Shown one piece after another: positions 1 to 64,000 of a stretch of DNA of 64,000 nt. This DNA is from Massilia polaris (GTDB lineage: Bacteria > Pseudomonadota > Gammaproteobacteria > Burkholderiales > Burkholderiaceae_D). Below the pieces are notes generated by a model. That model searched no databases. It worked only from the letters and a program-made list of their open reading frames with translations, and was not told where the DNA came from. The DNA lies in contig NZ_JABBGG010000001.1 of the NCBI RefSeq assembly GCF_012927275.1, forward strand, positions 682,001-746,000. The letters are read 5' to 3'. How positions within the stretch are numbered: position 1 is the stretch's first letter; each line of letters starts with the position of its first letter. A program made the position numbers and the translations under genes.

Positions 1-1088
<1,088 letters not shown>

Positions 1089-1097
1089 CAGTAGGTG

Positions 1098-1124
1098 CGT
1101 GGGCAGGGTTTCCTGCCCACGTTT
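1098..1124 (+). terminator. Perfect hairpin between guaB and guaA
   Basis: CGTGGGCAGG and CCTGCCCACG form a perfect 10-bp stem around a GTTT loop, starting ten bases after the guaB stop. Only three T follow, so this is a weak intrinsic terminator or an RNA-stabilising hairpin. It could lower guaA expression relative to guaB. The stem is certain; its role is inference. Confidence 0.5.
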
Positions 1125-1181
1125 GCATTCGCCCCATCGTTTCATGCGCCGCCCCGCGCGCCATTTATTTAATCGGTCTCC

Positions 1182-2792
1182 ATGCATTCTAAAATCCTCA
1201 TCCTCGATTTCGGCTCCCAGGTAACTCAGCTGATCGCGCGCCGCGTGCGCGACGCCGGCGTGTTCTCGGAAGTGTTCCCGTACGACGTCAGCGACGAATT
1301 CGTCCGCAACTACGGCGCGTCCGGCGTCATCCTGTCGGGCAGCCACAATTCGACGCTCGAAGGCGACTCGCCGCGCGCGCCGCAGGCTGTGTTCGAACTC
1401 GGCGTGCCTGTGCTGGGCATCTGCTACGGCATGCAAACGATGGCGGCCCAGTTGGGCGGCAAGGTCGAAAGCGGCCTGGTTCGCGAATTTGGCTACGCCG
1501 AAGTGCGTGCGCGCAGCCATACCGCGCTGCTGAACGGTATCAACGATTTCGTCACCGACGAAGGCCACGGCATGCTGAAGGTGTGGATGAGCCACGGCGA
1601 CAAGGTGCTGGAAATGCCGCCAGGCTTCAAGCTGATGGGCAACACCGAAAGCTGCCCGATCGCCGCGATGGCGGATGAAGAGCGCCGTTTCTACGCGCTG
1701 CAGTTCCATCCGGAAGTGACGCACACCTCGCAGGGCAAGGCCATCCTCGGCCGCTTCGTGCACGAGATCTGCGGCTGCAAGTCGGACTGGAACATGCCGG
1801 ATTACATTTCCGAAGCGGTCCAGAAGATCCGCGACCAGGTTGGTACCGATGAAGTCATCCTCGGCTTGTCGGGCGGCGTCGATTCGAGCGTGGCAGCCGC
1901 GCTGATCCACCGCGCGATCGGCGACCAGCTGACCTGCGTGTTTGTCGACCACGGCCTGCTGCGCCTCGACGAAGGCAAGATGGTGATGGACATGTTCGCC
2001 AAGAACCTCGGCGTGAAGGTGCTGCGCATCGATGCCGAAGACCAGTTCCTCGGCCACCTGGCCGGCGTTGCCGACCCGGAAGCCAAGCGCAAGATCATCG
2101 GCCGCGAATTCGTCGAAGTGTTCCAGGTCGAGGCCGGCAAGCTGAAGAACGCCAAGTGGCTGGCGCAGGGCACCATCTACCCGGACGTCATCGAAAGCGC
2201 GGGCAAGGGCAAGAAGGGCCAGACCATCAAGAGCCACCACAATGTGGGCGGCCTGCCGGAAACGCTGAACCTGAAGCTGCTGGAGCCGCTGCGCGAACTG
2301 TTCAAGGACGAAGTGCGCAAGCTGGGCGTCGCGCTCGGCCTGCCGCATGACATGGTGTATCGCCATCCGTTCCCGGGCCCGGGCCTGGGTGTGCGCATTC
2401 TCGGCGAAGTGAAGAAGGAATTCGCCGACCTGCTGCGCCGCGCGGATGCGATCTTCATCGAAGAGCTGCGCAAGACCCCGTGCGACATTCCTGCGCTGGA
2501 AAGCATCGACGCGGGCGAAGCGCCGAAGAACTGGTACGAGGCGACCAGCCAGGCGTTTGCGGTATTCCTGCCAGTTAAATCGGTGGGCGTGATGGGCGAT
2601 GGCCGCACTTATGAATATGTGGTTGCACTGCGCGCGGTGCAGACGCTGGACTTCATGACGGCGCAGTGGGCGCATCTGCCGCATAGCCTGCTGGGTAAGG
2701 TGTCGAACCGGATCATCAATGAAGTGCGCGGGATTAACCGGGTGGTTTACGATATCTCGGGCAAGCCGCCTGCAACGATCGAGTGGGAGTAA
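1182..2792 (+). CDS. guaA: GMP synthase (glutamine-hydrolysing)
   Basis: The protein has 536 residues and turns XMP plus glutamine and ATP into GMP. The N-terminal class I amidotransferase domain (about 1-200) carries the nucleophile in GICYGMQ and the His/Glu pair in QFHPEV. The ATP pyrophosphatase domain begins near residue 210 with the P-loop LSGGVDSSV. The C-terminal dimerisation domain ends in the family-typical PPATIEWE. The length is close to that of the E. coli enzyme (525). It follows guaB on the same strand and is closed by a strong intrinsic terminator 27 bases after its stop. Confidence 0.98.
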
Positions 2793-2818
2793 TCTTCCGC
2801 CTCGAATATGCAATTCGT

Positions 2819-2844
2819 AAAAACCCGCTTCGGCGGGTTTTTTT
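2819..2844 (+). terminator. Rho-independent terminator after guaA
   Basis: AAACCCGC, a TTCG tetraloop and GCGGGTTT make an eight-base-pair stem that runs into a T tract. It ends the guaB-guaA unit before ilvD. Confidence 0.92.
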
Positions 2845-3071
2845 GTGAGCAAGGCGTATGCACCATGTAACGCGCGGGCGCATGGGTAGTCTATTCCATG
2901 CACGGTTCGGTTGCTGGTCTCGGAGGGGCTAGGCTGTATTGATATGCAAACCATGCATTCCTTTGGTCTGTGATTCGCCAGGGATATCACAGCACGGTTA
3001 AAGCGATATTGGACAAAGCGTAAGCGGGAGGGCAATCTGGCCCTATCCGCAATTCCAATTGGACTCCAATC

Positions 3072-4934
3072 ATGCCGCAATACCGCTCCCGAACCACCAC
3101 CCACGGCCGCAACATGGCCGGCGCGCGCGCGCTGTGGCGCGCCACCGGCATGAAAGACGGCGATTTCGACAAGCCGATCATCGCCGTGGTGAACTCCTTC
3201 ACCCAGTTCGTGCCCGGCCACGTGCACCTGAAAGACCTGGGCCAGCTGGTCGCGCGCGAAATTGAAGCGGCCGGCGGCGTCGCCAAGGAATTCAACACCA
3301 TCGCCGTCGACGACGGCATCGCGATGGGCCACGGCGGCATGCTCTATTCGCTGCCGTCGCGCGACCTGATCGCCGACTCGGTCGAGTACATGGTCAACGC
3401 GCACTGCGCCGACGCGATGGTCTGCATCTCCAACTGCGACAAGATCACGCCGGGCATGCTGATGGCCGCGATGCGCCTGAACATCCCGGTGGTGTTCGTC
3501 TCCGGCGGACCGATGGAAGCGGGCAAGGTCGTGAAGGTCGTCGACGGCACCCGGAAAATCATCAAGCTCGACCTGGTCGACGCGATGATCAAGGCCGGCG
3601 ACAGCAGCATCAGCGACGCCGACGTGGCCGAGATCGAACGCTCCGCTTGCCCGACCTGCGGTTCGTGCTCCGGCATGTTTACCGCCAATTCGATGAACTG
3701 CCTGACCGAGGCGCTGGGCCTGTCCCTGCCGGGCAACGGCACCATCGTCGCCACGCACGCCGACCGCAAGGAGCTGTTCCTGCGCGCCGGCCGCACGATC
3801 GTCGAACTGGCCAAGCGCTATTACGAGCAGGACGATGCATCCATCCTGCCGCGCAATATCGCCACCATGGCCGCGTTCGAGAACGCGATGGCCCTGGACG
3901 TGTCGATGGGCGGCTCGACCAACACCGTGCTGCACCTTCTGGCTGCCGCGCACGAAGCCGGCGTGCCGTTCACGATGGCGGACATCGACCGGATCTCGCG
4001 CAAGGTGCCATGCCTGTGCAAGGTCGCGCCGATGACCGACAAGTACCACATCGAAGACGTGCACCGCGCCGGCGGCATCATGGCGATCCTGGGCGAGCTG
4101 GCGCGCGCCGGCCTGCTCGATACCTCGGTGTCGTCGGTGCATGCAAAGACGCTGGGCGAGGCGATCGAAAAGAACGACGTCAAGCGCTGCGACGACCAGG
4201 CGGTGCACCAGATGTTCCGCGCCGCGCCTGGCGGCGTGCCGACGCAGGTAGCATTCTCGCAGTCGGAACGTTACGCAGCGCTGGACCTGGACCGCAGCGC
4301 CGGCTGCATCCGCGACCTGGAGCATGCGTATTCGAAAGACGGCGGCCTGGCTGTCCTGTATGGCAACCTGGCCGAGAAAGGCTGCATCGTCAAGACGGCC
4401 GGCGTGGATGAAAGTATCCTGAAGTTTTCCGGCAAGGCGCGCGTGTTCGAAAGCCAGGACGACGCGGTGGAAGGCATCCTGGGCGACACCGTCCATGAGG
4501 GCGACGTGGTCATCATCCGCTACGAAGGGCCGAAGGGCGGCCCGGGCATGCAGGAAATGCTGTACCCGACCTCGTACATCAAGTCGAAAGGCCTGGGCAA
4601 AGCCTGCGCCTTGCTGACCGACGGCCGTTTCTCGGGCGGCTCGTCCGGCCTGGTGATCGGCCATGCATCGCCGGAAGCGGCGGAAGGCGGCGCGATCGGC
4701 CTGGTGGAGGAGGGCGACACGATCGACATCGACATCCCGAACCGTAGCATCAACCTGCGCATCGACGCCGCAGCACTGGCGGCGCGGCGCGCGGCGATGG
4801 AATCGAAGGGTGGCGCCGCATGGCAGCCGCTCAACCGCGAACGGGTGGTATCGCAGGCGTTGCAGGCGTACGCGGCGCTGACCACGTCGGCCGACCGCGG
4901 CGCGGTGCGCGACCTGTCGCAGCTAAAGCGCTGA
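3072..4934 (+). CDS. ilvD: Dihydroxy-acid dehydratase
   Basis: The protein has 620 residues (E. coli IlvD 616) and dehydrates dihydroxy-isovalerate and dihydroxy-methylvalerate in valine, leucine and isoleucine synthesis. The sequence follows the family from [21 protein letters not shown] onward. It shows the iron-sulfur cysteines in [11 protein letters not shown] and in [11 protein letters not shown], and the C-terminal signature GRFSGGSSG. No clear Shine-Dalgarno sequence precedes the ATG, but this start matches the family N-terminus exactly. It stands alone behind the guaA terminator. The 279 bp upstream hold no leader peptide that I recognise. leuA of the same pathway lies 28 kb downstream on the other strand. 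Confidence 0.97.
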
Positions 4935-5061
4935 CCGCACAATTGATGAGGTGTTGACGGCGTTCAATGGTGCGCAGAGTACGGCTTAACTGCGCTATTC
5001 TCAAATTGTTCCAACGCTAATAGTTGCGGTGGTCGCGTTCTCAACAATGGGAGGAGTCACC

Positions 5062-5940
5062 ATGAAACATACCCTCATCGCCGTTTTCGACAGCCGCACC
5101 GATGCCCAGGGCGCCATGGACGAGCTGCTGCTGTCCGGCTTCACGGGCACCGACGTGCGCCTGTCCGAGGACACCGCCAGCATCGCCGACACCGAAGTGT
5201 CCGACCGCACGGAGGAGCAAGGCATTGGCGCCAGCATCATACATTTCTTCACCGACTTGTTCGGCAGCGACCGCGACGTCCATGGGAACAAGTACGCCAC
5301 GGCTGTCAGCAAGGGCCACCATGTGCTGACTGTGACGACCGCCGACGAGCCGGAGGCCGAGCGCGCCGCCGACATTGTCGAACGTTTCGGGCCGGTCGAT
5401 ATCGACGACAAGGTCGCCGAATGGAGCGGTGCGCCGCTTACCGCCAGTGGGCAGGCGATGCGCATGGCAAGCCCCGGCAGTATGCAACGGTCGGAACGCA
5501 CGACCCTGCATTTCCAGGGAGACCGCGGCCTGTTTGCGCAGCAGTCGCTGAACGATGAAAGGCCCATGGGCCATACCTACCAGGAAAGTATGGGGCCGGG
5601 GGATGAGTTGTCGACGGGGTATTTCGGCGGCGTGCAGCGCGGCGGCTCGCGTATTTTCTCCCCGCTGACTCCGGGCCAGGCGAACATCATCGATACGGAA
5701 ACGTATAACCGCAGCCACTGGGACAGCACTTACGGTGCGGGCGGCCGCTCGTATGACGACTACGAGCCTGCCTACAGCTTCGGGCACGAGATGGCCACTA
5801 TGTACCGCGACCGTCCCTGGGATGAGGCAGAGCCGGACGTTCGCAACAAGTGGGAATCGCGCGATACCGCCGGCGGCGCATCAACCTGGGAAGAGTTCAA
5901 GGCTGCCATCCGCCACGGGTGGGACCGCCTGACGCACTAG
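5062..5940 (+). CDS. YflT-like general stress protein with variable C-terminus
   Basis: This is a 292-residue soluble protein. The first 75 residues (MKHTLIAVFDSRTDAQGAMDELL) resemble the YflT/general-stress-17M-type domain. The rest is polar and ends in an acidic, tryptophan-containing segment (YRDRPWDEAEPDVRNKWES). An in-frame GTG lies 33 bases upstream, but GGGAGGAG at 5049-5056 stands five bases before the ATG at 5062 and fixes the start there. Proteins of this build are common and uncharacterised in Burkholderiales. The stress link rests only on the N-terminal domain. It is monocistronic: a terminator follows, and ilvD ends 127 bp before. Confidence 0.75.
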   Translation: MKHTLIAVFDSRTDAQGAMDELLLSGFTGTDVRLSEDTASIADTEVSDRTEEQGIGASIIHFFTDLFGSDRDVHGNKYATAVSKGHHVLTVTTADEPEAERAADIVERFGPVDIDDKVAEWSGAPLTASGQAMRMASPGSMQRSERTTLHFQGDRGLFAQQSLNDERPMGHTYQESMGPGDELSTGYFGGVQRGGSRIFSPLTPGQANIIDTETYNRSHWDSTYGAGGRSYDDYEPAYSFGHEMATMYRDRPWDEAEPDVRNKWESRDTAGGASTWEEFKAAIRHGWDRLTH

Positions 5941-5948
5941 AGCCAGAG

Positions 5949-5976
5949 AAAGCCCGCCTCGGCGGGTTTTCTTTTT
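5949..5976 (+). terminator. Intrinsic terminator between convergent genes
   Basis: CCCGCC and GGCGGG with flanking A and T runs form a short GC stem followed by TTTTCTTTTT. It closes the stress-protein gene. The A-rich 5' side may let it also work for tctA arriving from the other strand. Confidence 0.8.
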
Positions 5977-6040
5977 CGATACGCGACAGGCCAGCTTTAG
6001 AACGTGTGGCGCACATTGTTCATGGTGGTGCCGTACGATG

Positions 6041-7543
6041 TTATTCCGGATGAAATGCCTCCTCGCGCTTCCTTTTGAGTGAAGGCAGCATGACGACAAC
6101 CATCGCCGCGACCGCCAGCCCGAGCATGGTCGCGCTGATCGGACGCTGCACGAACACCAGCGGGTCGCTGTGCGACAGCAGCAGCGCGCGCCGCAGGTAC
6201 TCCTCCATCATCGGGCCGATGATAAAGCCCAGCAGCATCGGCGCCGGTTCGGCATCCAGTTTGGCGCAGGTGTAGCCGAACAAGCCAAACAAGGCCATCA
6301 GCCACACATCGAATTCGCTGTTGTTGAGGCTGAACACGCCGATCGCGCAGAACATCAGCACGGCGGGATACAGGCGATGGTAGGGGACCATGATCATCTT
6401 GACCCACAGCCCGATCATCGGCAGGTTCAGGACGACCAGGAACAGGTTGCCGAACCACATCGACACGATCAGGCCCCAGAACAGCGCCGGCTGCTCGGTC
6501 ATCACCGCCGGGCCGGGCTGGATGCCCTGGATGATCAGGGCGCCGATCATCAGCGCCATCACCGGATTCGACGGGATTCCAAGGGTTAGCATCGGAATGA
6601 ACGAGGTCTGGGCGCCGGCGTTGTTGGCCGCTTCCGGCGCCGCGACGCCTTCGATCGCGCCCTTCCCAAACTGGGCGGAGTTCCTGGATACTTTTTTCTC
6701 GATCGAATAGGCGGCAAACGATGCGAGCATGGCGCCTCCGCCAGGCAGGATGCCCAGCGCCGCGCCGAGCACCGTGCCCCGGACGACGGGCGCGATGATG
6801 CGTTTGAAATCCTCTTTGCTGAGCATGAGGCCCGACACTTTTTTCATCGCGAGGCTGCGGGTTTCGTCATGCTCGAGGTTGCGGACGATCTCGCCGACCC
6901 CGAACATGCCCATTGCGACGATGACGAAATTAATGCCGTCGGCCAGTTGCGGCACATCGAAGGTGTAACGCGCGACGCCGGAGTTGACGTCGGTGCCGAC
7001 CAGGCCGAGCAGCAGGCCAAGCAACACCATGCCGACCGCGTTGAGCAGCGAGCCGCTGGCCAGCACCACCGATGCCACCAGTCCCAGCACCATCAGCGAG
7101 AAGTATTCCGCGGGCCCAAACCGGAGCGCCAGTTCCGCCAGTGGCGGAGCGAACGCGGCGAGCAGAACGATGGAGACCGTGCCGGCAAAGAACGAGGCCA
7201 GCGCGGCCGTGGCGAGCGCCTTGCCGGCATTGCCGTTGCGGGCCATCTGGTAGCCGTCGATCGCCGTGACTACCGAGGATGATTCGCCGGGCAGGTTGAC
7301 CAGCACGGCCGTGGTGGATCCGCCATATTGGGCGCCGTAGTAAATCCCGGACAGCATGATCAGCGCGGAGATCGGCGGCAGGCCGAAGGTGGCCGGCAGC
7401 AGCATCGCGATGGTGGCGATCGGGCCCAGCCCCGGCAGGACGCCGACTGCGGTGCCGACAAAGACCCCGATCAGGCAATACATCAGGTTGCCCAGTGTGA
7501 AGGCGGTGGCGAAACCCAGTCCGAGGTTGCTTAGGATGTCCAT
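6041..7543 (-). CDS. tctA: Tripartite tricarboxylate transporter permease TctA, orphan copy
   Basis: A 500-residue inner-membrane protein of about 12 helices, the large subunit of a TTT-family secondary carrier for carboxylates. Family motifs are clear: the start MDILSNLGLG, GVLPGLGPIATIAMLLP, YYGAQYGGSTTA, NLPGESSSVVT and a second internal GILPGGGAMLASF. It is collinear without gaps with the TctA at 28167-29669, and by eye about nine residues in ten agree. That copy sits in a complete tctCBA operon. This one has no tctB or tctC beside it: upstream lies an unrelated SRPBCC gene and downstream a terminator. It probably shares TctB/TctC proteins encoded elsewhere, or is a leftover of duplication. 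No reading-frame damage is visible. Confidence 0.93.
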   Translation of the reverse strand: MDILSNLGLGFATAFTLGNLMYCLIGVFVGTAVGVLPGLGPIATIAMLLPATFGLPPISALIMLSGIYYGAQYGGSTTAVLVNLPGESSSVVTAIDGYQMARNGNAGKALATAALASFFAGTVSIVLLAAFAPPLAELALRFGPAEYFSLMVLGLVASVVLASGSLLNAVGMVLLGLLLGLVGTDVNSGVARYTFDVPQLADGINFVIVAMGMFGVGEIVRNLEHDETRSLAMKKVSGLMLSKEDFKRIIAPVVRGTVLGAALGILPGGGAMLASFAAYSIEKKVSRNSAQFGKGAIEGVAAPEAANNAGAQTSFIPMLTLGIPSNPVMALMIGALIIQGIQPGPAVMTEQPALFWGLIVSMWFGNLFLVVLNLPMIGLWVKMIMVPYHRLYPAVLMFCAIGVFSLNNSEFDVWLMALFGLFGYTCAKLDAEPAPMLLGFIIGPMMEEYLRRALLLSHSDPLVFVQRPISATMLGLAVAAMVVVMLPSLKRKREEAFHPE

Positions 7544-7649
7544 TTTCCTGGCTAAAAGCGGAGCCGGGGGAGTCCACCTCCCGGAAGCCTTGAATTTTGC
7601 GCGTATGAACCTGCCAATGCAAGAGGCAGCTCAATCGTGTGTCGCTGTG

Positions 7650-8099
7650 CTAGCGAAAGGTTCGCGCAAGCACCGCATGCCTGTGCTGGAAGAACAGCTT
7701 GACGAACCATGCAAGGAGCGGCGACGCGAAGCGCGGCGAGAACTCCAGGTTGTCCGTGACAGTTGCGCCGTCACCTGCCGCTGTCACTATCCGCTCGTGC
7801 CGCCACATGCGCATCGAAAACAGCGGCGACTGCTCGACGAAGCGGCGGCCAGGCTCCAGTTCGACGAAGGTCAGCCTGGACATGTCCATCGGGAATATCC
7901 CAAACAGCAGGAAGTGGCAGCGGCCGAGCGATTTCCCGAGGGCGGTGTCCTTGTCGATGTGTTTCATCCCTTTGGGGAAAGTCATCTTCAGGACAGGCCA
8001 CATCTCCGCCTGTATGCCCCGGGTCGACGTCGACCAGGTCCAGAGTTCGTCGACAGAAGTCGGTAAGGTGGTTACAAAAGTGAGGCGCTCTATCGGCAT
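7650..8099 (-). CDS. SRPBCC (START-like) family protein
   Basis: A 149-residue protein with the hallmarks of the SRPBCC ligand-binding fold: an opening strand RLTFVTTLPTSVDELW, a central MTFPKGM strand, a strand with FVELEPGRRFVEQ, and a C-terminal helix ending in FFQHRHAVLARTFR. The frame stays open to 8363 upstream, but that part has no family likeness and overlaps the acetolactate synthase remnant. The ATG at 8099 matches the expected N-terminus. The substrate is unknown. It lies upstream of the orphan tctA on the same strand with 106 bp between. Confidence 0.7.
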   Translation of the reverse strand: MPIERLTFVTTLPTSVDELWTWSTSTRGIQAEMWPVLKMTFPKGMKHIDKDTALGKSLGRCHFLLFGIFPMDMSRLTFVELEPGRRFVEQSPLFSMRMWRHERIVTAAGDGATVTDNLEFSPRFASPLLAWFVKLFFQHRHAVLARTFR

Positions 8100-8361
8100 C
8101 CGGCTTCCACATGGTTGTTGCGGATATTGGTATTCTGTCCCTTTCCATGGTTTGCTTCCGTTAGCCAAGTCGCAGTTCGGGCAAGTTCCCCTGCTGGCGA
8201 TCCGCTTTTCGCTTGCGCTGCCCGTGCCGGATGCCGATACCGGCGCCTTTGGCGAAGTCGCCGATGACCGGCACTGATGGCCGCTCCACGCACGACACGC
8301 GGCAAGGGCTTGCAGTTGAGTTCCAATCCGGTGCTGGCGCCAAAGCTGCCGGCCTGCCGTC

Positions 8362-8945
8362 ACAAAATGGAACGCGCAGGTGCGCGACGCCGGCCAGATT
8401 GCGCAAACGGTGCAGGCGGCTATCCGGATCGCGACTCGCGGCAGGCGATGCCGCGGTTGAGTTGATCAGGCGTGCGCGCCGCCCGATCTTCTACGGCGGC
8501 GGAGGGCTGATCAACTCGGGCAATGAGGCGTGCAAAAAATTCGCGGAACTGGTTCGGCGAAAGCGCGGTCCATGCACGCTCACACTGATGGGACTCGGCG
8601 CCTTCCCCGCATCGAGCGAGCTTTGGCTCGGCATGCTGGGCATGCACGGCACGCCAGTGGCAGGAGCTCCATCACGCAGCGCGCTACAGCCACAGCTACT
8701 CCGAGGCCATGCCCGTTTTCGTCGCGCTGGCACGCGCGTTCGGGTGGAGCGCGCGGCGCGTCGAACACGCCGGCGAGCTCGATGCTGCGCTGTCGGAATG
8801 CCTGTCTTCGGACACGCCATACTTTCTGGATGTCGTCGTCGAGCAGGCCGAGAACTGCTTCCCGATGATCCCATCCGGGCACGGACATCACGAAATCATG
8901 CTTGGGAAAGACCGCTGGTATCGAGGTGGCCGGCCGGTGTCATGA
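8362..8945 (+). pseudogene. Acetolactate synthase-like (IlvB family) gene remnant
   Basis: Three pieces of one thiamine-diphosphate enzyme lie in order but in three different frames. Piece one (8362-8443) reads TKWNAQVRDAG...AAIRIATRGR, the end of the N-terminal domain. Piece two (about 8432-8650) reads AVELIRRARRPIFYGGGG...LGMLGMHGT, the FAD/central domain. Piece three (8652-8945) reads RQWQELHHAARYSHSYSEAM...DTPYFLDVVV...CFPMIPSGHGHHE, the C-terminal domain. The first about 150 residues are gone, and so is a large middle block between MHGT and QWQEL that holds most of the cofactor-binding core. Only about 195 codons of an expected 560-600 remain, so no enzyme can be made. The remaining words are well preserved, which suggests fairly recent decay. 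ilvD of the same pathway lies 3.4 kb upstream. Confidence 0.85.
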
Positions 8946-9021
8946 TGCCGAAATAATTGCCGGTTAGCATCTTGTGTTTGCGCCAGTTCGCGCTGGTCGA
9001 TTCACAAAATCTAGGACGGCG

Positions 9022-11709
9022 ATGGCCAGGCAAGCTTTGAACGACCCCACCCCGATTTCCAGCGCGCGCCCTTCATTGCTCGCGCTTCTGTTCTGGCCTG
9101 TCGCGGCGATTTTGCTGATCGCAGCGGTGTGGTGGATAACATTTGTACGCGCGAACAATGAGCGTACCGAGGCCGAACAGAACACACGCCGCGAAGCGAC
9201 TGCGGCGGCCCAGGCATACGAGCAGTACGTGACCCGGTCGGTGGCGCAGATGGATCAGGTGTCGATGCAGCTGAAACAAAGCTGGGAGCAATCGAACGGC
9301 CAACTGCGGCTGGAACACCTGACCCGCGACGGCATGTTCCTCGATAGCGCGTTCGTCGCTGTCAGCGTCGTCGACGCGCAGGGTCGGGTAATCAGCTCTA
9401 CCCGCGCCAGCGAACTCGATACCTCGTATGCGCAGTCCGCATTCTTCAAATTCCACCGCAATAACAACTCAAGTTCCCTGAAGATCGAAACGCCCCAAGG
9501 GGCGCCAACCCCGGTCCACGCCGCAGTTTTGTTCAGCCGCCGCCTCGATACCCGCGAAGAAGCGTTCGACGGCGTCGTGGTCGTGACCGTGCCGTCCGAC
9601 TACCTCACATCGTTCTACGTGCCGTCGGCACTCGGTCGCGAGGGCATGGTCGCTACGGTGGGCGCGGAGTCCGGGCTGCGGCTGGAACAGCAAGAATACG
9701 CTGGTGCCAGCCCGTCCGAGACGGCATTCCCGCATAACCCAGGGCTGTGGGCCGCGGAATACGGTGTTTCGCTGCTGGATGGCGAACGTGGTTTTCCGGA
9801 CGGCCAGCCGCGCTTTCTCGCCTGGCGCCACTCGTCGGCGTACCCGCTGGTCGCCCTGGTCGCGCTGTCGAAGAACGAGGCGATGGCGGCCGCGGATGCC
9901 TACTGGATCGATGGCCGCAACAATGCGGCATTCGCTTCGTTTGGCCTGGCGTTGATCGCCGCATTGGCAACCGTGCTCGCACGCCGCGCCGCCCATCGGC
10001 TCAGCGAACAGGAAGACGTGCGGCTCGCCTACCGGACGGCCACCGAAAGTGCCAACGACGGCTTCTACATGGCCGCCGCCCTGCGCAACGACGCCGGGGA
10101 GATTGTCGATTTCCAGATTGTCGACTGCAACGAACGTGGCGCCTATTTTTATGGGACCTCACGCGGAGAGCTCCTTGGCAAGCGCTTGTCCTCCATCGAG
10201 GCCGGCGTATTCGGCGACGCGCTGCTGGACACCTACACCGCGGCGATGGAATCGGGCTTCCATGAGGACGAGCGCGAGATGCCGTCCGATAAGCGCCTCA
10301 ACATCAAGTGGGGCCACCGTCGCCTTGTCCGTGTCGGTAACGGGCTCGCAGTGACACTGCGCGACATCAGCGAACGCAAGGCGCATGTCGTCGAACTGGA
10401 GCGGCTCGCCAACGAAGACATGTTGACCGGGCTGCCGAACCGCCATTGGCTGATGGGGTTTCTGCCCCTTGCGATGGCGGCCAGCCGTGCCAATGGCACC
10501 GAGCTTTCGCTGCTGTTCATCGACCTCGACGAATTCAAACAGGTCAATGACCTGCACGGACATGCCGTCGGCGACCAGCTGCTCAAGGCGGCGGGTGAGC
10601 GCCTGCGCGCACTGCTGCGCCCGGGCGATCATGTGGTCCGATTCGGTGGCGACGAATTCATCGTGCTGCTGATGCCCTCGGAGGCGGAGCAGCAGGCTGC
10701 CAGCGTCGCCGAACGCATCATCGCCGCGTTCGGGACGCCGTTCACAATTGGCGGCGAACAGCCGCAGGTCGGCGCGTCCGTTGGCATCAGCGTGTTTCCT
10801 CGCGACGCCGCAGATGCTGCGGCGTTGATCAAGAACGGCGACATCGCCATGTACGCGGGGAAGACCGATGGCAAGGGACAGTACCGCTATTTCGAGGCAT
10901 CGCAGTCGCGCATTATCCAAAGCCGCCTCCAGCTGAAACACAGGCTGCTCGAGGCAATCGAGCTTGACCAGTTCGTGCTGTACTACCAGCCGCGGGTCGA
11001 TGCCTACACGGGCAAGGTATGCAGCATGGAGGCGTTGGTGCGCTGGATCCATCCGCAGCATGGACTGGTGTCGCCGCTCGAGTTCATCCCGATGGCCGAA
11101 ACCACTGGCCTGATCCTGCGCATCGGCGAAATGGTGATGGAGAAGGCGTGCCGCCAGATCGACGAATGGCGCAGCGCGGGACTGGCTGTCGTGCCGGTCT
11201 CGATCAACGTGTCGCCGAAACAGTTCGCTCGGGGCGAGGTGCATCGCCAGCTGGCCGTTTATCTTGACCGGTACGCGATACCTTCTTCATTGCTGGAGGT
11301 GGAGATCACGGAGTCGGCCATGATGGGCGAGCAGGAAGAAGTGCTGGCGGAGCTTGGCGCCATCCGGGCTTTGGGCGTCAAGCTGCATGTCGATGATTTC
11401 GGCACCGGCTATTCGTCATTGTCGCAGTTGCAGAAACTGAAAATGGATGTGCTGAAGGTCGACCGGGCGTTCACGTCGGAACTGGGCAACTCGCGCGAGG
11501 GACGGGTGTTCTTCCAGGCGATCGTCTCGATGGCGCATGCGCTGGGCATGTCGGTTGTCGCCGAAGGCGTGGAGACAGCCGAGCAGCTGGGCATTTTGCA
11601 GGAGTTGGGTTGCAATGAAGTCCAGGGCTATTATCTGGCGAGGCCGATGCCGGCGGCGGCGATTCCTTCCGTTCTCACGCAAGGAAATCTGTTCGCCACG
11701 ACACGTTAG
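9022..11709 (+). CDS. Membrane diguanylate cyclase/phosphodiesterase (Cache-PAS-GGDEF-EAL)
   Basis: A protein of about 895 residues that turns over cyclic di-GMP. A first membrane helix (LLALLFWPVAAILLIAAVWW) precedes a periplasmic double-Cache-like sensor of about 250 residues. A second helix (FASFGLALIAALATVLA) follows, then a PAS-like segment. The cyclase domain has an intact FGGDEF site and the phosphodiesterase domain an intact EALVRW motif with the later DDFGTGYSSL loop, so both activities look possible. An earlier in-frame GTG at 8974 exists. I prefer ATG 9022 because AGGACG lies five bases upstream of it. It converges on fahA, and the two stops overlap by four bases. Confidence 0.93.
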   Translation: MARQALNDPTPISSARPSLLALLFWPVAAILLIAAVWWITFVRANNERTEAEQNTRREATAAAQAYEQYVTRSVAQMDQVSMQLKQSWEQSNGQLRLEHLTRDGMFLDSAFVAVSVVDAQGRVISSTRASELDTSYAQSAFFKFHRNNNSSSLKIETPQGAPTPVHAAVLFSRRLDTREEAFDGVVVVTVPSDYLTSFYVPSALGREGMVATVGAESGLRLEQQEYAGASPSETAFPHNPGLWAAEYGVSLLDGERGFPDGQPRFLAWRHSSAYPLVALVALSKNEAMAAADAYWIDGRNNAAFASFGLALIAALATVLARRAAHRLSEQEDVRLAYRTATESANDGFYMAAALRNDAGEIVDFQIVDCNERGAYFYGTSRGELLGKRLSSIEAGVFGDALLDTYTAAMESGFHEDEREMPSDKRLNIKWGHRRLVRVGNGLAVTLRDISERKAHVVELERLANEDMLTGLPNRHWLMGFLPLAMAASRANGTELSLLFIDLDEFKQVNDLHGHAVGDQLLKAAGERLRALLRPGDHVVRFGGDEFIVLLMPSEAEQQAASVAERIIAAFGTPFTIGGEQPQVGASVGISVFPRDAADAAALIKNGDIAMYAGKTDGKGQYRYFEASQSRIIQSRLQLKHRLLEAIELDQFVLYYQPRVDAYTGKVCSMEALVRWIHPQHGLVSPLEFIPMAETTGLILRIGEMVMEKACRQIDEWRSAGLAVVPVSINVSPKQFARGEVHRQLAVYLDRYAIPSSLLEVEITESAMMGEQEEVLAELGAIRALGVKLHVDDFGTGYSSLSQLQKLKMDVLKVDRAFTSELGNSREGRVFFQAIVSMAHALGMSVVAEGVETAEQLGILQELGCNEVQGYYLARPMPAAAIPSVLTQGNLFATTR

Positions 11710-13025
11710 CTCTGTTTTGCGGGCAGCACGGTGCCGCGGCACTCGCCAAATCCAATGCGGGCAGTGCCAGGCTTCTCGCACCAGCCGCGCATGATGACCG
11801 TATCGCCATCGAGCAGGTAGGTGCGGCTGTCGCCGTCCGGCAGGCTCAATGGTTCCTTGCCGCCCGACGTCAGCTCGATCAACGCGCCGGCCTGGTCGGG
11901 CGTCGGTCCGGACAAGGTCCCGCTGCCGAACAGGTCGCCCGGCTGTAAATTGCACCCGCCGACCGTGTGGTGCGCGAGCAGCTGCGCCACGGTCCAATAG
12001 GCGTGGCGGTAGCTGGTCGCAGACAGCTGCGCAGGCGCGCTGCCGGCCGAACGCATGCGTTCACTTTCAAGCAGCACCTGGAGTTGCACGTCGAAGGCGC
12101 CGCCGGCGCGGTTGGCGGGCGTATCCAGGTAAGGCAGCGGTTGCGGATCGCCTTCCGGCCGCGCGAACGGCACACGGTAAGGCGCCAGCGCCTCCAGCGT
12201 CACGATCCACGGCGACACGGTGGTCGCGAAGTTCTTCGACAGGAAAGGCCCGAGCGGCTGGTATTCCCAGGCCTGCACATCGCGCGCCGACCAGTCGTTC
12301 AACAGGCACAGCCCGAACACGTGCGACTCGGCCTGGTCCATCGGCACCGAGCTGCAGGACTGGTTCCCGGTCCCCACATAAATCCCCAGCTCCAGTTCGT
12401 AGTCAAGGCGCTTGCATGGTCCGAAGTCAGGTTCGGACTTCCCGGGCGCCATGGTCTGGCCAACCGGGCGATTGAAACCCTGGCCCGATACCTGGATTGA
12501 CGAGGCACGCCCGTGATAGCCGATCGGAACCCACTTATAGTTGGGCATCAACGGACTCTCGGGCCGGAACAGCTTGCCCACGCTGGTGGCGTGGTGGATC
12601 GAGGTGTAGAAGTCCGTGTAGTCGCCGATCTTCGCCGGCACGGTGTACTCGGCGTCCGATTGCGGAACCAGGCACGCGCTTAGCAGCTCGCGTTCGGGCG
12701 CGCCGGTGCGCAGTGCGCGGCTGAGGGCGAGCCGCAGCGCGCCCCATGCGTCGGGGCCCATCGCCATGAAGCGGTTCAGTGAACTGTCGCCGCATGCAGC
12801 CGCAAACCGCAGCGACTGTGGCGACAACGCAGCACGGCTGGCGGCCATGCGCAGGTCGACGATCTGGTCGCCAATCGCAACGCCGCCGCGGAAGGTCTCG
12901 TCGGATCCGGCGCGGCGGAATACCGCAAACGGCAGGTTCTGGATCGGGAAATCGGCGCCCGGCTGGTTGGCCGAGGCAACCCAGCTGCGCAACGCCGGCG
13001 CGTGGGTTTCGTTTAGCAATGACAT
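11706..13025 (-). CDS. fahA: Fumarylacetoacetase
   Basis: A 439-residue enzyme that hydrolyses fumarylacetoacetate to fumarate and acetoacetate, the last step of homogentisate breakdown. The catalytic and metal-binding motifs are present: YTDFYTSIHHATSVG (Asp and the general-base His), LELGIY with its two glutamates, and NDWSARDVQAWEYQPLGPF with the metal Asp. The open frame extends 20 codons further upstream. AAGGAG at 13031-13036 stands five bases before the ATG at 13025 and sets the start. It is the last gene of the operon, 17 bp after hmgA. No maleylacetoacetate isomerase gene is in this window. Confidence 0.96.
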   Translation of the reverse strand: MSLLNETHAPALRSWVASANQPGADFPIQNLPFAVFRRAGSDETFRGGVAIGDQIVDLRMAASRAALSPQSLRFAAACGDSSLNRFMAMGPDAWGALRLALSRALRTGAPERELLSACLVPQSDAEYTVPAKIGDYTDFYTSIHHATSVGKLFRPESPLMPNYKWVPIGYHGRASSIQVSGQGFNRPVGQTMAPGKSEPDFGPCKRLDYELELGIYVGTGNQSCSSVPMDQAESHVFGLCLLNDWSARDVQAWEYQPLGPFLSKNFATTVSPWIVTLEALAPYRVPFARPEGDPQPLPYLDTPANRAGGAFDVQLQVLLESERMRSAGSAPAQLSATSYRHAYWTVAQLLAHHTVGGCNLQPGDLFGSGTLSGPTPDQAGALIELTSGGKEPLSLPDGDSRTYLLDGDTVIMRGWCEKPGTARIGFGECRGTVLPAKQS

Positions 13026-13042
13026 GAATGCTCCTTGTGGTT

Positions 13043-14338
13043 TCAGCGCTGGGTTGGATCGAAGCGCTTTTCCAGCCCTTGCCAACAGTTGGCGTAGCTG
13101 GTTTGCAGTTGGGCCGACTCGAGCGCGTGAACGGTCGGGCGGATGACCGCCGGCGTTTCGAACATGAAGGCCATGGTGTCGGCCACGTAATGCGGCTTGC
13201 TGGTGTCGGCCACGCTGGCCTTGTCGAACGCCTCGGCATCGGGTCCATGGCCGCTCATGCAGTTATGCAGCGATGCGCCGCCGGGCGCGAAGCCCTCGGC
13301 CTTGGCGTCATAGGCGCCGTGGATCAGTCCCATGAACTCGCTGGCGAAGTTGCGGTGGAACCAGGGCGGGCGGAAGGTGTCCTCCGCGTTCAGCCAGCGC
13401 GGCGGGAAGATCACGAAATCGAGGGTGTCTACGCCGGGCGTGTCGCTCGGCGCCTGCAGCACCAGGAAGATCGACGGGTCAGGGTGGTCGTAGCTGATCG
13501 AACCGATGGTGTTGAAGCGGCGCAGGTCGTATTTGTAGGGCGCGTAGTTGCCGTGCCACGCGACCACGTCGAGCGGCGAGTGCCCGATCGCGGCGCGCCA
13601 CATGCGTCCCTGGAACTTGGCGACCAGTTCGAAGTCGCCCTCGCGGTCCTCGTAGCACGCCACCGGCGTGAGGAAGTCGCGCGGATTGGCAAGGCCATTC
13701 GATCCGATCACGCCCAGGTCCGGCAGGCGCAGCAGCGCGCCGTAGTTCTCGCACACGTAGCCGCGCGCGACAGGACCGTCGAGGCGTACCTGGAAGCGCA
13801 CCCCGCGCGGAATCACGGCGATCTCGTGCGGCTCCACCTGGAGCGTTCCCAGCTCGGTCGCAATCGTCAGTGCGCCCAGCTGCGGCACGATCAGCAGCTC
13901 GCCATCGGCGTTGTAGAAGTAGCGTCCTTCCATCGAGCGGTTCGCCGCGTACAGATGGATGGCGCAGCCGGCGCCGGCGGCGGGATTGCCGTTGCCGCCC
14001 ATGGTTACCAGGCCCTCGATGAAATCGGTCGGTCCATGCGGCAGCGGCAGCGGGTCCCAGCGCAGCTGGTTGGGTGAGACCGGCACGTCGTCGAAGCTGC
14101 TGACGATCCGGCCAGTTTCCGTGGCGGCGAACGGCCCGTGGATAGCCGCCGGGCGTATCCGATAGAGCCATGAGCGGCGGTTGGTATGGCGCGGCGCCGT
14201 GAAGGCGGTGCCGGACAACTGTTCGGCGTACAGCCCGTAAGGCGCGCGCTGTGGCGAGTTGCGCCCGGCCGGCAGTGCGCCGGGCAGGGCTTCGGTGGCG
14301 AATTCGTTGCCGAAGCCGGATTGATAATCGAGCTGCAT
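13043..14338 (-). CDS. hmgA: Homogentisate 1,2-dioxygenase
   Basis: A 431-residue Fe(II) ring-cleaving dioxygenase that turns homogentisate into maleylacetoacetate. It starts with the family-typical [20 protein letters not shown]. The iron site is visible: a His/Glu segment [14 protein letters not shown] and a second His in [10 protein letters not shown]. The frame is open much further upstream, but AGGAGG at about 14346 precedes ATG 14338 with eight bases between. It sits between the small DUF2783 gene and fahA in one minus-strand operon. Confidence 0.97.
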
Positions 14339-14361
14339 GGGATGTCCTCCTGATGCGTTGT

Positions 14362-14541
14362 TCATTCCGCGAGGCCGGCGGCGGCATCGTCCACCATGCG
14401 CTCGACGGTGACGGGATCGCCGATCTGGCCGATCGCCAGCAGCGCGAAGCGGGCCAGGAACAGGGGCGACTTGTCCGCGCCCAGCTGGGTCATGGTCTTG
14501 CAAAGCCGCGTGTAGACGGCATCGAGTTCGCTGTCGTTCAT
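14362..14541 (-). CDS. DUF2783 small protein, likely hydroxylase coupling subunit (MhaB-like)
   Basis: A 59-residue acidic protein ([21 protein letters not shown]). Its ATG overlaps the stop of the upstream flavin hydroxylase (ATGA), with AAGGAG placed just before, so the two are translationally coupled. In Pseudomonas putida U the two-component 3-hydroxyphenylacetate 6-hydroxylase is described as a flavoprotein MhaA plus a very small coupling protein MhaB. Size, order and partner fit here. The link to MhaB is inference from context. The DUF2783 assignment rests on recognising the sequence type. Confidence 0.7.
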
Positions 14542-16247
14542 GAGAGCTCCTTGCTCGGTGATGGATGCAGCAGGTGTTCGACCGCGGCGGCGAGCTGGCC
14601 TGCGTCCGGCGCCTGCCAGCGGCCCAGCACATGGCCGTCGGGCCGGACCAGGTAGACGCTGCCCGGCGCCGCGCCATACATGGGGAACAGGCGGCCGGTG
14701 TCGTCCCATGCGCAGCGCGATGCCGGGTCCAGCGGACGTTCCTGCGCAATCGGAACCAGGGTCAGGTCAATGCCCCTGTACCGCATCGACTCCGCAAACG
14801 CGGCGAGCTGCGGCGGCGCCGTGGCGTCGGTCGTGAAGCAAAGCGCGGTAACGCCGCTGCCAGGCAGGTCGGTGACGTGGCCCGGCGATCCCTTGGCCGC
14901 ATTGAAGACCATGAGCGGGCACTCGGGCAGGACCGCGCCTGGCACAGGGCCCGCGCTCCACCCGTCCTGGTCCGCGATGTTCAGCGGCGAGCCGGTGTAC
15001 GTGATGGCGGAACTCTGGCGTGGATTGATCAGCGGGCGCACGCAAGCGTGCTTTGCGGCGAGGCCAAGTACGGCGGTGCGCATCAGTTCAAAGGCAAACG
15101 AGGGCGGCGCCATGAATTCGGTGCTCTTGGTGCCGTAGCCGAGGTTCTCGTGAGTCGCTGCGACTCGCTCGCTGGAGTAGCTGTCCAGCAGGCTCTCGCC
15201 GGCCAGCCCCTTGACCACGTATGCCAGCTTCCACGACACATTGTCCGCGTCGTCGATGCCCGAATTCGCACCGCGCACGCCGAAGATAGGCACCAGGTGG
15301 GCGGCGTCGCCAGCGAACATCACGCGGCCGTGGCGGTACTCCTCCAGCGTCAGCGCGTTCGCCTTGTACATCGTGATCCAGATGGGCGCCCACGGTCCGC
15401 TCTCGCCCATCATGTCGAGCAGGCTTTGCACGCGCGGCAGCACGTTTTCCGGCTTGACCGCTTCGTCCGCGTTTTCGCCGTCCTGCACCTGGTAGTCGAT
15501 GCGCCACACATTGTGCGGCTGCTTGTGCACCAGTACCGTCGATCCGGGATTGCATGGCGGGTCGAAGTAGGCCAGCCGCTCGGTCGGGCGCTCGCTTTCG
15601 AGCTTGATGTCGACGATGATGTAGCGGCCTTCATAGCTGGCGCCGCGCAGCGGCAGTCCCATCGCCTCGCGGATCGTGCTGCGCCCGCCGTCGCAGGCCA
15701 CCAGCCAATCGGCGTCCAGAGAGTAATTGCCCGCGGGCGTGTCCAGGCTGAGCGTGACGCCATCGTCACCGTGCTTGAAGCCGGTGACGCGCGCCTGCCA
15801 GCGGATGTCGATCAGGTGCGGGTACTTTTCGGCCGCCTCGAGCAGCAGTTCCTCGATGTGGTACTGGGCAAGGTTGACCATCGGCGGCAGCTTCTGGTTG
15901 TCGTCCTGCGGCATTTTAAAGTGCAGCACCTCGGTATCGCGGTAGAAGCTGCGCCCGCCAGTCCACGGCAGGCCGGTCTTGAGGAAGCCATCGAGGGCGC
16001 CAAGGCGTTCGATGATCTCCAGGCTGCGGCGCGAGATGCAGATCGCGCGGCTGCCCTGGCAGACCGAGTCGTCCGCTTCGATCAGCACCGAGGCGATGCC
16101 CTGGCGCGCCAGCCCGAGCGCGGTGGACAGGCCGACCGGCCCGCCCCCGACAATGGCTACCTTGTGGCGGATTGCCGCTTCCGGCGGCGGGATGCGGGCC
16201 GGGTACTGCCGGGCCGTGAACGGGTAGGGTGCAAATTCAATGGTCAT
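14538..16247 (-). CDS. FAD-dependent aromatic hydroxylase, likely 3-hydroxyphenylacetate 6-hydroxylase (MhaA-like)
   Basis: A 569-residue class A flavin monooxygenase. It shows the dinucleotide fold [21 protein letters not shown], the middle DG motif [16 protein letters not shown] and the second FAD motif [26 protein letters not shown]-terminal thioredoxin-like domain follows, as in MhpA/PheA-type hydroxylases. Directly downstream are a coupling-protein candidate, hmgA and fahA, so its product is most likely homogentisate, made from 3-hydroxyphenylacetate or a relative. A TTG start five codons upstream is possible, but AAGGAA overlaps it and serves ATG 16247. The exact substrate cannot be read from sequence. 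Confidence 0.82.
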
Positions 16248-16258
16248 CGTCTTTTCCT

Positions 16259-17608
16259 TCAATGGTCGGTTTTCGGGCGCGCGCCGATCGGCAGCATCAG
16301 CACGATCACCGTGCCGGCCACCAGCAGGGCGCTGGCGTAGAACAGGCCGCCCGTAAAGCTCCCGGTCGCATCCTTGATCCAGCCGACCACCAGCGGATTA
16401 ATCGCCGAGCTCACGTTACCGGCCGCGTTAATGACAGCGATGCCGATCGCCTGCGCCTTCCAGCTCAGGGCCTGGTCGGGCGTGGTCCAGAAAATCGACA
16501 TGGCGGTGTACGAGCCGGCCGATGCCATGCAGATGCCAAGCATCTGCACCACCGGGTCGCCTGACAGCGCGGTGAACATCCAGCCGACGGCCGAGGCCAG
16601 CATCGGAATGACCAGGTGCCAGCGGCGCTCCTGCTTGCGGTCCGAACGGCGGCCCCACCAGATCATCGCCACGATGGTGACCACCTGCGGAATCGCGGCC
16701 AGCAGGCCGATGGTGCGGTTGCTGGCGTCGGCGCTGAAGCTCTTGACGATCAGCGGCGTCCACACCGCCACCATGGCCAGCGTATTCACCAGGCAGAAGT
16801 AGGCCAGCCCGAACTTGACCACGGCCGGGGAAGTCAGCTCGGCGAACAGGCTGGGTTCAGGCGCGGCGCCCCCTGGTACTGGCTGTTTGCGGACGCTCCG
16901 CAGGCTGCGTTCCAGCGTGCTTTTCTCGGCGGCGCTCAGCCACTTTGCGTCTTGCGGCTTGTCGTCGAGGTACCAGAACACGATCAGGCCGAGGATCGAC
17001 GACGGCAGGCCTTCCAGCATGAACAGCCACTGCCAGCCTTTCAGTCCCATCGCGCCATCGAGTTCGAGGATGTAGCCCGACACGGCCGATCCCAGCGCGG
17101 CGGTGACCGGCATCGCGATCATGAACAGCGCGTTGGCGCGGGCCCGGTAGGCGGGCGGGAACCAGAAGGTCAGGTACAGCAGCATCCCGGGCAGGAAGCC
17201 GGCTTCGGTGATGCCGACCAGGATGCGCAACAGATACAGGGTCTCCGGGCTGGTGGCGAACATGGTCGCGGTCGAGGCCAGGCCCCAGCCGATCATGATG
17301 GTCCCGATCCAGCGCCGCGCGCCGACCTTCGCCAGCGCGATATTGCTTGGTATGCCGAACGCGACGTAGGCGATGTAGAAGAGGGTAGTGGCGAGGCCGA
17401 ACTGGGTGGCGGAGAGGCCAAGGTCGGCGGACATCGTCAGCGCGGCGAAGCCGATGTTGATGCGGTCGAGGAAGGAGAAGACGAACAGCAGGAAGATAAA
17501 CCAGAGCAGGCGACGCGACACCTTGCCGATGACCTGTTGTTCGAGCTCGAGTTGCTGATGCGATGCGCCGCTGGATGGCGCCTGGATTAACGTGGTCACC
17601 GGTGGCAT
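16259..17608 (-). CDS. MFS transporter, anion:cation symporter family, probable aromatic acid carrier
   Basis: A 449-residue permease of 12 helices with the MFS signature region DRINIGFAALTMSADLGLS in the first part, RARANALF between helices 4 and 5, and WWGRRSDRKQERRWH in the middle loop. It resembles ACS-family carriers for phthalate, 4-hydroxyphenylacetate and sugar acids. It heads the operon and ends 11 bases before the hydroxylase start. The expected substrate is therefore a hydroxyphenylacetate-type compound; this is an inference from position. Confidence 0.85.
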   Translation of the reverse strand: MPPVTTLIQAPSSGASHQQLELEQQVIGKVSRRLLWFIFLLFVFSFLDRINIGFAALTMSADLGLSATQFGLATTLFYIAYVAFGIPSNIALAKVGARRWIGTIMIGWGLASTATMFATSPETLYLLRILVGITEAGFLPGMLLYLTFWFPPAYRARANALFMIAMPVTAALGSAVSGYILELDGAMGLKGWQWLFMLEGLPSSILGLIVFWYLDDKPQDAKWLSAAEKSTLERSLRSVRKQPVPGGAAPEPSLFAELTSPAVVKFGLAYFCLVNTLAMVAVWTPLIVKSFSADASNRTIGLLAAIPQVVTIVAMIWWGRRSDRKQERRWHLVIPMLASAVGWMFTALSGDPVVQMLGICMASAGSYTAMSIFWTTPDQALSWKAQAIGIAVINAAGNVSSAINPLVVGWIKDATGSFTGGLFYASALLVAGTVIVLMLPIGARPKTDH

Positions 17609-17722
17609 TGGGGGTCTCCTGATATCCGGTTGAGCTGGAGCCGCAACGAATATCGCGGCTTACCCTGACGTTTGTTTTTATTGTCGTCGTTAGCCGAGTA
17701 TGAGGATGGCCGATCCCGCTGT

Positions 17723-17743
17723 CTGTCCCCATTTTGGGTACAG
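17723..17743. promoter_or_regulatory. Operator-like inverted repeat upstream of the homogentisate operon
   Basis: CTGTCCCC and GGGTACAG face each other across ATTTT with one mismatch, a 21-bp near-palindrome. It lies between the MFS gene (start 17608) and the end of the LuxR-type gene (17755), about 115 bp upstream of the MFS start. Its size suits a dimeric regulator such as the LuxR protein next door. A terminator role is unlikely, since no T run follows on either side. Confidence 0.45.
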
Positions 17744-17754
17744 CCCGCACAGTC

Positions 17755-18573
17755 TCAGGGCTTGTCGGTGGACAGGCAGAGCGCGAACAATTGGCGCTGG
17801 CTGGAGATGCCGAGGCGCTGGTAAGCGCGCTTCTGGTAGGTGATGACGCTGGTGGGCTTGATGCCCATCAGGTCGGCGATTTCGGCGGCGGTGCGGCCTT
17901 CCAGCACGCCCCGGACGACGTCCAGTTCGCGTTTGGCCAGCGAGGGGCACAGGCGGCGCACCCGCGCCAGCATCAGCTGCGGGATGCCGAGTTGGTTCTG
18001 GCCGTGCATGACGTAGTGATGGCGCGCGGCGTGCCCGATCAGCGGCGCCAGCGCCTCGACCAGCGCGATCTCGCCCGGCTCGAAGTTGCCGTAGCTGCGG
18101 TCGCGGTAGAGGTTCACGGACAGCCAGATATGGTCGGCCGGCTGCACCATCAGCGACAGCCGGTCGCACACGTTCGGGTCGCTGTAGCATGCCGCGCGAT
18201 ACCCGGCGTGGTCGATATCGTCGGTGTTCTGCTGGTGGATGATCAGCGACGACCCGGAACTGGCCTGCGGTGCGGCCGTGATCACGCGCTGGTTCCCGTC
18301 GAGCAGGTAGTAGTGGCGCGCGTATGCATCGGCGACATCGCGCAGGAAGCGCCCGCCGCGATGGTCGGCCACCGAGACGGTGCGCGGGCGGTTGCCGAAT
18401 TCGTAGGCGAACACGGTGCACTGCGAAATCTTGGCCGGCTCGGCCAGCGTCTTCAGGACCTCGGCGGCGAATGTGGTGTTATCCGCCTGGCCGATCGCCG
18501 CCACCAGCCCTGTGACCCGAGACAAGTCGAGCAGGGCGGCGGGAGCGGGACGGTCAAGGGACCAGTAGCGCAT
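17755..18573 (-). CDS. LuxR family transcriptional regulator
   Basis: A 272-residue protein with a C-terminal LuxR helix-turn-helix: LAKRELDVVRGVLEGRTAAEIADLMGIKPTSVITYQKRAYQRLG. The N-terminal about 190 residues are a sensor-like domain without receiver motifs, so it is not a response regulator. Such proteins sit beside catabolic operons in Burkholderiales. It reads toward the MFS-hydroxylase-hmgA-fahA operon on the same strand with 146 bp between, so it probably controls that operon and perhaps itself. The effector is unknown. Confidence 0.82.
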   Translation of the reverse strand: MRYWSLDRPAPAALLDLSRVTGLVAAIGQADNTTFAAEVLKTLAEPAKISQCTVFAYEFGNRPRTVSVADHRGGRFLRDVADAYARHYYLLDGNQRVITAAPQASSGSSLIIHQQNTDDIDHAGYRAACYSDPNVCDRLSLMVQPADHIWLSVNLYRDRSYGNFEPGEIALVEALAPLIGHAARHHYVMHGQNQLGIPQLMLARVRRLCPSLAKRELDVVRGVLEGRTAAEIADLMGIKPTSVITYQKRAYQRLGISSQRQLFALCLSTDKP

Positions 18574-18813
18574 GGCGGGACAGGAAACGTAAATGATTCA
18601 TACCGTTTCAGGCTAGCACCTTAGTACGGTAGCGTCAAACGAGGTGGTCCGGCGCCCAGGTCGGACCAATCCCGGCGCGACCGCCCCGTTTGTCAAAGCA
18701 CGATGTGGTTGCGGGGTTCGGGAAGCGGGGCAAGTCGCGCTCGCCCAGCATTGTGCGCAGCTCCAGAGTTAGTGCTTGCTGCAGGCGCCCATCATTTTTC
18801 GCGCGGCGCGCCG

Positions 18814-19359
18814 CTAGCGTGTCAAAGCGAGATAGAGGCTGCCGAATAGAAAACCGAACAGCGCCGAAGATACGCACACAGCGCACCAAAGCCCAAACTG
18901 GTACAGCTCCTGCCGCTCTTTGCAGGCGCGCTGCTTGTCAAACGTCCGGCGATGTTTTGTCCTGCGGCACACGCAGTCGTCGGCCGAAGCGTATTTGTTG
19001 AAGCGCTCGCTGTAAACGTTCGCGCCCAGCAGCGATGCGATGTCGAACATAACACGGATCAGTTCTTCGGATGGGTCCCTTGCGCCCGCTATTCCGAAGC
19101 GGTCAAGGCGGACGCTGGCGCGCCTGGCGCTTTTCAGTCGAACCACCTGCTGGCCATGCGCCCTGAACGACACTGCCTTATCCAGGATCAACTTGTCGCA
19201 TCGATTAACTGCCGCCAGCCATGCTTCTACGGAGATCGGTGATGTCCGCAGCCCCTCATATGCAATGTAGACGTACGCGCTCAATTCGGCCTCCGCACTG
19301 ACAACGGGCAGTCGAGGATCAAACCGGATTTGATCTTTGATCGGCTTACGGGGATCCAC
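18814..19359 (-). CDS. Hypothetical protein with C-terminal membrane segment
   Basis: I do not recognise this 181-residue protein. The first 135 residues are soluble and basic. A cysteine-containing basic stretch (CVCRRTKHRRTFDKQRACK) follows. The end is one or two hydrophobic helices (FGLWCAVCVSSALFGFLFGSLYLAL). Base composition is less GC-rich than that of its neighbours, and nothing nearby suggests a role. The 240 bp between it and the luxR-type gene show no convincing gene. Confidence 0.5.
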   Translation of the reverse strand: MDPRKPIKDQIRFDPRLPVVSAEAELSAYVYIAYEGLRTSPISVEAWLAAVNRCDKLILDKAVSFRAHGQQVVRLKSARRASVRLDRFGIAGARDPSEELIRVMFDIASLLGANVYSERFNKYASADDCVCRRTKHRRTFDKQRACKERQELYQFGLWCAVCVSSALFGFLFGSLYLALTR

Positions 19360-19540
19360 CTGCCCTGGATGGATCTCTTGTAGGAATGTTCCTACCCCGC
19401 TGTACAGCCGTAAGCAGGGAGTGTGCCAGCTAGCGCGAACTTTTAAGAATCAAGGGCTTATGCGGGTAAGCGGGCAAATGGGGCCCGTGCCCGAATGAAA
19501 GATGTAAAAGATGGCGACACACTCGTTGGTCGTGCGACCG

Positions 19541-20041
19541 TCACGGCTTGGAAGCTCCGATCTGATCGAGCTCACGCTTGAGTGCCAATTTTTCGAGCTT
19601 CTCCATCGGGAGCGACTGGAAAAGATCGAGGCGATATTTGATTTCCCTGCAAACTTTTGCGAAGGCGTGCCGGACTTCCGCGTCGGTTCCGTGACAAAGC
19701 ACCGGATCTTCAAAGCGCCAATGCGCTGTGATCGGCTGGCCGGGCCATACCGGACACGGTTCGCCCGCCGCGGCGTCGCACACCGTGATCACGAAATCCA
19801 TGTGCGGGGCGGACGTCGCCTCGAACTCGTCCCACGACTTACTTCTCAGCTTCTCCAGCGAATATCCGAGCGAACTGAGTTCTTCGCACGCAAACGGATT
19901 GACCGTGCCGGTTGGATGGCTCCCTGCGCTGCAGGTTTTGAAGCGTCCACCGCTCGTCGCATTCAGCATGGCTTCGGCCATGATGCTGCGCGCCGCGTTC
20001 CCGGTGCAGAGGAACAAGACGTTGTACGTTTTGTCGTTCAT
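19541..20041 (-). CDS. Arsenate reductase / low-molecular-weight phosphatase family (ArsC)
   Basis: A 166-residue protein with the LMW phosphatase P-loop near the N-terminus (FLCTGNAARSIMAEAML). A later pair of cysteines eight residues apart (VCDAAAGEPC) matches the three-cysteine relay of thioredoxin-linked ArsC. The expected reaction is arsenate to arsenite. No arsR, arsB/acr3 or other ars gene is adjacent. The gene upstream is yghU, 35 bp away on the same strand, so it stands alone or with yghU. Confidence 0.82.
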   Translation of the reverse strand: MNDKTYNVLFLCTGNAARSIMAEAMLNATSGGRFKTCSAGSHPTGTVNPFACEELSSLGYSLEKLRSKSWDEFEATSAPHMDFVITVCDAAAGEPCPVWPGQPITAHWRFEDPVLCHGTDAEVRHAFAKVCREIKYRLDLFQSLPMEKLEKLALKRELDQIGASKP

Positions 20042-20076
20042 GGAAAACTCCTTGGCCTCAAGAAGAGAATATCTGA

Positions 20077-20919
20077 TCAGTCCAGATCCGAAGCGTCGTG
20101 CCGCTCCGGAACCTGTTCCTCCGGCTTCCCGCGCACGCGGTTAACCTTGCGGCCGCGGATAACGGCGGGACGTGCACCGACCTCGTCGGCCCAGCGCTTG
20201 ACGTTCTTGTAGTCGTGCACCGACAGGAATTCCGCCGCATCGTACAGTTTCCCCCGCACCATCCCGCCGTACCAGGGCCAAATCGCCATGTCGGCAATGG
20301 TGTACTGGTCGCCGGCGACGAAGCGATGCCCGGCCAGCTGACGGTCCAGGACGTCCAGCTGGCGCCTGGTTTCCATGGCATAGCGGTCGATCGGGTATTC
20401 GAACTTCTCGGGTGCGTAGGCATAGAAGTGACCGAAGCCGCCACCCAGGAAAGGTGCCGACCCCATCTGCCAGAACAGCCAGTTCATTGTCTCGGTGCGC
20501 GCCGCCGTTTCCTTCGGCAGGAAGGCGTCGAATTTCTCCGCCAGATACATCAGGATAGAGCCTGATTCGAACACGCGCAGCGGTTCGTCGCCGCTATGGT
20601 CGACCAGCGCCGGGATCTTCGAGTTCGGATTGATGTCGACGAAGCCGCTCGAAAATTGGTCGCCTTCGTTGATCCGGATGAGCCAGGCGTCGTACTCGGC
20701 GCCGGTATGGCCCAGCGCGAGCAGCTCTTCCAGCATGATCCCGACCTTCACCCCGTTCGGCGTCGCCAGCGAATACAGTTGCAGCGGATGCGTGCCTACC
20801 GGCAGGGCCTTGTCATGGGTAGGGCCGGCGACCGGGCGGTTGATGTTCGCAAACGTCCCCCCCGACGACGCGGGAGGAACCCAGACAGCTGGCGGAACAT
20901 ACTTCGCTTGGTCAGTCAT
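20077..20919 (-). CDS. yghU: Glutathione S-transferase-like disulfide-bond oxidoreductase YghU
   Basis: A 280-residue protein with a Nu-class glutathione transferase fold. The glutathione-contact segments are TPNGVKVGIMLEE, INPNSKIPAL and VFESGSILMYLAEK. The YghU-typical FWQMGSAPFLGGGFGHFY and YTIADMAIWPW follow. YghU has disulfide reductase and peroxidase activity with glutathione. Two ATG codons lie six bases apart; GAGGAG stands six bases before the second (20919), which I chose. It is followed by the arsC-like gene. Confidence 0.92.
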   Translation of the reverse strand: MTDQAKYVPPAVWVPPASSGGTFANINRPVAGPTHDKALPVGTHPLQLYSLATPNGVKVGIMLEELLALGHTGAEYDAWLIRINEGDQFSSGFVDINPNSKIPALVDHSGDEPLRVFESGSILMYLAEKFDAFLPKETAARTETMNWLFWQMGSAPFLGGGFGHFYAYAPEKFEYPIDRYAMETRRQLDVLDRQLAGHRFVAGDQYTIADMAIWPWYGGMVRGKLYDAAEFLSVHDYKNVKRWADEVGARPAVIRGRKVNRVRGKPEEQVPERHDASDLD

Positions 20920-20990
20920 CAACATCTCCTCGAACCTGTGATGCTGGACATTCTAGCCGCGACGGTGGCCACAGGTACGTGCACGATATT

Positions 20991-21614
20991 TCAACGGGCG
21001 GCCGTGACGCTTCCAATGCCCGAGACCGATTTATTGACGATGCGCGGGTTGCCGTAATAAGTCAGGTTGCCCATGCCTTCGACGTCCGCGGTGAGCTTCT
21101 CGCTCGCATAGATCGAGACGGCGCCGATGCCTTCGAAGCTGACATCCGCTTCCTGCGCGATCAGGGCTTTGGTATCGACTTCGCCGACGCCTTCGGCATC
21201 AATGCGCACGTGGCGCACCTTGCCGTTAATTTGCAGGCTGCCGGCGCCACGGTAATCCACATCGAGGCGGTCGCCCTGGATGTTGTTCAGGCGGGTGAGG
21301 CCCGCGCCTTCCGCATCGAAGCCGGTCAGCGATGGCATCGACACGACAATCCGTTCGTGCTTTCTCATCCTGATGTTCGAGTCGTCATCCATGCCAATGC
21401 GCAGCTCGCCATTAACGACCTTTGTCGTCACCCGGCCGATGTATTTCGGATCGCCGTGCACGGTCACCGAAAACGGCTTGCCGGCGTCAACCGTCAGGTT
21501 CATCGCGCCGGAGATGGCGATCTTATTGAATTGCGTCACGTTGCGGGTTTGTTCGTCGGCGTGCGCCGCGACGGTGGCAATGGACAGCAGAAGGGCGAGG
21601 GTTGTACGCAGCAT
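20991..21614 (-). CDS. Secreted DUF2807 (GIN domain) protein
   Basis: A 207-residue protein with a signal peptide (MLRTTLALLLSIATVAAHA, cleavage after AHA). The rest is a repetitive beta-strand domain of the DUF2807 type: ISGAMNLTVDAGKPFSVTVHGD, then repeated G-G-S/I steps such as GAGSLQING, GVGEVDTKA, GIGAVSIYA and GMGNLTYYG. It probably forms a beta-helix in the periplasm or at the surface. No function is known for most members. It is monocistronic. Confidence 0.82.
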   Translation of the reverse strand: MLRTTLALLLSIATVAAHADEQTRNVTQFNKIAISGAMNLTVDAGKPFSVTVHGDPKYIGRVTTKVVNGELRIGMDDDSNIRMRKHERIVVSMPSLTGFDAEGAGLTRLNNIQGDRLDVDYRGAGSLQINGKVRHVRIDAEGVGEVDTKALIAQEADVSFEGIGAVSIYASEKLTADVEGMGNLTYYGNPRIVNKSVSGIGSVTAAR

Positions 21615-21998
21615 GTTTGTCTCCGGTTCGGTGGGTATGCATTGATTCTACGGAAGCCCGCTTTGCCACGCGTCTATTTGCGATGAACTGCAAAAAACGT
21701 GGTCCCAAACGACCTGGGGTGCGCTTTTGTAAAATTTCTCAGGGGCTTGATGGTGTTGGTCGCGCTAACGGGACATCGGTCTGCCTTTTTCTCCGACGTT
21801 ATTCCCACACGGAATTTTTCGAAATGGATTTTGGTTTCATTGCTGGTCGTTGTCGAGACCGTTGTGTCATCTGACATATTCACGCTCCGGCACATCGCAG
21901 AAATTTGTGGCAAAGTAAGCGAGTACCGAAGGGGGTTGAGGGATCTATGTGCTGTTGCCGGCGGCGCGTAGCATTCACCTGACTGAGAGAACGCTGTG
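21615..21998. other. 384-bp AT-richer intergenic region with no supported gene
   Basis: This stretch lies between two divergent genes. It is visibly richer in A and T than its surroundings. Short frames of 79-90 codons run through it on both strands, but none has a ribosome-binding site or a protein-like composition. It must hold the promoters of the DUF2807 gene and of the regulator at 21999. I could not pick out a -10/-35 pair with confidence. Confidence 0.5.
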
Positions 21999-22739
21999 AT
22001 GTTGCATCCGACCGTTGCGTCACCTGTTCACGCGCTGATCGTCGACGGCGATAGCGGGATGCGCACGATGCTTACAAGCTATCTTGCGGACAATGAAATG
22101 CGCGTCAGCGCCATGTCCCATGGGCATGGCGTGAGTGAGGCGATGCAGCGCGAGATCTTCGATGTCCTTATCCTGAACCCGAGGCTGCCCGGCGAGGACA
22201 GCATGCAGATCGTGCGCCGCGTGCGGGACGAGTCCGATATTCCCATCATTGTGATTACTGGTCGCAATGAAGAGGCCGACCGCGTCATGTGGCTCGAGTC
22301 GGGCGCCGACGACTACTTGGGCAAGCCATTCTCCCCACGCGAACTGCTGGCCAGGATACGCGCACTGTTGCGCCGCTCGCGCGCGCAGCAGACCGTCGCG
22401 CAAGGCCTGGCGCGGGTTCGTGCGTATCGCTTTGGCGGTTGGGAACTCAATGTCCGGCTGCACCGTCTGGTCGCTCCAGGCGGCACGGTGATCGCACTGA
22501 CCAATGCCGAGTTCCACCTGCTTGCCGCCTTCCTCGCCGCCCCCCAGCGTGTGCTATCGCGGGAACAGCTGCTCGACCTGTCGCGGCTTCATGGCGCCGA
22601 GGTGTACGACCGCGCCATCGACGTCCAGGTGGGGCGCCTGCGCCGGAAACTTGATTCAGCCTGCGTGCATGAGGACCTGATCCACACCGACCGCGGCGCA
22701 GGCTATTCGCTGACCGTCGCAGTTGATATTGTTCACTAG
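21999..22739 (+). CDS. Atypical OmpR-family response regulator lacking the phosphoacceptor Asp
   Basis: A 246-residue protein: receiver domain (about 8-120) plus a C-terminal winged helix with the OmpR signature (RAIDVQVGRLRRKLD...DRGAGYSLTV). Aligned to OmpR, the phosphorylated aspartate of VLDLMLPGEDG is asparagine here (LNPRLPGEDS, codon AAC at 22176-22178). The second acidic-pocket residue is glycine (VDGD for VDDD). The conserved Thr and Lys remain (VITGR, GKPF). It therefore probably works without phosphotransfer, as a constitutive or ligand-controlled DNA binder. No histidine kinase gene is adjacent. Confidence 0.9.
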   Translation: MLHPTVASPVHALIVDGDSGMRTMLTSYLADNEMRVSAMSHGHGVSEAMQREIFDVLILNPRLPGEDSMQIVRRVRDESDIPIIVITGRNEEADRVMWLESGADDYLGKPFSPRELLARIRALLRRSRAQQTVAQGLARVRAYRFGGWELNVRLHRLVAPGGTVIALTNAEFHLLAAFLAAPQRVLSREQLLDLSRLHGAEVYDRAIDVQVGRLRRKLDSACVHEDLIHTDRGAGYSLTVAVDIVH

Positions 22740-22747
22740 CCCACCAG

Positions 22748-23107
22748 CTACTTGCCGTCCAGCTGATCGAGCGATTCGGACAGTGTGGCGCGGTGATGCC
22801 TGACCGCCTCGACCGCCTCGGCACGAACCTCAGCGCTGTTACGGACGCTGTTCGCCTGACGGGCAACGACAGGCGGGGATGATCCTGTGGTAGCGCCGCG
22901 CGTGTCGCCGGCCTGCGTCATTGTGCTTCGGCCGGGTGCGGGCGACGCGGTCGGCGGCTGTTCCTGCGGCGTGGCATTGCCGGTGTCACGCGCCTCAGGC
23001 TGGGGCTGTACGTTCGTCGCCGCCTGCGGCTCCTGCCCCATGCATACGGAAGCGAAGGCCGTGGCCCCGAACAAGGTCAAAGCCCTCAGGGGGGAATAGT
23101 ATTTCAT
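22748..23107 (-). CDS. Small secreted proline/glutamine-rich hypothetical protein
   Basis: A 119-residue protein that I do not recognise. It begins with a signal peptide (MKYYSPLRALTLFGATAFASVCMG). A low-complexity segment rich in P, Q, A, T and S follows, then a short charged helix (AEVRAEAVEAVRHHRATLSESLDQLDGK). The frame extends 42 codons upstream, but GGGAGAA lies just before ATG 23107. It is convergent with the regulator gene, eight bases away. Confidence 0.6.
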   Translation of the reverse strand: MKYYSPLRALTLFGATAFASVCMGQEPQAATNVQPQPEARDTGNATPQEQPPTASPAPGRSTMTQAGDTRGATTGSSPPVVARQANSVRNSAEVRAEAVEAVRHHRATLSESLDQLDGK

Positions 23108-23322
23108 CGTCGTTCTCCCGGTCACGTGCTGACTCGCAGGATCGAGCCTGAGCCTGCGATGTGACGCGTGTGTGTCCGTCATCGGATCAACGATTTCATT
23201 TGACACGCACGCAAAGTCTCGCCGGCAGGCCATGCCCCAAAAACGATGGATGACTTGCTGGCTTCCGGCTGGGCGTTTAACGAAACCTTAACGCGGTTTT
23301 AACGCTGAAACCACGCGCGGGC

Positions 23323-25365
23323 ATGTATATTCTTTTCGCCGTAACGCCAAACGGTGCATCTCGCATCATGGCCAATCGTGGATCGGGCGACAATAACGTG
23401 TTAAACAGTTTTGCCGTTCGGCTAGGACGGCGGCTCCAGTGGGCAGGCCCGTACGCCATCTTTGTGCAGATGACTTTAATTGGCATGGCGGCGCTGTCGA
23501 TTTCCCGCCTTGCGCTGGTCGGGTGGCAGTGGGACCGGGTCAGCGCGACCGGCATGATGGCCAGCGTACTTCTCCAGGGTATTCGCGCGGACCTGATATT
23601 GCTCGGCTACTTCACCGTCATTCCCATTATTTTGCTCGCTCCGCTGACCTGGGCGCTGCCGGCGCGTCTCTTGAGGATTATCTGCACCTCCTGGGCCACG
23701 ATCGCCCTGGTCCTGATCGTGTTCATGGAAGTGTCGTCGCCGCAGTTCATCACGCAGTTCGACGTCCGGCCGAACCGCCTGTTCATCGAATACCTGCTGC
23801 ATCCGAAAGAAGTCGTCGCGATGCTGTGGAATGGCTTCCGCTTTACGGTGATCGCAGGCGTAGGCGCCTCGATCCTGCTTGGTGCTGCGATTTTTTACGT
23901 CCTGCGCGTGGCGTCCGCCAGCGCCGTCACCTGGCCGGCCAGACGGTTATTGTTGATCTGGCCCCTGGTGTTCCTGCTGGTGTGCGTCCAGATCCGGTCG
24001 ACCACGGCGCACCGGCCGGCAAACCCCGCCTTGTTCGCGCTCACCGGCGACGCCATGGTGAATTCGCTGGTCATCAATTCACCGTGGGCCGTGCTCGATG
24101 CACTGCTGTCGATGCGCAAGGAGGCCAATTCATCCGAGATCTACGGCCCGTTCCCGCGCGACAAGGTATTCGAGACGGTGAAGTCGGCGTCGTGGCTGAA
24201 AGACGCTGAATTCACATCGGCTGAACTTCCGACATTGCACCGGCAGGTCGCTGCGATCAAGCGCGACAGGCCGCTGAACCTCGTGATCGTCCTTGAAGAA
24301 AGCCTGGGAGCGACATTTGTCGAATCGCTCGGCGGCCTGCCGGTCACGCCGGAACTCGAGAAGTTGAAGCACGACGGCTGGTGGTTCCAGCAGCTTTATG
24401 CCACCGGCACGCGTTCGGTGCGCGGGATTGAAGCAGTTGTGGCGGGTTATCCGCCCACGCCGGCGCGCAGCGTGGTGAAACTCTCGCTGGCCCAGCAAAA
24501 CTTCTACACGCTGGCGCTTGGCCTGGGCAGGGAAGGTTACGCGACCGAGTTTGTTTATGGCGGCGAAGCCCATTTCGATAATATGAGGAGCTTCTTCACG
24601 GGGAATGGGTTCCAGCGGGTTGTCGACCGCAACGACATGACGCCGGTGTTCGAAGGCAGCTGGGGCGCGTCGGACGAGGACCTGTTCAATAAATCCCTTG
24701 AGCGCCTGACGACGCTGCATAAAGAAGGAAAACCGTTCTTCAGCCTGATTTTCAGCTCGTCGAATCACCAGCCATTCGAGTTCCCGGACGGGCGCATCGA
24801 ACTGCACGATTCACCGAAGCAGACGGTCAACAACGCCGTTAAATATGCTGACTTCGCGTTGGGGCGATTCATCAGCGAAGCGAAGAAACAGGACTATTGG
24901 AAGGACACCATTTTCCTTATCGTGGCAGACCACGACACGCGCGTATATGGAAACAGCCTGGTCCCGATCAAGAAATTCCACATTCCGGGGCTGATCCTCG
25001 GCGCGGACATCCAGCCGAAACGCATCGCCGCCGTTGCAAGCCAGATCGACCTTGGGCCGACGCTGTTGTCATTGATGGGCGTGTCGAGCCAGCATCCGAT
25101 GATCGGCCGTGACTTCGCACGCGATAGCGACAGCCCGGGCCGCGCACTGATCCAGTTCGATAATTATTTCGCGTGGCTCGAAGGGACTACGGCAACGATT
25201 CTCAGGCCGGGCAAGAGCCCTGTGCTGGCGAGCTATGATGCGGCGAGCGGCGATGTGTCGATCGAAGCGGCTGCGCCCACCCCGGCGCAGATCGACACCG
25301 CGATGGCGCATGTGATGCTGCCATCGATCGTGTACCGCGAGCGGCGCTACAAATTAGCCAGATAG
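23323..25365 (+). CDS. LTA synthase / MdoB-like phosphoglycerol transferase family protein
   Basis: A protein of about 680 residues. Five hydrophobic helices in the first 230 residues precede a periplasmic alkaline-phosphatase-superfamily domain. Metal-site and nucleophile regions match the family: VLEESLG (Glu), TGTRSVRGIEAVVAG (Thr/Ser nucleophile) and VADHDTRVYG (Asp-His), then a late PMIGRDFA. In Gram-negatives such enzymes transfer phosphoglycerol or phosphoethanolamine-like groups to periplasmic glycans or lipids; the acceptor here is unknown. ATG 23368 is an alternative start 15 codons in. No ribosome-binding site decides between them. It is not linked to opgGH genes. Confidence 0.82.
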   Translation: MYILFAVTPNGASRIMANRGSGDNNVLNSFAVRLGRRLQWAGPYAIFVQMTLIGMAALSISRLALVGWQWDRVSATGMMASVLLQGIRADLILLGYFTVIPIILLAPLTWALPARLLRIICTSWATIALVLIVFMEVSSPQFITQFDVRPNRLFIEYLLHPKEVVAMLWNGFRFTVIAGVGASILLGAAIFYVLRVASASAVTWPARRLLLIWPLVFLLVCVQIRSTTAHRPANPALFALTGDAMVNSLVINSPWAVLDALLSMRKEANSSEIYGPFPRDKVFETVKSASWLKDAEFTSAELPTLHRQVAAIKRDRPLNLVIVLEESLGATFVESLGGLPVTPELEKLKHDGWWFQQLYATGTRSVRGIEAVVAGYPPTPARSVVKLSLAQQNFYTLALGLGREGYATEFVYGGEAHFDNMRSFFTGNGFQRVVDRNDMTPVFEGSWGASDEDLFNKSLERLTTLHKEGKPFFSLIFSSSNHQPFEFPDGRIELHDSPKQTVNNAVKYADFALGRFISEAKKQDYWKDTIFLIVADHDTRVYGNSLVPIKKFHIPGLILGADIQPKRIAAVASQIDLGPTLLSLMGVSSQHPMIGRDFARDSDSPGRALIQFDNYFAWLEGTTATILRPGKSPVLASYDAASGDVSIEAAAPTPAQIDTAMAHVMLPSIVYRERRYKLAR

Positions 25366-25382
25366 GGAGAATCATCCGCCGC

Positions 25383-25784
25383 TTACTCGCTGACCTTTCC
25401 CCGTAACGCCTTCACCTGGCCGCTGCGCGTCTTCTCGTCCAGCCTGCGCCGTTGCGAACCGCGCGTCGGCCGCGTCGGCCTGCGCACCACTGGCACCTCG
25501 GCCGCGAGGTCGACCAGCGCCTGCAGCCGCCGCAACGCATCTTCCTTGTTCTGCTCCAGGCTGCGCGATTGCTGCGCCTTCAGCACCACCACGCCGCCTT
25601 GCGTGATGCGCCCGTCGCGCATCTCCAGCAGCCGCGCCTTGATGGCGGGCGGCAGCGAGGAGGCCGCAATGTCGAAGCGCACGTGCACGGCGCATGAAAC
25701 CTTGTTGACGTTCTGCCCGCCCGGCCCCTGCGCGCGAATGGCGCTGAACTCGACTTCGGCTGGGTTGATCGCGACAGTCATCAT
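25383..25784 (-). CDS. arfB: Alternative ribosome-rescue factor / peptidyl-tRNA hydrolase
   Basis: A 133-residue protein of the class I release-factor type without codon-recognition domains. It has the catalytic GGQ in RAQGPGGQNVNKV, which hydrolyses peptidyl-tRNA on stalled ribosomes. The C-terminal tail is basic (RRPTRPTRGSQRRRLDEKTRSG), as in ArfB/YaeJ, where it enters the empty mRNA channel. The length fits the family (about 135-140). It converges with the LTA-synthase-like gene, 17 bp apart. Confidence 0.95.
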   Translation of the reverse strand: MMTVAINPAEVEFSAIRAQGPGGQNVNKVSCAVHVRFDIAASSLPPAIKARLLEMRDGRITQGGVVVLKAQQSRSLEQNKEDALRRLQALVDLAAEVPVVRRPTRPTRGSQRRRLDEKTRSGQVKALRGKVSE

Positions 25785-25822
25785 GGGTTGATCGAATTAA
25801 CGTGCTGGTGTTTAATGCGATC

Positions 25823-26752
25823 ATGATAAACCCTTCGCAAGGCAACCACGTGACGACGCAATTCTTTCCTGGATTCCGCACTTCCTTAGTGGAAGTAGCG
25901 CCTGGCGTGCAGATCAATACCGCCGTCGGCGGAAATGGCCCGCCGTTGCTGCTGCTGCACGGTCATCCGCAAACGCACGTCATCTGGCACAAGGTCGCGG
26001 CCGCTCTGTGCGACCGCTTTACTGTCGTCACCTGCGACCTGCGTGGCTATGGCGATTCGTCCAAGCCGCGCGGCGACGCATCGCATGCCAGTTACAGCAA
26101 GCGGACGATGGCCACGGACGTGCTGAAAGTGATGCAGTCGCTTGGGTTCGCCCGGTTCCGCGTCATGGCGCACGACCGTGGCGCGCGGGTCGCCCATCGC
26201 CTTGCCGCCGACCATCCGGAAGCGGTGCAGCGCCTGGTCTTGCTCGATATCGCGCCGACCCTGGCGATGTACGAAAAGACCACCGAGGCATTTGCGCGGG
26301 CGTACTGGCACTGGTTCTTCCTGATCCAGCCTGCGCCGATGCCGGAGCGGCTGATCGAGGCCGACCCGGCCGCCTACATCACGGATGTCATGGGTAGCCG
26401 CAGCGCCGGCCTGGCGCCTTTCGACCCGCGCGCTTTGAAGGAGTACCAGCGCTGCCTGGCCTTGCCCGGCGCCGCCCACGGGCTGTGCGAAGACTACCGG
26501 GCCTCGGCCTCGATCGACCTCGAACACGACCGCATCGACCTGGAACGCGGCTACCGCTTGCCGATGCCGCTGCTGGTGTTGTGGGGCGGGCAGGGCGTGG
26601 TGCAGCGCTGCTTCGAGCCACTGCGGGAATGGCGGCAGGTCGCCGGCGACGTTTCCGGTGAAGCGCTGGCGTGCGGCCACTACATACCGGAAGAAGCGCC
26701 GGAGCTGCTGTTGGCCCGTGCCTTGCCGTTCCTCGCCGTGGAAACCCCCTGA
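25823..26752 (+). CDS. Alpha/beta hydrolase, fluoroacetate/haloacetate dehalogenase-like
   Basis: A hydrolase of about 309 residues. The nucleophile motif is HDRGAR, with Asp in place of Ser, the mark of haloalkane/haloacetate dehalogenases. Compared with the fluoroacetate dehalogenase family it keeps both substrate-binding arginines (DRGAR), the fluoride-pocket His-Trp (YWHWFF) and Tyr (CEDYRA), the acid DIAPT and the catalytic His in GHYIPEEAPE. The oxyanion region is LLLHGHPQTH. The tryptophan found in the family's SWTRAG segment is replaced (GSRSAG). Start choices are ATG 25823, GTG 25802 or a GTG further in with AAGG before it. It stands alone between arfB and a dehydrogenase remnant. 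Confidence 0.82.
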   Translation: MINPSQGNHVTTQFFPGFRTSLVEVAPGVQINTAVGGNGPPLLLLHGHPQTHVIWHKVAAALCDRFTVVTCDLRGYGDSSKPRGDASHASYSKRTMATDVLKVMQSLGFARFRVMAHDRGARVAHRLAADHPEAVQRLVLLDIAPTLAMYEKTTEAFARAYWHWFFLIQPAPMPERLIEADPAAYITDVMGSRSAGLAPFDPRALKEYQRCLALPGAAHGLCEDYRASASIDLEHDRIDLERGYRLPMPLLVLWGGQGVVQRCFEPLREWRQVAGDVSGEALACGHYIPEEAPELLLARALPFLAVETP

Positions 26753-26762
26753 GCGGCGAGCG

Positions 26763-27209
26763 TCAGGCGCGCGGCCGGATCGCCGCCGCGATCGCCGTTC
26801 CAAGCTCGGTGGTAGTCGCGCTCCCACCCAGGTCGGGTGTCGCCGGGCCCTGCAGCAGCACCGTTTCGATGGCCCTCATGATCGCGTCGTGCGCCGCGGT
26901 GTAGTTCGCGTCGCCGTTGCCAAGGAAGTCCAGCATCATCGCGCCGGACCAGATCATGCCAATCGGATTGGCGATGTTCTTGCCGAAGATGTCAGGCGCC
27001 GAGCCATGCACCGGCTCAAACAGCGAGGGGAAGGTGCGGTCGGGGTTCAGGTTGGCTGACGGCGCGATGCCGATCGTCCCGGTGCCGGCCGGGCCGAGAT
27101 CGGACAGGATATCGCCGAACAGGTTGGACGCCACCACCACGTCGAAACGCTCCGGCGACAGGACAAAGCGCGCGCACAGGAGGTCGATATGGTACTTGTC
27201 CCAGCGAAC
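26763..27209 (-). pseudogene. 3' remnant of a tartrate/isopropylmalate dehydrogenase-type gene
   Basis: About 148 codons with clear likeness to the C-terminal half of TtuC/DmlA-type beta-decarboxylating dehydrogenases. It begins at VRWDKYHIDLLCARFVL and continues with DVVVASNLFGDILSDL, GTIGIAPSANLNP, FEPVHGSAPDIFGK and NPIGMIWSGAMMLDFLG. The N-terminal half with the first cofactor and substrate segments is absent. Upstream the frame runs on into unrelated sequence and then antisense to the DUF455 gene. No start codon sits at the point where homology begins. The remaining part has no stop or frameshift, so the truncation looks recent. The full enzyme would have been about 350 residues. Confidence 0.8.
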
Positions 27210-27226
27210 GTTTGCAGGGACGTTTA

Positions 27227-27256
27227 ATCGTAAGTCGGGAAATGGAACGGTGTCAA
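27227..27256 (-). promoter_or_regulatory. Sigma70-like promoter upstream of the dehydrogenase remnant
   Basis: On the minus strand TTGACA and TACGAT stand 18 bases apart, followed 18 bases later by the point where dehydrogenase homology begins. The hexamers are close to consensus. If active, it would transcribe the truncated gene. The position may mark the junction that broke the gene. This is a sequence match only. Confidence 0.35.
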
Positions 27257-27329
27257 ACGAGCCGCGTATCCACCCGAATCCGGCAATCTCGCCGATAATT
27301 CCGTATGCGTAACTCATCTGATGTGAACA

Positions 27330-28127
27330 ATGAACGGTAGTGAACTTCGCGCCTGTGCCCTGCAGTGCCTGCTTGAAACCGACCCAGTCCTTAAAGCCGG
27401 CAAGGTGGCGGCGATGTCCGCGGCCTGGCTTGCGGGCGAACTGGCGCTGGAGCCGGACGCCGCCATGCCGGGGTCGGCAGCGATTCCGGGCCGTCCTGAA
27501 CGTCCGGCGCTGGTCGCGCCACGCCTGGTGGGGCGCCGTTCGATGGCGACGGTGGAAGGGCGCGCCATGCTGATCCATGCGCTGGCCCACATCGAATTCA
27601 ACGCGACCAACCTGGCGCTCGACGCGCTCTGGCGTTTCGCGGGAATGCCGCCCGATTACTACACCGACTGGCTGCGGGTTGCGAGGGAGGAAGCGATTCA
27701 TTTTTCGATGCTGTCGGCGCACTTGCAAACGCTGGGTTCCGAGTACGGCGATTTCCCGGCGCACGACAGCCTGTGGGAGATGGTCGAGCGAACGCGCGAG
27801 GACATCGTGGCGCGCATGGCGCTGGTGCCGCGCACGCTCGAGGCGCGCGGCCTCGACGCGATCCCGCCGCTGCGCGCCAAGCTGGCCCAGGCCGGCGACA
27901 TGGCGGCGGCACAGATCCTCGACCGGATTTTGCAGGATGAAATCGGACACGTCGCGATCGGCAATCACTGGTATGTCTATCTGTGCGGCCAGCGCGGATG
28001 GGAACCGCGCCCGACCTATGACGAACTGGCGGCGCGTTACCGCGCGCCGGCGTTGAAAGGGCCGTTCAACCTCGATGCGCGCCGTCTTGCGGGCTTCACC
28101 GAAGCCGAACTGGACAACCTGGCCTGA
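27330..28127 (+). CDS. DUF455 ferritin-like protein
   Basis: A 265-residue protein of the DUF455 family, an all-helical ferritin-like group. The helices carry the expected metal-ligand patterns: HIEFNATNLALDALWRF, REEAIHFSMLSAHLQTLG and LDRILQDEIGHVAIGNHW, with repeated Glu...His motifs for a di-iron site. The biological reaction is not established for this family; some are annotated as possible oxygenases or rRNA-linked proteins. It is divergent from the dehydrogenase remnant and converges on tctA across a long hairpin. Confidence 0.88.
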   Translation: MNGSELRACALQCLLETDPVLKAGKVAAMSAAWLAGELALEPDAAMPGSAAIPGRPERPALVAPRLVGRRSMATVEGRAMLIHALAHIEFNATNLALDALWRFAGMPPDYYTDWLRVAREEAIHFSMLSAHLQTLGSEYGDFPAHDSLWEMVERTREDIVARMALVPRTLEARGLDAIPPLRAKLAQAGDMAAAQILDRILQDEIGHVAIGNHWYVYLCGQRGWEPRPTYDELAARYRAPALKGPFNLDARRLAGFTEAELDNLA

Positions 28128-28131
28128 CACG

Positions 28132-28163
28132 CATGCCGGCGAACCCGCAGGATCGCCGGCATG
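28132..28163. terminator. Hairpin between convergent DUF455 gene and tctA
   Basis: CATGCCGGCGA and TCGCCGGCATG form a perfect 11-bp stem with a ten-base loop, filling the gap between the two stops. There is no good T tract on either side, so it may act as a bidirectional barrier or protect the 3' ends rather than be a classical terminator. Confidence 0.6.
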
Positions 28164-28166
28164 GTC

Positions 28167-29669
28167 TTACTCCTCGTGGAACGCTTCTTCGCGCTTCTTG
28201 CGCAAGGAAGGCAGCAGCACCACCGCCATCGCCGCAACGGCCAGGCCCAGCATGACCGCGCTGATCGGACGCTGCACGAACACCATCGGGTCGCTGTGCG
28301 ACAGCAGCAGCGCGCGGCGCAGGTATTCCTCCATCATCGGTCCGATGATGAAGCCCAGCAGCATCGGCGCTGGTTCCGCGTCGAGCTTGGCGCAGATGTA
28401 GCCGAACAAGCCGAACAAGGCCATCAGCCCGACATCGAACTCCGCGTTGTTGAGGCTGAATACGCCGATCGCGCAGAACATCAGGATCGCCGGATACAGG
28501 CGGTGGTAGGGAACCATGATCATCTTGACCCACAGCCCGATCATCGGCAGGTTCAGGACCACCAGGAACAGGTTGCCAAACCACATCGACACGATCAGGC
28601 CCCAGAACAAGGCTGGCTGTTCGGTCATCACCGCCGGTCCAGGCTGGATGCCCTGGATGATCATCGCGCCGATCATCAGCGCCATCACCGGGTTGGACGG
28701 AATGCCGAGCGTCAGCATCGGGATGAACGAGGTCTGCGCACCGGCGTTGTTGGCCGCTTCGGGCGCCGCAACGCCTTCGATGGCGCCTTTGCCGAATTGC
28801 TTCGAGTTCTTCGACACCTTCTTCTCGAGCGAGTAGGCGGCGAACGACGCCAGCATGGCGCCGCCGCCCGGCAGGATGCCAAGTGCCGAACCGAGGCCGG
28901 TGCCGCGCAGGACCGGTCCGATGATGCGCTTGAAGTCTTCCTTGTTCAGCATCAGCCCGGAAACTTTCTTCATCACCAGGTTGCGGGTCTCGTCATGTTC
29001 CAGGTTGCGGATGATTTCGCCGATGCCGAACATGCCCATCGCCACGATCACGAAGTTGATGCCGTCGGCCAGCTGCGGCATGTCGAAGGTATAGCGCTGG
29101 GCGCCCGAGTTGACGTCGGTGCCCACCAGGCCGAGCAGCAGGCCGAGGATGACCATGCCGATCGCATGCAGCAGCGAGCCGCTGGCCAGCACGACCGAGG
29201 CGACCAGGCCGAGCACCATCAGCGAGAAGTATTCCGCCGGGCCGAACTTGAGCGCCAGGTCGGCCAGCGGCGGTGCGAACAGCGCCAGCAGGATGGTGGC
29301 GACGGTGCCGGCGAAGAACGACGCCAGCGCCGCGGTCGCCAGCGCCTTGCCGGCGTTGCCGTTGCGGGCCATCTGGTAGCCATCGATCGCCGTGACCACC
29401 GAGGATGACTCCCCGGGCAGGTTGACAAGGATCGCGGTGGTCGAGCCGCCGTACTGGGCGCCGTAGTAAATACCCGACAGCATGATCAGCGCCGAAATCG
29501 GCGGCAGCCCGAAGGTGGCCGGCAGCAGCATCGCGATGGTGGCGATCGGGCCGAGGCCCGGCAGCACGCCAACGGCGGTGCCGACGAACACGCCGATCAG
29601 GCAGTACATCAGGTTAGTCAGGGTAAATGCGGTTTCGAGGCCGAGGCCAAGGTTGCTTAAAATTTCCAT
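28167..29669 (-). CDS. tctA: Tripartite tricarboxylate transporter permease TctA
   Basis: The 500-residue large membrane subunit of a TTT-family carrier. Motifs GVLPGLGPIATIAMLLP, YYGAQYGGSTTA and GILPGGGAMLASF are complete. It is the last gene of a tctC-tctB-tctA unit, ten bases after tctB. The orphan TctA at 6041-7543 is its close paralogue. The carrier takes up carboxylates (citrate in the prototype) with the periplasmic TctC. The substrate here cannot be named. Confidence 0.95.
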   Translation of the reverse strand: MEILSNLGLGLETAFTLTNLMYCLIGVFVGTAVGVLPGLGPIATIAMLLPATFGLPPISALIMLSGIYYGAQYGGSTTAILVNLPGESSSVVTAIDGYQMARNGNAGKALATAALASFFAGTVATILLALFAPPLADLALKFGPAEYFSLMVLGLVASVVLASGSLLHAIGMVILGLLLGLVGTDVNSGAQRYTFDMPQLADGINFVIVAMGMFGIGEIIRNLEHDETRNLVMKKVSGLMLNKEDFKRIIGPVLRGTGLGSALGILPGGGAMLASFAAYSLEKKVSKNSKQFGKGAIEGVAAPEAANNAGAQTSFIPMLTLGIPSNPVMALMIGAMIIQGIQPGPAVMTEQPALFWGLIVSMWFGNLFLVVLNLPMIGLWVKMIMVPYHRLYPAILMFCAIGVFSLNNAEFDVGLMALFGLFGYICAKLDAEPAPMLLGFIIGPMMEEYLRRALLLSHSDPMVFVQRPISAVMLGLAVAAMAVVLLPSLRKKREEAFHEE

Positions 29670-29679
29670 GTTTTTCTAC

Positions 29680-30141
29680 TCACCCACCAAGCCAGGGACC
29701 AAAGATCGGCATCGGCAAGCCAAGCAGCTTGACGAACACCACCACGGCGAAAATCGCCAGGCCGCCGGCCAGCAGCGCTGCCTGGCCGAGACGGAACTTG
29801 GGACTCGCGTACGCGCTCAGCATGACAATCACCAGCACGGCCGGAACCAGTCCGGCGCCGCGCATCAGGAAGCCGAACAGCAGCACCGCCGACAGGACGA
29901 TGACAAGTTCCTTGATGTAGAACTTGCTGACCGGTTCACCAGGCGTCAGCAGGGAGCGCACCACGGCAATCGCGCCGATCAGGGTCAGCAGGCCGCCGAG
30001 CACGGTGGGGAAATAGGCAGGACCCATGCGGCCCGCTGTGCCCATTTCGTAATCCAGGCCGATGACGATCGCGCCCAGTCCGAAGAATAGAAAAATGATG
30101 CCGGTCCAAAAGTCCTTTGGATGGCGAATAAATGATGGCAC
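29680..30141 (-). CDS. tctB: Tripartite tricarboxylate transporter small subunit TctB
   Basis: A 153-residue membrane protein with four hydrophobic helices, typical of TctB: WTGIIFLFFGLGAIVIGLDY at the start and GRMGPAYFPTVLGGLLTLIGAI in the second part. It lies between tctC (97 bp upstream) and tctA (10 bp downstream), so it shares a transcript with them. Confidence 0.92.
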   Translation of the reverse strand: MPSFIRHPKDFWTGIIFLFFGLGAIVIGLDYEMGTAGRMGPAYFPTVLGGLLTLIGAIAVVRSLLTPGEPVSKFYIKELVIVLSAVLLFGFLMRGAGLVPAVLVIVMLSAYASPKFRLGQAALLAGGLAIFAVVVFVKLLGLPMPIFGPWLGG

Positions 30142-30238
30142 TGCGAGTCCCCTTATTACTTTTTATATTTACTCATGGTGCTGCGCCCGGTAACGGGGGC
30201 TGCGCCATGTGCCGCTTGTTACGTGAGCGAGGACCGGT

Positions 30239-31213
30239 CTAGTCCGCGTACACGCCTGCCTTCTTGATGATCGCACCCCAGCGGTCGATTTCCGACTTCA
30301 GGTGCGCGCGCAGTGCTTCCGGACGGGCCTTCGCGTCAGCAACCGGCTCGGTGCCCAGGTCGGCGAAGCGTTGCTTGACGACAGGATCTTTCAGCGCCAC
30401 TTGCAAAGCGCCAGCCAGGCTGTCGATGATTGGCTTCGGCGTACCTTTTGGTGCATACAGGCCGTGCCACACCGCGACTTCGAAGCCCGGCAGGCCGGAT
30501 TCGTTCAGGGTCGGCACGTCGGGCATGGAAGCCAGGCGCGTCTTGGTGGTCACGCCATAGGCCTTGATCTTGCCGCCTTTGATCTGGCTGGTGGTGTTGG
30601 TGGTCTGGTCGCACATGAAGTCGACCTGGCCGCCCAGCAAATCGTTCATCGCAGGGCCGGTGCCCTTGTAGGGAACGGTGGTCAGGTCGGTGCCGATCGC
30701 GGTCATGAACAACATGCCGCACAGGTGCGACGCCGAACCCACGCCTGCGTTGGCATAGGTAACCTTGTCCTTGTTGGCTTTGACGTAGGCGAGGAACTCC
30801 TTCAAGTCCTTGGCCGGGAAGTCCTTGCGCGCCACCAGCGTCATCGGCACGTCGGTGATCAGGCCGATCGGCTCGAAGCTGTCGATCGCATTGTAGGTCA
30901 GCTTGCGGTACAGGCCGGGCGCGGTCGACTGGCCGATGTGGTGCAGGAACAGCGTGTAGCCGTCCGGCGCCGCCTTGGCGACGCGTGCCGCACCGATCGT
31001 ACCGCCGGCGCCGCCGACGTTTTCGATAATGATCTGCTGCTTGAGTTTGGTGCCCATCGACTGGGCCACCAGGCGCGCAACCGTATCGGTCGGTCCGCCG
31101 GCGGCGAACGGAACGATCATCGTGATGGTCTTGGTTGGGTAGGGCTGGGCATGGGCCAATGCGCTGCCGAACAACGCCAGGCATGCGACCGAACGCAAAA
31201 GTGTAAGTTTCAT
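30239..31213 (-). CDS. tctC: TTT-family periplasmic binding protein (TctC/Bug)
   Basis: A 324-residue exported binding protein. The signal peptide is MKLTLLRSVACLALFGSALAHA. The Bug-family core follows: YPTKTITMIVPFAAGGPTDTVARLVAQ, NVGGAGGTIGAARVAKAAPDGYT, VPYKGTGPAMNDLLGGQVDFM. AGAGGAAG lies before the ATG. It heads the tctCBA operon and hands a carboxylate to TctAB. Bug proteins are very numerous in this bacterial group and bind diverse acids. The promoter lies in the 304-bp divergent region shared with the LivK-like gene. Confidence 0.93.
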   Translation of the reverse strand: MKLTLLRSVACLALFGSALAHAQPYPTKTITMIVPFAAGGPTDTVARLVAQSMGTKLKQQIIIENVGGAGGTIGAARVAKAAPDGYTLFLHHIGQSTAPGLYRKLTYNAIDSFEPIGLITDVPMTLVARKDFPAKDLKEFLAYVKANKDKVTYANAGVGSASHLCGMLFMTAIGTDLTTVPYKGTGPAMNDLLGGQVDFMCDQTTNTTSQIKGGKIKAYGVTTKTRLASMPDVPTLNESGLPGFEVAVWHGLYAPKGTPKPIIDSLAGALQVALKDPVVKQRFADLGTEPVADAKARPEALRAHLKSEIDRWGAIIKKAGVYAD

Positions 31214-31517
31214 CGAGTTGTCTTCCTCTAAGCTCTGTTTTAAGTATGCGGATCATTGCGTGGAGCGGGGCCAGGGGCTTGCCGGACTCAGCAACATTTT
31301 CAGCGAACGCCGCCGCTGCCTCACGCAAGGATTGTTGTACCAGTTAATAGATAGATGTGCAACTGTGGAAAACCGCAGTTCGGGCCGTTTTTTTGACGCC
31401 GGCCAGAATCAGCGCATGGCAAACCGGCTTTCTTTTGTTGCGATATTATGCTGCATCGCACATTTCCGGAGTCGCCATGCAAGGCGTGGCTCCGTGACGT
31501 ATTTCCAAGAGGATTGA
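31214..31517. other. 304-bp divergent promoter region, tctC / livK-like gene
   Basis: No gene is supported here. The region must hold the promoters of tctC (leftward) and of the LivK-like protein (rightward). Just upstream of the rightward gene lies an A/T-rich block with TATTAT (about 31444), which could be a -10 element. I see no clean -35 or operator palindrome. Confidence 0.4.
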
Positions 31518-32645
31518 ATGAAGAAGTTATTTGTTGTTGTTGCCCTGTCGATCGCCAGCGTGGCCTCGGCACAGGAAGTCGTCAAAATCGCCCACGTCGG
31601 CGCGACCACCGGTCCGGTGGCCTACTTCGGCAAGGACACCGAGAACGGCGCCCGCATGGCGATCGAGGCGCTCAACGCGCGGAATCCTGTGATCGGAGGC
31701 AAGAAGGTGCGCTTCCAGCTGGTCGCGGAAGACGACGCCGGCGATCCGAAGCAGGCCACCGCCGTCGCGCACAGGCTGGTCGACGCCAAAGTCAACGCCA
31801 TCGTCGGACACCAGACCTCGGGCACCACGATTCCCGCGTCGAAGATTTACTACTCGGCGGGGATTCCGCAGATTTCGCACTCGAGCACCAGCCCGAAGTA
31901 CACCCAGCAGGGCTTCAACACGACCTTCCGCGTCGTCAGCAATGACATGCAGCTGGGCCGCGCGCTCGGACGTTACGCGGTCAGGCAGATGGGCGCGCGC
32001 CGCATCGCCGTGATCGACGATCGCACCGCCTACGGCCAGGGGCTGGCGACCGAGTTCGCCAGGGGCTTGCAGCAGCAGGGCGGCGCCACGGTGGTGGCCA
32101 AGGAGTTCACCCACGACAAGGCGACCGACTTCACCGCGATCCTGACCAAGATCCGCGCCACCAAGCCGGACCTGGTGTTCTTCGGCGGCATGAACGCGGT
32201 CGCCGGCCCAATGCTGCGCCAGATGAAGACACTCGGCGTGAATGCGAAGATGATGGGCGGCGACGGGATCTGCTCCGACGAAATCGCCAAGCTGTCGGGC
32301 GGCGCCATGGCCGATGGCCAGGTCGTCTGCGCTGAAGCGGGCGGGGTCGAAGCTGCCGGCAAGCCGGCGCTGGACAAGTTCCGCGCCGACTACAAGAAGC
32401 GTTTCGGCATCGAGGTGCAGATCAACGCGCCGTATGCCTACGACGCGGTGATGACCTTTGCCGATGCCATGACGAAGGCGGGCTCCACCGCGCCGGCAAA
32501 ATACCTGCCGGAACTGGCGAAGATCCGCTACAAGGGCGTGACCGGCACTGTCGCTTTCGATGAGAAGGGCGACATCCGCGACGGCACGCTGACCCTCTAC
32601 ACGTTCAAATCCGGCCACCGCACCATGCTGGCGGTGACCAAATAA
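31518..32645 (+). CDS. Branched-chain amino acid ABC transporter substrate-binding protein (LivK-like), orphan
   Basis: A 375-residue periplasmic binding protein, type 1 fold. The signal peptide is MKKLFVVVALSIASVASA. The first lobe contains VKIAHVGATTGPVAYFGKDTENGARMAIE, the hinge region [21 protein letters not shown], and the ligand-side motif TSGTTIPASKIYYSAGIPQISHSS. AAGAGG precedes the ATG. The permease (LivH/M) and ATPase (LivG/F) genes are not adjacent, so it must use a transporter encoded elsewhere. It converges on leuA, six bases apart. The ligand is not certain; LivK-like proteins also bind amides and aromatic acids. Confidence 0.9.
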   Translation: MKKLFVVVALSIASVASAQEVVKIAHVGATTGPVAYFGKDTENGARMAIEALNARNPVIGGKKVRFQLVAEDDAGDPKQATAVAHRLVDAKVNAIVGHQTSGTTIPASKIYYSAGIPQISHSSTSPKYTQQGFNTTFRVVSNDMQLGRALGRYAVRQMGARRIAVIDDRTAYGQGLATEFARGLQQQGGATVVAKEFTHDKATDFTAILTKIRATKPDLVFFGGMNAVAGPMLRQMKTLGVNAKMMGGDGICSDEIAKLSGGAMADGQVVCAEAGGVEAAGKPALDKFRADYKKRFGIEVQINAPYAYDAVMTFADAMTKAGSTAPAKYLPELAKIRYKGVTGTVAFDEKGDIRDGTLTLYTFKSGHRTMLAVTK

Positions 32646-32651
32646 GGACGC

Positions 32652-34340
32652 TTATGCGGCCAGCGCCGGTGCCACGCTTTGTTGCGTGGCCGCCAGTTGC
32701 CGGTTCACCGCCGACAGTACCGCCTTGAACGAGGCCGTCACGATATTGCTGTCGATGCCCGCACCGAACAAGGTCGGGCCGTTGGCGACACGCAGTTCGA
32801 CATAACAGGCCGCGCGCGCGTCCGCGCCCGAGCCGATCGCATGCTCGTGGTAATCCATCAGCTGGATATCGATGCCGAGCGCATTCACGAATGCATCGAT
32901 CGGACCGTTGCCCGACCCAGGCATGGTGCGGCGCAGATGGTTGTCGATGACCGCCACCTCCACCTTCACACGTTCGCCAGCGCCGCTGTTCTCCGTCATC
33001 GAATGCGAGACGTAGCTGTACGGCCCATCGTGCTCGAGGTATTCGCGCGAGAACAGCGCGTGGATGCCGGCGGCGGCGATTTCCCGGCCGCTTGCGTCGG
33101 CCTGGCCCTGCACCACGCGCGAGAACTCGATCTGCAGGCGGCGCGGCAATTCCAGTCCATATTCCTGCTCGAGCAGGTAAGCGATGCCGCCCTTGCCGGA
33201 CTGGCTGTTCACGCGGATGACGGCGTCATAGTTGCGGCCGAGGTCGGCGGGGTCGATCGGCAGGTAAGGCACTTCCCAGATCCCGCCGGCCTGCTGCTGT
33301 GCGAAACCCTTCTTGATCGCGTCCTGGTGCGACCCTGAGAACGCCGTGTACACCAGTTCGCCCGCGTACGGGTGGCGCGGATGCACCGGCAGTTCATTGC
33401 ATTCCTCGACCAGCTGGCGCACCGCATCGATGTCGGAGAAATCGAGTCCCGGGTGCACGCCCTGCGTGTACAGGTTCATCGCCAGGGTGACGAGGTCGAC
33501 GTTGCCGGTACGCTCGCCGTTGCCGAACAGGCAGCCTTCGACGCGGTCGGCGCCGGCCATCACGGCCAGTTCGGCTGCCGCTACCGCGGTGCCGCGGTCA
33601 TTGTGCGGGTGCACGCTGATGACCAGCGACTCGCGCCGTTCGAGGTGGCGGCACATCCACTCGATCTGGTCGGCGTAGACGTTGGGCGTGCTGGCTTCGA
33701 CAGTGGAGGGGAGGTTGACGATCATCGGCTTCTGCGGCGTCGGCTGCCACACCGCGCTCACCGCGTCGACGATCTGCTTCGAGAAATCGAGCTCGGTGGT
33801 GGAGAACGACTCCGGCGAGTATTCGAGGCCCCAGTCGGTTTCCGGATGGGCCGCGACGAGCTGCTTGACCAGTTGCGTGCCATTGACCGCGATCTGCACG
33901 ATGTCCTCGCGCGACATGCCGAATACGACACGGCGGAACACCGGCGCCACCGAGTTATAGATGTGCACAATCGCGCGTTTCGCGCCGGCCGCCGAGTCCA
34001 CCGTGCGGCGGATCAGCTCCTCGCGCGCCTGGGTCAGCACGATGATGGTGACGTCGTCCGGAATGCGCTTCTCGTCGATCAGCATGCGCACAAAATCGAA
34101 GTCGGTCTGCGAGGCCGACGGGAAACCGACTTCAATCTCCTTCAGGCCGATTTTGACCAGCATCTCGAAGAAGCGCAGCTTCTTTTCCGGGCTCATCGGC
34201 TCGATCAGCGCCTGGTTGCCGTCGCGCAGGTCGGTGCTCATCCAGATTGGCGGGCGGGTGATGGTGTTCGACGGCCATTGACGGTTGGCGAGCTGGACGG
34301 CAGGGAAGGGACGGTATTTGCTGGCTGGATTGTTCAACAT
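32652..34340 (-). CDS. leuA: 2-Isopropylmalate synthase
   Basis: A 562-residue enzyme joining acetyl-CoA and 2-oxoisovalerate, the first step of leucine synthesis. The catalytic TIM barrel shows [11 protein letters not shown] (metal Asp and catalytic Arg), the [10 protein letters not shown] metal histidines and [15 protein letters not shown]. The C-terminal regulatory LeuA-dimer domain (about 430-550) is present with [15 protein letters not shown], so feedback inhibition by leucine is likely. The length matches the longer LeuA type of about 560 residues. AGGAG precedes the ATG. A 344-bp untranslated leader with leucine-rich small ORFs and a strong hairpin lies upstream. Confidence 0.96.
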
Positions 34341-34396
34341 GATTGCTTGCTCCTGTGACTACGGTACGGGTGCCGGGACGGCGCGCTGTGGCGGGA

Positions 34397-34435
34397 GGCT
34401 GCCGGACGGGCCACGTAACGCTAGGCCCGGCAACC
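34397..34435 (-). promoter_or_regulatory. Strong stem-loop in the leuA leader (attenuator candidate)
   Basis: In the transcript GGUUGCCG-GGCC can pair with GGCC(CGUC)CGGCAGCC: about 12 base pairs, mostly G-C, with one bulge and an 11-base loop. The left arm begins inside the last codons of the small leader ORF, right after its leucine codons. A ribosome stalled there would therefore decide whether the stem forms. No U run follows, so control could be through Rho or through leuA translation. Confidence 0.5.
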
Positions 34436-34534
34436 GATCGGTAGCTTTAGCAGCAGCGCGCACGTACGAACACCGGCAACCGCGGACGGTGCGGAGCAAG
34501 GGAACGACGGGGTGAATTCGAAGGTGGCAGACAT
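34421..34534 (-). CDS. Putative leuA leader peptide
   Basis: A 37-codon ORF 80 bp upstream of leuA. AGGAAAG lies eight bases before its ATG, a good ribosome-binding site. Near the end it reads ALLLKLPIG, coded CTG CTG CTA AAG CTA. CTA is a rare leucine codon in this GC-rich genome and is the codon that stalls ribosomes in the enterobacterial leu leader. The following codons form the left arm of a strong stem-loop. This is the layout expected of leucine attenuation, but the peptide is not a known leader by name and the claim is inference. Confidence 0.5.
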   Translation of the reverse strand: MSATFEFTPSFPCSAPSAVAGVRTCALLLKLPIGCRA

Positions 34535-34593
34535 CGGAACAACTTTCCTGAAACTACTGGGAGACCGGCAGGGCCGGACGCAAACGGCGGCAA

Positions 34594-34674
34594 TTAAGCG
34601 CGTAGTAGCAGGCCTGCTAGCGATAGGACGCTGGCATGCGGCAGGGAAGTCGACAGATGCAGTTGGAAGGACAT
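34594..34674 (-). CDS. Second, upstream leucine-rich short ORF
   Basis: 26 codons, eight of them leucine and four of those the rare CTA, ending VLSLAGLLLRA. It starts 10 bases after the M23 peptidase stop and has no good ribosome-binding site, so it may be translated only by coupling to the peptidase gene. The RNA around its last leucine codons (CCUG-CUACU) can pair with a segment about 45 bases downstream (AGUAG-UUU-CAGG). It may be part of the leuA control region, or chance. Confidence 0.3.
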   Translation of the reverse strand: MSFQLHLSTSLPHASVLSLAGLLLRA

Positions 34675-34684
34675 GGCGTTGACT

Positions 34685-35257
34685 TTAAGGAAGAGTCGCG
34701 CTCGTGTCAAGCATTCCCTTGCCCGACTGGCTGCTTCCTTCCTCGATGCGCAACACCGGGTAGGGATTGATCGCGCCGCCCGCTTCGTAGATTCCGTAGT
34801 GCAGGTGCGGCGGCGTTCCCGCGGCATTGCCCGTATTGCCGACGTAGCCAATCACGGTGCCCGTCCTGACCCGCAAGCCGCGCGCCACGTCCGCAAAGCG
34901 GTCCAGGTGGGCATAGTAATGGCGCTGGCCGCCCGGGCCGAGCACCCAGACGACTTGCCCGCCCAGCCGGTTGTTTCCGACCCGCATTACGATGCCTTCG
35001 GTCGCCGAGTGCACCGGCGTACCGCGCGGCGCGAAAATGTCGATGCCTTCGTGCTTGCGCCCGCCGCTTCGTGCGGCTTGCCAGGTGTCCGTGAGTTTCT
35101 TCGGCGTGACGCCCCGCACTGGCACGCTGACGGAGTCCGGCGCCGGCATCGAGGCCAGCCGGATCGCGTAAATGGCGTCGTCGACGTAAGGACCGACCAG
35201 CGCATACGCCACCACCAGCAACACACCCAACAGCAGGATTCGGACGATGGCACGCAT
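34685..35257 (-). CDS. M23 family metallopeptidase (LytM-like)
   Basis: A 190-residue membrane-anchored murein hydrolase-type protein. The N-terminal helix MRAIVRILLLGVLLVVAYALVG is followed by a short linker and the M23 domain. Zinc ligands are visible in HEGIDIF (H-x3-D) and PHLHYGIY (HxH), with the helper histidine in HYYAHLDRF, so the active site looks complete. It starts 11 bp after the EamA gene and likely shares its transcript. The upstream frame is longer, but the membrane helix marks the start at 35257. Confidence 0.88.
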   Translation of the reverse strand: MRAIVRILLLGVLLVVAYALVGPYVDDAIYAIRLASMPAPDSVSVPVRGVTPKKLTDTWQAARSGGRKHEGIDIFAPRGTPVHSATEGIVMRVGNNRLGGQVVWVLGPGGQRHYYAHLDRFADVARGLRVRTGTVIGYVGNTGNAAGTPPHLHYGIYEAGGAINPYPVLRIEEGSSQSGKGMLDTSATLP

Positions 35258-35268
35258 GGCTTGAATTT

Positions 35269-36129
35269 TCAGTTCCTGATCCGGGCCGACCAGGCGCTGG
35301 TGGCCGACGCCAGCACGATGCAGGCGATCGCGATCCATTGGCTTGCTGTCAGCATCTCACCGAGGATGAGGAACCCGGCCAAGGCGCTGACCGCCGGCGC
35401 CGCGCTGCTCAGCATGCCGAACAGGCCCTGCGACAAGCCACGCAGGGCGATCACCTCCAGCGTGTACGGAATGGCGCTGGACAGTACCGCGATGGCAATG
35501 CCGGTCAGCACAATGGCAGGGGCGAGCATGGCGGCGCCGGAGCAGGCGATGCCAAGCGGTACGGTGAACAAGGAAGCGACCAGCATGCCCCACGCGACCC
35601 CCTGGCCGCCCCGCAACGCCGACGCGCGCTTGCCGAACACGATATACAGCGCCCAGCACAGCGCCGCGCCAAACGCATACGCGATGCCGGCGGGATCGAG
35701 CTGCCCGGGGCCGCCGTCGAATGGCAGCAGCAGGTAGAGTCCGAAGATGGCCAGCGCGCAGGAAGCGAAGTCGCGCGGCCGGCGCGACGACAGCAACGCC
35801 ACGCTCAGCGGCCCGGTGACTTCGATCGCCACCGCGATGCCTATCGGGATACGGTCGAACGCGCGGTAGATCAGCAGGTTCATCATGCCCAGCACCGTGC
35901 CGTAGATCAGCAGGTTGACGGCGTCGCGTTTGGTGATCGGCGAACGCCAGGGACGGAATATCGCCAGCAGCAACAGTGCGGAAAAGCCGACGCGGAACGC
36001 GGTGATGCCTTCGACGCCGATCAGCGGGAACAGATTCTTGGCGATCGCGGCGCCGAGATTGACGGAGATCTGGCCGCCGAATAGTGCGAGGGACGGCAGC
36101 AACACGCCGTCACGGTCTGATTGAAGCAA
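35269..36129 (-). CDS. EamA family exporter, RhtA-like
   Basis: A 286-residue inner-membrane protein with ten helices in two EamA repeats. The first half contains GITAFRVGFSALLLL, the link IPIGIAVAIEVTGPLSVALL is characteristic of RhtA (threonine/homoserine efflux), and the second half contains IPYTLEVIALRGLSQGLFGMLSS and LSALAGFLILGE-type motifs. The role is probably amino-acid or metabolite efflux. It is followed by the M23 peptidase gene. Confidence 0.85.
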   Translation of the reverse strand: MLQSDRDGVLLPSLALFGGQISVNLGAAIAKNLFPLIGVEGITAFRVGFSALLLLAIFRPWRSPITKRDAVNLLIYGTVLGMMNLLIYRAFDRIPIGIAVAIEVTGPLSVALLSSRRPRDFASCALAIFGLYLLLPFDGGPGQLDPAGIAYAFGAALCWALYIVFGKRASALRGGQGVAWGMLVASLFTVPLGIACSGAAMLAPAIVLTGIAIAVLSSAIPYTLEVIALRGLSQGLFGMLSSAAPAVSALAGFLILGEMLTASQWIAIACIVLASATSAWSARIRN

Positions 36130-36189
36130 GGGGAAGTGCTTTCTGGAGATTGTTTGGGAACAGCTTCTGCAGAAACATTATAAGTGACG

Positions 36190-37104
36190 CTACCCTTGTC
36201 GCCAGACGATGCGGTTGCGCCCGGCCTGCTTGGCCTGGTACAGGTGCGCATCGGCCGCTTCGAACATGGCGGAGGCGGTTTCAGAGCCGTGTTCGTGGAG
36301 GGTGGCGCCGCCAACGCTGACCGTCAGCACCGGGGCCACCGTCGACGCGGCGTGCTCGATCATCAGCTGCGCGATCTCGCTGCAGATCGCGCAGACCACT
36401 TGCTGCGCCTGCGCGGCGTCGGTGTCCGGCATCAGCAGCACCAGTTCTTCACCGCCGTAACGCGCGGCCAGGTCGGCCGGCCTGCGCATGCCGTTGCTGG
36501 CGGTGCGCGCGACGGCCCTTAATGCGCGGTCGCCGGCGGGGTGGCCGTAATGATCGTTGTACAGCTTGAAGCCGTCGATATCGAGCAGGGCCAGCGACAG
36601 CGGACGCTTGCTGCGCGAAGCGCGCAGCCATTCCGCTTCGTACACTTCATCGAAACGGCGGCGGTTGGCCAGTTCGGTCAGGCCGTCGACGTGCGCCAGT
36701 CTTTCCAGCATGCGCCGCTGGCGCACCACTTGCAGGTGCAGCGCGACACGCGCCATGACGACGGTCGCATTGAACGGCTTGGCGATGTAGTCGGCCACGC
36801 CCATGCGCAGGCCGTTCGCCTCGTCTTCGGGGCGGTCGAGTCCCGAAATGAAGATGACCGCAATGTGCGCCGTCTGCGGGTCGGCGCGCAGCTGGCGCAG
36901 CGTTTCGTAGCCGTCCATGTCGGGCATCATGAGGTCGAGCAGGATCAGGTCGGGCGCATGGCGCGCGGCGCGTTCGAGCGTCTGGGCGCCGTTTTTGGCG
37001 AGGATGACCGTGTATTCCGGCTTGAGCAGTTCGCCGAGCACCATCCGGTTGATCGCGTCGTCGTCGGCAACCAGGACCTTCTGCATGTCGTCGAAGCTCA
37101 TCAA
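36190..37104 (-). CDS. Response regulator with GGDEF output (diguanylate cyclase)
   Basis: A 304-residue PleD-like protein. The receiver domain (about 8-125) has the acidic pair ADDD, phosphoacceptor LLDLMMPDMDG and KPF lysine. The GGDEF domain has an active-type RYGGEELVLLMP, and an RxxD inhibitory site (RPAD) five residues before it. It therefore makes cyclic di-GMP when phosphorylated and is subject to product inhibition. Its ATG overlaps the stop of the hybrid kinase by four bases, so it is the natural output of that kinase. Confidence 0.94.
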   Translation of the reverse strand: MMSFDDMQKVLVADDDAINRMVLGELLKPEYTVILAKNGAQTLERAARHAPDLILLDLMMPDMDGYETLRQLRADPQTAHIAVIFISGLDRPEDEANGLRMGVADYIAKPFNATVVMARVALHLQVVRQRRMLERLAHVDGLTELANRRRFDEVYEAEWLRASRSKRPLSLALLDIDGFKLYNDHYGHPAGDRALRAVARTASNGMRRPADLAARYGGEELVLLMPDTDAAQAQQVVCAICSEIAQLMIEHAASTVAPVLTVSVGGATLHEHGSETASAMFEAADAHLYQAKQAGRNRIVWRQG

Positions 37105-40100
37105 GCGTTTTCTTTCAAGTCCATGTCGAGCGCCTGCGCCAGTTCGGCCAGCGGGACCAGTGCCGCATGATATTCGATGTCGTCGACCGCGCGCTGGACC
37201 GCCGCCAGCACGCCAGCGTGGCGCGAGCCGGCGAGCAGGGTTTGAAGCTCGTGCAGCGCGTCCTCGGCGCGCGCGTCTTCCGATTTCAGCAAATTCTCGA
37301 GGCGATCGACCAGCCTGCGGCCGTCCGCCGCGGCGTAGCGGCTCGCGACCACCGGCGCTTCAATTTGTCCGAGGCCGCCAAGCACCGTTTCGAGGCTCTC
37401 CCTCAGTTCTGTCACCAGCGCGTCGATGCGTTCGAATCGTCCGGCGCGCAGTTCCAGTTCGACCGTGTTGGCCAGCGCGGACAATCCCGACGCGCCAAGG
37501 TAGAACGCGCTCGACTTCAGGTTGTGCGTCAGGCTTTCGATGGCGCCGTAATGCGTGCCCGCCAGCGCATCGCGCAAGGTGGGCGGCGCGTCCCGGTACT
37601 CCAGCAGGAAGCCGCGGATGCGCTTGTGCAGGCGGCTGTGCTGGCCGTCGACATTGGCAAGCGCCTGCCGCCAGTCCACGCCGCTGATGGCAGGCAGCGC
37701 GGCGGCATCATCCTGGGCCGCGCCGGGAATCGACGGCGGCGGCAGCTGGCGGCCGGCCAGGCGCGCGGGATCGATCCAATTGAGCAGTGTGCGGAACAGC
37801 AGCGCCGGGTCGATCGGCTTGGTGACATGGTCGTTCATCCCCGCATCCAGGCTCTTCTCGCGGTCGCCCGCCATGGCGTGCGCCGTCATCGCGACGATCG
37901 GCACGTGCTGCAGGCGCTTGATGGCGCGGATGCGGCGCGCTGCCGTCAGCCCGTCCACTTCCTGCATCTGGATGTCCATCAGGACCAGGTCGTAATCGGC
38001 TTCCTGCGCCATCTGCACGGCTTCGCCGCCGTGGACGGCGACGTCGACCTGCATGCGCGCCGAGGCCAGGAAGTCCAGCGCCACCTCGCGGTTGTTGGCA
38101 TTGTCTTCCACCAGCAGGATGCGCGCGCCATCGAGGCGCGCCAGGTCCGGCAGCTGGATACCTGGCGCATTGTGCTGCGCCAGCTCGCCTGCGTCGCGCT
38201 GCGGTACCGCAAGTTCCGGATGCAGCACCTGGAAAAGGCTGTGATAGAGCAGGGCGGGGCCGACCGGTTTGGTGAGGAAGGCGTGCAGCGGAACGTCGCC
38301 CTCGTTCTGCAATACAGTCTCGCGCGACGAGGCGCTGACCATCAGGATGGCCGGCGGTGCGGGGAAGCGCACATCCGCATGGATACGGCGGATGGTTTCG
38401 ACGCCGTCCCATCCCGGCATCATGTAATCCATCAGCACGACCTGGTACGGCTCGCCCGTATCGACCGCGCGCGCCAGCATCGCCAGCGACTGCTCGCCGG
38501 AGCTGGCGGCGTGCGCGGTGACGCCGAAGGACGCCAGCATTTCGACCAGCGCGTCGCGCGACGTGGCGCTGTCGTCCACCACCATCACGCGGGCCTGGTG
38601 CAGCGCCGCTGCCGATAGCGTAACGGCGGCGGCATCAGGGTCGCCGATCCCGAGTTGCACCGTGAACGTGAAGCGGCTGCCGGCGCCGGGCGTGCTGGTC
38701 GCTTCGATGGCGCCGCCCAGCAGCTCGACCAGCTGCTTCGAGATGCTCAGGCCGAGGCCAGTGCCGCCGTAGCGGCGCGTGATCGAGTTGTCGGCCTGGT
38801 TGAACGACTGGAACAGCTGCGCCAGCTGCTCCTTGTTCATGCCGATGCCGGTGTCGGTGACGCTGAAGCGCAGCGTGAGCGCGCCGCCGCAGCGTTCGAC
38901 CGTGTCGACCGCCACCACGATCTCGCCATGCTCGGTGAACTTGACCGCGTTGCTGGTCAGGTTGATCAGCACCTGGCCGATGCGCAGCGGGTCGCCTACC
39001 AGCCGGGTTGGCACGCCGCGCTCCACGCGGAACACCAGTTCGACCGGCTTCGCGCCAGCCTTGATGGCGGTCACGCCGGACAGGTGCTCCAGCATTTCGT
39101 CGAGATCGAACGGCACCGCTTCCAGCTTCAGCTTGCCCGCCTCGATCTTGGAGAAGTCGAGGATGTCGTTCAGGACGCCGAGCAGGTGCTCGCCCGATCC
39201 GAGGATCTTGCTCAGGTAGTTGCGCAGTTTCGGCTGCGGGTCCGCCATCAGCGACAACCGGCTCATGCCGATGATCGCGTTGAGCGGCGTGCGGATTTCA
39301 TGGCTCATGTTGGCGAGGAAGTCGGACTTCATGCGGGTGGCGGCTTCGGCGCGCAGCATCGCATCCTGCATCTGCCTGGTGCGCAGGGCAAGGATCCGCA
39401 TGAACACCAGCATGTCGAACAGGTTTCCGAACTGGAGGGCGTGCATGGTCCAGAAGTTGGCCGGGACCGCGCCGTTGATGACCTGGCTGAGGATCACCGA
39501 TGATGCGAAGGCGACCGCCCACCCGGCCAGGAAGTAGGTGCCGACGGCATCGCCGCTTCGCGCGCGCTTGAATGCACCGGGAAGGCCGAGCAGCATCGGC
39601 ATCAGGCCGAGCGTGCTGACGATGGCGACCAGGGTCTCGACGCTGATCACGTCGAGCGCATAGGCAAGCGCGCTCACGACGCACAGCACTGCACCGGTCT
39701 TCATCAGGCGGCTGAACAGGCGGTCGGTGCCCGGACGGGCCAGCGCCTGTTCGACGAACAGGTAGGCGCCGCAGGAGGCCATCAGCGCAAACAAGCCGCC
39801 CGCGTGCAAGTTCATCCACGCGTTTTCCTTCCAGATGTACTGGCTGCCCAGGCCGAAGAATTCGACCGAGAACATCGTGGTGCCGCCGATCAGCAATGCG
39901 TACTTGCCGAATAGCGGCTCGCGCAGGTTGATCCACTGCGCCACGCTATACAGCAGCAGGCAGACGCTCAGGCCAATCAGCAACCCTTGCAACATCTGCT
40001 CGTTGAGCGCATCGGCGTGGAACGGGCCCGGTTTGGACAGGCGGATCGGCAGGATCATCGAACCCACGTTCTCGATGCGCAGCAGGATCAGTTGCTGCTG

Positions 40101-40547
40101 GCCGGGCTTGAGCGGCAGCAGGACAGCAGGCGCGCGCCCGCCGCGTGCGTTCGCTTGCACCGGCTGCAGGTTGCCGAGCGCCGGGTGGCGCTTCACCTGG
40201 CCATCGGTGACGACGAACACGTCGACCCGGTTGATGACGGCGTAGTCGATGTCGAGGATCCAGTCGGCGCCGCTTGTAGCCGACAGCGCAATGGGGATGC
40301 GCAACCAGACAACGTCCTTGTGCACGCCGAGCGTGGCATACGCGGAAGTGGGCGCCGCGAATTTCGCCGCGGCCGCGAGTGCCTCTTCGGCGCGCAGCGT
40401 GCCGCCAGGGTCGCTCAGCACCGTTACCGCCGGCCATGCGTCTACCCGCCCGAGGCGGTCTTCCAGTACCAGCGGGCCGGGCGCCGCCAGCGACAGGCCT
40501 GGTATCAGCACCAGCAGGAGGAGCGCAAGGCGCAGCAGCGTCAGCAT
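37101..40547 (-). CDS. Hybrid histidine kinase with 7TMR-DISM sensor, two receivers and HPt
   Basis: The protein has about 1148 residues: signal peptide (MLTLLRLALLLLVLIPGLSLAAP), periplasmic DISMED2-like ligand domain (about 25-180), seven membrane helices of the 7TMR-DISM type (about 185-390), HisKA with phospho-His 416 (NMSHEIRTPLN), HATPase, receiver 1 with Asp 707 (LMDYMMPGWDG), receiver 2 with Asp 858 (LMDIQMQEVDG), and HPt with His 1008 (THNLKSSAFYLGA). It is a complete His-Asp-His phosphorelay, ending in the adjoining GGDEF response regulator. The frame is open 130 codons further upstream, but that part is antisense-like, and the signal peptide fixes the start. It overlaps the DUF2236 gene by seven bases. 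Confidence 0.93.
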   Translation of the reverse strand: MLTLLRLALLLLVLIPGLSLAAPGPLVLEDRLGRVDAWPAVTVLSDPGGTLRAEEALAAAAKFAAPTSAYATLGVHKDVVWLRIPIALSATSGADWILDIDYAVINRVDVFVVTDGQVKRHPALGNLQPVQANARGGRAPAVLLPLKPGQQQLILLRIENVGSMILPIRLSKPGPFHADALNEQMLQGLLIGLSVCLLLYSVAQWINLREPLFGKYALLIGGTTMFSVEFFGLGSQYIWKENAWMNLHAGGLFALMASCGAYLFVEQALARPGTDRLFSRLMKTGAVLCVVSALAYALDVISVETLVAIVSTLGLMPMLLGLPGAFKRARSGDAVGTYFLAGWAVAFASSVILSQVINGAVPANFWTMHALQFGNLFDMLVFMRILALRTRQMQDAMLRAEAATRMKSDFLANMSHEIRTPLNAIIGMSRLSLMADPQPKLRNYLSKILGSGEHLLGVLNDILDFSKIEAGKLKLEAVPFDLDEMLEHLSGVTAIKAGAKPVELVFRVERGVPTRLVGDPLRIGQVLINLTSNAVKFTEHGEIVVAVDTVERCGGALTLRFSVTDTGIGMNKEQLAQLFQSFNQADNSITRRYGGTGLGLSISKQLVELLGGAIEATSTPGAGSRFTFTVQLGIGDPDAAAVTLSAAALHQARVMVVDDSATSRDALVEMLASFGVTAHAASSGEQSLAMLARAVDTGEPYQVVLMDYMMPGWDGVETIRRIHADVRFPAPPAILMVSASSRETVLQNEGDVPLHAFLTKPVGPALLYHSLFQVLHPELAVPQRDAGELAQHNAPGIQLPDLARLDGARILLVEDNANNREVALDFLASARMQVDVAVHGGEAVQMAQEADYDLVLMDIQMQEVDGLTAARRIRAIKRLQHVPIVAMTAHAMAGDREKSLDAGMNDHVTKPIDPALLFRTLLNWIDPARLAGRQLPPPSIPGAAQDDAAALPAISGVDWRQALANVDGQHSRLHKRIRGFLLEYRDAPPTLRDALAGTHYGAIESLTHNLKSSAFYLGASGLSALANTVELELRAGRFERIDALVTELRESLETVLGGLGQIEAPVVASRYAAADGRRLVDRLENLLKSEDARAEDALHELQTLLAGSRHAGVLAAVQRAVDDIEYHAALVPLAELAQALDMDLKENA

Positions 40548-41881
40548 TTGATCGGTCCGGGTGAAGGGTTTTGTTTGCGGCGGCCGGTCAGCCGCCGTTC
40601 CAGCGCGTTCATCCAGCCTGGCGCGCTGGGATCCGCCTGCCAGGTCTCGAGCACGCTTCCGACCTGGTTCAGCAGCGCGGCCGGCAGCTTGAGGGGGCGC
40701 GTCTGGTCCATCAGCACCTTTGCGGCGAAGCGGTGGCCGGCTATCCGGGTCACCAGGCGCGCGATCGAAAACTGCGGCAGCGCCAGGCGTACGACGCTGT
40801 CGATCACGCGGACCGCGCCCATTGTCACAGCAAACAGCGCGCTTGACGGCCACGAGACCCGCGCTGTGAGGGCCAGCGCCTGCGCGGCATCGGGCCCGCA
40901 CAGGAAGCGCGTCATCAGCACCGGGAAGGGTTTGCAAAGCGCCAGCGGAATCTCGTTCTCCATCGTTTGCATCAGCGCTGCGCCGAGCGCGGGGCGCGGG
41001 TCGGGCAGGAACGATGCACCGCGGGCGCGCGCCTGGATGGCGCCAAACATGGCCTCGGCCTCCGCCATCGTCTCGGGCATCAGCGCGCGCTCGATCCCGA
41101 TCAGGTGGCCGAGGACGTTCCAGGTGTGCAGGTAGGCCTCTTCGTCGGCCTCGGGGAGACCGATGCCGAGCCGGCGCAAGCCGCGCAGGAACACATAGCC
41201 GAAGGTGAGCAGTGTATAAGCCAGTTCATCCTGGTTGCAGGGCAGGCCGTTGCGCCCGACGTCCCAGCCATTCGCCAGCAAGGTGTGGTGCAGGCCCTCC
41301 CCTTGCGGAGGCTGCGGCGTAACCACTGCGTAGTCGCGGGCGGCGGCGGGGTCGCCGCGAAGCATCAGGTGGCGGATCGTGGCGTGGATCAGGCGCACCT
41401 TGATCGCCTGTGCGACGCCGCCGCCGGCGCCAAGCAGGCCGCCGTGCATCATCACCGGGAAGACCATCGCGGCAGTGGAGCGGATGCGGTAATCGGTGTG
41501 CTGCTCCAGCTGCCCGGCGGCGTGCAGGACGCCGGCCAGTTCGGGGACCACATAGCATTCGGGCAGGCTGGCGCAGAACAGCAGGGTGCACGACGTCATG
41601 CTCATGTCCATGAACAGCGTTTCGGCGCGCGCTATCTTCGCATCGTCGGCCCAGCCAGGCAATTTCAGTGCGGCGCTGACGTAGTCTTCCAGCGCGGCGG
41701 CAATCGGGGCAGCGACATCCGGCCCGGCCTTCCAGTCCGCCAGCGCGCCGTTGGACTGCCACTGCGCGAGCTGGCGGTTGACGATGGCGAGGATGTCAAT
41801 TGGCGCCTCGGTAGCGGGGCCGAGGATGCGGGCGATGGTGTCGTCAGCCAGCGGATCGGCGCGCAGGCTGGCGGGCTTCAT
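40541..41881 (-). CDS. DUF2236 / MpaB-Lcp-type haem oxygenase-like protein
   Basis: A 446-residue all-helical protein of the DUF2236 family, which includes the rubber oxygenase Lcp and fungal MpaB. Family-typical stretches are RIRSTAAMVFPVM, followed by a helix VRLIHATIRHLMLRGD whose histidine is the likely axial haem ligand. A second conserved block is QDELAYTLLTFGYVFLRGLRRLG. AGGTGA precedes ATG 41881, which overlaps the cruF-like stop (ATGA). Lcp cleaves polyisoprene double bonds; many relatives have no known substrate. I see no signal peptide, so it is probably cytoplasmic or membrane-associated. The pairing with a carotenoid-type hydratase and a TonB receptor points to an isoprenoid substrate. 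Confidence 0.8.
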   Translation of the reverse strand: MKPASLRADPLADDTIARILGPATEAPIDILAIVNRQLAQWQSNGALADWKAGPDVAAPIAAALEDYVSAALKLPGWADDAKIARAETLFMDMSMTSCTLLFCASLPECYVVPELAGVLHAAGQLEQHTDYRIRSTAAMVFPVMMHGGLLGAGGGVAQAIKVRLIHATIRHLMLRGDPAAARDYAVVTPQPPQGEGLHHTLLANGWDVGRNGLPCNQDELAYTLLTFGYVFLRGLRRLGIGLPEADEEAYLHTWNVLGHLIGIERALMPETMAEAEAMFGAIQARARGASFLPDPRPALGAALMQTMENEIPLALCKPFPVLMTRFLCGPDAAQALALTARVSWPSSALFAVTMGAVRVIDSVVRLALPQFSIARLVTRIAGHRFAAKVLMDQTRPLKLPAALLNQVGSVLETWQADPSAPGWMNALERRLTGRRKQNPSPGPIKC

Positions 41882-42684
41882 GCGCTCACCTGCGATGCCG
41901 GCGCCTGCCAGCGCACGAAGCCGCACAGCGCCGCCAGCAGGGGAATTCCCATCGCGAACAGCGCGATCGTGCGCGTCTCGACCGGGTAGCCCTCGACCAT
42001 TTGGAACAGCATGCTGCCGCCGTAAATGGCCAGAGGAACCAGCGCATGGCGGCGCGCCACCGGCCGCGCCGCCAGCGGAGCGCGTCCGCGCAGGCTGAGG
42101 CGGAAGGCGAGCACGATGACAAAGGATACGAACGCCCAGCCGGCGAATCCCTGCACGGTTTCGCCGAACCACCAGCCGTCGGTCTCGGTCATGATCCACG
42201 CCTTCAGCTTGTAGACCATGTACGGGTCGGCGCCGAGGTCGTAGGCAGTGACGACCATCGCGGCCAGCAGCGACATCGCAATCGCCTGCATGAGCGGGGC
42301 GGCGCCGTCGGAGGGCGCCTGCCAGACCATCAGGTTGCTGATGATGTAGGCAACGTAGCACAGCGCGAACCACATCAGCGGGATCACTGCCGGGACGTCG
42401 CCCAGTCGCGGTCCCAGCACATCGGTGTACGTGTAGCTGCCGAAAAACCAGCCGTAGGACGAACCCAGCTGCTCGGCGATCCAGCCGGCCGCCACGCCGA
42501 TCACGACGAAGCGGAGCGCGGCGCGGGCGCCCAGCAGGTGGATCGCGCTCGCCCAGCAGCATGCGAACATCAGCACCGAACTGGCGATCAGCAGTTGCGT
42601 CGTCTCGGCCTGGCCTCGCATCAGCATCGCAGCGAGGAAGGCAAGCAGGAGGGCGATCGTAATGCGGGGCAGGTGATTTGTCAT
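41878..42684 (-). CDS. Carotenoid biosynthesis protein, CruF-like (DUF422)
   Basis: A 268-residue integral membrane protein with about seven helices. DUF422/CruF motifs are present: AGWIAEQLGSSYGWFFGSYTYTD, GDVPAVIPLMWF, TAYDLGADPYMVYKLKAW, and TDGWWFGETVQGFAGW. CruF adds water across the end-group double bond of acyclic carotenoids. No phytoene synthase or desaturase gene is near, so this member may act on an imported isoprenoid. It follows the TonB receptor by 17 bp and overlaps the DUF2236 gene by four bases. Confidence 0.85.
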   Translation of the reverse strand: MTNHLPRITIALLLAFLAAMLMRGQAETTQLLIASSVLMFACCWASAIHLLGARAALRFVVIGVAAGWIAEQLGSSYGWFFGSYTYTDVLGPRLGDVPAVIPLMWFALCYVAYIISNLMVWQAPSDGAAPLMQAIAMSLLAAMVVTAYDLGADPYMVYKLKAWIMTETDGWWFGETVQGFAGWAFVSFVIVLAFRLSLRGRAPLAARPVARRHALVPLAIYGGSMLFQMVEGYPVETRTIALFAMGIPLLAALCGFVRWQAPASQVSA

Positions 42685-42701
42685 GAGGGCAGGCTATGTG
42701 A

Positions 42702-44957
42702 TCAGAAGCGGTAATCCAGGCGAACATCCATCGTGCGCGGATCGCTCGGCACCAGCATGCCGAAGCTGTCGATGGCGATCGGCGCGATCTTGTCGCCGAT
42801 GTTCTTCACCAGCGCGTGAAGGCTCCAGCGCGCGCCATCGGGACGGTAGCCGAGGCTTGCATCGGCGGTGGTGCGGGATGGGATCGGGTATTGCAGCAGC
42901 TGGCTTGGGACGCCGATCGTGTATGAACTGCTCGAGCGCGCGGCGACGCCGGCCTTCAGCTGGCCGCCCGCGGCACGGAAGCGGTGCTGGTAGCCCAGCG
43001 TGACGACGGTGCGTGGCGCGCGGTCAAGCTTGTTGCCGGCCCACGAATGCACGCCGTCGGGCGTGTACGACACGTAGTGGGCGTCGAGCAGGGCGAGCGT
43101 GTAGTTAAAGCTGCCGGCTGCTGTCGCGTTGACCACGCCTTCGACCTCAAGTCCCTTGACGCTGGCCGATCCGGCATTGGCCGTCACATAGCGCGGCGCG
43201 CCCTGGACGATCGCCACGCCCGACAGCTGCAGGTTGGTGTAGTCGTAGTCGAAGGCCGTGACGTTCAGGCTCGCGCGATTGCGCCAGAAACGGGTCTTGA
43301 TGCCAGCCTCGTAGGAGCGCAGCTGCTCCGGCTGGTACAACAGCGTATTCGCGGGCACCGCCGCCGCGGCCGGGCAGCCGATGCCGACGCCGCTGCTGCC
43401 CGCCAGGCAGCCGTCGTTGAAGCCGCCCGCCTTGTAACCGGTCGAGACGGCGCCGTACACGAAGGTCGCGGGAGCGAGGTCGTAGTCGGCGCCGAGGCGC
43501 CAGGTGGTCTTGTGCGTGTCCAGCGACGCCGCATTGAGCAGCCTGAAGTCGGTGGCGGGATTGAACGCCTGCGCTTGCTGGAAGTTGGTCGAACCGACGC
43601 GCGACTTGTCGTCTTTGGTGTGGCGCGCGCCAGCCGTGACGCGCAGCTGCGGCGACATGCTGTAGGTCGCCTGGCCAAAGGCGGCGCGGCTGCGCGCGAC
43701 GGTCGGGCCGTGCGGGAATACGTAGTACGGCGGCAGGCCGACCAGTTCGAGGTCGTGGAAGCCGTACACCACGCTGGACTCTTCGCGGAAGTAGTACAGC
43801 CCGGCCTGGGCGCTGAGCGGCCCGCTGCCGTTGGTGGCGATCCTCAGTTCATGCGAATCCTGTTCGTAGTCGCCGCTGAAATCCTGGCGCACGCCAAGCG
43901 CAAACGCCGGTGCCACGCGGTAGTAGAAATTGGCCAGCGCGCCGTGCTCGTAATTGCGGTGCGCGCCGAGGTAGGACAGGGTGGCCGCGCCCAGGTTCCA
44001 GGCCAGCTCGGCGCCAGTGCCCGAAGTGGTCTTGTCGCTGTAGCCCTGCGCCGGCACCGTATTCGGCGGCACGAAGGCGTTGGTCAGGCGCTGCCCGGTG
44101 CTGGCGCCGTACCATTGAGGGCTGCCGCTGGCGACGCCGGTGTAGAAGTTGGTATCCGGGACGATGCTGTCGTTGTTGTCGTGGACCGTGCTGCGGTCGT
44201 GGCGCAGCAGCAGCGATGCCGACCTGCCGATGGCCAGTTTGGCCGACAGGCGCGCCGAGCGGTCGTCGCGGTCAAGCCCGAGCGTGTGCGGCGTCCCTTG
44301 CGCATTGACCAGGTAGCTGTCGTGCTTGTTGTAGGCAACCGCGGCGCGCACGGCAAGCGCGTCGCTGACCGGAACGTTGAGCATCGCGCTGGCTTTGCGG
44401 CTGCCGAAATTACCCGCCCCAACGCTGGCCGCCGCTTCCCGCTTCCGGACCGGCGCGTTCGAGATGACGTTGACCACGCCGGCGGTGGCATTGCGGCCGT
44501 ACAGAGTGCCTTGCGGCCCGCGCAATACCTCGACGCGGGCGAGGTCATGGAAGCTGAGGTTCTGGTTCTGGGGGCGGGCGATGTAAATCCCGTCGAGCAT
44601 GAAAGCCGCCGACGGGTCGCCTTTTTCCGTGGTATCGGCGTTCGACACGCCGCGGATTGTGATCTTCAGTCCATCGGCGGCGCCATCGAGGTGCACGTTA
44701 GGCAGCCGCGCGGACAGGTCGGATGGGCGGTCAATGCCGGCATCGTGCAGCCGCTCGCCGGACATCACGCTCATCGCGACAGGCGTGCGCGACTCGTTCG
44801 ACACGGTGCGTTGCGCGGTGACGACAATTTCCGCGATTTCGGCCTCGCTGCCGGACTGGCGTGGCGCCGCCACCTGGGCGTTAGCCGCGGTCCAGACGAT
44901 ACCCGAAATCGAAACGGCCAAAAGTGTAGGGCTCAGTCGAACCCGGCGAATAGACAT
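42702..44957 (-). CDS. TonB-dependent outer-membrane receptor
   Basis: A 751-residue receptor. The signal peptide (LLAVSISGIVWTAANAQ) precedes a TonB-box-like EIAEIVVTAQR. The plug domain contains GLKITIRGVSNADTTEKGDPS and LARVEVLRGPQGTLYGRNATAGVVNVIS. A 22-strand barrel follows and ends in MDVRLDYRF, with a terminal aromatic residue. GGGGAG stands before ATG 44957, and an ATG eight codons earlier lacks a site. The type is the one common in sphingomonads for hydrophobic or aromatic compounds rather than classical siderophore receptors. It is the first gene of the five-gene operon reaching 36190. Confidence 0.92.
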   Translation of the reverse strand: MSIRRVRLSPTLLAVSISGIVWTAANAQVAAPRQSGSEAEIAEIVVTAQRTVSNESRTPVAMSVMSGERLHDAGIDRPSDLSARLPNVHLDGAADGLKITIRGVSNADTTEKGDPSAAFMLDGIYIARPQNQNLSFHDLARVEVLRGPQGTLYGRNATAGVVNVISNAPVRKREAAASVGAGNFGSRKASAMLNVPVSDALAVRAAVAYNKHDSYLVNAQGTPHTLGLDRDDRSARLSAKLAIGRSASLLLRHDRSTVHDNNDSIVPDTNFYTGVASGSPQWYGASTGQRLTNAFVPPNTVPAQGYSDKTTSGTGAELAWNLGAATLSYLGAHRNYEHGALANFYYRVAPAFALGVRQDFSGDYEQDSHELRIATNGSGPLSAQAGLYYFREESSVVYGFHDLELVGLPPYYVFPHGPTVARSRAAFGQATYSMSPQLRVTAGARHTKDDKSRVGSTNFQQAQAFNPATDFRLLNAASLDTHKTTWRLGADYDLAPATFVYGAVSTGYKAGGFNDGCLAGSSGVGIGCPAAAAVPANTLLYQPEQLRSYEAGIKTRFWRNRASLNVTAFDYDYTNLQLSGVAIVQGAPRYVTANAGSASVKGLEVEGVVNATAAGSFNYTLALLDAHYVSYTPDGVHSWAGNKLDRAPRTVVTLGYQHRFRAAGGQLKAGVAARSSSSYTIGVPSQLLQYPIPSRTTADASLGYRPDGARWSLHALVKNIGDKIAPIAIDSFGMLVPSDPRTMDVRLDYRF

Positions 44958-45216
44958 TGCAGCGCTCCCCAGCCTTGTCACGGCGCCGGCGATCGGCCGG
45001 TACCCCTCCCACCGTCCATGTTTTTCACATTTGTATACGGTAGGAATGAAAATTAGGAGTCTAGCAGTTAGTGTCGCGAGGAAATAGCCCCCGAACCAAC
45101 AATGTGAAAATAACTACAAGCAATAGATACAGTTGCAATTGCTTTTTTGTCTACCTTGCGCCGGCCCAAGCCCATCTGCGGTCAGAATAGCGAGGAACAT
45201 TCACTGCGGAGAAACC

Positions 45217-45995
45217 ATGCTGATCGCCACTTTCAACGTCAACGGCATCACCAGCCGGCTGCCTGCCTTGCTGCAATGGCTGGAGGAGAAACAGCCGGAC
45301 GTCGCCTGCCTGCAGGAACTGAAGGCGCCACAGCAGAAATTCCCGGAGCGGCGTTGAAAGAGCTGGGCTACCAGGCGCTCTGGCACGGGCAGAAAAGCTG
45401 GAACGGCGTGGCCATCCTGACGAAGGACGCGCCGGCCCAGGAAATAGGGCGCGGCCTGCCGGGCGATCCGAACGACGAGCAAAGCCGCTATATCGAGGCG
45501 GCCGTCAACGGCGTGCTGATCTGCTGCCTCTACCTGCCGAACGGGAACCCGGCGCCGGGGCCGAAGTTCGACTACAAGCTGCAGTGGTTCGAACGGCTGA
45601 TCATCCGCGCGGCCGAACTGATGGAGAGCGGCGCGCCGGTGGTGCTGGCGGGCGACTTCAACGTGATGCCGACCGAGCTCGATGTCTACAAGCCCGAGCG
45701 CTGGGTCAACGACGCGCTGTTCCGGCCGGAGACGCGGGAGGCCTTCCACCGGCTGGTCGCGCAAGGCTGGTGCGACGCGTTGCGCGCGATGCATCCGGAT
45801 GAACGGATCTATACCTTCTGGGACTACTTCCGCGATGCCTACGGACGCGATGCCGGCCTGCGCATCGACCACCTGCTGCTCAGTCCTGCGCTTGCCGGAT
45901 CCCTGACGGCGGCGGGCGTGGACCGCGAGGTGCGCGGCCGCGGAAAGCCGAGCGACCACGCGCCCACGTGGATCAGGCTGGACCTTGGCCGGTAG
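45217..45995 (+). pseudogene. xthA: Exonuclease III gene with a one-base frameshift
   Basis: The gene starts at ATG 45217 behind GGAGA and reads MLIATFNVNGITSRLPALLQW...CLQELKAPQQKFPE. At about 45345-45352 the frame breaks and stops at 45357. Restoring one G after CCGGAG gives AALKELGYQALWHG and a clean frame to 45995, about 259 residues in all. All catalytic parts exist across the two frames: CLQELK (metal Glu), GDFNVMP (Asp/Asn), LRIDHLLLS and SDHAPTW (His). Either the base was lost in the strain or it is a sequencing error. The rest shows no decay, which favours a very recent event or an error. The 3' end overlaps aroP by 23 bases, convergent. Confidence 0.88.
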
Positions 45996-47346
45996 AACGC
46001 GCGTTGCGCTGCCTCGCCCAGTAGCCGATTCCCAGCAGGGCAAGCCATGCGGGAATCATGTAGACCGAGAGCCGCAGGCCAGGCGTCATGAACATCACGA
46101 CCAGGATGCCCGCCAGGAAAAGCAGGCAAAGATAGCTCGATACCGGGAACGCCGGGCTCGGGAACTCGGTCGCTTCGCCAAGTTCATTCTTGCGCGCGCG
46201 GAAGCGCAGGTGGATCCAGCTGATCATCGACCAGTTGATGACCAGCGCCGACACCACCAGTCCCATCAGCACCCCGAACGCTTCGCCGGGCATGAAATAG
46301 TTCAGGCTCACGCACAGGCCGGTGGCCACTGCCGACACGCCCAGTGCGGCCAGCGGCACGCCGCGCTTGTTGACCTTGAGCAGTGCGCGCGGCGCGTTGC
46401 CTTGCAGCGCGAGGCCGTACAGCATGCGGCTGTTCGCATACACGCAGCTGTTATACACGGACAGCGCCGCGGTCAGCACGACGATATTGAGGACGTTGGC
46501 GACCAGGTTGCTGTTGAGCGCGTGGAAGATCAGCACGAACGGGCTGCCGCCGGTGACCACTTTCTGCCACGGATACAGCGACAGCAGCACGCCCAGCGCG
46601 CCGATGTAGAAGATCAGGATGCGGTAAATGGCCTGGTTGGTTGCCTTGGGAATCGTCTCGGACGGGTTCTCGGCTTCGGCCGCGGTAATGCCGACCAGCT
46701 CAAGCCCGCCGAACGAAAACATGATGACGGCCATCGCCATCGCCAGGCCGCCGACGCCATTCGGGAAGAAGCCGCCGTGCTGCCACAGGTTGGCGATACC
46801 GGCTTCCGGGCCGGCGCCGCCCGACACCAGCAGGTAAACGCCGAAAACGATCATGGCGACAATCGCGACTACCTTGATGACGGCGAACCAGAACTCCATC
46901 TCGCCGAACGCCTTGACGGTCGCCAGGCTGATGCTGTTGATGATGACGAAGAACGCCAGCGCCGACATCCAGGTCGGAATGTCGGGCCACCAGTATTGGA
47001 CGTAGATGCCGACGGCGGTCAACTCCGCCATGCTGACCAGTATGTACAGCACCCAGTAGTTCCAGCCCGACGCGAAGCCGGCCAGGTGGCCGCAGTATTT
47101 GTCGGCGAAATAGCTGAACGAACCGGCGACCGGCTCGTCGACGACCATTTCCGCCAGCTGGCGCATGATCAGGAAAGCGATGACGCCCGCAATGGCATAG
47201 CCGAGCAGCACCGACGGTCCGGCCAGCTGGATGGTCTGCGCGATGCCGAGGAACAGGCCGGTGCCGATGGCGCCGCCCAGCGCGATCAGCTGGATGTGCC
47301 GGCTCTTGAGGCCGCGCTTGAGTTCGTTATTGCCGTGTGCAGCCAT
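45973..47346 (-). CDS. aroP: Aromatic amino acid permease (AroP/PheP-like)
   Basis: A 457-residue APC-family permease with 12 helices, very close to E. coli AroP along its length: ELKRGLKSRHIQLIALGGAIGTGLFLG, RQLAEMVVDEPVAGSFSYFA, GFASGWNYWVLYILVSMAELTAVG, FSFGGLELVGITAAEAENP and VYNSCVYANSRMLYGLA. It imports phenylalanine, tyrosine and tryptophan with protons. An upstream TTG is in frame, but ATG 47346 matches the family start. It is a single gene, convergent with xthA. Confidence 0.93.
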   Translation of the reverse strand: MAAHGNNELKRGLKSRHIQLIALGGAIGTGLFLGIAQTIQLAGPSVLLGYAIAGVIAFLIMRQLAEMVVDEPVAGSFSYFADKYCGHLAGFASGWNYWVLYILVSMAELTAVGIYVQYWWPDIPTWMSALAFFVIINSISLATVKAFGEMEFWFAVIKVVAIVAMIVFGVYLLVSGGAGPEAGIANLWQHGGFFPNGVGGLAMAMAVIMFSFGGLELVGITAAEAENPSETIPKATNQAIYRILIFYIGALGVLLSLYPWQKVVTGGSPFVLIFHALNSNLVANVLNIVVLTAALSVYNSCVYANSRMLYGLALQGNAPRALLKVNKRGVPLAALGVSAVATGLCVSLNYFMPGEAFGVLMGLVVSALVINWSMISWIHLRFRARKNELGEATEFPSPAFPVSSYLCLLFLAGILVVMFMTPGLRLSVYMIPAWLALLGIGYWARQRNARSTGQGPA

Positions 47347-47502
47347 TGTTGTGTACCAGTACGCCAAAGGGGAGCATTTTAATGCATCGCAGCAAGCGAG
47401 TACGGCAGGCCGGCTTCGCGCGCATATGTTTCAGACATGTATCAGGCGTTGAAACCTGCGACTGGGTGCATAAAATGGAAGCATGTTGCTCGGAGGACGG
47501 TC

Positions 47503-47817
47503 ATGAATATCCTGACGAAGGGCGTGGCGAAACGCCTTATATTTTCGCTCTTGCTGGCGGGCTCCCTTGGCGGTTGTGCCTACTATGGCCCTCCGCCTTC
47601 CGGCTACGATTCCTATCCATATTCTTACGGTTACCCTGGCTACGCCGGGCCACCGGTCTCCATCGATCTGGGATTCGGCTTCTATGACTACGGCCGGGCC
47701 CACCATAGCCGCGGACATCGCGTCCACCATGGTTACCATGGCGGATACCGGGGCGGCCATCATGGGAGTCGTGGTTTCCAGGGCGGCGGCCGCAGTCGCC
47801 ACCGCGGATGGAGGTGA
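47503..47817 (+). CDS. Small Gly/His/Tyr-rich lipoprotein
   Basis: A 104-residue protein with a lipoprotein signal (LIFSLLLAGSLGGC; lipidation at Cys 25). A Tyr/Pro/Gly segment follows (YYGPPPSGYDSYPYSYGYPGY), then a basic His/Gly/Arg tail ending in RSRHRGWR. GGAGG lies six bases before ATG 47503. The tail could bind metal or interact with envelope polymers; no function is known. The frame upstream (from 47437) overlaps the aroP promoter region and is not used. Confidence 0.7.
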   Translation: MNILTKGVAKRLIFSLLLAGSLGGCAYYGPPPSGYDSYPYSYGYPGYAGPPVSIDLGFGFYDYGRAHHSRGHRVHHGYHGGYRGGHHGSRGFQGGGRSRHRGWR

Positions 47818-47911
47818 TTCGAATTATTGACTGTCCGGTTCGGCAGGAGAGCAAAAGGTCCGTGCTATTCTTCGTGGACAGTTGATCTCCCGACAAACAA
47901 CCGGAGCCGGC

Positions 47912-47953
47912 ATGAAAGTCAAGATGATCCGCATCACCTGCCGCGGCCGGTAG
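47912..47953 (+). CDS. 13-codon upstream ORF before lrgA
   Basis: A tiny ORF, MKVKMIRITCRGR, with GGAG five bases before its ATG. Its stop lies four bases before the lrgA ATG. lrgA itself has no ribosome-binding site of its own in that gap, so lrgA translation likely depends on ribosomes finishing this ORF. Whether the peptide itself matters is unknown. Confidence 0.4.
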   Translation: MKVKMIRITCRGR

Positions 47954-47957
47954 CCTG

Positions 47958-48296
47958 ATGCGGCAGACCTTTGCGATCCTGCTGGTGTTCCAATGCCTTG
48001 GCGAAGGCCTGGTATTCCTGCTGCACCTGCCCATCCCCGGTCCGGTGGCCGGGATGCTGCTGCTATTGGCCGCGCTCCTGGCCTGGCCGCGCTTGCATGC
48101 GCTGGTCGAACCGGCCGGCAGCGAACTGCTGAAGCACCTGTCGCTGCTGTTCGTACCCGCTGGCGTTGGCATCATCGCCGCCGGTTCGGCAATCGCAAGC
48201 AATTGGCTGGCACTTGTCGTCGCAATGGTGGGAAGCACTCTGGTAACCCTCGCCGTGACGGCAGCGGTGATGCGCGCGCTGATGCCCGATGACTGA
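47958..48296 (+). CDS. lrgA: CidA/LrgA family holin-like protein
   Basis: A 112-residue membrane protein with four helices. Family motifs are FQCLGEGLVFLLHLPIPGPVAGMLLL and HLSLLFVPAGVGII. LrgA/CidA proteins form small membrane complexes linked to murein hydrolase control and, in some bacteria, to pyruvate or acetate traffic. Its end overlaps lrgB by eight bases. It is preceded by a 13-codon ORF that probably couples its translation. Confidence 0.9.
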   Translation: MRQTFAILLVFQCLGEGLVFLLHLPIPGPVAGMLLLLAALLAWPRLHALVEPAGSELLKHLSLLFVPAGVGIIAAGSAIASNWLALVVAMVGSTLVTLAVTAAVMRALMPDD

Positions 48297-49035
48297 CCTG
48301 CCCGAAATCGGCACGTTCTGGGTTTACCTTACGGCCACGCCGCTGCTCGGCCTGACGCTGACCTTGTGCGCTTATACCGGCGCCCAGGCGATCCACGTGC
48401 GGTGCCGCATGTCGCCGCTGGCAAATCCGGTCGCGATCGCGCTGGTGGCGCTGGTACTGGCGCTGAGCGGCATGTCGTACAAGGAGTATTTTGCCGGCGC
48501 CCAGTTGGTCCACTTCCTGCTCGGGCCGGCGACAGTGGCGCTTGCCATTCCGCTGGCGCGCCAGGTCCCGACAATACGCCGCGTGTTCCTTCCCTTGTTC
48601 GCCGGCCTGTTCGCCGGATCGGTGTGCGCCATCCTGTCGGCGGTGCTGTTGGTGATGGCACTGGGCGGCTCTGAACTAATGGCAGTGTCGGCGGCGCCGA
48701 AGTCTGCGACGACCCCGATTGCGATGGCTGTCGCCGAAAGGCTGGGCGGAATGAGTGCGCTAACGGCCGCGCTGGTGGTGGGCACCGGGGTGTTAGGCGC
48801 CGTGGTGGCCCGCGCCCTGTTCAATTGGATGGGGATCGGCTCGCCCAAGGTGCGCGGATTCGCGCTGGGTGTCGCCTCGCATGGCATCGGCACGGCGCGC
48901 GCGTTCCAGGTCAGCCCGGAAATGGGCGCCTTCGCTGGACTCGGCATGGGGCTGAACGCGATACTGACTGCGTTGCTGGGCCCCATGGCTCGTGCCGCTC
49001 GCACTGCGCCTGTTCTGACGGCGCTCAGTCGATGA
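48289..49035 (+). CDS. lrgB: LrgB family membrane protein
   Basis: A 248-residue protein with about seven helices, the partner of LrgA. It carries the LrgB hallmarks PLLGLTLTLCAYTGAQ, FLLGPATVALAIPLARQ, APKSATTPIAMAVAERLGG and GVASHGIGTARAFQ. It is translated from an ATG overlapping lrgA and ends convergent with the E2 gene, 11 bases overlapping. Its exact transport or lysis role is not settled for the family. Confidence 0.92.
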   Translation: MTDLPEIGTFWVYLTATPLLGLTLTLCAYTGAQAIHVRCRMSPLANPVAIALVALVLALSGMSYKEYFAGAQLVHFLLGPATVALAIPLARQVPTIRRVFLPLFAGLFAGSVCAILSAVLLVMALGGSELMAVSAAPKSATTPIAMAVAERLGGMSALTAALVVGTGVLGAVVARALFNWMGIGSPKVRGFALGVASHGIGTARAFQVSPEMGAFAGLGMGLNAILTALLGPMARAARTAPVLTALSR

Positions 49036-50289
49036 ACAGGGTCGCCGGGTACTCCAGGTAGGCGCGCAGCGCCTGCACGAACTGCGCGGCGTACATGCCG
49101 TCGATGACCCTGTGGTCGAATGAGCAGGACAGGTTCATCATCTTGCGCACGACGACCGCGCCGTCGCGCACCACCGGCCGCTCGACCATGCGGTTGACGC
49201 CGACGATGGCCACTTCCGGATGGTTGATCACCGGCGTCGTGACGACGCCGCCCAGCGCGCCCAGGCTGGTGATGGTGATGGTCGATCCGGACAGCTCTTC
49301 TCGCACCGCCTTGCTGGTGCGCGCCGCTTCGGCCAGCCGCGCCACTTCGGCGGCGCTGGCCCACAGGTCGCGCGCCTCGGCGTGGCGCACCACCGGCACC
49401 ATCAGGCCCGCATCGGTCTGGGTGGCGATGCCGATATGGACCGGCTTGTGGTATGTGACCACGCCGGCGTCGTCATCGAAGCGCCCGTTCACGTTCGGGA
49501 AGCGGGCGGCGCCCAGCACGACCGCGCGCATCAGCAGCGGCAGCAGGGTCAGGCGGCCGCGGTCCTTGCCATGCTGCGCATTGAGCTGGACGCGCAGCGC
49601 CTCGAGGTCGGTGACATCGACTTCTTCAACATACGTGAAATGCGGGATGCGGCGTTTTGCGTCCTGCATTTTCTCGGCGATCTTGCGGCGCAGGCCAAGC
49701 AGCGGAACCGCCTGCACGCCCTCCAGCGGGGCGTAGCGGCTCGGGCCCTCGGCGGCGCGCGGCTGGCTGCCGGCGATGATGGCATCGAGGTCGGCATGCG
49801 TAATGTGCCGCGCCGGACCGGTGGCGGTCACGCTATGCAGGTCGATGCCGAGATTACGTGCGCGCTGGCGAACCGATGGCGAGGCGAGCGGCTTCTCGTT
49901 CGATGCCGATGGCGCCGGCGCGGCTGCAGGCGGAGGCGGCGTCACGGCCGTCGCCGGGGCGGCAGCCGGCGCAGGTGGAGGCGGCGGCGGCGGTGCGGGA
50001 GGAGCCGGGCGCGCCGGCGCAGGCGCGCCTGCCGTCGTATTGCCTTCGCCTTCCACTTCGATCCGGATCAGTTCCGCACCGACCGCCAGCGCCTCGCCGA
50101 TCGCGCCGCCCAGTGCCAGCACGGTGCCGTGCACCGGCGACGGAATCTCCACAGTGGCCTTGTCGGTCATGACGTCGGCCAGCACCTGGTCTTCGGTCAC
50201 CGCATCGCCCGGCTGCACGCGCCATTGCACGACTTCGACTTCGGCGATGCCTTCGCCCAGGTCGGGCATCTTAATCACATGAATTCCCA

Positions 50290-50290
<1 letters not shown>
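49025..50290 (-). CDS. bkdB: Branched-chain 2-oxo acid dehydrogenase E2 (lipoamide acyltransferase)
   Basis: The 421-residue E2 core. The lipoyl domain comes first, with lysine in DVMTDKATVEIPS. A long Pro/Ala linker (about 90-130), a peripheral-subunit-binding domain (SPSVRQRARNLGIDL), and the acyltransferase domain ending in the catalytic NLSCSFDHRVIDGM follow. Its start overlaps the E1 beta stop by one base (TAATG). Together with the two E1 genes it oxidises the keto acids of valine, leucine and isoleucine. No E3 (lpd) gene follows, so a shared E3 from elsewhere is needed. Confidence 0.94.
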
Positions 50291-52886
<2,596 letters not shown>

Positions 52887-54278
52887 ATGACGAAGATATC
52901 TGCAACGAGGTGGCGGACGGCGATGCTGTTGGCGGCGGGCTGGCTGCCGCTGCTGGGCGCGTGCAGCGGCGGTTCGGGCGAGGCGCGGCCGGCGCCGGGA
53001 CCCGCAGCACCCGCGGTCCCAGGCAACGAAGCGCCGCCAGGCGGCGGCCAGCCCGTCGGGGGGGCGCCGGCCCCGCTGCCGGGCGCGCCGCCGCCCGCCG
53101 TGGTCGACGAATTCCTGCTGGCGGGGTATTCGCCCGCGCCGGCCAGCGTACCTGCCGCGGCGGTGTTTCCAGGCATGGACGGCAGCGTCGCCGACCCGCC
53201 GCACGAGACGCCGGACGCCGTGCTGCTCGCCAGGGCCAACCGCGACGCGCTGTATGTGTCGCCGAAGGGAATCGACAGCAACCCGGGCACAGCCGACCGT
53301 CCGTTCCGATCGCTGGCGCGCGCCGCGCGCGCGGTACGCGCCGGCATCACCGTGTATGTGGCGCCCGGCGCCTATGGCGGCGGCGTCCGTACCAACGCCA
53401 GCGGCAGGGCCGACGCGCGCATCACCTATGTGTCGACGACCAAATGGGGCGCGCGTATCGTGCCTCCGCCAAACTCGCAGGCCAGCGCGGCATGGGACAA
53501 CCGGGGCGACTATGCCGACGTGGTCGGCTTCGAGATCGATGGGCGCGGGTACCGCGAAGGGGTGCGCTGGACGCATGGCATCTACAACGGCGGCTCCTAC
53601 GATTCGATCCGCAATAATTACATCCATCACATCGCCCAGAACGTCGACTGCACGCCCGGCGGCGGCGCGGCGATCGGGATCGACAGCTATTACCGCGCCG
53701 TCAAATCAGACGCGATCGCCAACCTGTTGCATGACATCGGGCCGGCTGGCTGCCACTACATCCAGGGCATCTATTTCAGCACTTCCGGCAGCGTGAAGAA
53801 CAATGTGATCTATCGCGTCGCCGAGGCCGGCATTCACCTGTGGCATGACGCGAACAACGTTGTCATCACGAACAATACGGTGACCGCATCGAACACGGGC
53901 ATCATCGTGGGCGGGGGCAACTTCTATCACACCAAGGGCCCAAACGATCACACCATGGTCTACAGCAACATCGTGTACGACAACAAGATGGGCATTTCGG
54001 AACAGGGCAGGACGGGCGCCAACAACAGCTACCGCAACAACCTGGTGTACCGCAACGCGCGTTTTAACTGGAGCCTGAAGAACGGGCTGGCGCACAGCGG
54101 CACCGTGAGTTCGCCGCCGCTGTTCGTGGGCGGGGATGCCAGCGTGCCGAACCTGAAGCCGAGCGGCAGTTCGCCGGCGGTCGGGCAGGCGTCGCCGACT
54201 CATGCGGCAAGTACCGACTTCGAGGGACGGTCGCGCAATTCGCGCACCGGCTTCGATATCGGCGCCTACCAGCACTGA
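52887..54278 (+). CDS. Secreted lipoprotein with right-handed beta-helix domain
   Basis: A 463-residue lipoprotein. The signal peptide ends in a lipobox (WLPLLGAC). A Pro/Gly/Ala-rich spacer of about 60 residues follows. The main domain opens with the DUF1565-type phrase ALYVSPKGIDSNPGTADRPFRSLARAARAV and continues as repeated beta-helix coils rich in Asn (SIRNNYIHHI, GSVKNNVIYRV, NVVITNNTVTASNTGI, NSYRNNLVY). Such proteins are often polysaccharide lyases or surface adhesins; I cannot pick a catalytic set. GAGGGG lies six bases before ATG 52887. It ends in the typical closing words GFDIGAYQH. Confidence 0.85.
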   Translation: MTKISATRWRTAMLLAAGWLPLLGACSGGSGEARPAPGPAAPAVPGNEAPPGGGQPVGGAPAPLPGAPPPAVVDEFLLAGYSPAPASVPAAAVFPGMDGSVADPPHETPDAVLLARANRDALYVSPKGIDSNPGTADRPFRSLARAARAVRAGITVYVAPGAYGGGVRTNASGRADARITYVSTTKWGARIVPPPNSQASAAWDNRGDYADVVGFEIDGRGYREGVRWTHGIYNGGSYDSIRNNYIHHIAQNVDCTPGGGAAIGIDSYYRAVKSDAIANLLHDIGPAGCHYIQGIYFSTSGSVKNNVIYRVAEAGIHLWHDANNVVITNNTVTASNTGIIVGGGNFYHTKGPNDHTMVYSNIVYDNKMGISEQGRTGANNSYRNNLVYRNARFNWSLKNGLAHSGTVSSPPLFVGGDASVPNLKPSGSSPAVGQASPTHAASTDFEGRSRNSRTGFDIGAYQH

Positions 54279-54292
54279 GGCAGCAAGGCGGA

Positions 54293-54667
54293 TTAGTGGA
54301 CTTCGACGCGGCCGAAGAAGCCGTACTGCAGGCTGGCGGCAATGCGGCGCGCCACCAGCAGGAACTCGTCGGCAAGGTCGGGGACGAACAGGCGCCGCGC
54401 GGTCGATTCGAACAGCGCGAGCCAGCGCTTGAAGTGCTCGGGTACAACGCCGTCCAGTTCCATATGGGTGCCAAAGACATTCCCGCGGAACTCGTGCGTC
54501 GCCAGCATGACGGTCGACCAGAACTCCACCATGCGGTCCAGGTGCGGTTCCCAGTTGTCGCCGATGGCCGCCTCGAAGATCAGCTGCAGTTGCGGGTCGC
54601 CCCTGACGTCGGCGTAAAATTCGTGGACCAGTCGGGCGATCACGGTCCTGTTCAGTTCAGCATACAT
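54293..54667 (-). CDS. Group III truncated haemoglobin
   Basis: A 124-residue haem protein. It has the group III pattern: a short N-terminal helix (VIARLVHEFYADVRGDPQLQLIFEAAI), the DNWEPHLDRMVEFWSTVML segment, and the proximal histidine in EHFKRWLALF. It probably handles nitric oxide or oxygen. It lies downstream of the nsrR gene on the same strand, behind its own TATAAT element and a palindrome, so regulation by NsrR and induction by NO are likely. Confidence 0.92.
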   Translation of the reverse strand: MYAELNRTVIARLVHEFYADVRGDPQLQLIFEAAIGDNWEPHLDRMVEFWSTVMLATHEFRGNVFGTHMELDGVVPEHFKRWLALFESTARRLFVPDLADEFLLVARRIAASLQYGFFGRVEVH

Positions 54668-54699
54668 GGCAGCCAGTTAACATGGAAATCAGATGCCAC

Positions 54700-54705
54700 A
54701 TTATA
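54700..54705 (-). promoter_or_regulatory. Consensus -10 element of the truncated haemoglobin gene
   Basis: On the minus strand TATAAT stands 33 bases before the haemoglobin ATG. The best -35 candidates are TTGGCC at 15 bases or CCTTGG at 17 bases, both weak. The palindrome at 54748-54770 lies just upstream of this -35 area. Confidence 0.6.
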
Positions 54706-54747
54706 AGCGTCGTAAAACACGGCCAAGGGCAGCTAGCCGCGATAAGC

Positions 54748-54770
54748 AACGTCGTTAAATTAACGACGTT
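54748..54770. promoter_or_regulatory. 11-1-11 perfect palindrome, candidate NsrR operator
   Basis: The half-site AACGTCGTTAA is followed by one base and its exact complement TTAACGACGTT. It begins at the nsrR stop codon and lies about 43 bp upstream of the TATAAT of the haemoglobin gene. The 11-1-11 layout with A/T at the centre is that of the known NsrR operator, although the outer bases differ from the enterobacterial consensus. No T run follows, so it is not a usual terminator. Confidence 0.6.
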
Positions 54771-55231
54771 CAGGCCACCTGGCGGGTTGCCGGTTTAGTG
54801 TAGAACTGGACCGGAACGGCGTCCGGGCGCGGGCGCGGCAGCACCGAGGCCAGGGTCTGATTGTCGAGCACGGCGAGGTAGGCGTCGGTGGCATCGACCA
54901 GGACGTCCTGCAGGCGGCATCCGCCGCTCAGCCCGCAGGACGAGCCGGCCGGGTTGAAACATTCGGCCATGTAGAAGTCGGTTTCGCTGGCGCGCACGAT
55001 GGCGCCGATGTTGATCTGTTCCGGCTCGAGCTTCAGGCGCAGGCCGCCGTTACGTCCGCGCAGCGTTTCGACCACGCCGGCCAGGCCGAGCTGGTACACC
55101 ACCTTCATCAAGTGATTCTTGGAGATCGCGTGCAGGTCGGCGATTTCCTGGATGGTAACCAGGCGGTCGCGGTGCATGCCGAGGTGAATCAGCGTTCGCA
55201 GGGTGTAATCGGTGAAAGTGGTCAGTCGCAT
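54770..55231 (-). CDS. nsrR: Rrf2-family NO-sensing repressor NsrR
   Basis: A 153-residue winged-helix regulator. The DNA-binding part MRLTTFTDYTLRTLIHLG and VETLRGRNGGLRL is NsrR-like throughout. Three cysteines (C in AECFNP, then C-x5-C in SSCGLSGGCRL) can hold the iron-sulfur cluster that NO destroys; the first spacing is three residues longer than in E. coli NsrR. The target is most likely the neighbouring truncated haemoglobin gene. Confidence 0.9.
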   Translation of the reverse strand: MRLTTFTDYTLRTLIHLGMHRDRLVTIQEIADLHAISKNHLMKVVYQLGLAGVVETLRGRNGGLRLKLEPEQINIGAIVRASETDFYMAECFNPAGSSCGLSGGCRLQDVLVDATDAYLAVLDNQTLASVLPRPRPDAVPVQFYTKPATRQVA

Positions 55232-55420
55232 GGGCGTAGGTATTGTCCGGCAATCGGGTTACTGCCGAAGCATATCACGCAGAGGCGTGTGAAACGGAAA
55301 TCTGGTGCCGGTGTTTGAGGCCACCGGACTAACCTGCGGGGCTTGCTGCTGCAAGCCGCCAACGCCCCCATGGTAGTACCCTCAAATGACCGGAGAATGA
55401 CTTCGGTCTAACTGGGAGCG

Positions 55421-55828
55421 TTAAGGATTTCCCAGCAGGTCATGTGCATCCAGGATCGCGTAGGCGATGTCGGGATGGCGCTCCAGGCATTTGCGCACTG
55501 CCGCCGGGATGGCCTGGCGCGTCTTGCGGCACAGGCCCGGGCGCTCGTCGAGCTGGATGGTAAAGCCGCGCACCGTGCGCACGCCGCGCGCACTGGGGGT
55601 GATGGTCAGGCCGATGCCAAGCAGCTCCTGCATCTTGTCGCCGATGCGCCGCAGGTCGTCGTAGGTCTCGATGCAATCGATGCGTGCGATCAGTTTCTTT
55701 TCTTCCTCACGGGTCAGGCGCAGCACGCGCGTGTCGGCGTGCGGGTCGGCCAGCAGGCTGTCGCGGTCGCAGACGCAGGCGCCCGGAGGGCACTCTACGC
55801 GTATCGGGAACGGTACTGCTTGAAGCAT
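55421..55828 (-). CDS. Hypothetical conserved protein with CPPGACVC motif
   Basis: A 135-residue protein that I cannot assign. It starts MLQAVPFPIRVECPPGACVCDRDSLLA, a segment with three closely spaced cysteines. A helical charged part (LRLTREEEKKLIARIDCIETYDDLRRIGDKMQELLG) and a C-terminal half with ITPSARGVRTVRGFTIQLDERPG follow. The composition is protein-like and the three-Cys start suggests metal or redox chemistry. There is no clear ribosome-binding site. The upstream frame is antisense to the GFA gene and is not counted. Confidence 0.6.
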   Translation of the reverse strand: MLQAVPFPIRVECPPGACVCDRDSLLADPHADTRVLRLTREEEKKLIARIDCIETYDDLRRIGDKMQELLGIGLTITPSARGVRTVRGFTIQLDERPGLCRKTRQAIPAAVRKCLERHPDIAYAILDAHDLLGNP

Positions 55829-56000
55829 GACGTCGCGCCGGGTGGTGGGAAAGGAGACATATTCTACATCGGCCGCCGCGGCGATCCAACTGGCGCCGAG
55901 AACGCGGGTTACACCGGAGTGGCGCAAAGGCCGGGCACGCGTGCGCGCCACGAACTGGCTTACACTACTGTCATGTCGGATGTCGCGCGCGGAGGTTGTC

Positions 56001-56411
56001 ATGGTGCTGAGCGGGGGATGCTGTTGCGGTGCTGTGCGGTATGAAACTGCGGAGCGGGCGTTCCACGCCACCATCTGCCATTGTCCGACCTGCCGCAAAT
56101 CGGCGGGCGCGCCCAGCGTGGCCTGGTTCAGCGTGGTGCTGTCGGATTTCGCGCTCATATCGGGCACCCTGGCCAATTACCGCTCCAGCCTGCACGTTAC
56201 ACGCGGCTTCTGCGCCGAATGCGGCACCCAGCTGACCTACCAACACGACGGCTTCCCCAGCGACATCGATATCACGCTGTGCAGTCTCGACGATCCCGAG
56301 GGAATGCGCCCGGACGACCACACCTTCGTGCGCTACCGCCTGAGCTGGATGGTTCCGGGGGACAACCTTCCCGAATTCAAACGTAGCCGCGCGGAAGGCG
56401 CGGGCAAATGA
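56001..56411 (+). CDS. GFA (CENP-V) family zinc protein
   Basis: A 136-residue protein of the glutathione-dependent formaldehyde-activating type. Zinc cysteines appear as GGCCCGAVRYE, CHCPTCRKSAG and FCAECGTQLTY, the standard family layout. GGAGG stands five bases before ATG 56001; an ATG far upstream (55827) has none. Many GFA proteins do not act on formaldehyde, so the substrate is open. Its stop overlaps an ATG of the next gene. Confidence 0.88.
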   Translation: MVLSGGCCCGAVRYETAERAFHATICHCPTCRKSAGAPSVAWFSVVLSDFALISGTLANYRSSLHVTRGFCAECGTQLTYQHDGFPSDIDITLCSLDDPEGMRPDDHTFVRYRLSWMVPGDNLPEFKRSRAEGAGK

Positions 56412-56422
56412 CAGGAGACGCC

Positions 56423-56905
56423 ATGGACAAGGAAATCGTTACTGAGCAACACCGCTGGCTGCAGCAACTGGTCGGCGACTGGGCCTACGAATCGACGGTG
56501 GCGATGGGGCCTGGCGAGACCGACACGACCATCGGCATGGACCGCGTCAAGGCGCTGGGAGAGTTCTGGATTATTGCCGAAGCGGAGGGCGAGTTTCCCG
56601 GCGACGGGCCAGCCAAAATGGTGATCACGCTGGGCTACGATCCGCTGCGCGAGCGCTTCACCGGCACCTTCATCCATTCGCAGATGAGCTACCTGTGGCA
56701 TTACGACGGCGAGCTCGACGGCACGCGCAGGATACTGACGCTTGAATCGTCCGGACCGGCCATGGACGGTAGCGAAACCACGGCGCGTTACCGCGACGTG
56801 ATGGAAATCGTGGATGAATCGCGGCGCCTGTTCAGTTCATATGCCTTGCGCGAGGATGGCAAGTGGCATGAGTTCATGAGCGCGCGCTACACACGCGTGG
56901 CGTAG
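56423..56905 (+). CDS. DUF1579 family protein
   Basis: A 160-residue protein with the DUF1579 pattern: LQQLVGDWAYES near the start, GEFWIIAEAEG, a middle ITLGYDPLRERFTGTFIHS and LYFLWHYDGELDG-like strands (here YLWHYDGELDG), ending YREDGKWHEFMSARYTRV-like. Such proteins form small lipocalin-like barrels of unknown function. AGGAGA precedes ATG 56423. It runs with the GFA gene, 11 bp apart. Confidence 0.85.
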   Translation: MDKEIVTEQHRWLQQLVGDWAYESTVAMGPGETDTTIGMDRVKALGEFWIIAEAEGEFPGDGPAKMVITLGYDPLRERFTGTFIHSQMSYLWHYDGELDGTRRILTLESSGPAMDGSETTARYRDVMEIVDESRRLFSSYALREDGKWHEFMSARYTRVA

Positions 56906-56931
56906 CGGCTGACCGGCATTGCGATAGCGGG

Positions 56932-57672
56932 TCAGAATGAATAAACGAGCGTCACCGAGGTCTGCGTATCGGTGTTCTTCTTGTTTGCCGGCACATTGGT
57001 ATCGTTGCGTGCCGCAAACGCCGCCTTCATCTGCATGGTGTCGTTGATCTTGGTCGATACCGCCGCCTCGGCAATCGAGTGCACATTCGATGTGCCCCGT
57101 TCCACGCTGACCGACTGCGAAAACATCGCCGACGGACTCAGGCGCCAGCGCACGGCGGCAGCGCCGCGCACGGTAAAGCCATTTTCTTCTTCGCCAGTAG
57201 CGCGCGTTCCGGCGAAGTAACCCGGGCCGACCTCCAGGTCGATTCGGCGGTCCCTGGCGTTTTCCCAGCCCCAGGCGTGACCGATGCCCATCGTGCTGTA
57301 CGTCGTGTATGCACCGAAATTATCGTCGACGTGGGTACCCAGCACAAACAGCTTTTTACCGTCTTCCATTAATTTGTACGCGGCCTTGGCCGACAGCGAA
57401 ACGCGCTCAGCCGACTTGACGGTCACGGTCTTGCCACCGCTTACCGTTTTCTCGTCTTCCTTGAAGTAGCCGGAAACAATGTACTGATTGCTCCAGTCCG
57501 CCAATTCCTGGCGCGCGTCGATCCTGCCGGTGACGGAAGTACCTGCGGTGTTGCCGGAGGTGGTGATGGCGCCGAGTTCGGCTGAGGTGTTCCAGGCGGG
57601 GGCGATGTCGCCGGCGAAAACGTTGGCGTGCGTCATGGCCGCGGCCAGCGCGAGAAGCGAAAAGAGTTTCAT
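56932..57672 (-). CDS. DUF481 outer-membrane beta-barrel protein (YdiY-like)
   Basis: A 246-residue protein with a signal peptide (MKLFSLLALAAAMTHANVFA). The DUF481 barrel follows: AELGAITTSGNTAGTSVTGRID, SAKAAYKLMEDGKKLFVLGTHVDDNFG, EVGPGYF and a C-terminal strand ending TLVYSF with terminal Phe, as needed for outer-membrane insertion. YdiY-like proteins are often acid- or salt-induced. The ATG at 57672 is chosen by the signal peptide. Confidence 0.88.
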   Translation of the reverse strand: MKLFSLLALAAAMTHANVFAGDIAPAWNTSAELGAITTSGNTAGTSVTGRIDARQELADWSNQYIVSGYFKEDEKTVSGGKTVTVKSAERVSLSAKAAYKLMEDGKKLFVLGTHVDDNFGAYTTYSTMGIGHAWGWENARDRRIDLEVGPGYFAGTRATGEEENGFTVRGAAAVRWRLSPSAMFSQSVSVERGTSNVHSIAEAAVSTKINDTMQMKAAFAARNDTNVPANKKNTDTQTSVTLVYSF

Positions 57673-57811
57673 GTGCGTAGCGGAGCTGCTGTCGGTGACC
57701 GTATTGTACCCGATCAACAGCCGGAAAACTGTCAAGTTGCTCATTAATTGACAGCAACTTGCGGTCAATACACGCTAACAATCGCTATTCAGTCACAACG
57801 ACAGCGCCGGG

Positions 57812-58201
57812 TCAGCGAGATGCGGCGAGTCCGCGCTGGCGGCTGGCCGACATCGAGCCGTCGAGAAGCATCAGGGTGCGGCGTGCTTCTTTTAACGTGG
57901 CGACATCGCGGGCCAGCGCGCGGCCGGGCGCCTGCACCTGCGTGAAGGGCGCCGCGCGCAGGCGTGCGGATGGCGGCAGGTTGGCCAGCTGGTGGCGCGT
58001 CACTTCAGCCACGGCGTCTGCCGGGGCGGCTGGCGCGGCTACCAGCACCTGTGCCGCATCCTCGCCTTTGCAAGGCTGGTCGGTCAGCGTGACGTGGCCG
58101 GCGTCATCGGTGCACTTAATGACGTCGGTTCCCGCAAAAGTGCTCGAAACGAACACCATGCCTGCAACAAAGAGTGTGTGGCGGATGGCTCGGCAGTTCA
58201 T
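57812..58201 (-). CDS. DUF4124 domain secreted protein
   Basis: A 129-residue exported protein. The signal peptide (TLFVAGMVFVSSTFAG) is followed by the short DUF4124 unit VIKCTDDAGHVTLTDQPC, with its cysteine pair. An Ala/Arg-rich tail without known domains makes up the rest. The role is unknown; members are found in the periplasm of many betaproteobacteria. Confidence 0.8.
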   Translation of the reverse strand: MNCRAIRHTLFVAGMVFVSSTFAGTDVIKCTDDAGHVTLTDQPCKGEDAAQVLVAAPAAPADAVAEVTRHQLANLPPSARLRAAPFTQVQAPGRALARDVATLKEARRTLMLLDGSMSASRQRGLAASR

Positions 58202-58300
58202 GGTGTTGCTCCTCGTTGGCGTTTAGACAATTATGCTCGCTACGGGAACCCACCTCTGTTCGGTACCACACGGTGTCAAGATGATAATTTATTGTCGCGT

Positions 58301-59599
58301 TCAGGTGCCTATGGTCGCGTATTTGAAGGTGAACGCCGCAGCGATAATCCACACGATCGGCTTCACCTCGCGGGCTTTGCCGGTCAACAACTTGAGCACG
58401 GCGTAGGTAATGAAGCCGAATGCGATGCCGTGGGCGATCGAGTAGGTGAATGGAATCGACACCGCGCAAACTGCCGCCGGAATGCTTTCGGTGGTTTCTT
58501 CCCATTCGATGTTGCCGAGGTCGCGCAGCATCAGGCAGGCGACGAACAGCAGCGCCGGTGCGGTCGCGTAGGCAGGCACCACGCCGGCCAGCGGCGAAAT
58601 GAACAGGCAGGCGAGGAACAGCAGCGCGATGACCACGGCGGTCAGGCCGGTGCGCCCGCCCGCCTGCACGCCGGCGGCGCTTTCGATGTAGGCGGTGGTG
58701 CTCGAGGTGCCGAGCGCGGAGCCGGCGACGATGGCGGCGCTGTCGGCCAGCAGTGCGCGGTTGAGGCGCTCCATTTTGCCGTCGACCAGCAGGCCGGCGC
58801 GGCTGGCGACGCCCATCAGGGTGCCGGTCGCGTCGAACAGTTCGACCAGGAAGAACACCAGCACCACGTTCAGGATGCCGACCCCGATGGCGCCGCCGAT
58901 GTCGAGCTGCATCAAGGTCGGCGCGAGCGACGGCGGGGCCGAGACGATGCCCTTGAACGTATTGCCGCCGAAGAAGAAGCTGGCCACCGTGATGGCCATC
59001 ATGCCGATCAGGATGGCGCCGCGCACGCGCAGGCGGTCGAGCGTCACGATCAGCAGGAAGCCAATGATCGCCATCAGCGCCGGTGCCGAGCGCAGGTCGC
59101 CCGCGGTCACCATCGTGGCGGGACTGGCGACGACGATGCCGGCGCTCTTGAGTGCGATCAGGCCGAGGAACAGGCCGAGCCCGACCGTAATCGCGGTGCG
59201 CAGGGAGTGCGGAATGCCGCTGACGATCATCGCGCGCAGACCGAACACGCTGACCAGGATGAACAGGCAGCCGGAAATGAACACCGCGCCCAACGCCGTC
59301 TGCCATGGGACCCCCATGCCGAGCACCACCGCGTAGGCGAAGTAGGCGTTCAGCCCCATGCCCGGCGCCATGCCGATCGGATAGTTGGCATACAGGCCCA
59401 TCATCAGGCTGCCGATCGCCGCCGCGAGGCAGGTGGCCACGAACACCGCGTCCTTCGGCACGCCCGCGTCGCCGAGGATCGATGGATTGACGAAGATAAT
59501 ATAGGCCATCGTCAGGAACGTCGTCAGGCCGGCGATGACCTCGGTGCGCACTGTCGTTCCGCTTTCTTGCAGCTTGAAATAGTTGTTCAGCAATGACAC
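58301..59599 (-). CDS. NCS2 family purine permease (AzgA-like)
   Basis: A 432-residue permease with about 12-14 helices. AzgA-type motifs are TEVIAGLTTFLTMAYIIFVNPSIL, IGMAPGMGLNAYFAYAVV, a central LVELFDATGTLMGVA and SALGTSSTTAYIESAAGV. It imports adenine, guanine or hypoxanthine with protons. The start is a GTG at 59599 behind GGGAGA; 12 codons further upstream (TTG) have no support. It is monocistronic. Confidence 0.92.
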   Translation of the reverse strand: MSLLNNYFKLQESGTTVRTEVIAGLTTFLTMAYIIFVNPSILGDAGVPKDAVFVATCLAAAIGSLMMGLYANYPIGMAPGMGLNAYFAYAVVLGMGVPWQTALGAVFISGCLFILVSVFGLRAMIVSGIPHSLRTAITVGLGLFLGLIALKSAGIVVASPATMVTAGDLRSAPALMAIIGFLLIVTLDRLRVRGAILIGMMAITVASFFFGGNTFKGIVSAPPSLAPTLMQLDIGGAIGVGILNVVLVFFLVELFDATGTLMGVASRAGLLVDGKMERLNRALLADSAAIVAGSALGTSSTTAYIESAAGVQAGGRTGLTAVVIALLFLACLFISPLAGVVPAYATAPALLFVACLMLRDLGNIEWEETTESIPAAVCAVSIPFTYSIAHGIAFGFITYAVLKLLTGKAREVKPIVWIIAAAFTFKYATIGT

Positions 59600-59761
59600 T
59601 GTGCTCTCCCGTTGGGTTTCCAGGCAGCCCGCCAACGGGTCCGCCTTGTCGTGTTATCAAGATAATACCGCGTTCGCTGTTGAGCCTGAAACGCCTTTGC
59701 CAGTCGCGCGGACGCTGGCGATTTGCTAACATGGCGGACAGATCCCTCACCAGAAGCAGCC

Positions 59762-60928
59762 ATGCCAAAAAACAAGCGCCCAGTTCCACGCAAGTCCGCC
59801 GTCACTTCCGTCCCGCAGGACGACGACGATTTCGTCGCGCAGGCAATGGCGGAACTGGCCCTCGACGTCGCCGTGCCGGAAGACGATGACGAGGCGGTGG
59901 TTCGCCAGAAAAACGACGAACTCAACCGGATGATCCTGAACGCTCTGCGCAAGAAGAACGACGACGTGCTGTATGACGCCATCGACCGGGCGCGCTATTC
60001 GGATATCCCGGCGTACCAGTTGCTGCGCGCCAGCATCGAGGAGGCCAGCGGCGTGGTGGTCACGCGGCGCGAGGGCGCCGCCGCAATGGAAATCAATGCC
60101 TTCGCCATTCCCCTGTTTGTGCACGGCGCCGGCGGCCTGAAGGAAAGCGAGTCGTTTGCCGACCCGGATGCGTTCGAGGCGCTGGTCGACAGCTTCCGCA
60201 GCGCCGGGCTGGAAAGCGAAGGAGCGCAGGTCGTGCTGGTCGCGCACGCCTACGATCCGCGCGAGGCGGCACGCATCACGTATTGCGAACTGAACGAGAT
60301 CGTGCGCGACGTCCATGCGTCGATGACGGCGAAGAAACTGACCGCGGCGCCGGCGCTGGACCGCAGCATGACGGGCTGGGCGCAAAACATGGCAGCCGCC
60401 GGCGCGCCGACGGTCGAGCTGCGTTTCCTGGTCGGTTTCGCGCTCAAGCGGGTTGACGATCCGTTCTACGCCATACCGGACGATGAAACGCGCGCCGAGG
60501 AATATTTCGAGGCGCGCATGGCCCGTTACCGCACCTGGACCGAACTGGCGGCGCCGCTGGTAAGGCGCTGCCTGGCCGCCAATCCCGACAGTATCGAAGT
60601 GAACTTGCTGTACCAGGACCTGTTCTTCGGCGCGTTCGAAGATGGCGTCGAGGAACTGGCGACGCTGCGCATGATGACGCAGCTGAACCAGGCGCTGGAA
60701 AGCAGCGGCATCGAGCCGGCCGCGGCCAGCGCCCGCGTTGCCGTGGCGGCCGCCGAAGATGACCTCGTCATGCGCGTGACCTTATTCGGGCAGGGCGGGG
60801 CGGTGCTGGCGACGGTCGACAAGCCGCTCGATGTCGGCGCCGAGCTGGAGGCAGAGATCGAGGATGTGCGCGATGCGCTGGCAGCTATCGGCATCGGCAA
60901 TGTCGAGGTTGAAGCGGCTGGCAGTTAA
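59762..60928 (+). CDS. DUF2863 family protein
   Basis: A 388-residue soluble protein of the DUF2863 family, which is largely limited to Burkholderiales. It has a basic start ([13 protein letters not shown]), an acidic run ([27 protein letters not shown]), then the conserved body with [11 protein letters not shown] and [14 protein letters not shown]. No catalytic motif is recognisable. ATG 59762 begins the conserved start; the 13 codons before it are not used. It is a single gene. Confidence 0.82.
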
Positions 60929-61022
60929 GCGGTGCCCGCTTTGCGCACGCATTCGCGATCCTGTCGAGGCTGGCCTAACCGCTGAAGCCGCTGCATACTG
61001 CGAACTCGACGGGAGAAAATTC

Positions 61023-61352
61023 ATGAACAAATGGCTGGTCTTGGGCGTCGCAATCGTAGCGGAAACTATCGCGACATCCGCGCTGAAATCGAGCGAAGGA
61101 TTTACAAAGGTCTTGCCTTCCGTCGTAGTCCTGATTGGATACGGGATCGCCTTTTATTGTCTGTCGATGACCTTGAATGCGATACCCGTAGGCGTTGCTT
61201 ATGCAATTTGGTCGGGCATCGGCATCGTGCTCATCACCGTGGTTGGCTGGACTGTTTTTGGCCAGAAGCTCGATGCGCCGGCGCTGCTTGGCATTGCGCT
61301 GATTATCGCCGGTGTCGTCATAATGAACGTGTTCTCGAAGAGCGGGCATTAA
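61023..61352 (+). CDS. emrE: Small multidrug resistance pump (EmrE-like)
   Basis: A 109-residue protein of four helices. The essential glutamate is at position 14 ([22 protein letters not shown]). The family words [21 protein letters not shown] and [16 protein letters not shown] follow. It exports quaternary ammonium and other cations by proton exchange as an antiparallel dimer. GGGAGA lies six bases before the ATG. Codon use is less GC-rich than in the neighbours (many GGA, ACA, GTA), which suggests transfer. Confidence 0.94.
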
Positions 61353-61535
61353 CGCATACGGGCCGGGATGCGACGCCAGGTCAGCGTTTGGCTTCGCCGC
61401 GCTCCACGGCCCCGGCGTCCCACGCATCGGCAGCAGGGCTTCAAAAATTGTGCGAGGGTACGGCTGGGTCGGAATAACAAGATTTCTCTACGGTATGACG
61501 TTAGAATAGCGGCCTGAATTTTCCATCAGGCATCG

Positions 61536-62333
61536 ATGTTTCAACAGATTTTGGCCGGCACCCTGCTGGCCGCGGCGCTGCTCGGCAGTGCCAATGCAGG
61601 CGGCTGTCCGGACCATTATGTCGACGGGCGGCTGCCCGAAATCCGCAATCCCCGGCTGGCCGTTGCCACGCGCGAGTTGTGCTACGGCGTATTCGGCGTC
61701 ATGCATTCGGGGGTCACGCGCACGGCCCTGTGGTCGGCCGAGCATCTGCGGGCGGACAACGTGGCGGCCGCAAGCGACCAGTCGCGCATCAATTCCTTCC
61801 ATGCCGAACCGCGGCTGCCGCGCGCGCAGCGCGCGGAACTGTCAGATTACGCGCTGAGCGGGTTCGACCGCGGCCACCTGGCGCCCAACGGTAACATGCC
61901 GGACCGGCGCAGCCAGCGCGAGAGTTTTTCGCTGGCGAACATGGTGCCGCAGGACGCCGAGAATAATCGCCACGTATGGTCGGGCATTGAGCACATCGTG
62001 CGCAAGATGGCCGCGAAGGAGGGGGCGCTGTATGTGCTGACCGGCCCAGCGTTCCTGGGCGGCAACCTGCGCAAAGTCGGCAATGTGCTGGTACCCAGCC
62101 ACCTGTATAAAGTGGTCTGGAACCCGCGCCAGAAGGCGGGCGGCGCCTGGTTTATCGAGAACGCGCCGACCACGCAGTACCAGACCATGACGGTCGCGCA
62201 GCTTGAGAAGACCATCGGCATCGACCTGATGCCGTCCTTGTCCGCGCGCGAAAAAGAGGCGATGCTGCGCTTGCCGCACGTCCGGCAGCGCAAGCCGCGG
62301 CGCGCACGGCGATCTCAGGAGGAGCTGCAATGA
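61536..62333 (+). CDS. Secreted DNA/RNA non-specific endonuclease
   Basis: A 265-residue nuclease with a signal peptide (LAGTLLAAALLGSANA). The beta-beta-alpha-metal domain has the catalytic motif FDRGHLAPNGNM, then the metal Asn in NMVPQDAENN and GPAFLGG. It is related to Serratia nuclease and NucA. A basic tail (RKPRRARRSQEEL) ends it. Its stop overlaps the ATG of the next small gene (ATGA). The likely use is nucleotide scavenging outside the cell or in the periplasm. Confidence 0.93.
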   Translation: MFQQILAGTLLAAALLGSANAGGCPDHYVDGRLPEIRNPRLAVATRELCYGVFGVMHSGVTRTALWSAEHLRADNVAAASDQSRINSFHAEPRLPRAQRAELSDYALSGFDRGHLAPNGNMPDRRSQRESFSLANMVPQDAENNRHVWSGIEHIVRKMAAKEGALYVLTGPAFLGGNLRKVGNVLVPSHLYKVVWNPRQKAGGAWFIENAPTTQYQTMTVAQLEKTIGIDLMPSLSAREKEAMLRLPHVRQRKPRRARRSQEELQ

Positions 62334-62584
62334 AGAACGGGTTTGATCCCTACGCCAATGAAGCCGACGTCGTTATCGTCGGCAAGCTGATGATCGAGAA
62401 CCGTCTTGACCGCGTGACCTTGAGCGGCGACGTCGACCTGACCGCCGACCAGGCGGGGCTGACCCGGGCGCGCGAGCTGCACGACTTGTTGGGCGCAATC
62501 GTCGGCAAGCTCGAAACGCAGGCGCTGCCGGACGCGCTGCCGCCACCAAACATTCAGACGGTAAAGAATCCCTTCACCGGCTAG
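62330..62584 (+). CDS. Small hypothetical protein coupled to the nuclease gene
   Basis: An 84-residue protein that I do not recognise. It begins MKNGFDPYANEADVVIVGKLMIENR and continues with a helical DLTADQAGLTRARELHDLLGAIVGKLE. Its start overlaps the nuclease stop by four bases, with AGGAGG just upstream, so it is translated with it. An inhibitor or accessory role is possible, but nothing proves it. It ends convergent with phaC, four bases overlapping. Confidence 0.65.
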   Translation: MKNGFDPYANEADVVIVGKLMIENRLDRVTLSGDVDLTADQAGLTRARELHDLLGAIVGKLETQALPDALPPPNIQTVKNPFTG

Positions 62585-64000
62585 CGTTCGAGCACGTAGC
62601 GCCCTGGCGCGAGTCCGAGCGAGCCCTCGACCGGTTGCGCCGCTGCCATGCCGCCCGGCGACACGCGATCGAGCCAGGCCAGCCATTCGGGCCACCACGA
62701 GCCGGGCCGCTCATCGGCCAGTTCGATCCATTTGTCGGGATCGGTGTAGCGGTCGCCGCGCCGGTGTAGCGCGGTGTAGTAGCGCCTCCCGGCGCGGCCC
62801 GGCTCGCTGATGATGCCGGCGTTGTGGCCGCCGCTGGCGAGCACGAAGTTGACGTCGCAGTGCGACATCAGGTGCACCTTGTACACCGAACGCCACGGCG
62901 CGACATGGTCGGTCATGGTCGCCACCGCGAACACCGGCACGTGCACGTCCGACAGCGCGACCGGCCTGCCGTTGACGCGGTAACGCCCAGAGAACAGGTC
63001 GTTGTTGAGGAACAGCTTGCGCAGGTAATCGCTGTGCATGCGGTAGGGCATGCGCGTGGTGTCGGCATTCCATGCCATCAGGTCGCTCATCGGGGCGCGC
63101 TCGCCCAGCAGGTAATGGCTGACCGCGACCGACCACACCAGGTCGTTCGAGCGCAGCAGGCGGAACGCGCCCGCCATCTGCCGGTTGTCGAGGTAGCCCT
63201 GCTGCCACATCAGGTCTTCCAGCCAGGCCACCTGGCTTTCGTCGATGAACAGCATCAGTTCGCCCGCTTCGGAGAAATCGGTCTGCGCGGCCAGCAGCGT
63301 GATCGAATTCAGGTACGCGCGCTGGTCGTGCTCGTATGCGGCGGCGGCGATCGACAGCAGCGTGCCGCCGAGGCAGTAGCCGACCGCATTGATCTTGTTG
63401 CCGGGCAGCCGCTCGCGGATCGTGTCGAAGGCGCGCATCACGCCTTCGTGCAGGTAATCGTCGAGGCCCAGATTGCGGTCCTGCTCGACCGGGTTGTGCC
63501 AGGAAATTATGAAGACCGTGTGGCCATGCCCGACCAGGTAACGCACCAGCGAGTTATGCGGCGACAGGTCCATGATGTAGAACTTCATGATCCATGCGGG
63601 CACGATCAGCACCGGCTCCGCATGGACGTCGGGCGTGGCCGGCGAATACTGGATCAGTTCGATCAGGTGGTTGCGGAATACCACTTCGCCCGGCGTCACC
63701 GCGACCTCGATGCCCGGCCGGAATGCGTCAGCGCCTTCCGGCGGCAGGCCGCGCGCGCGGCGGCTGATGTCCTCCGACAGCCTGGCCGCGCCGCGCACCA
63801 GGTTCGCGCCGCGTTCGCGCACGATGGCCGCGCCGACCTCGGGATTGGTGGCAAGGAAGTTCACTGGCGAGACCAGGTCGAGCAGCTGGCGCGCGACAAA
63901 CGACACCACTTGTTCATGGTGCCTGGTGACGCCGTCGACGCCAGTGGTGGCGTTGTGCCACCACTGCTGGTTCAGCAGGAAGGCCTGCTGCATCAGGTTG
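62581..64000 (-). CDS. phaC: Poly(3-hydroxyalkanoate) synthase, 5' end outside window
   Basis: 473 residues are visible, and the frame is still open at base 64000, so the start lies outside. The protein joins hydroxyacyl-CoA units into polyester granules. The lipase-like box with the catalytic cysteine is VGYCLGGTLL, the Asp lies in TMTDHVAPW and the His in SGGHNAGI. N-terminal words SPVNFLATNPE and the substrate-pocket region VPAWIMKFYIMDLSPHNSLVRYL fit PhaC. No phaA, phaB or phasin gene is visible on this side. Confidence 0.92.
   Translation of the reverse strand, partial: NLMQQAFLLNQQWWHNATTGVDGVTRHHEQVVSFVARQLLDLVSPVNFLATNPEVGAAIVRERGANLVRGAARLSEDISRRARGLPPEGADAFRPGIEVAVTPGEVVFRNHLIELIQYSPATPDVHAEPVLIVPAWIMKFYIMDLSPHNSLVRYLVGHGHTVFIISWHNPVEQDRNLGLDDYLHEGVMRAFDTIRERLPGNKINAVGYCLGGTLLSIAAAAYEHDQRAYLNSITLLAAQTDFSEAGELMLFIDESQVAWLEDLMWQQGYLDNRQMAGAFRLLRSNDLVWSVAVSHYLLGERAPMSDLMAWNADTTRMPYRMHSDYLRKLFLNNDLFSGRYRVNGRPVALSDVHVPVFAVATMTDHVAPWRSVYKVHLMSHCDVNFVLASGGHNAGIISEPGRAGRRYYTALHRRGDRYTDPDKWIELADERPGSWWPEWLAWLDRVSPGGMAAAQPVEGSLGLAPGRYVLER

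Follow-up and report, generated by a model that had tools for sequence, protein, structure and literature searches.

Five genes on the minus strand occupy positions 36190 to 44957 of the window, that is, of the whole 64,000-nucleotide stretch of Massilia polaris DNA that was analysed. Starting from the TonB receptor gene, they are as follows.

42702..44957, minus strand: TonB-dependent outer-membrane receptor (Pfam PF07715, Plug, and PF00593, barrel)
41878..42684, minus strand: CruF-like integral membrane protein (PF04240, E 2.7e-29)
40541..41881, minus strand: DUF2236 (MPAB_Lcp_cat) protein with a predicted haem-oxygenase fold (PF09995, E 5.3e-16)
37101..40547, minus strand: 7TMR-DISM hybrid histidine kinase (Pfam: DISMED2, 7TM, HisKA, HATPase_c, two receivers and Hpt)
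36190..37104, minus strand: receiver-GGDEF (REC-GGDEF) diguanylate cyclase (Pfam: receiver and GGDEF)

The position, strand and spacing of the genes given in the earlier note were confirmed by the coordinates and by Pfam. In the order listed, a gap of 17 bases is followed by overlaps of 4, 7 and 4, the last of which holds if the TTG at 37104, rather than the alternative ATG at 37101, is the start of the REC-GGDEF gene. This spacing suggests a single transcript. A simple scan of 35900-45300 returned no minus-strand terminator-like site and one minus-strand promoter-like match (42684-42656), such sites being no commoner there than in shuffled sequence. The source genome has a single match to PF09995 and a single match to PF04240.

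The DUF2236 protein scored 59.8 bits against the PF09995 gathering cut-off of 23. Its model (pLDDT 84) was matched by Foldseek to LcpK30 (5o1l) with an E-value of 9.4e-11 at 19% identity, and under E 0.1 the only PDB matches were Lcp and, weakly, t-anethole oxygenase (E 0.063). Lcp is a rubber oxygenase acting on C=C compounds (PMC5522427); the Pseudomonas t-anethole oxygenase, which also acts on a C=C compound, is called a flavoprotein (PMC3774712). R132, T136 and H166 align with the Lcp haem residues Arg164, Thr168 and His198 (PMC6311187), and are conserved in 92/92, 91/92 and 92/92 DUF2236 sequences, a set that is partly non-independent because the same genomes repeat (for example L040/L077, L167/L128, L169/L140, L053/L087 and L056/L089). 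The prediction that the haem ligands would be kept was therefore borne out. The protein resembles Lcp (a haem b protein of the DUF2236 family, PDB 5o1l/5o1m) in its fold and its Arg/Thr/His residues. Unlike Lcp, these 92 sequences have Ser (62), Ala (24), Gln (4), Met (1) or Thr (1) at the position of the distal Lys167, no signal peptide was seen by eye at the N-terminus, and Cys103 (92/92) and Cys109 (90/92) are conserved. The members form a subfamily of their own, at least 41% identical to the window protein. Rubber degradation is not favoured, since the distal Lys is missing and no secretion signal was seen.

The CruF-like protein lies above the PF04240 gathering cut-off (103.1 vs 25 bits) but misses the cut-off of each of the three NCBIfam CruF models that it matched (70.3 vs 154.7, 69.5 vs 400 and 48.3 vs 300 bits). 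Its model has eight long helices (pLDDT 86), and the fold search gave no PDB match under E 0.001, the best hit, at E 0.27, being an Insig homologue from a mycobacterium. Like the CruF carotenoid hydratases it belongs to PF04240, and its E71 and D149 are common to the three outside members compared, one of which sits in a Deinococcus carotenoid cluster. Unlike the hydratases it is paired or fused with DUF2236, and it carries GETxxG in place of GxPxxN, a motif observed in this analysis (it is not a published criterion) in 3/3 outside members, only three having been compared. At this site G174, E175, T176 and G179 were found in 23/23 CruF-like sequences, and E175 with T176 in 64/64. A carotenoid cluster was rejected on the CruF cut-offs and on the squalene/phytoene-synthase-family (PF00494) genes, which do not discriminate: at least two matches were present in each of 55 genomes (26 carriers, 8 with the sensor but without the enzymes, and 21 others). 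The remark in the earlier note that no carotenoid synthesis gene is nearby thus says little, as these matches occur with or without the module. A defence role for the two enzymes was likewise set aside, as PADLOC matched neither protein.

In the TonB receptor, Pfam detected the Plug, the barrel and a sub-threshold YadA match, with no N-terminal signalling domain. The match to a siderophore-receptor model was below its cut-off (123 vs 223.5), and the window held no Fur-box-like site with up to three mismatches, a strict test in which none was expected by chance. The receptor may nevertheless serve iron uptake, as its nearest PDB relatives are iron-type receptors. As in FecA-type surface signalling, a TonB receptor is genetically tied to a regulator. 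FecA-type receptors carry an STN domain and their genes adjoin FecI/FecR; the module receptor differs in having no such signalling domain, and Pfam found neither sigma nor anti-sigma factor among the five genes.

The kinase matched DISMED2 (PF07696, E 1.7e-23) and the 7TM domain (PF07695, E 5.2e-26), and a motif check found the phosphorelay motifs. The same check located GGEEL at 217 and an RxxD I-site at 208 in the REC-GGDEF protein, for which cyclase activity is predicted. In combining a DISM sensor with a hybrid kinase the protein resembles Pseudomonas RetS and SagS, the match to the RetS sensor being insignificant (E 0.2-0.3). We know of no lipid enzymes or TonB receptor beside RetS or SagS, and to our knowledge the ligands of most 7TMR-DISM receptors are not known. 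Glucose-6-phosphate is the cue for SagS, which affects c-di-GMP (PMC8544897). For DISMED2 domains, carbohydrate sensing is predicted (PMC8846402), which counts against a lipid ligand.

Comparison of loci showed that relatives keep the gene order, as had been expected. Orthologues of the kinase's sensor half form a group with a sharp boundary, represented in 35 of 245 genomes of the family. Close orthologues of DUF2236 (27 genomes), of the CruF-like protein (24) and of the TonB receptor (30, at E <= 1e-150) all fell within these 35, with Fisher p-values of 2e-18 to 1e-33, uncorrected for kinship. The CruF-like gene was never seen without DUF2236 (24/24). Candidates scored per genome were the four best in the TonB search and at most six or seven in the others. 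A remote DUF2236 gene (G074, E 5e-8) was excluded from the 27; G231 (48% complete, with broken frames) was counted as TonB-less although fragments are present, and was left out of the tree.

Similarity to DUF2236 was the only criterion used to collect 80 loci; in 73 of them the sensor lay at most 1.2 kb downstream (tblastn), and three, all Hydrogenophaga, had a more distant 7TMR-DISM-GGDEF neighbour, assigned by Pfam (L119) or by cluster (L124, L136). A DISM neighbour was not seen in the other four (L129, L137, L138 and L140, for the last only 3.8 kb downstream). As a control, remote DUF2236 genes of the order had neither the sensor nor the CruF-like gene in any of six stretches; in one of these controls (L179), the opposite strand carried a kinase and a REC-GGDEF gene (36%) no more than 4 kb away. 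Close DUF2236 orthologues outside the family were accompanied by the sensor in 6/9 loci and had no DISM neighbour in 3/9. The CruF-like gene is not core, being absent from 9/9 outside-family loci and from 3/27 family carriers. Neither do enzymes and sensor strictly need each other, because 8 of the 35 sensor genomes are enzyme-less and the 4/80 and 3/9 DUF2236 loci above have no DISM neighbour.

The module varies in its architecture. CruF-like and DUF2236 proteins share one open frame in 8/80 loci, and no DUF2236-sensor fusion was present in the ORFs examined. In Undibacterium, Acidovorax and Hydrogenophaga the two enzymes can be fused, a DISM sensor and GGDEF are directly linked, and the TonB receptor was not found; Acidovorax, Undibacterium and others keep the enzymes with one to three sensors. 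Of the 41 loci without TonB, 34 encode sensor and GGDEF as a single ORF that lacks a kinase core, while the kinase form is present in 39/39 TonB loci. Judged by gene content and order, the five genes form a conserved module in Burkholderiales. The sensor half, being the part common to its variants, marks a specific 7TMR-DISM group as the common element, with which DUF2236, usually together with the CruF-like gene, travels. In Oxalobacteraceae a TonB receptor is added. The output is a GGDEF domain, which belongs to the sensor protein itself or is connected to it by an apparent phosphorelay of kinase, receivers, HPt and REC-GGDEF.

Seven of the enzyme-less genomes retain TonB receptor, sensor and GGDEF. 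On the sensor tree, for which eight outgroup loci were picked from the DUF2236 loci and the tandem kinase copy L043 was labelled enzyme-bearing after its genome, presence or absence of the enzymes requires six changes. The enzyme-less label is barely clustered, 39 of 500 shuffles needing as few changes. Each change may have been a loss or a gain, and the missing stretches are visible between collinear relatives. Three enzyme-less species form a clade in which dN/dS is 0.16-0.34 for receptor, sensor and GGDEF (6/6 values); purifying selection still acts on receptor and sensor there. It is as if the species that keep receptor and sensor but lack the enzymes were listening without making the message.

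The linkage of the genes is observed; for the ligand, its chemistry and the direction of the signal we infer the following. The account toward which we lean, tentatively and at somewhat less than an even chance, is a signalling module: the two enzymes would produce or modify a hydrophobic ligand, the TonB receptor could import it, and the DISM receptor would read it to set c-di-GMP, a signal for switching lifestyle. On the cytoplasmic face DUF2236 would carry out oxidative cleavage of a C=C bond in a molecule that is hydrophobic and probably isoprenoid. Within the membrane the CruF-like protein, whose conserved acids would lie close to the periplasmic side, would hydrate or otherwise alter a double bond. 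The product would be the ligand of the neighbouring DISM receptor, or its precursor, and the ligand-bound receptor would raise c-di-GMP. The TonB receptor would import the same compound from outside, so that a cell may produce this compound, perceive it, or do both. Since the enzymes have no signal peptide and TonB and DISMED2 act outside the cytoplasm, the product would have to pass through the membrane. Enzyme loss would be equally expected if the enzymes destroyed the ligand, which counts against their being its makers.

The earlier note had proposed that the operon takes up or senses an external isoprenoid, modifies it and reports it to c-di-GMP. Co-occurrence, gene fusion and repeated loss or gain give good support to a tie between a c-di-GMP sensor and both the enzymes and the TonB receptor; an external origin is conjectural, and the isoprenoid nature is suggested solely by distantly related families (LcpK30, 19% identical). 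The order of take up, modify and report is possible but not the sole one, because the enzyme pair occurs where the TonB receptor was not found, and receptor and sensor occur without the enzymes; make, release and listen fits at least as well.

Uptake and breakdown is an unlikely explanation, and is close to the view of the earlier note. On this account TonB would bring in an alkene from the environment, such as a terpenoid, for degradation by DUF2236 and the CruF-like protein, and the DISM sensor would signal the presence of the parent compound, making the cell settle at its food. The TonB receptor in 30/35 sensor genomes and the C=C substrates of the only PDB matches to the DUF2236 model favour this account, but no fixed catabolic partner was found (beyond the module genes, no protein cluster occurs in more than 8/39 TonB-bearing loci), the receptor was not found in 12/12 genomes of the TonB-less lineages, and the enzyme-less species that keep TonB and sensor would be sensing food that these enzymes cannot open. 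Somewhat less likely is signal quenching, by which the enzyme pair would inactivate the ligand and tune or reset the sensor, enzyme loss giving a more sensitive receiver. Retention of receptor and sensor through repeated changes in enzyme gene presence fits this idea, but Acidovorax, Undibacterium and others, with enzymes and sensors and no TonB receptor, would need another source of ligand. A non-enzymatic DUF2236 haem sensor reporting O2, NO or redox state to DISM, with the CruF-like protein as its membrane anchor, agrees with the invariant haem residues, with a site that Ser/Ala/Gln in 90/92 sequences could leave open and with the fusions to a membrane protein, but is very improbable given CruF-like acids shared with a carotenoid-cluster member beyond an anchor's need, no place for TonB uptake and no fusion of DUF2236 to the sensor.

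A ligand-making signalling module would have a parallel in the Rpf/DSF circuit, which comprises the crotonase synthase RpfF, the hybrid kinase RpfC and the c-di-GMP response regulator RpfG with an HD-GYP output. The two would be alike in encoding together an enzyme for a hydrophobic signal, a hybrid kinase of the membrane that includes receiver and HPt domains, and a c-di-GMP response regulator. Enzymes, sensor and output are nevertheless built from unrelated proteins, the module differing in having DUF2236 and CruF-like proteins, a DISM sensor, GGDEF (synthesis) rather than HD-GYP (breakdown), and a TonB receptor; Pfam found no crotonase or HD-GYP domain in the five genes. BDSF with RpfR is a related known signalling system (PMC8846402).

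No description of this module was found in the literature searched, a search mostly outside subscription papers and so no proof of absence. Nothing found there joined 7TMR-DISM with a TonB-dependent receptor, or any two of DUF2236, carotenoid biosynthesis protein and TonB, and the literature matches listed included none for DUF2236 with c-di-GMP or with Burkholderiales genera. Apart from the biology of rubber and carotenoids, we know of little assigned role for either DUF2236 or CruF-like proteins. More doubtful than the signalling module as such is an intercellular lipid signal of Burkholderiales, probably a terpenoid, that DUF2236 and CruF-like proteins would make, TonB would capture from neighbours and DISM would pass to c-di-GMP, several Oxalobacteraceae having repeatedly lost the makers to live as listeners. 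The module places next to a receptor two enzymes that are candidates for making its ligand, and the natural enzyme-less strains are ready biosensors with which the question becomes testable.

The earlier note placed five genes at 36190-44957 with gaps of 17, -4, -7 and -4 bases. Their place and gaps were confirmed, all on the reverse strand, and Pfam agreed with each identity.

44957-42702, reverse strand: TonB-dependent receptor, with Plug and barrel domains only, plus a YadA match below the cut-off
42684-41878, reverse strand: CruF-like protein (PF04240)
41881-40541, reverse strand: DUF2236 protein (PF09995, predicted Lcp-type haem fold)
40547-37101, reverse strand: DISM hybrid kinase with DISMED2, 7TM, HisKA, HATPase_c, two receivers and Hpt
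37104-36190, reverse strand: REC-GGDEF protein, last of the five

PF09995 and PF04240 each have a single match in the window genome. The motif check found the expected phosphorelay motifs in the kinase and, in the last protein, GGEEL and an RxxD I-site. A literature search, with subscription papers mostly outside its reach, found no published description of the module. Sixty bases downstream on the same strand (34685-36129) lie genes for an EamA-type exporter (RhtA-like, under its cut-off) and a putative M23 peptidase, kept there in only the two closest relatives among 27 fetched stretches.

The closest structural match to the model of the DUF2236 protein (pLDDT 84) is LcpK30, at E 9.4e-11; t-anethole oxygenase follows as a weak match (E 0.063), and no other structure falls below E 0.1. 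In a profile alignment, R132, T136 and H166 fall on Lcp R164, T168 and H198, described as haem residues in PMC5522427 and PMC6311187. The Lcp-type reading of the earlier note thus held for the haem residues: R132 and H166 are kept in 92/92 sequences and T136 in 91/92, the lone exception being the divergent L058. In contrast, Lcp's Lys167 is replaced by Ser, Ala or Gln in 90/92.

The CruF-like protein was modeled with eight long helices (pLDDT 86). Loop charges favor both ends in the cytoplasm, so E71, D149 and D153 would lie near the periplasmic helix ends. E71 and D149 are shared with 3/3 outside PF04240 members, one from a Deinococcus carotenoid cluster, but GxPxxN of those members is GETxxG here; the chemistry may therefore be related, while the substrate is probably different. 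The model (window 41878-42684) also bears a weak structural likeness to 4xu6, a mycobacterial homologue of Insig (E 0.27, probability 0.96).

DUF2236 matches occur in 28 of 245 genomes of the family, or 27 including the window genome once the remote G074 is left out. Among the 27 stretches taken from relatives (L033-L059) is the remote one, which has none of the other module genes. Conservation of gene order, set beforehand as a test, was borne out: 17/27 stretches show exactly TonB, CruF-like, DUF2236, DISM kinase and REC-GGDEF. The CruF-like gene follows DUF2236 in two and is missing in three; another three have fused genes without TonB, and one is a broken copy from a 48%-complete genome.

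With the sensor half of the kinase alone as query, 35 of the 245 genomes scored at least 364 bits against 116 bits for the next best, which marks this sensor as a separate orthologue group (109 genomes with weaker DISM matches included). CruF-like was found in 24 genomes and TonB, at E 1e-150 or better, in 30. The 35 sensor genomes comprise 20 with all four genes, 7 with TonB and sensor only, 4 with DUF2236, CruF-like and sensor (including G231, whose TonB is merely fragmented), 3 with DUF2236, TonB and sensor, and 1 with the sensor only. Outside them, the 245 genomes held no close orthologue of DUF2236, CruF-like or TonB. Fisher p for co-occurrence with the sensor is 2e-18 to 1e-33, shared ancestry being ignored.

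Both enzymes are missing from 8 sensor genomes, and TonB directly precedes the kinase in 7 of these. On the sensor tree (46 rows) enzyme presence requires 6 changes, each forced by well-supported branches; 39/500 shuffles of the labels needed as few, and we infer whether each change was loss or gain. G126 and G214 are collinear with flanks 93-95% identical, G126 being without the DUF2236 stretch and, separately, the CruF-like stretch. G133, compared with G210 (flanks ~80% identical), is missing one ~2.3 kb stretch spanning both enzyme genes. No enzyme remnants were found in the 8 stretches by tblastn at E 0.01. Receptor, sensor and GGDEF are intact there, without stops, and dN/dS is 0.03-0.49 (8 pairs, 23 of 24 gene comparisons possible, G079 having no TonB). 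In a clade of three enzyme-less species all 6 values are 0.16-0.34. The hearing parts are thus still under purifying selection where the making or modifying parts are gone. In three enzyme-less species (L197-L199) the kinase is shortened, and the window core aligns in two overlapping pieces, which suggests loss of one receiver.

Contigs of 84,980 species were scanned with a profile; of the 142 loci found, the best 80 were taken, chosen on DUF2236 alone. Among these best 80, the DISM sensor lies ≤1.2 kb downstream of DUF2236 in 73 (tblastn). TonB is upstream in 39, all with the kinase form, and no non-module protein cluster recurs in >8 of those 39. Of the 41 TonB-less loci, 34 carry one to three copies of an ORF that joins sensor to GGDEF and has no kinase core. 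Of the remaining 7, L119 has a 7TMR-DISM-GGDEF neighbor by Pfam, L124 and L136 have a member of the same protein cluster, and no DISM neighbor was found in L129, L137, L138 or L140. In 12 whole genomes from the TonB-less lineages, including two from Undibacterium, the TonB query that matches 30 family genomes had no match at E 1e-60, in a search itself without positive control.

Across the order (399 genomes), a close DUF2236 orthologue is present in 14 genomes and a remote one in 6; 398 genomes across the phylum gave 3 close orthologues, all of the order, and 8 remote. Nine close orthologues outside the family have the sensor in 6/9 and CruF-like in 0/9, and the 6 remote loci of the order have neither (although at L179 the opposite strand carries REC-GGDEF and a kinase no more than 4 kb away, and L176-L178 have other kinases nearby). 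The link is therefore a property of this DUF2236 subfamily. The module core is DUF2236, DISM sensor and GGDEF; CruF-like often accompanies it, and TonB is added in one lineage.

A CruF-like match adjoins DUF2236 in 64 of the best 80 loci (just 50 residues in L123), and the two share one open frame in 8 (L084, L087, L089, L091, L105, L119, L124 and L136). The same fusions occur, fully translated, in Undibacterium-type genomes of the family. Fusion, and the absence from family genomes of CruF-like without DUF2236, argue that the two enzymes work together. The combinations of receptor with sensor and of enzymes with sensor indicate that the sensor reads something that either TonB, from outside, or the enzymes can supply. 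Most simply, both routes would supply one and the same ligand. Alternatively, the enzymes may break down a compound imported by TonB, or they may quench a signal. An internal isoprenoid source is likely, since squalene-type genes were present in 55/55 genomes tested, although this proves nothing. The layout is alike in logic to Rpf/DSF circuits but has no enzyme, sensor or output domain in common with them.

Some loci carry further genes. An alpha/beta hydrolase cluster (Pfam on one member), possibly an ester-cleaving third enzyme, lies near CruF-like in 17 loci, 16 named Acidovorax and one MAG; in one of them, L103 (8161-8982), the gene is just upstream of CruF-like in the same direction. A berberine-bridge-type FAD oxidase cluster is downstream of the DISM-GGDEF genes in L106 (15260-16756) and 17 similar Acidovorax-type loci. 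L043, L082, L086 and L097 have the DISM kinase in tandem downstream of DUF2236, with or without GGDEF between copies; in L097 a CruF-like remnant of 56 residues lies between them. The two closest relatives, L033 (13081-14157) and L034 (4763-5833), have just upstream of TonB a second kinase-like gene, absent at that place from the window ORF list, with ~30% identity to the window kinase core.
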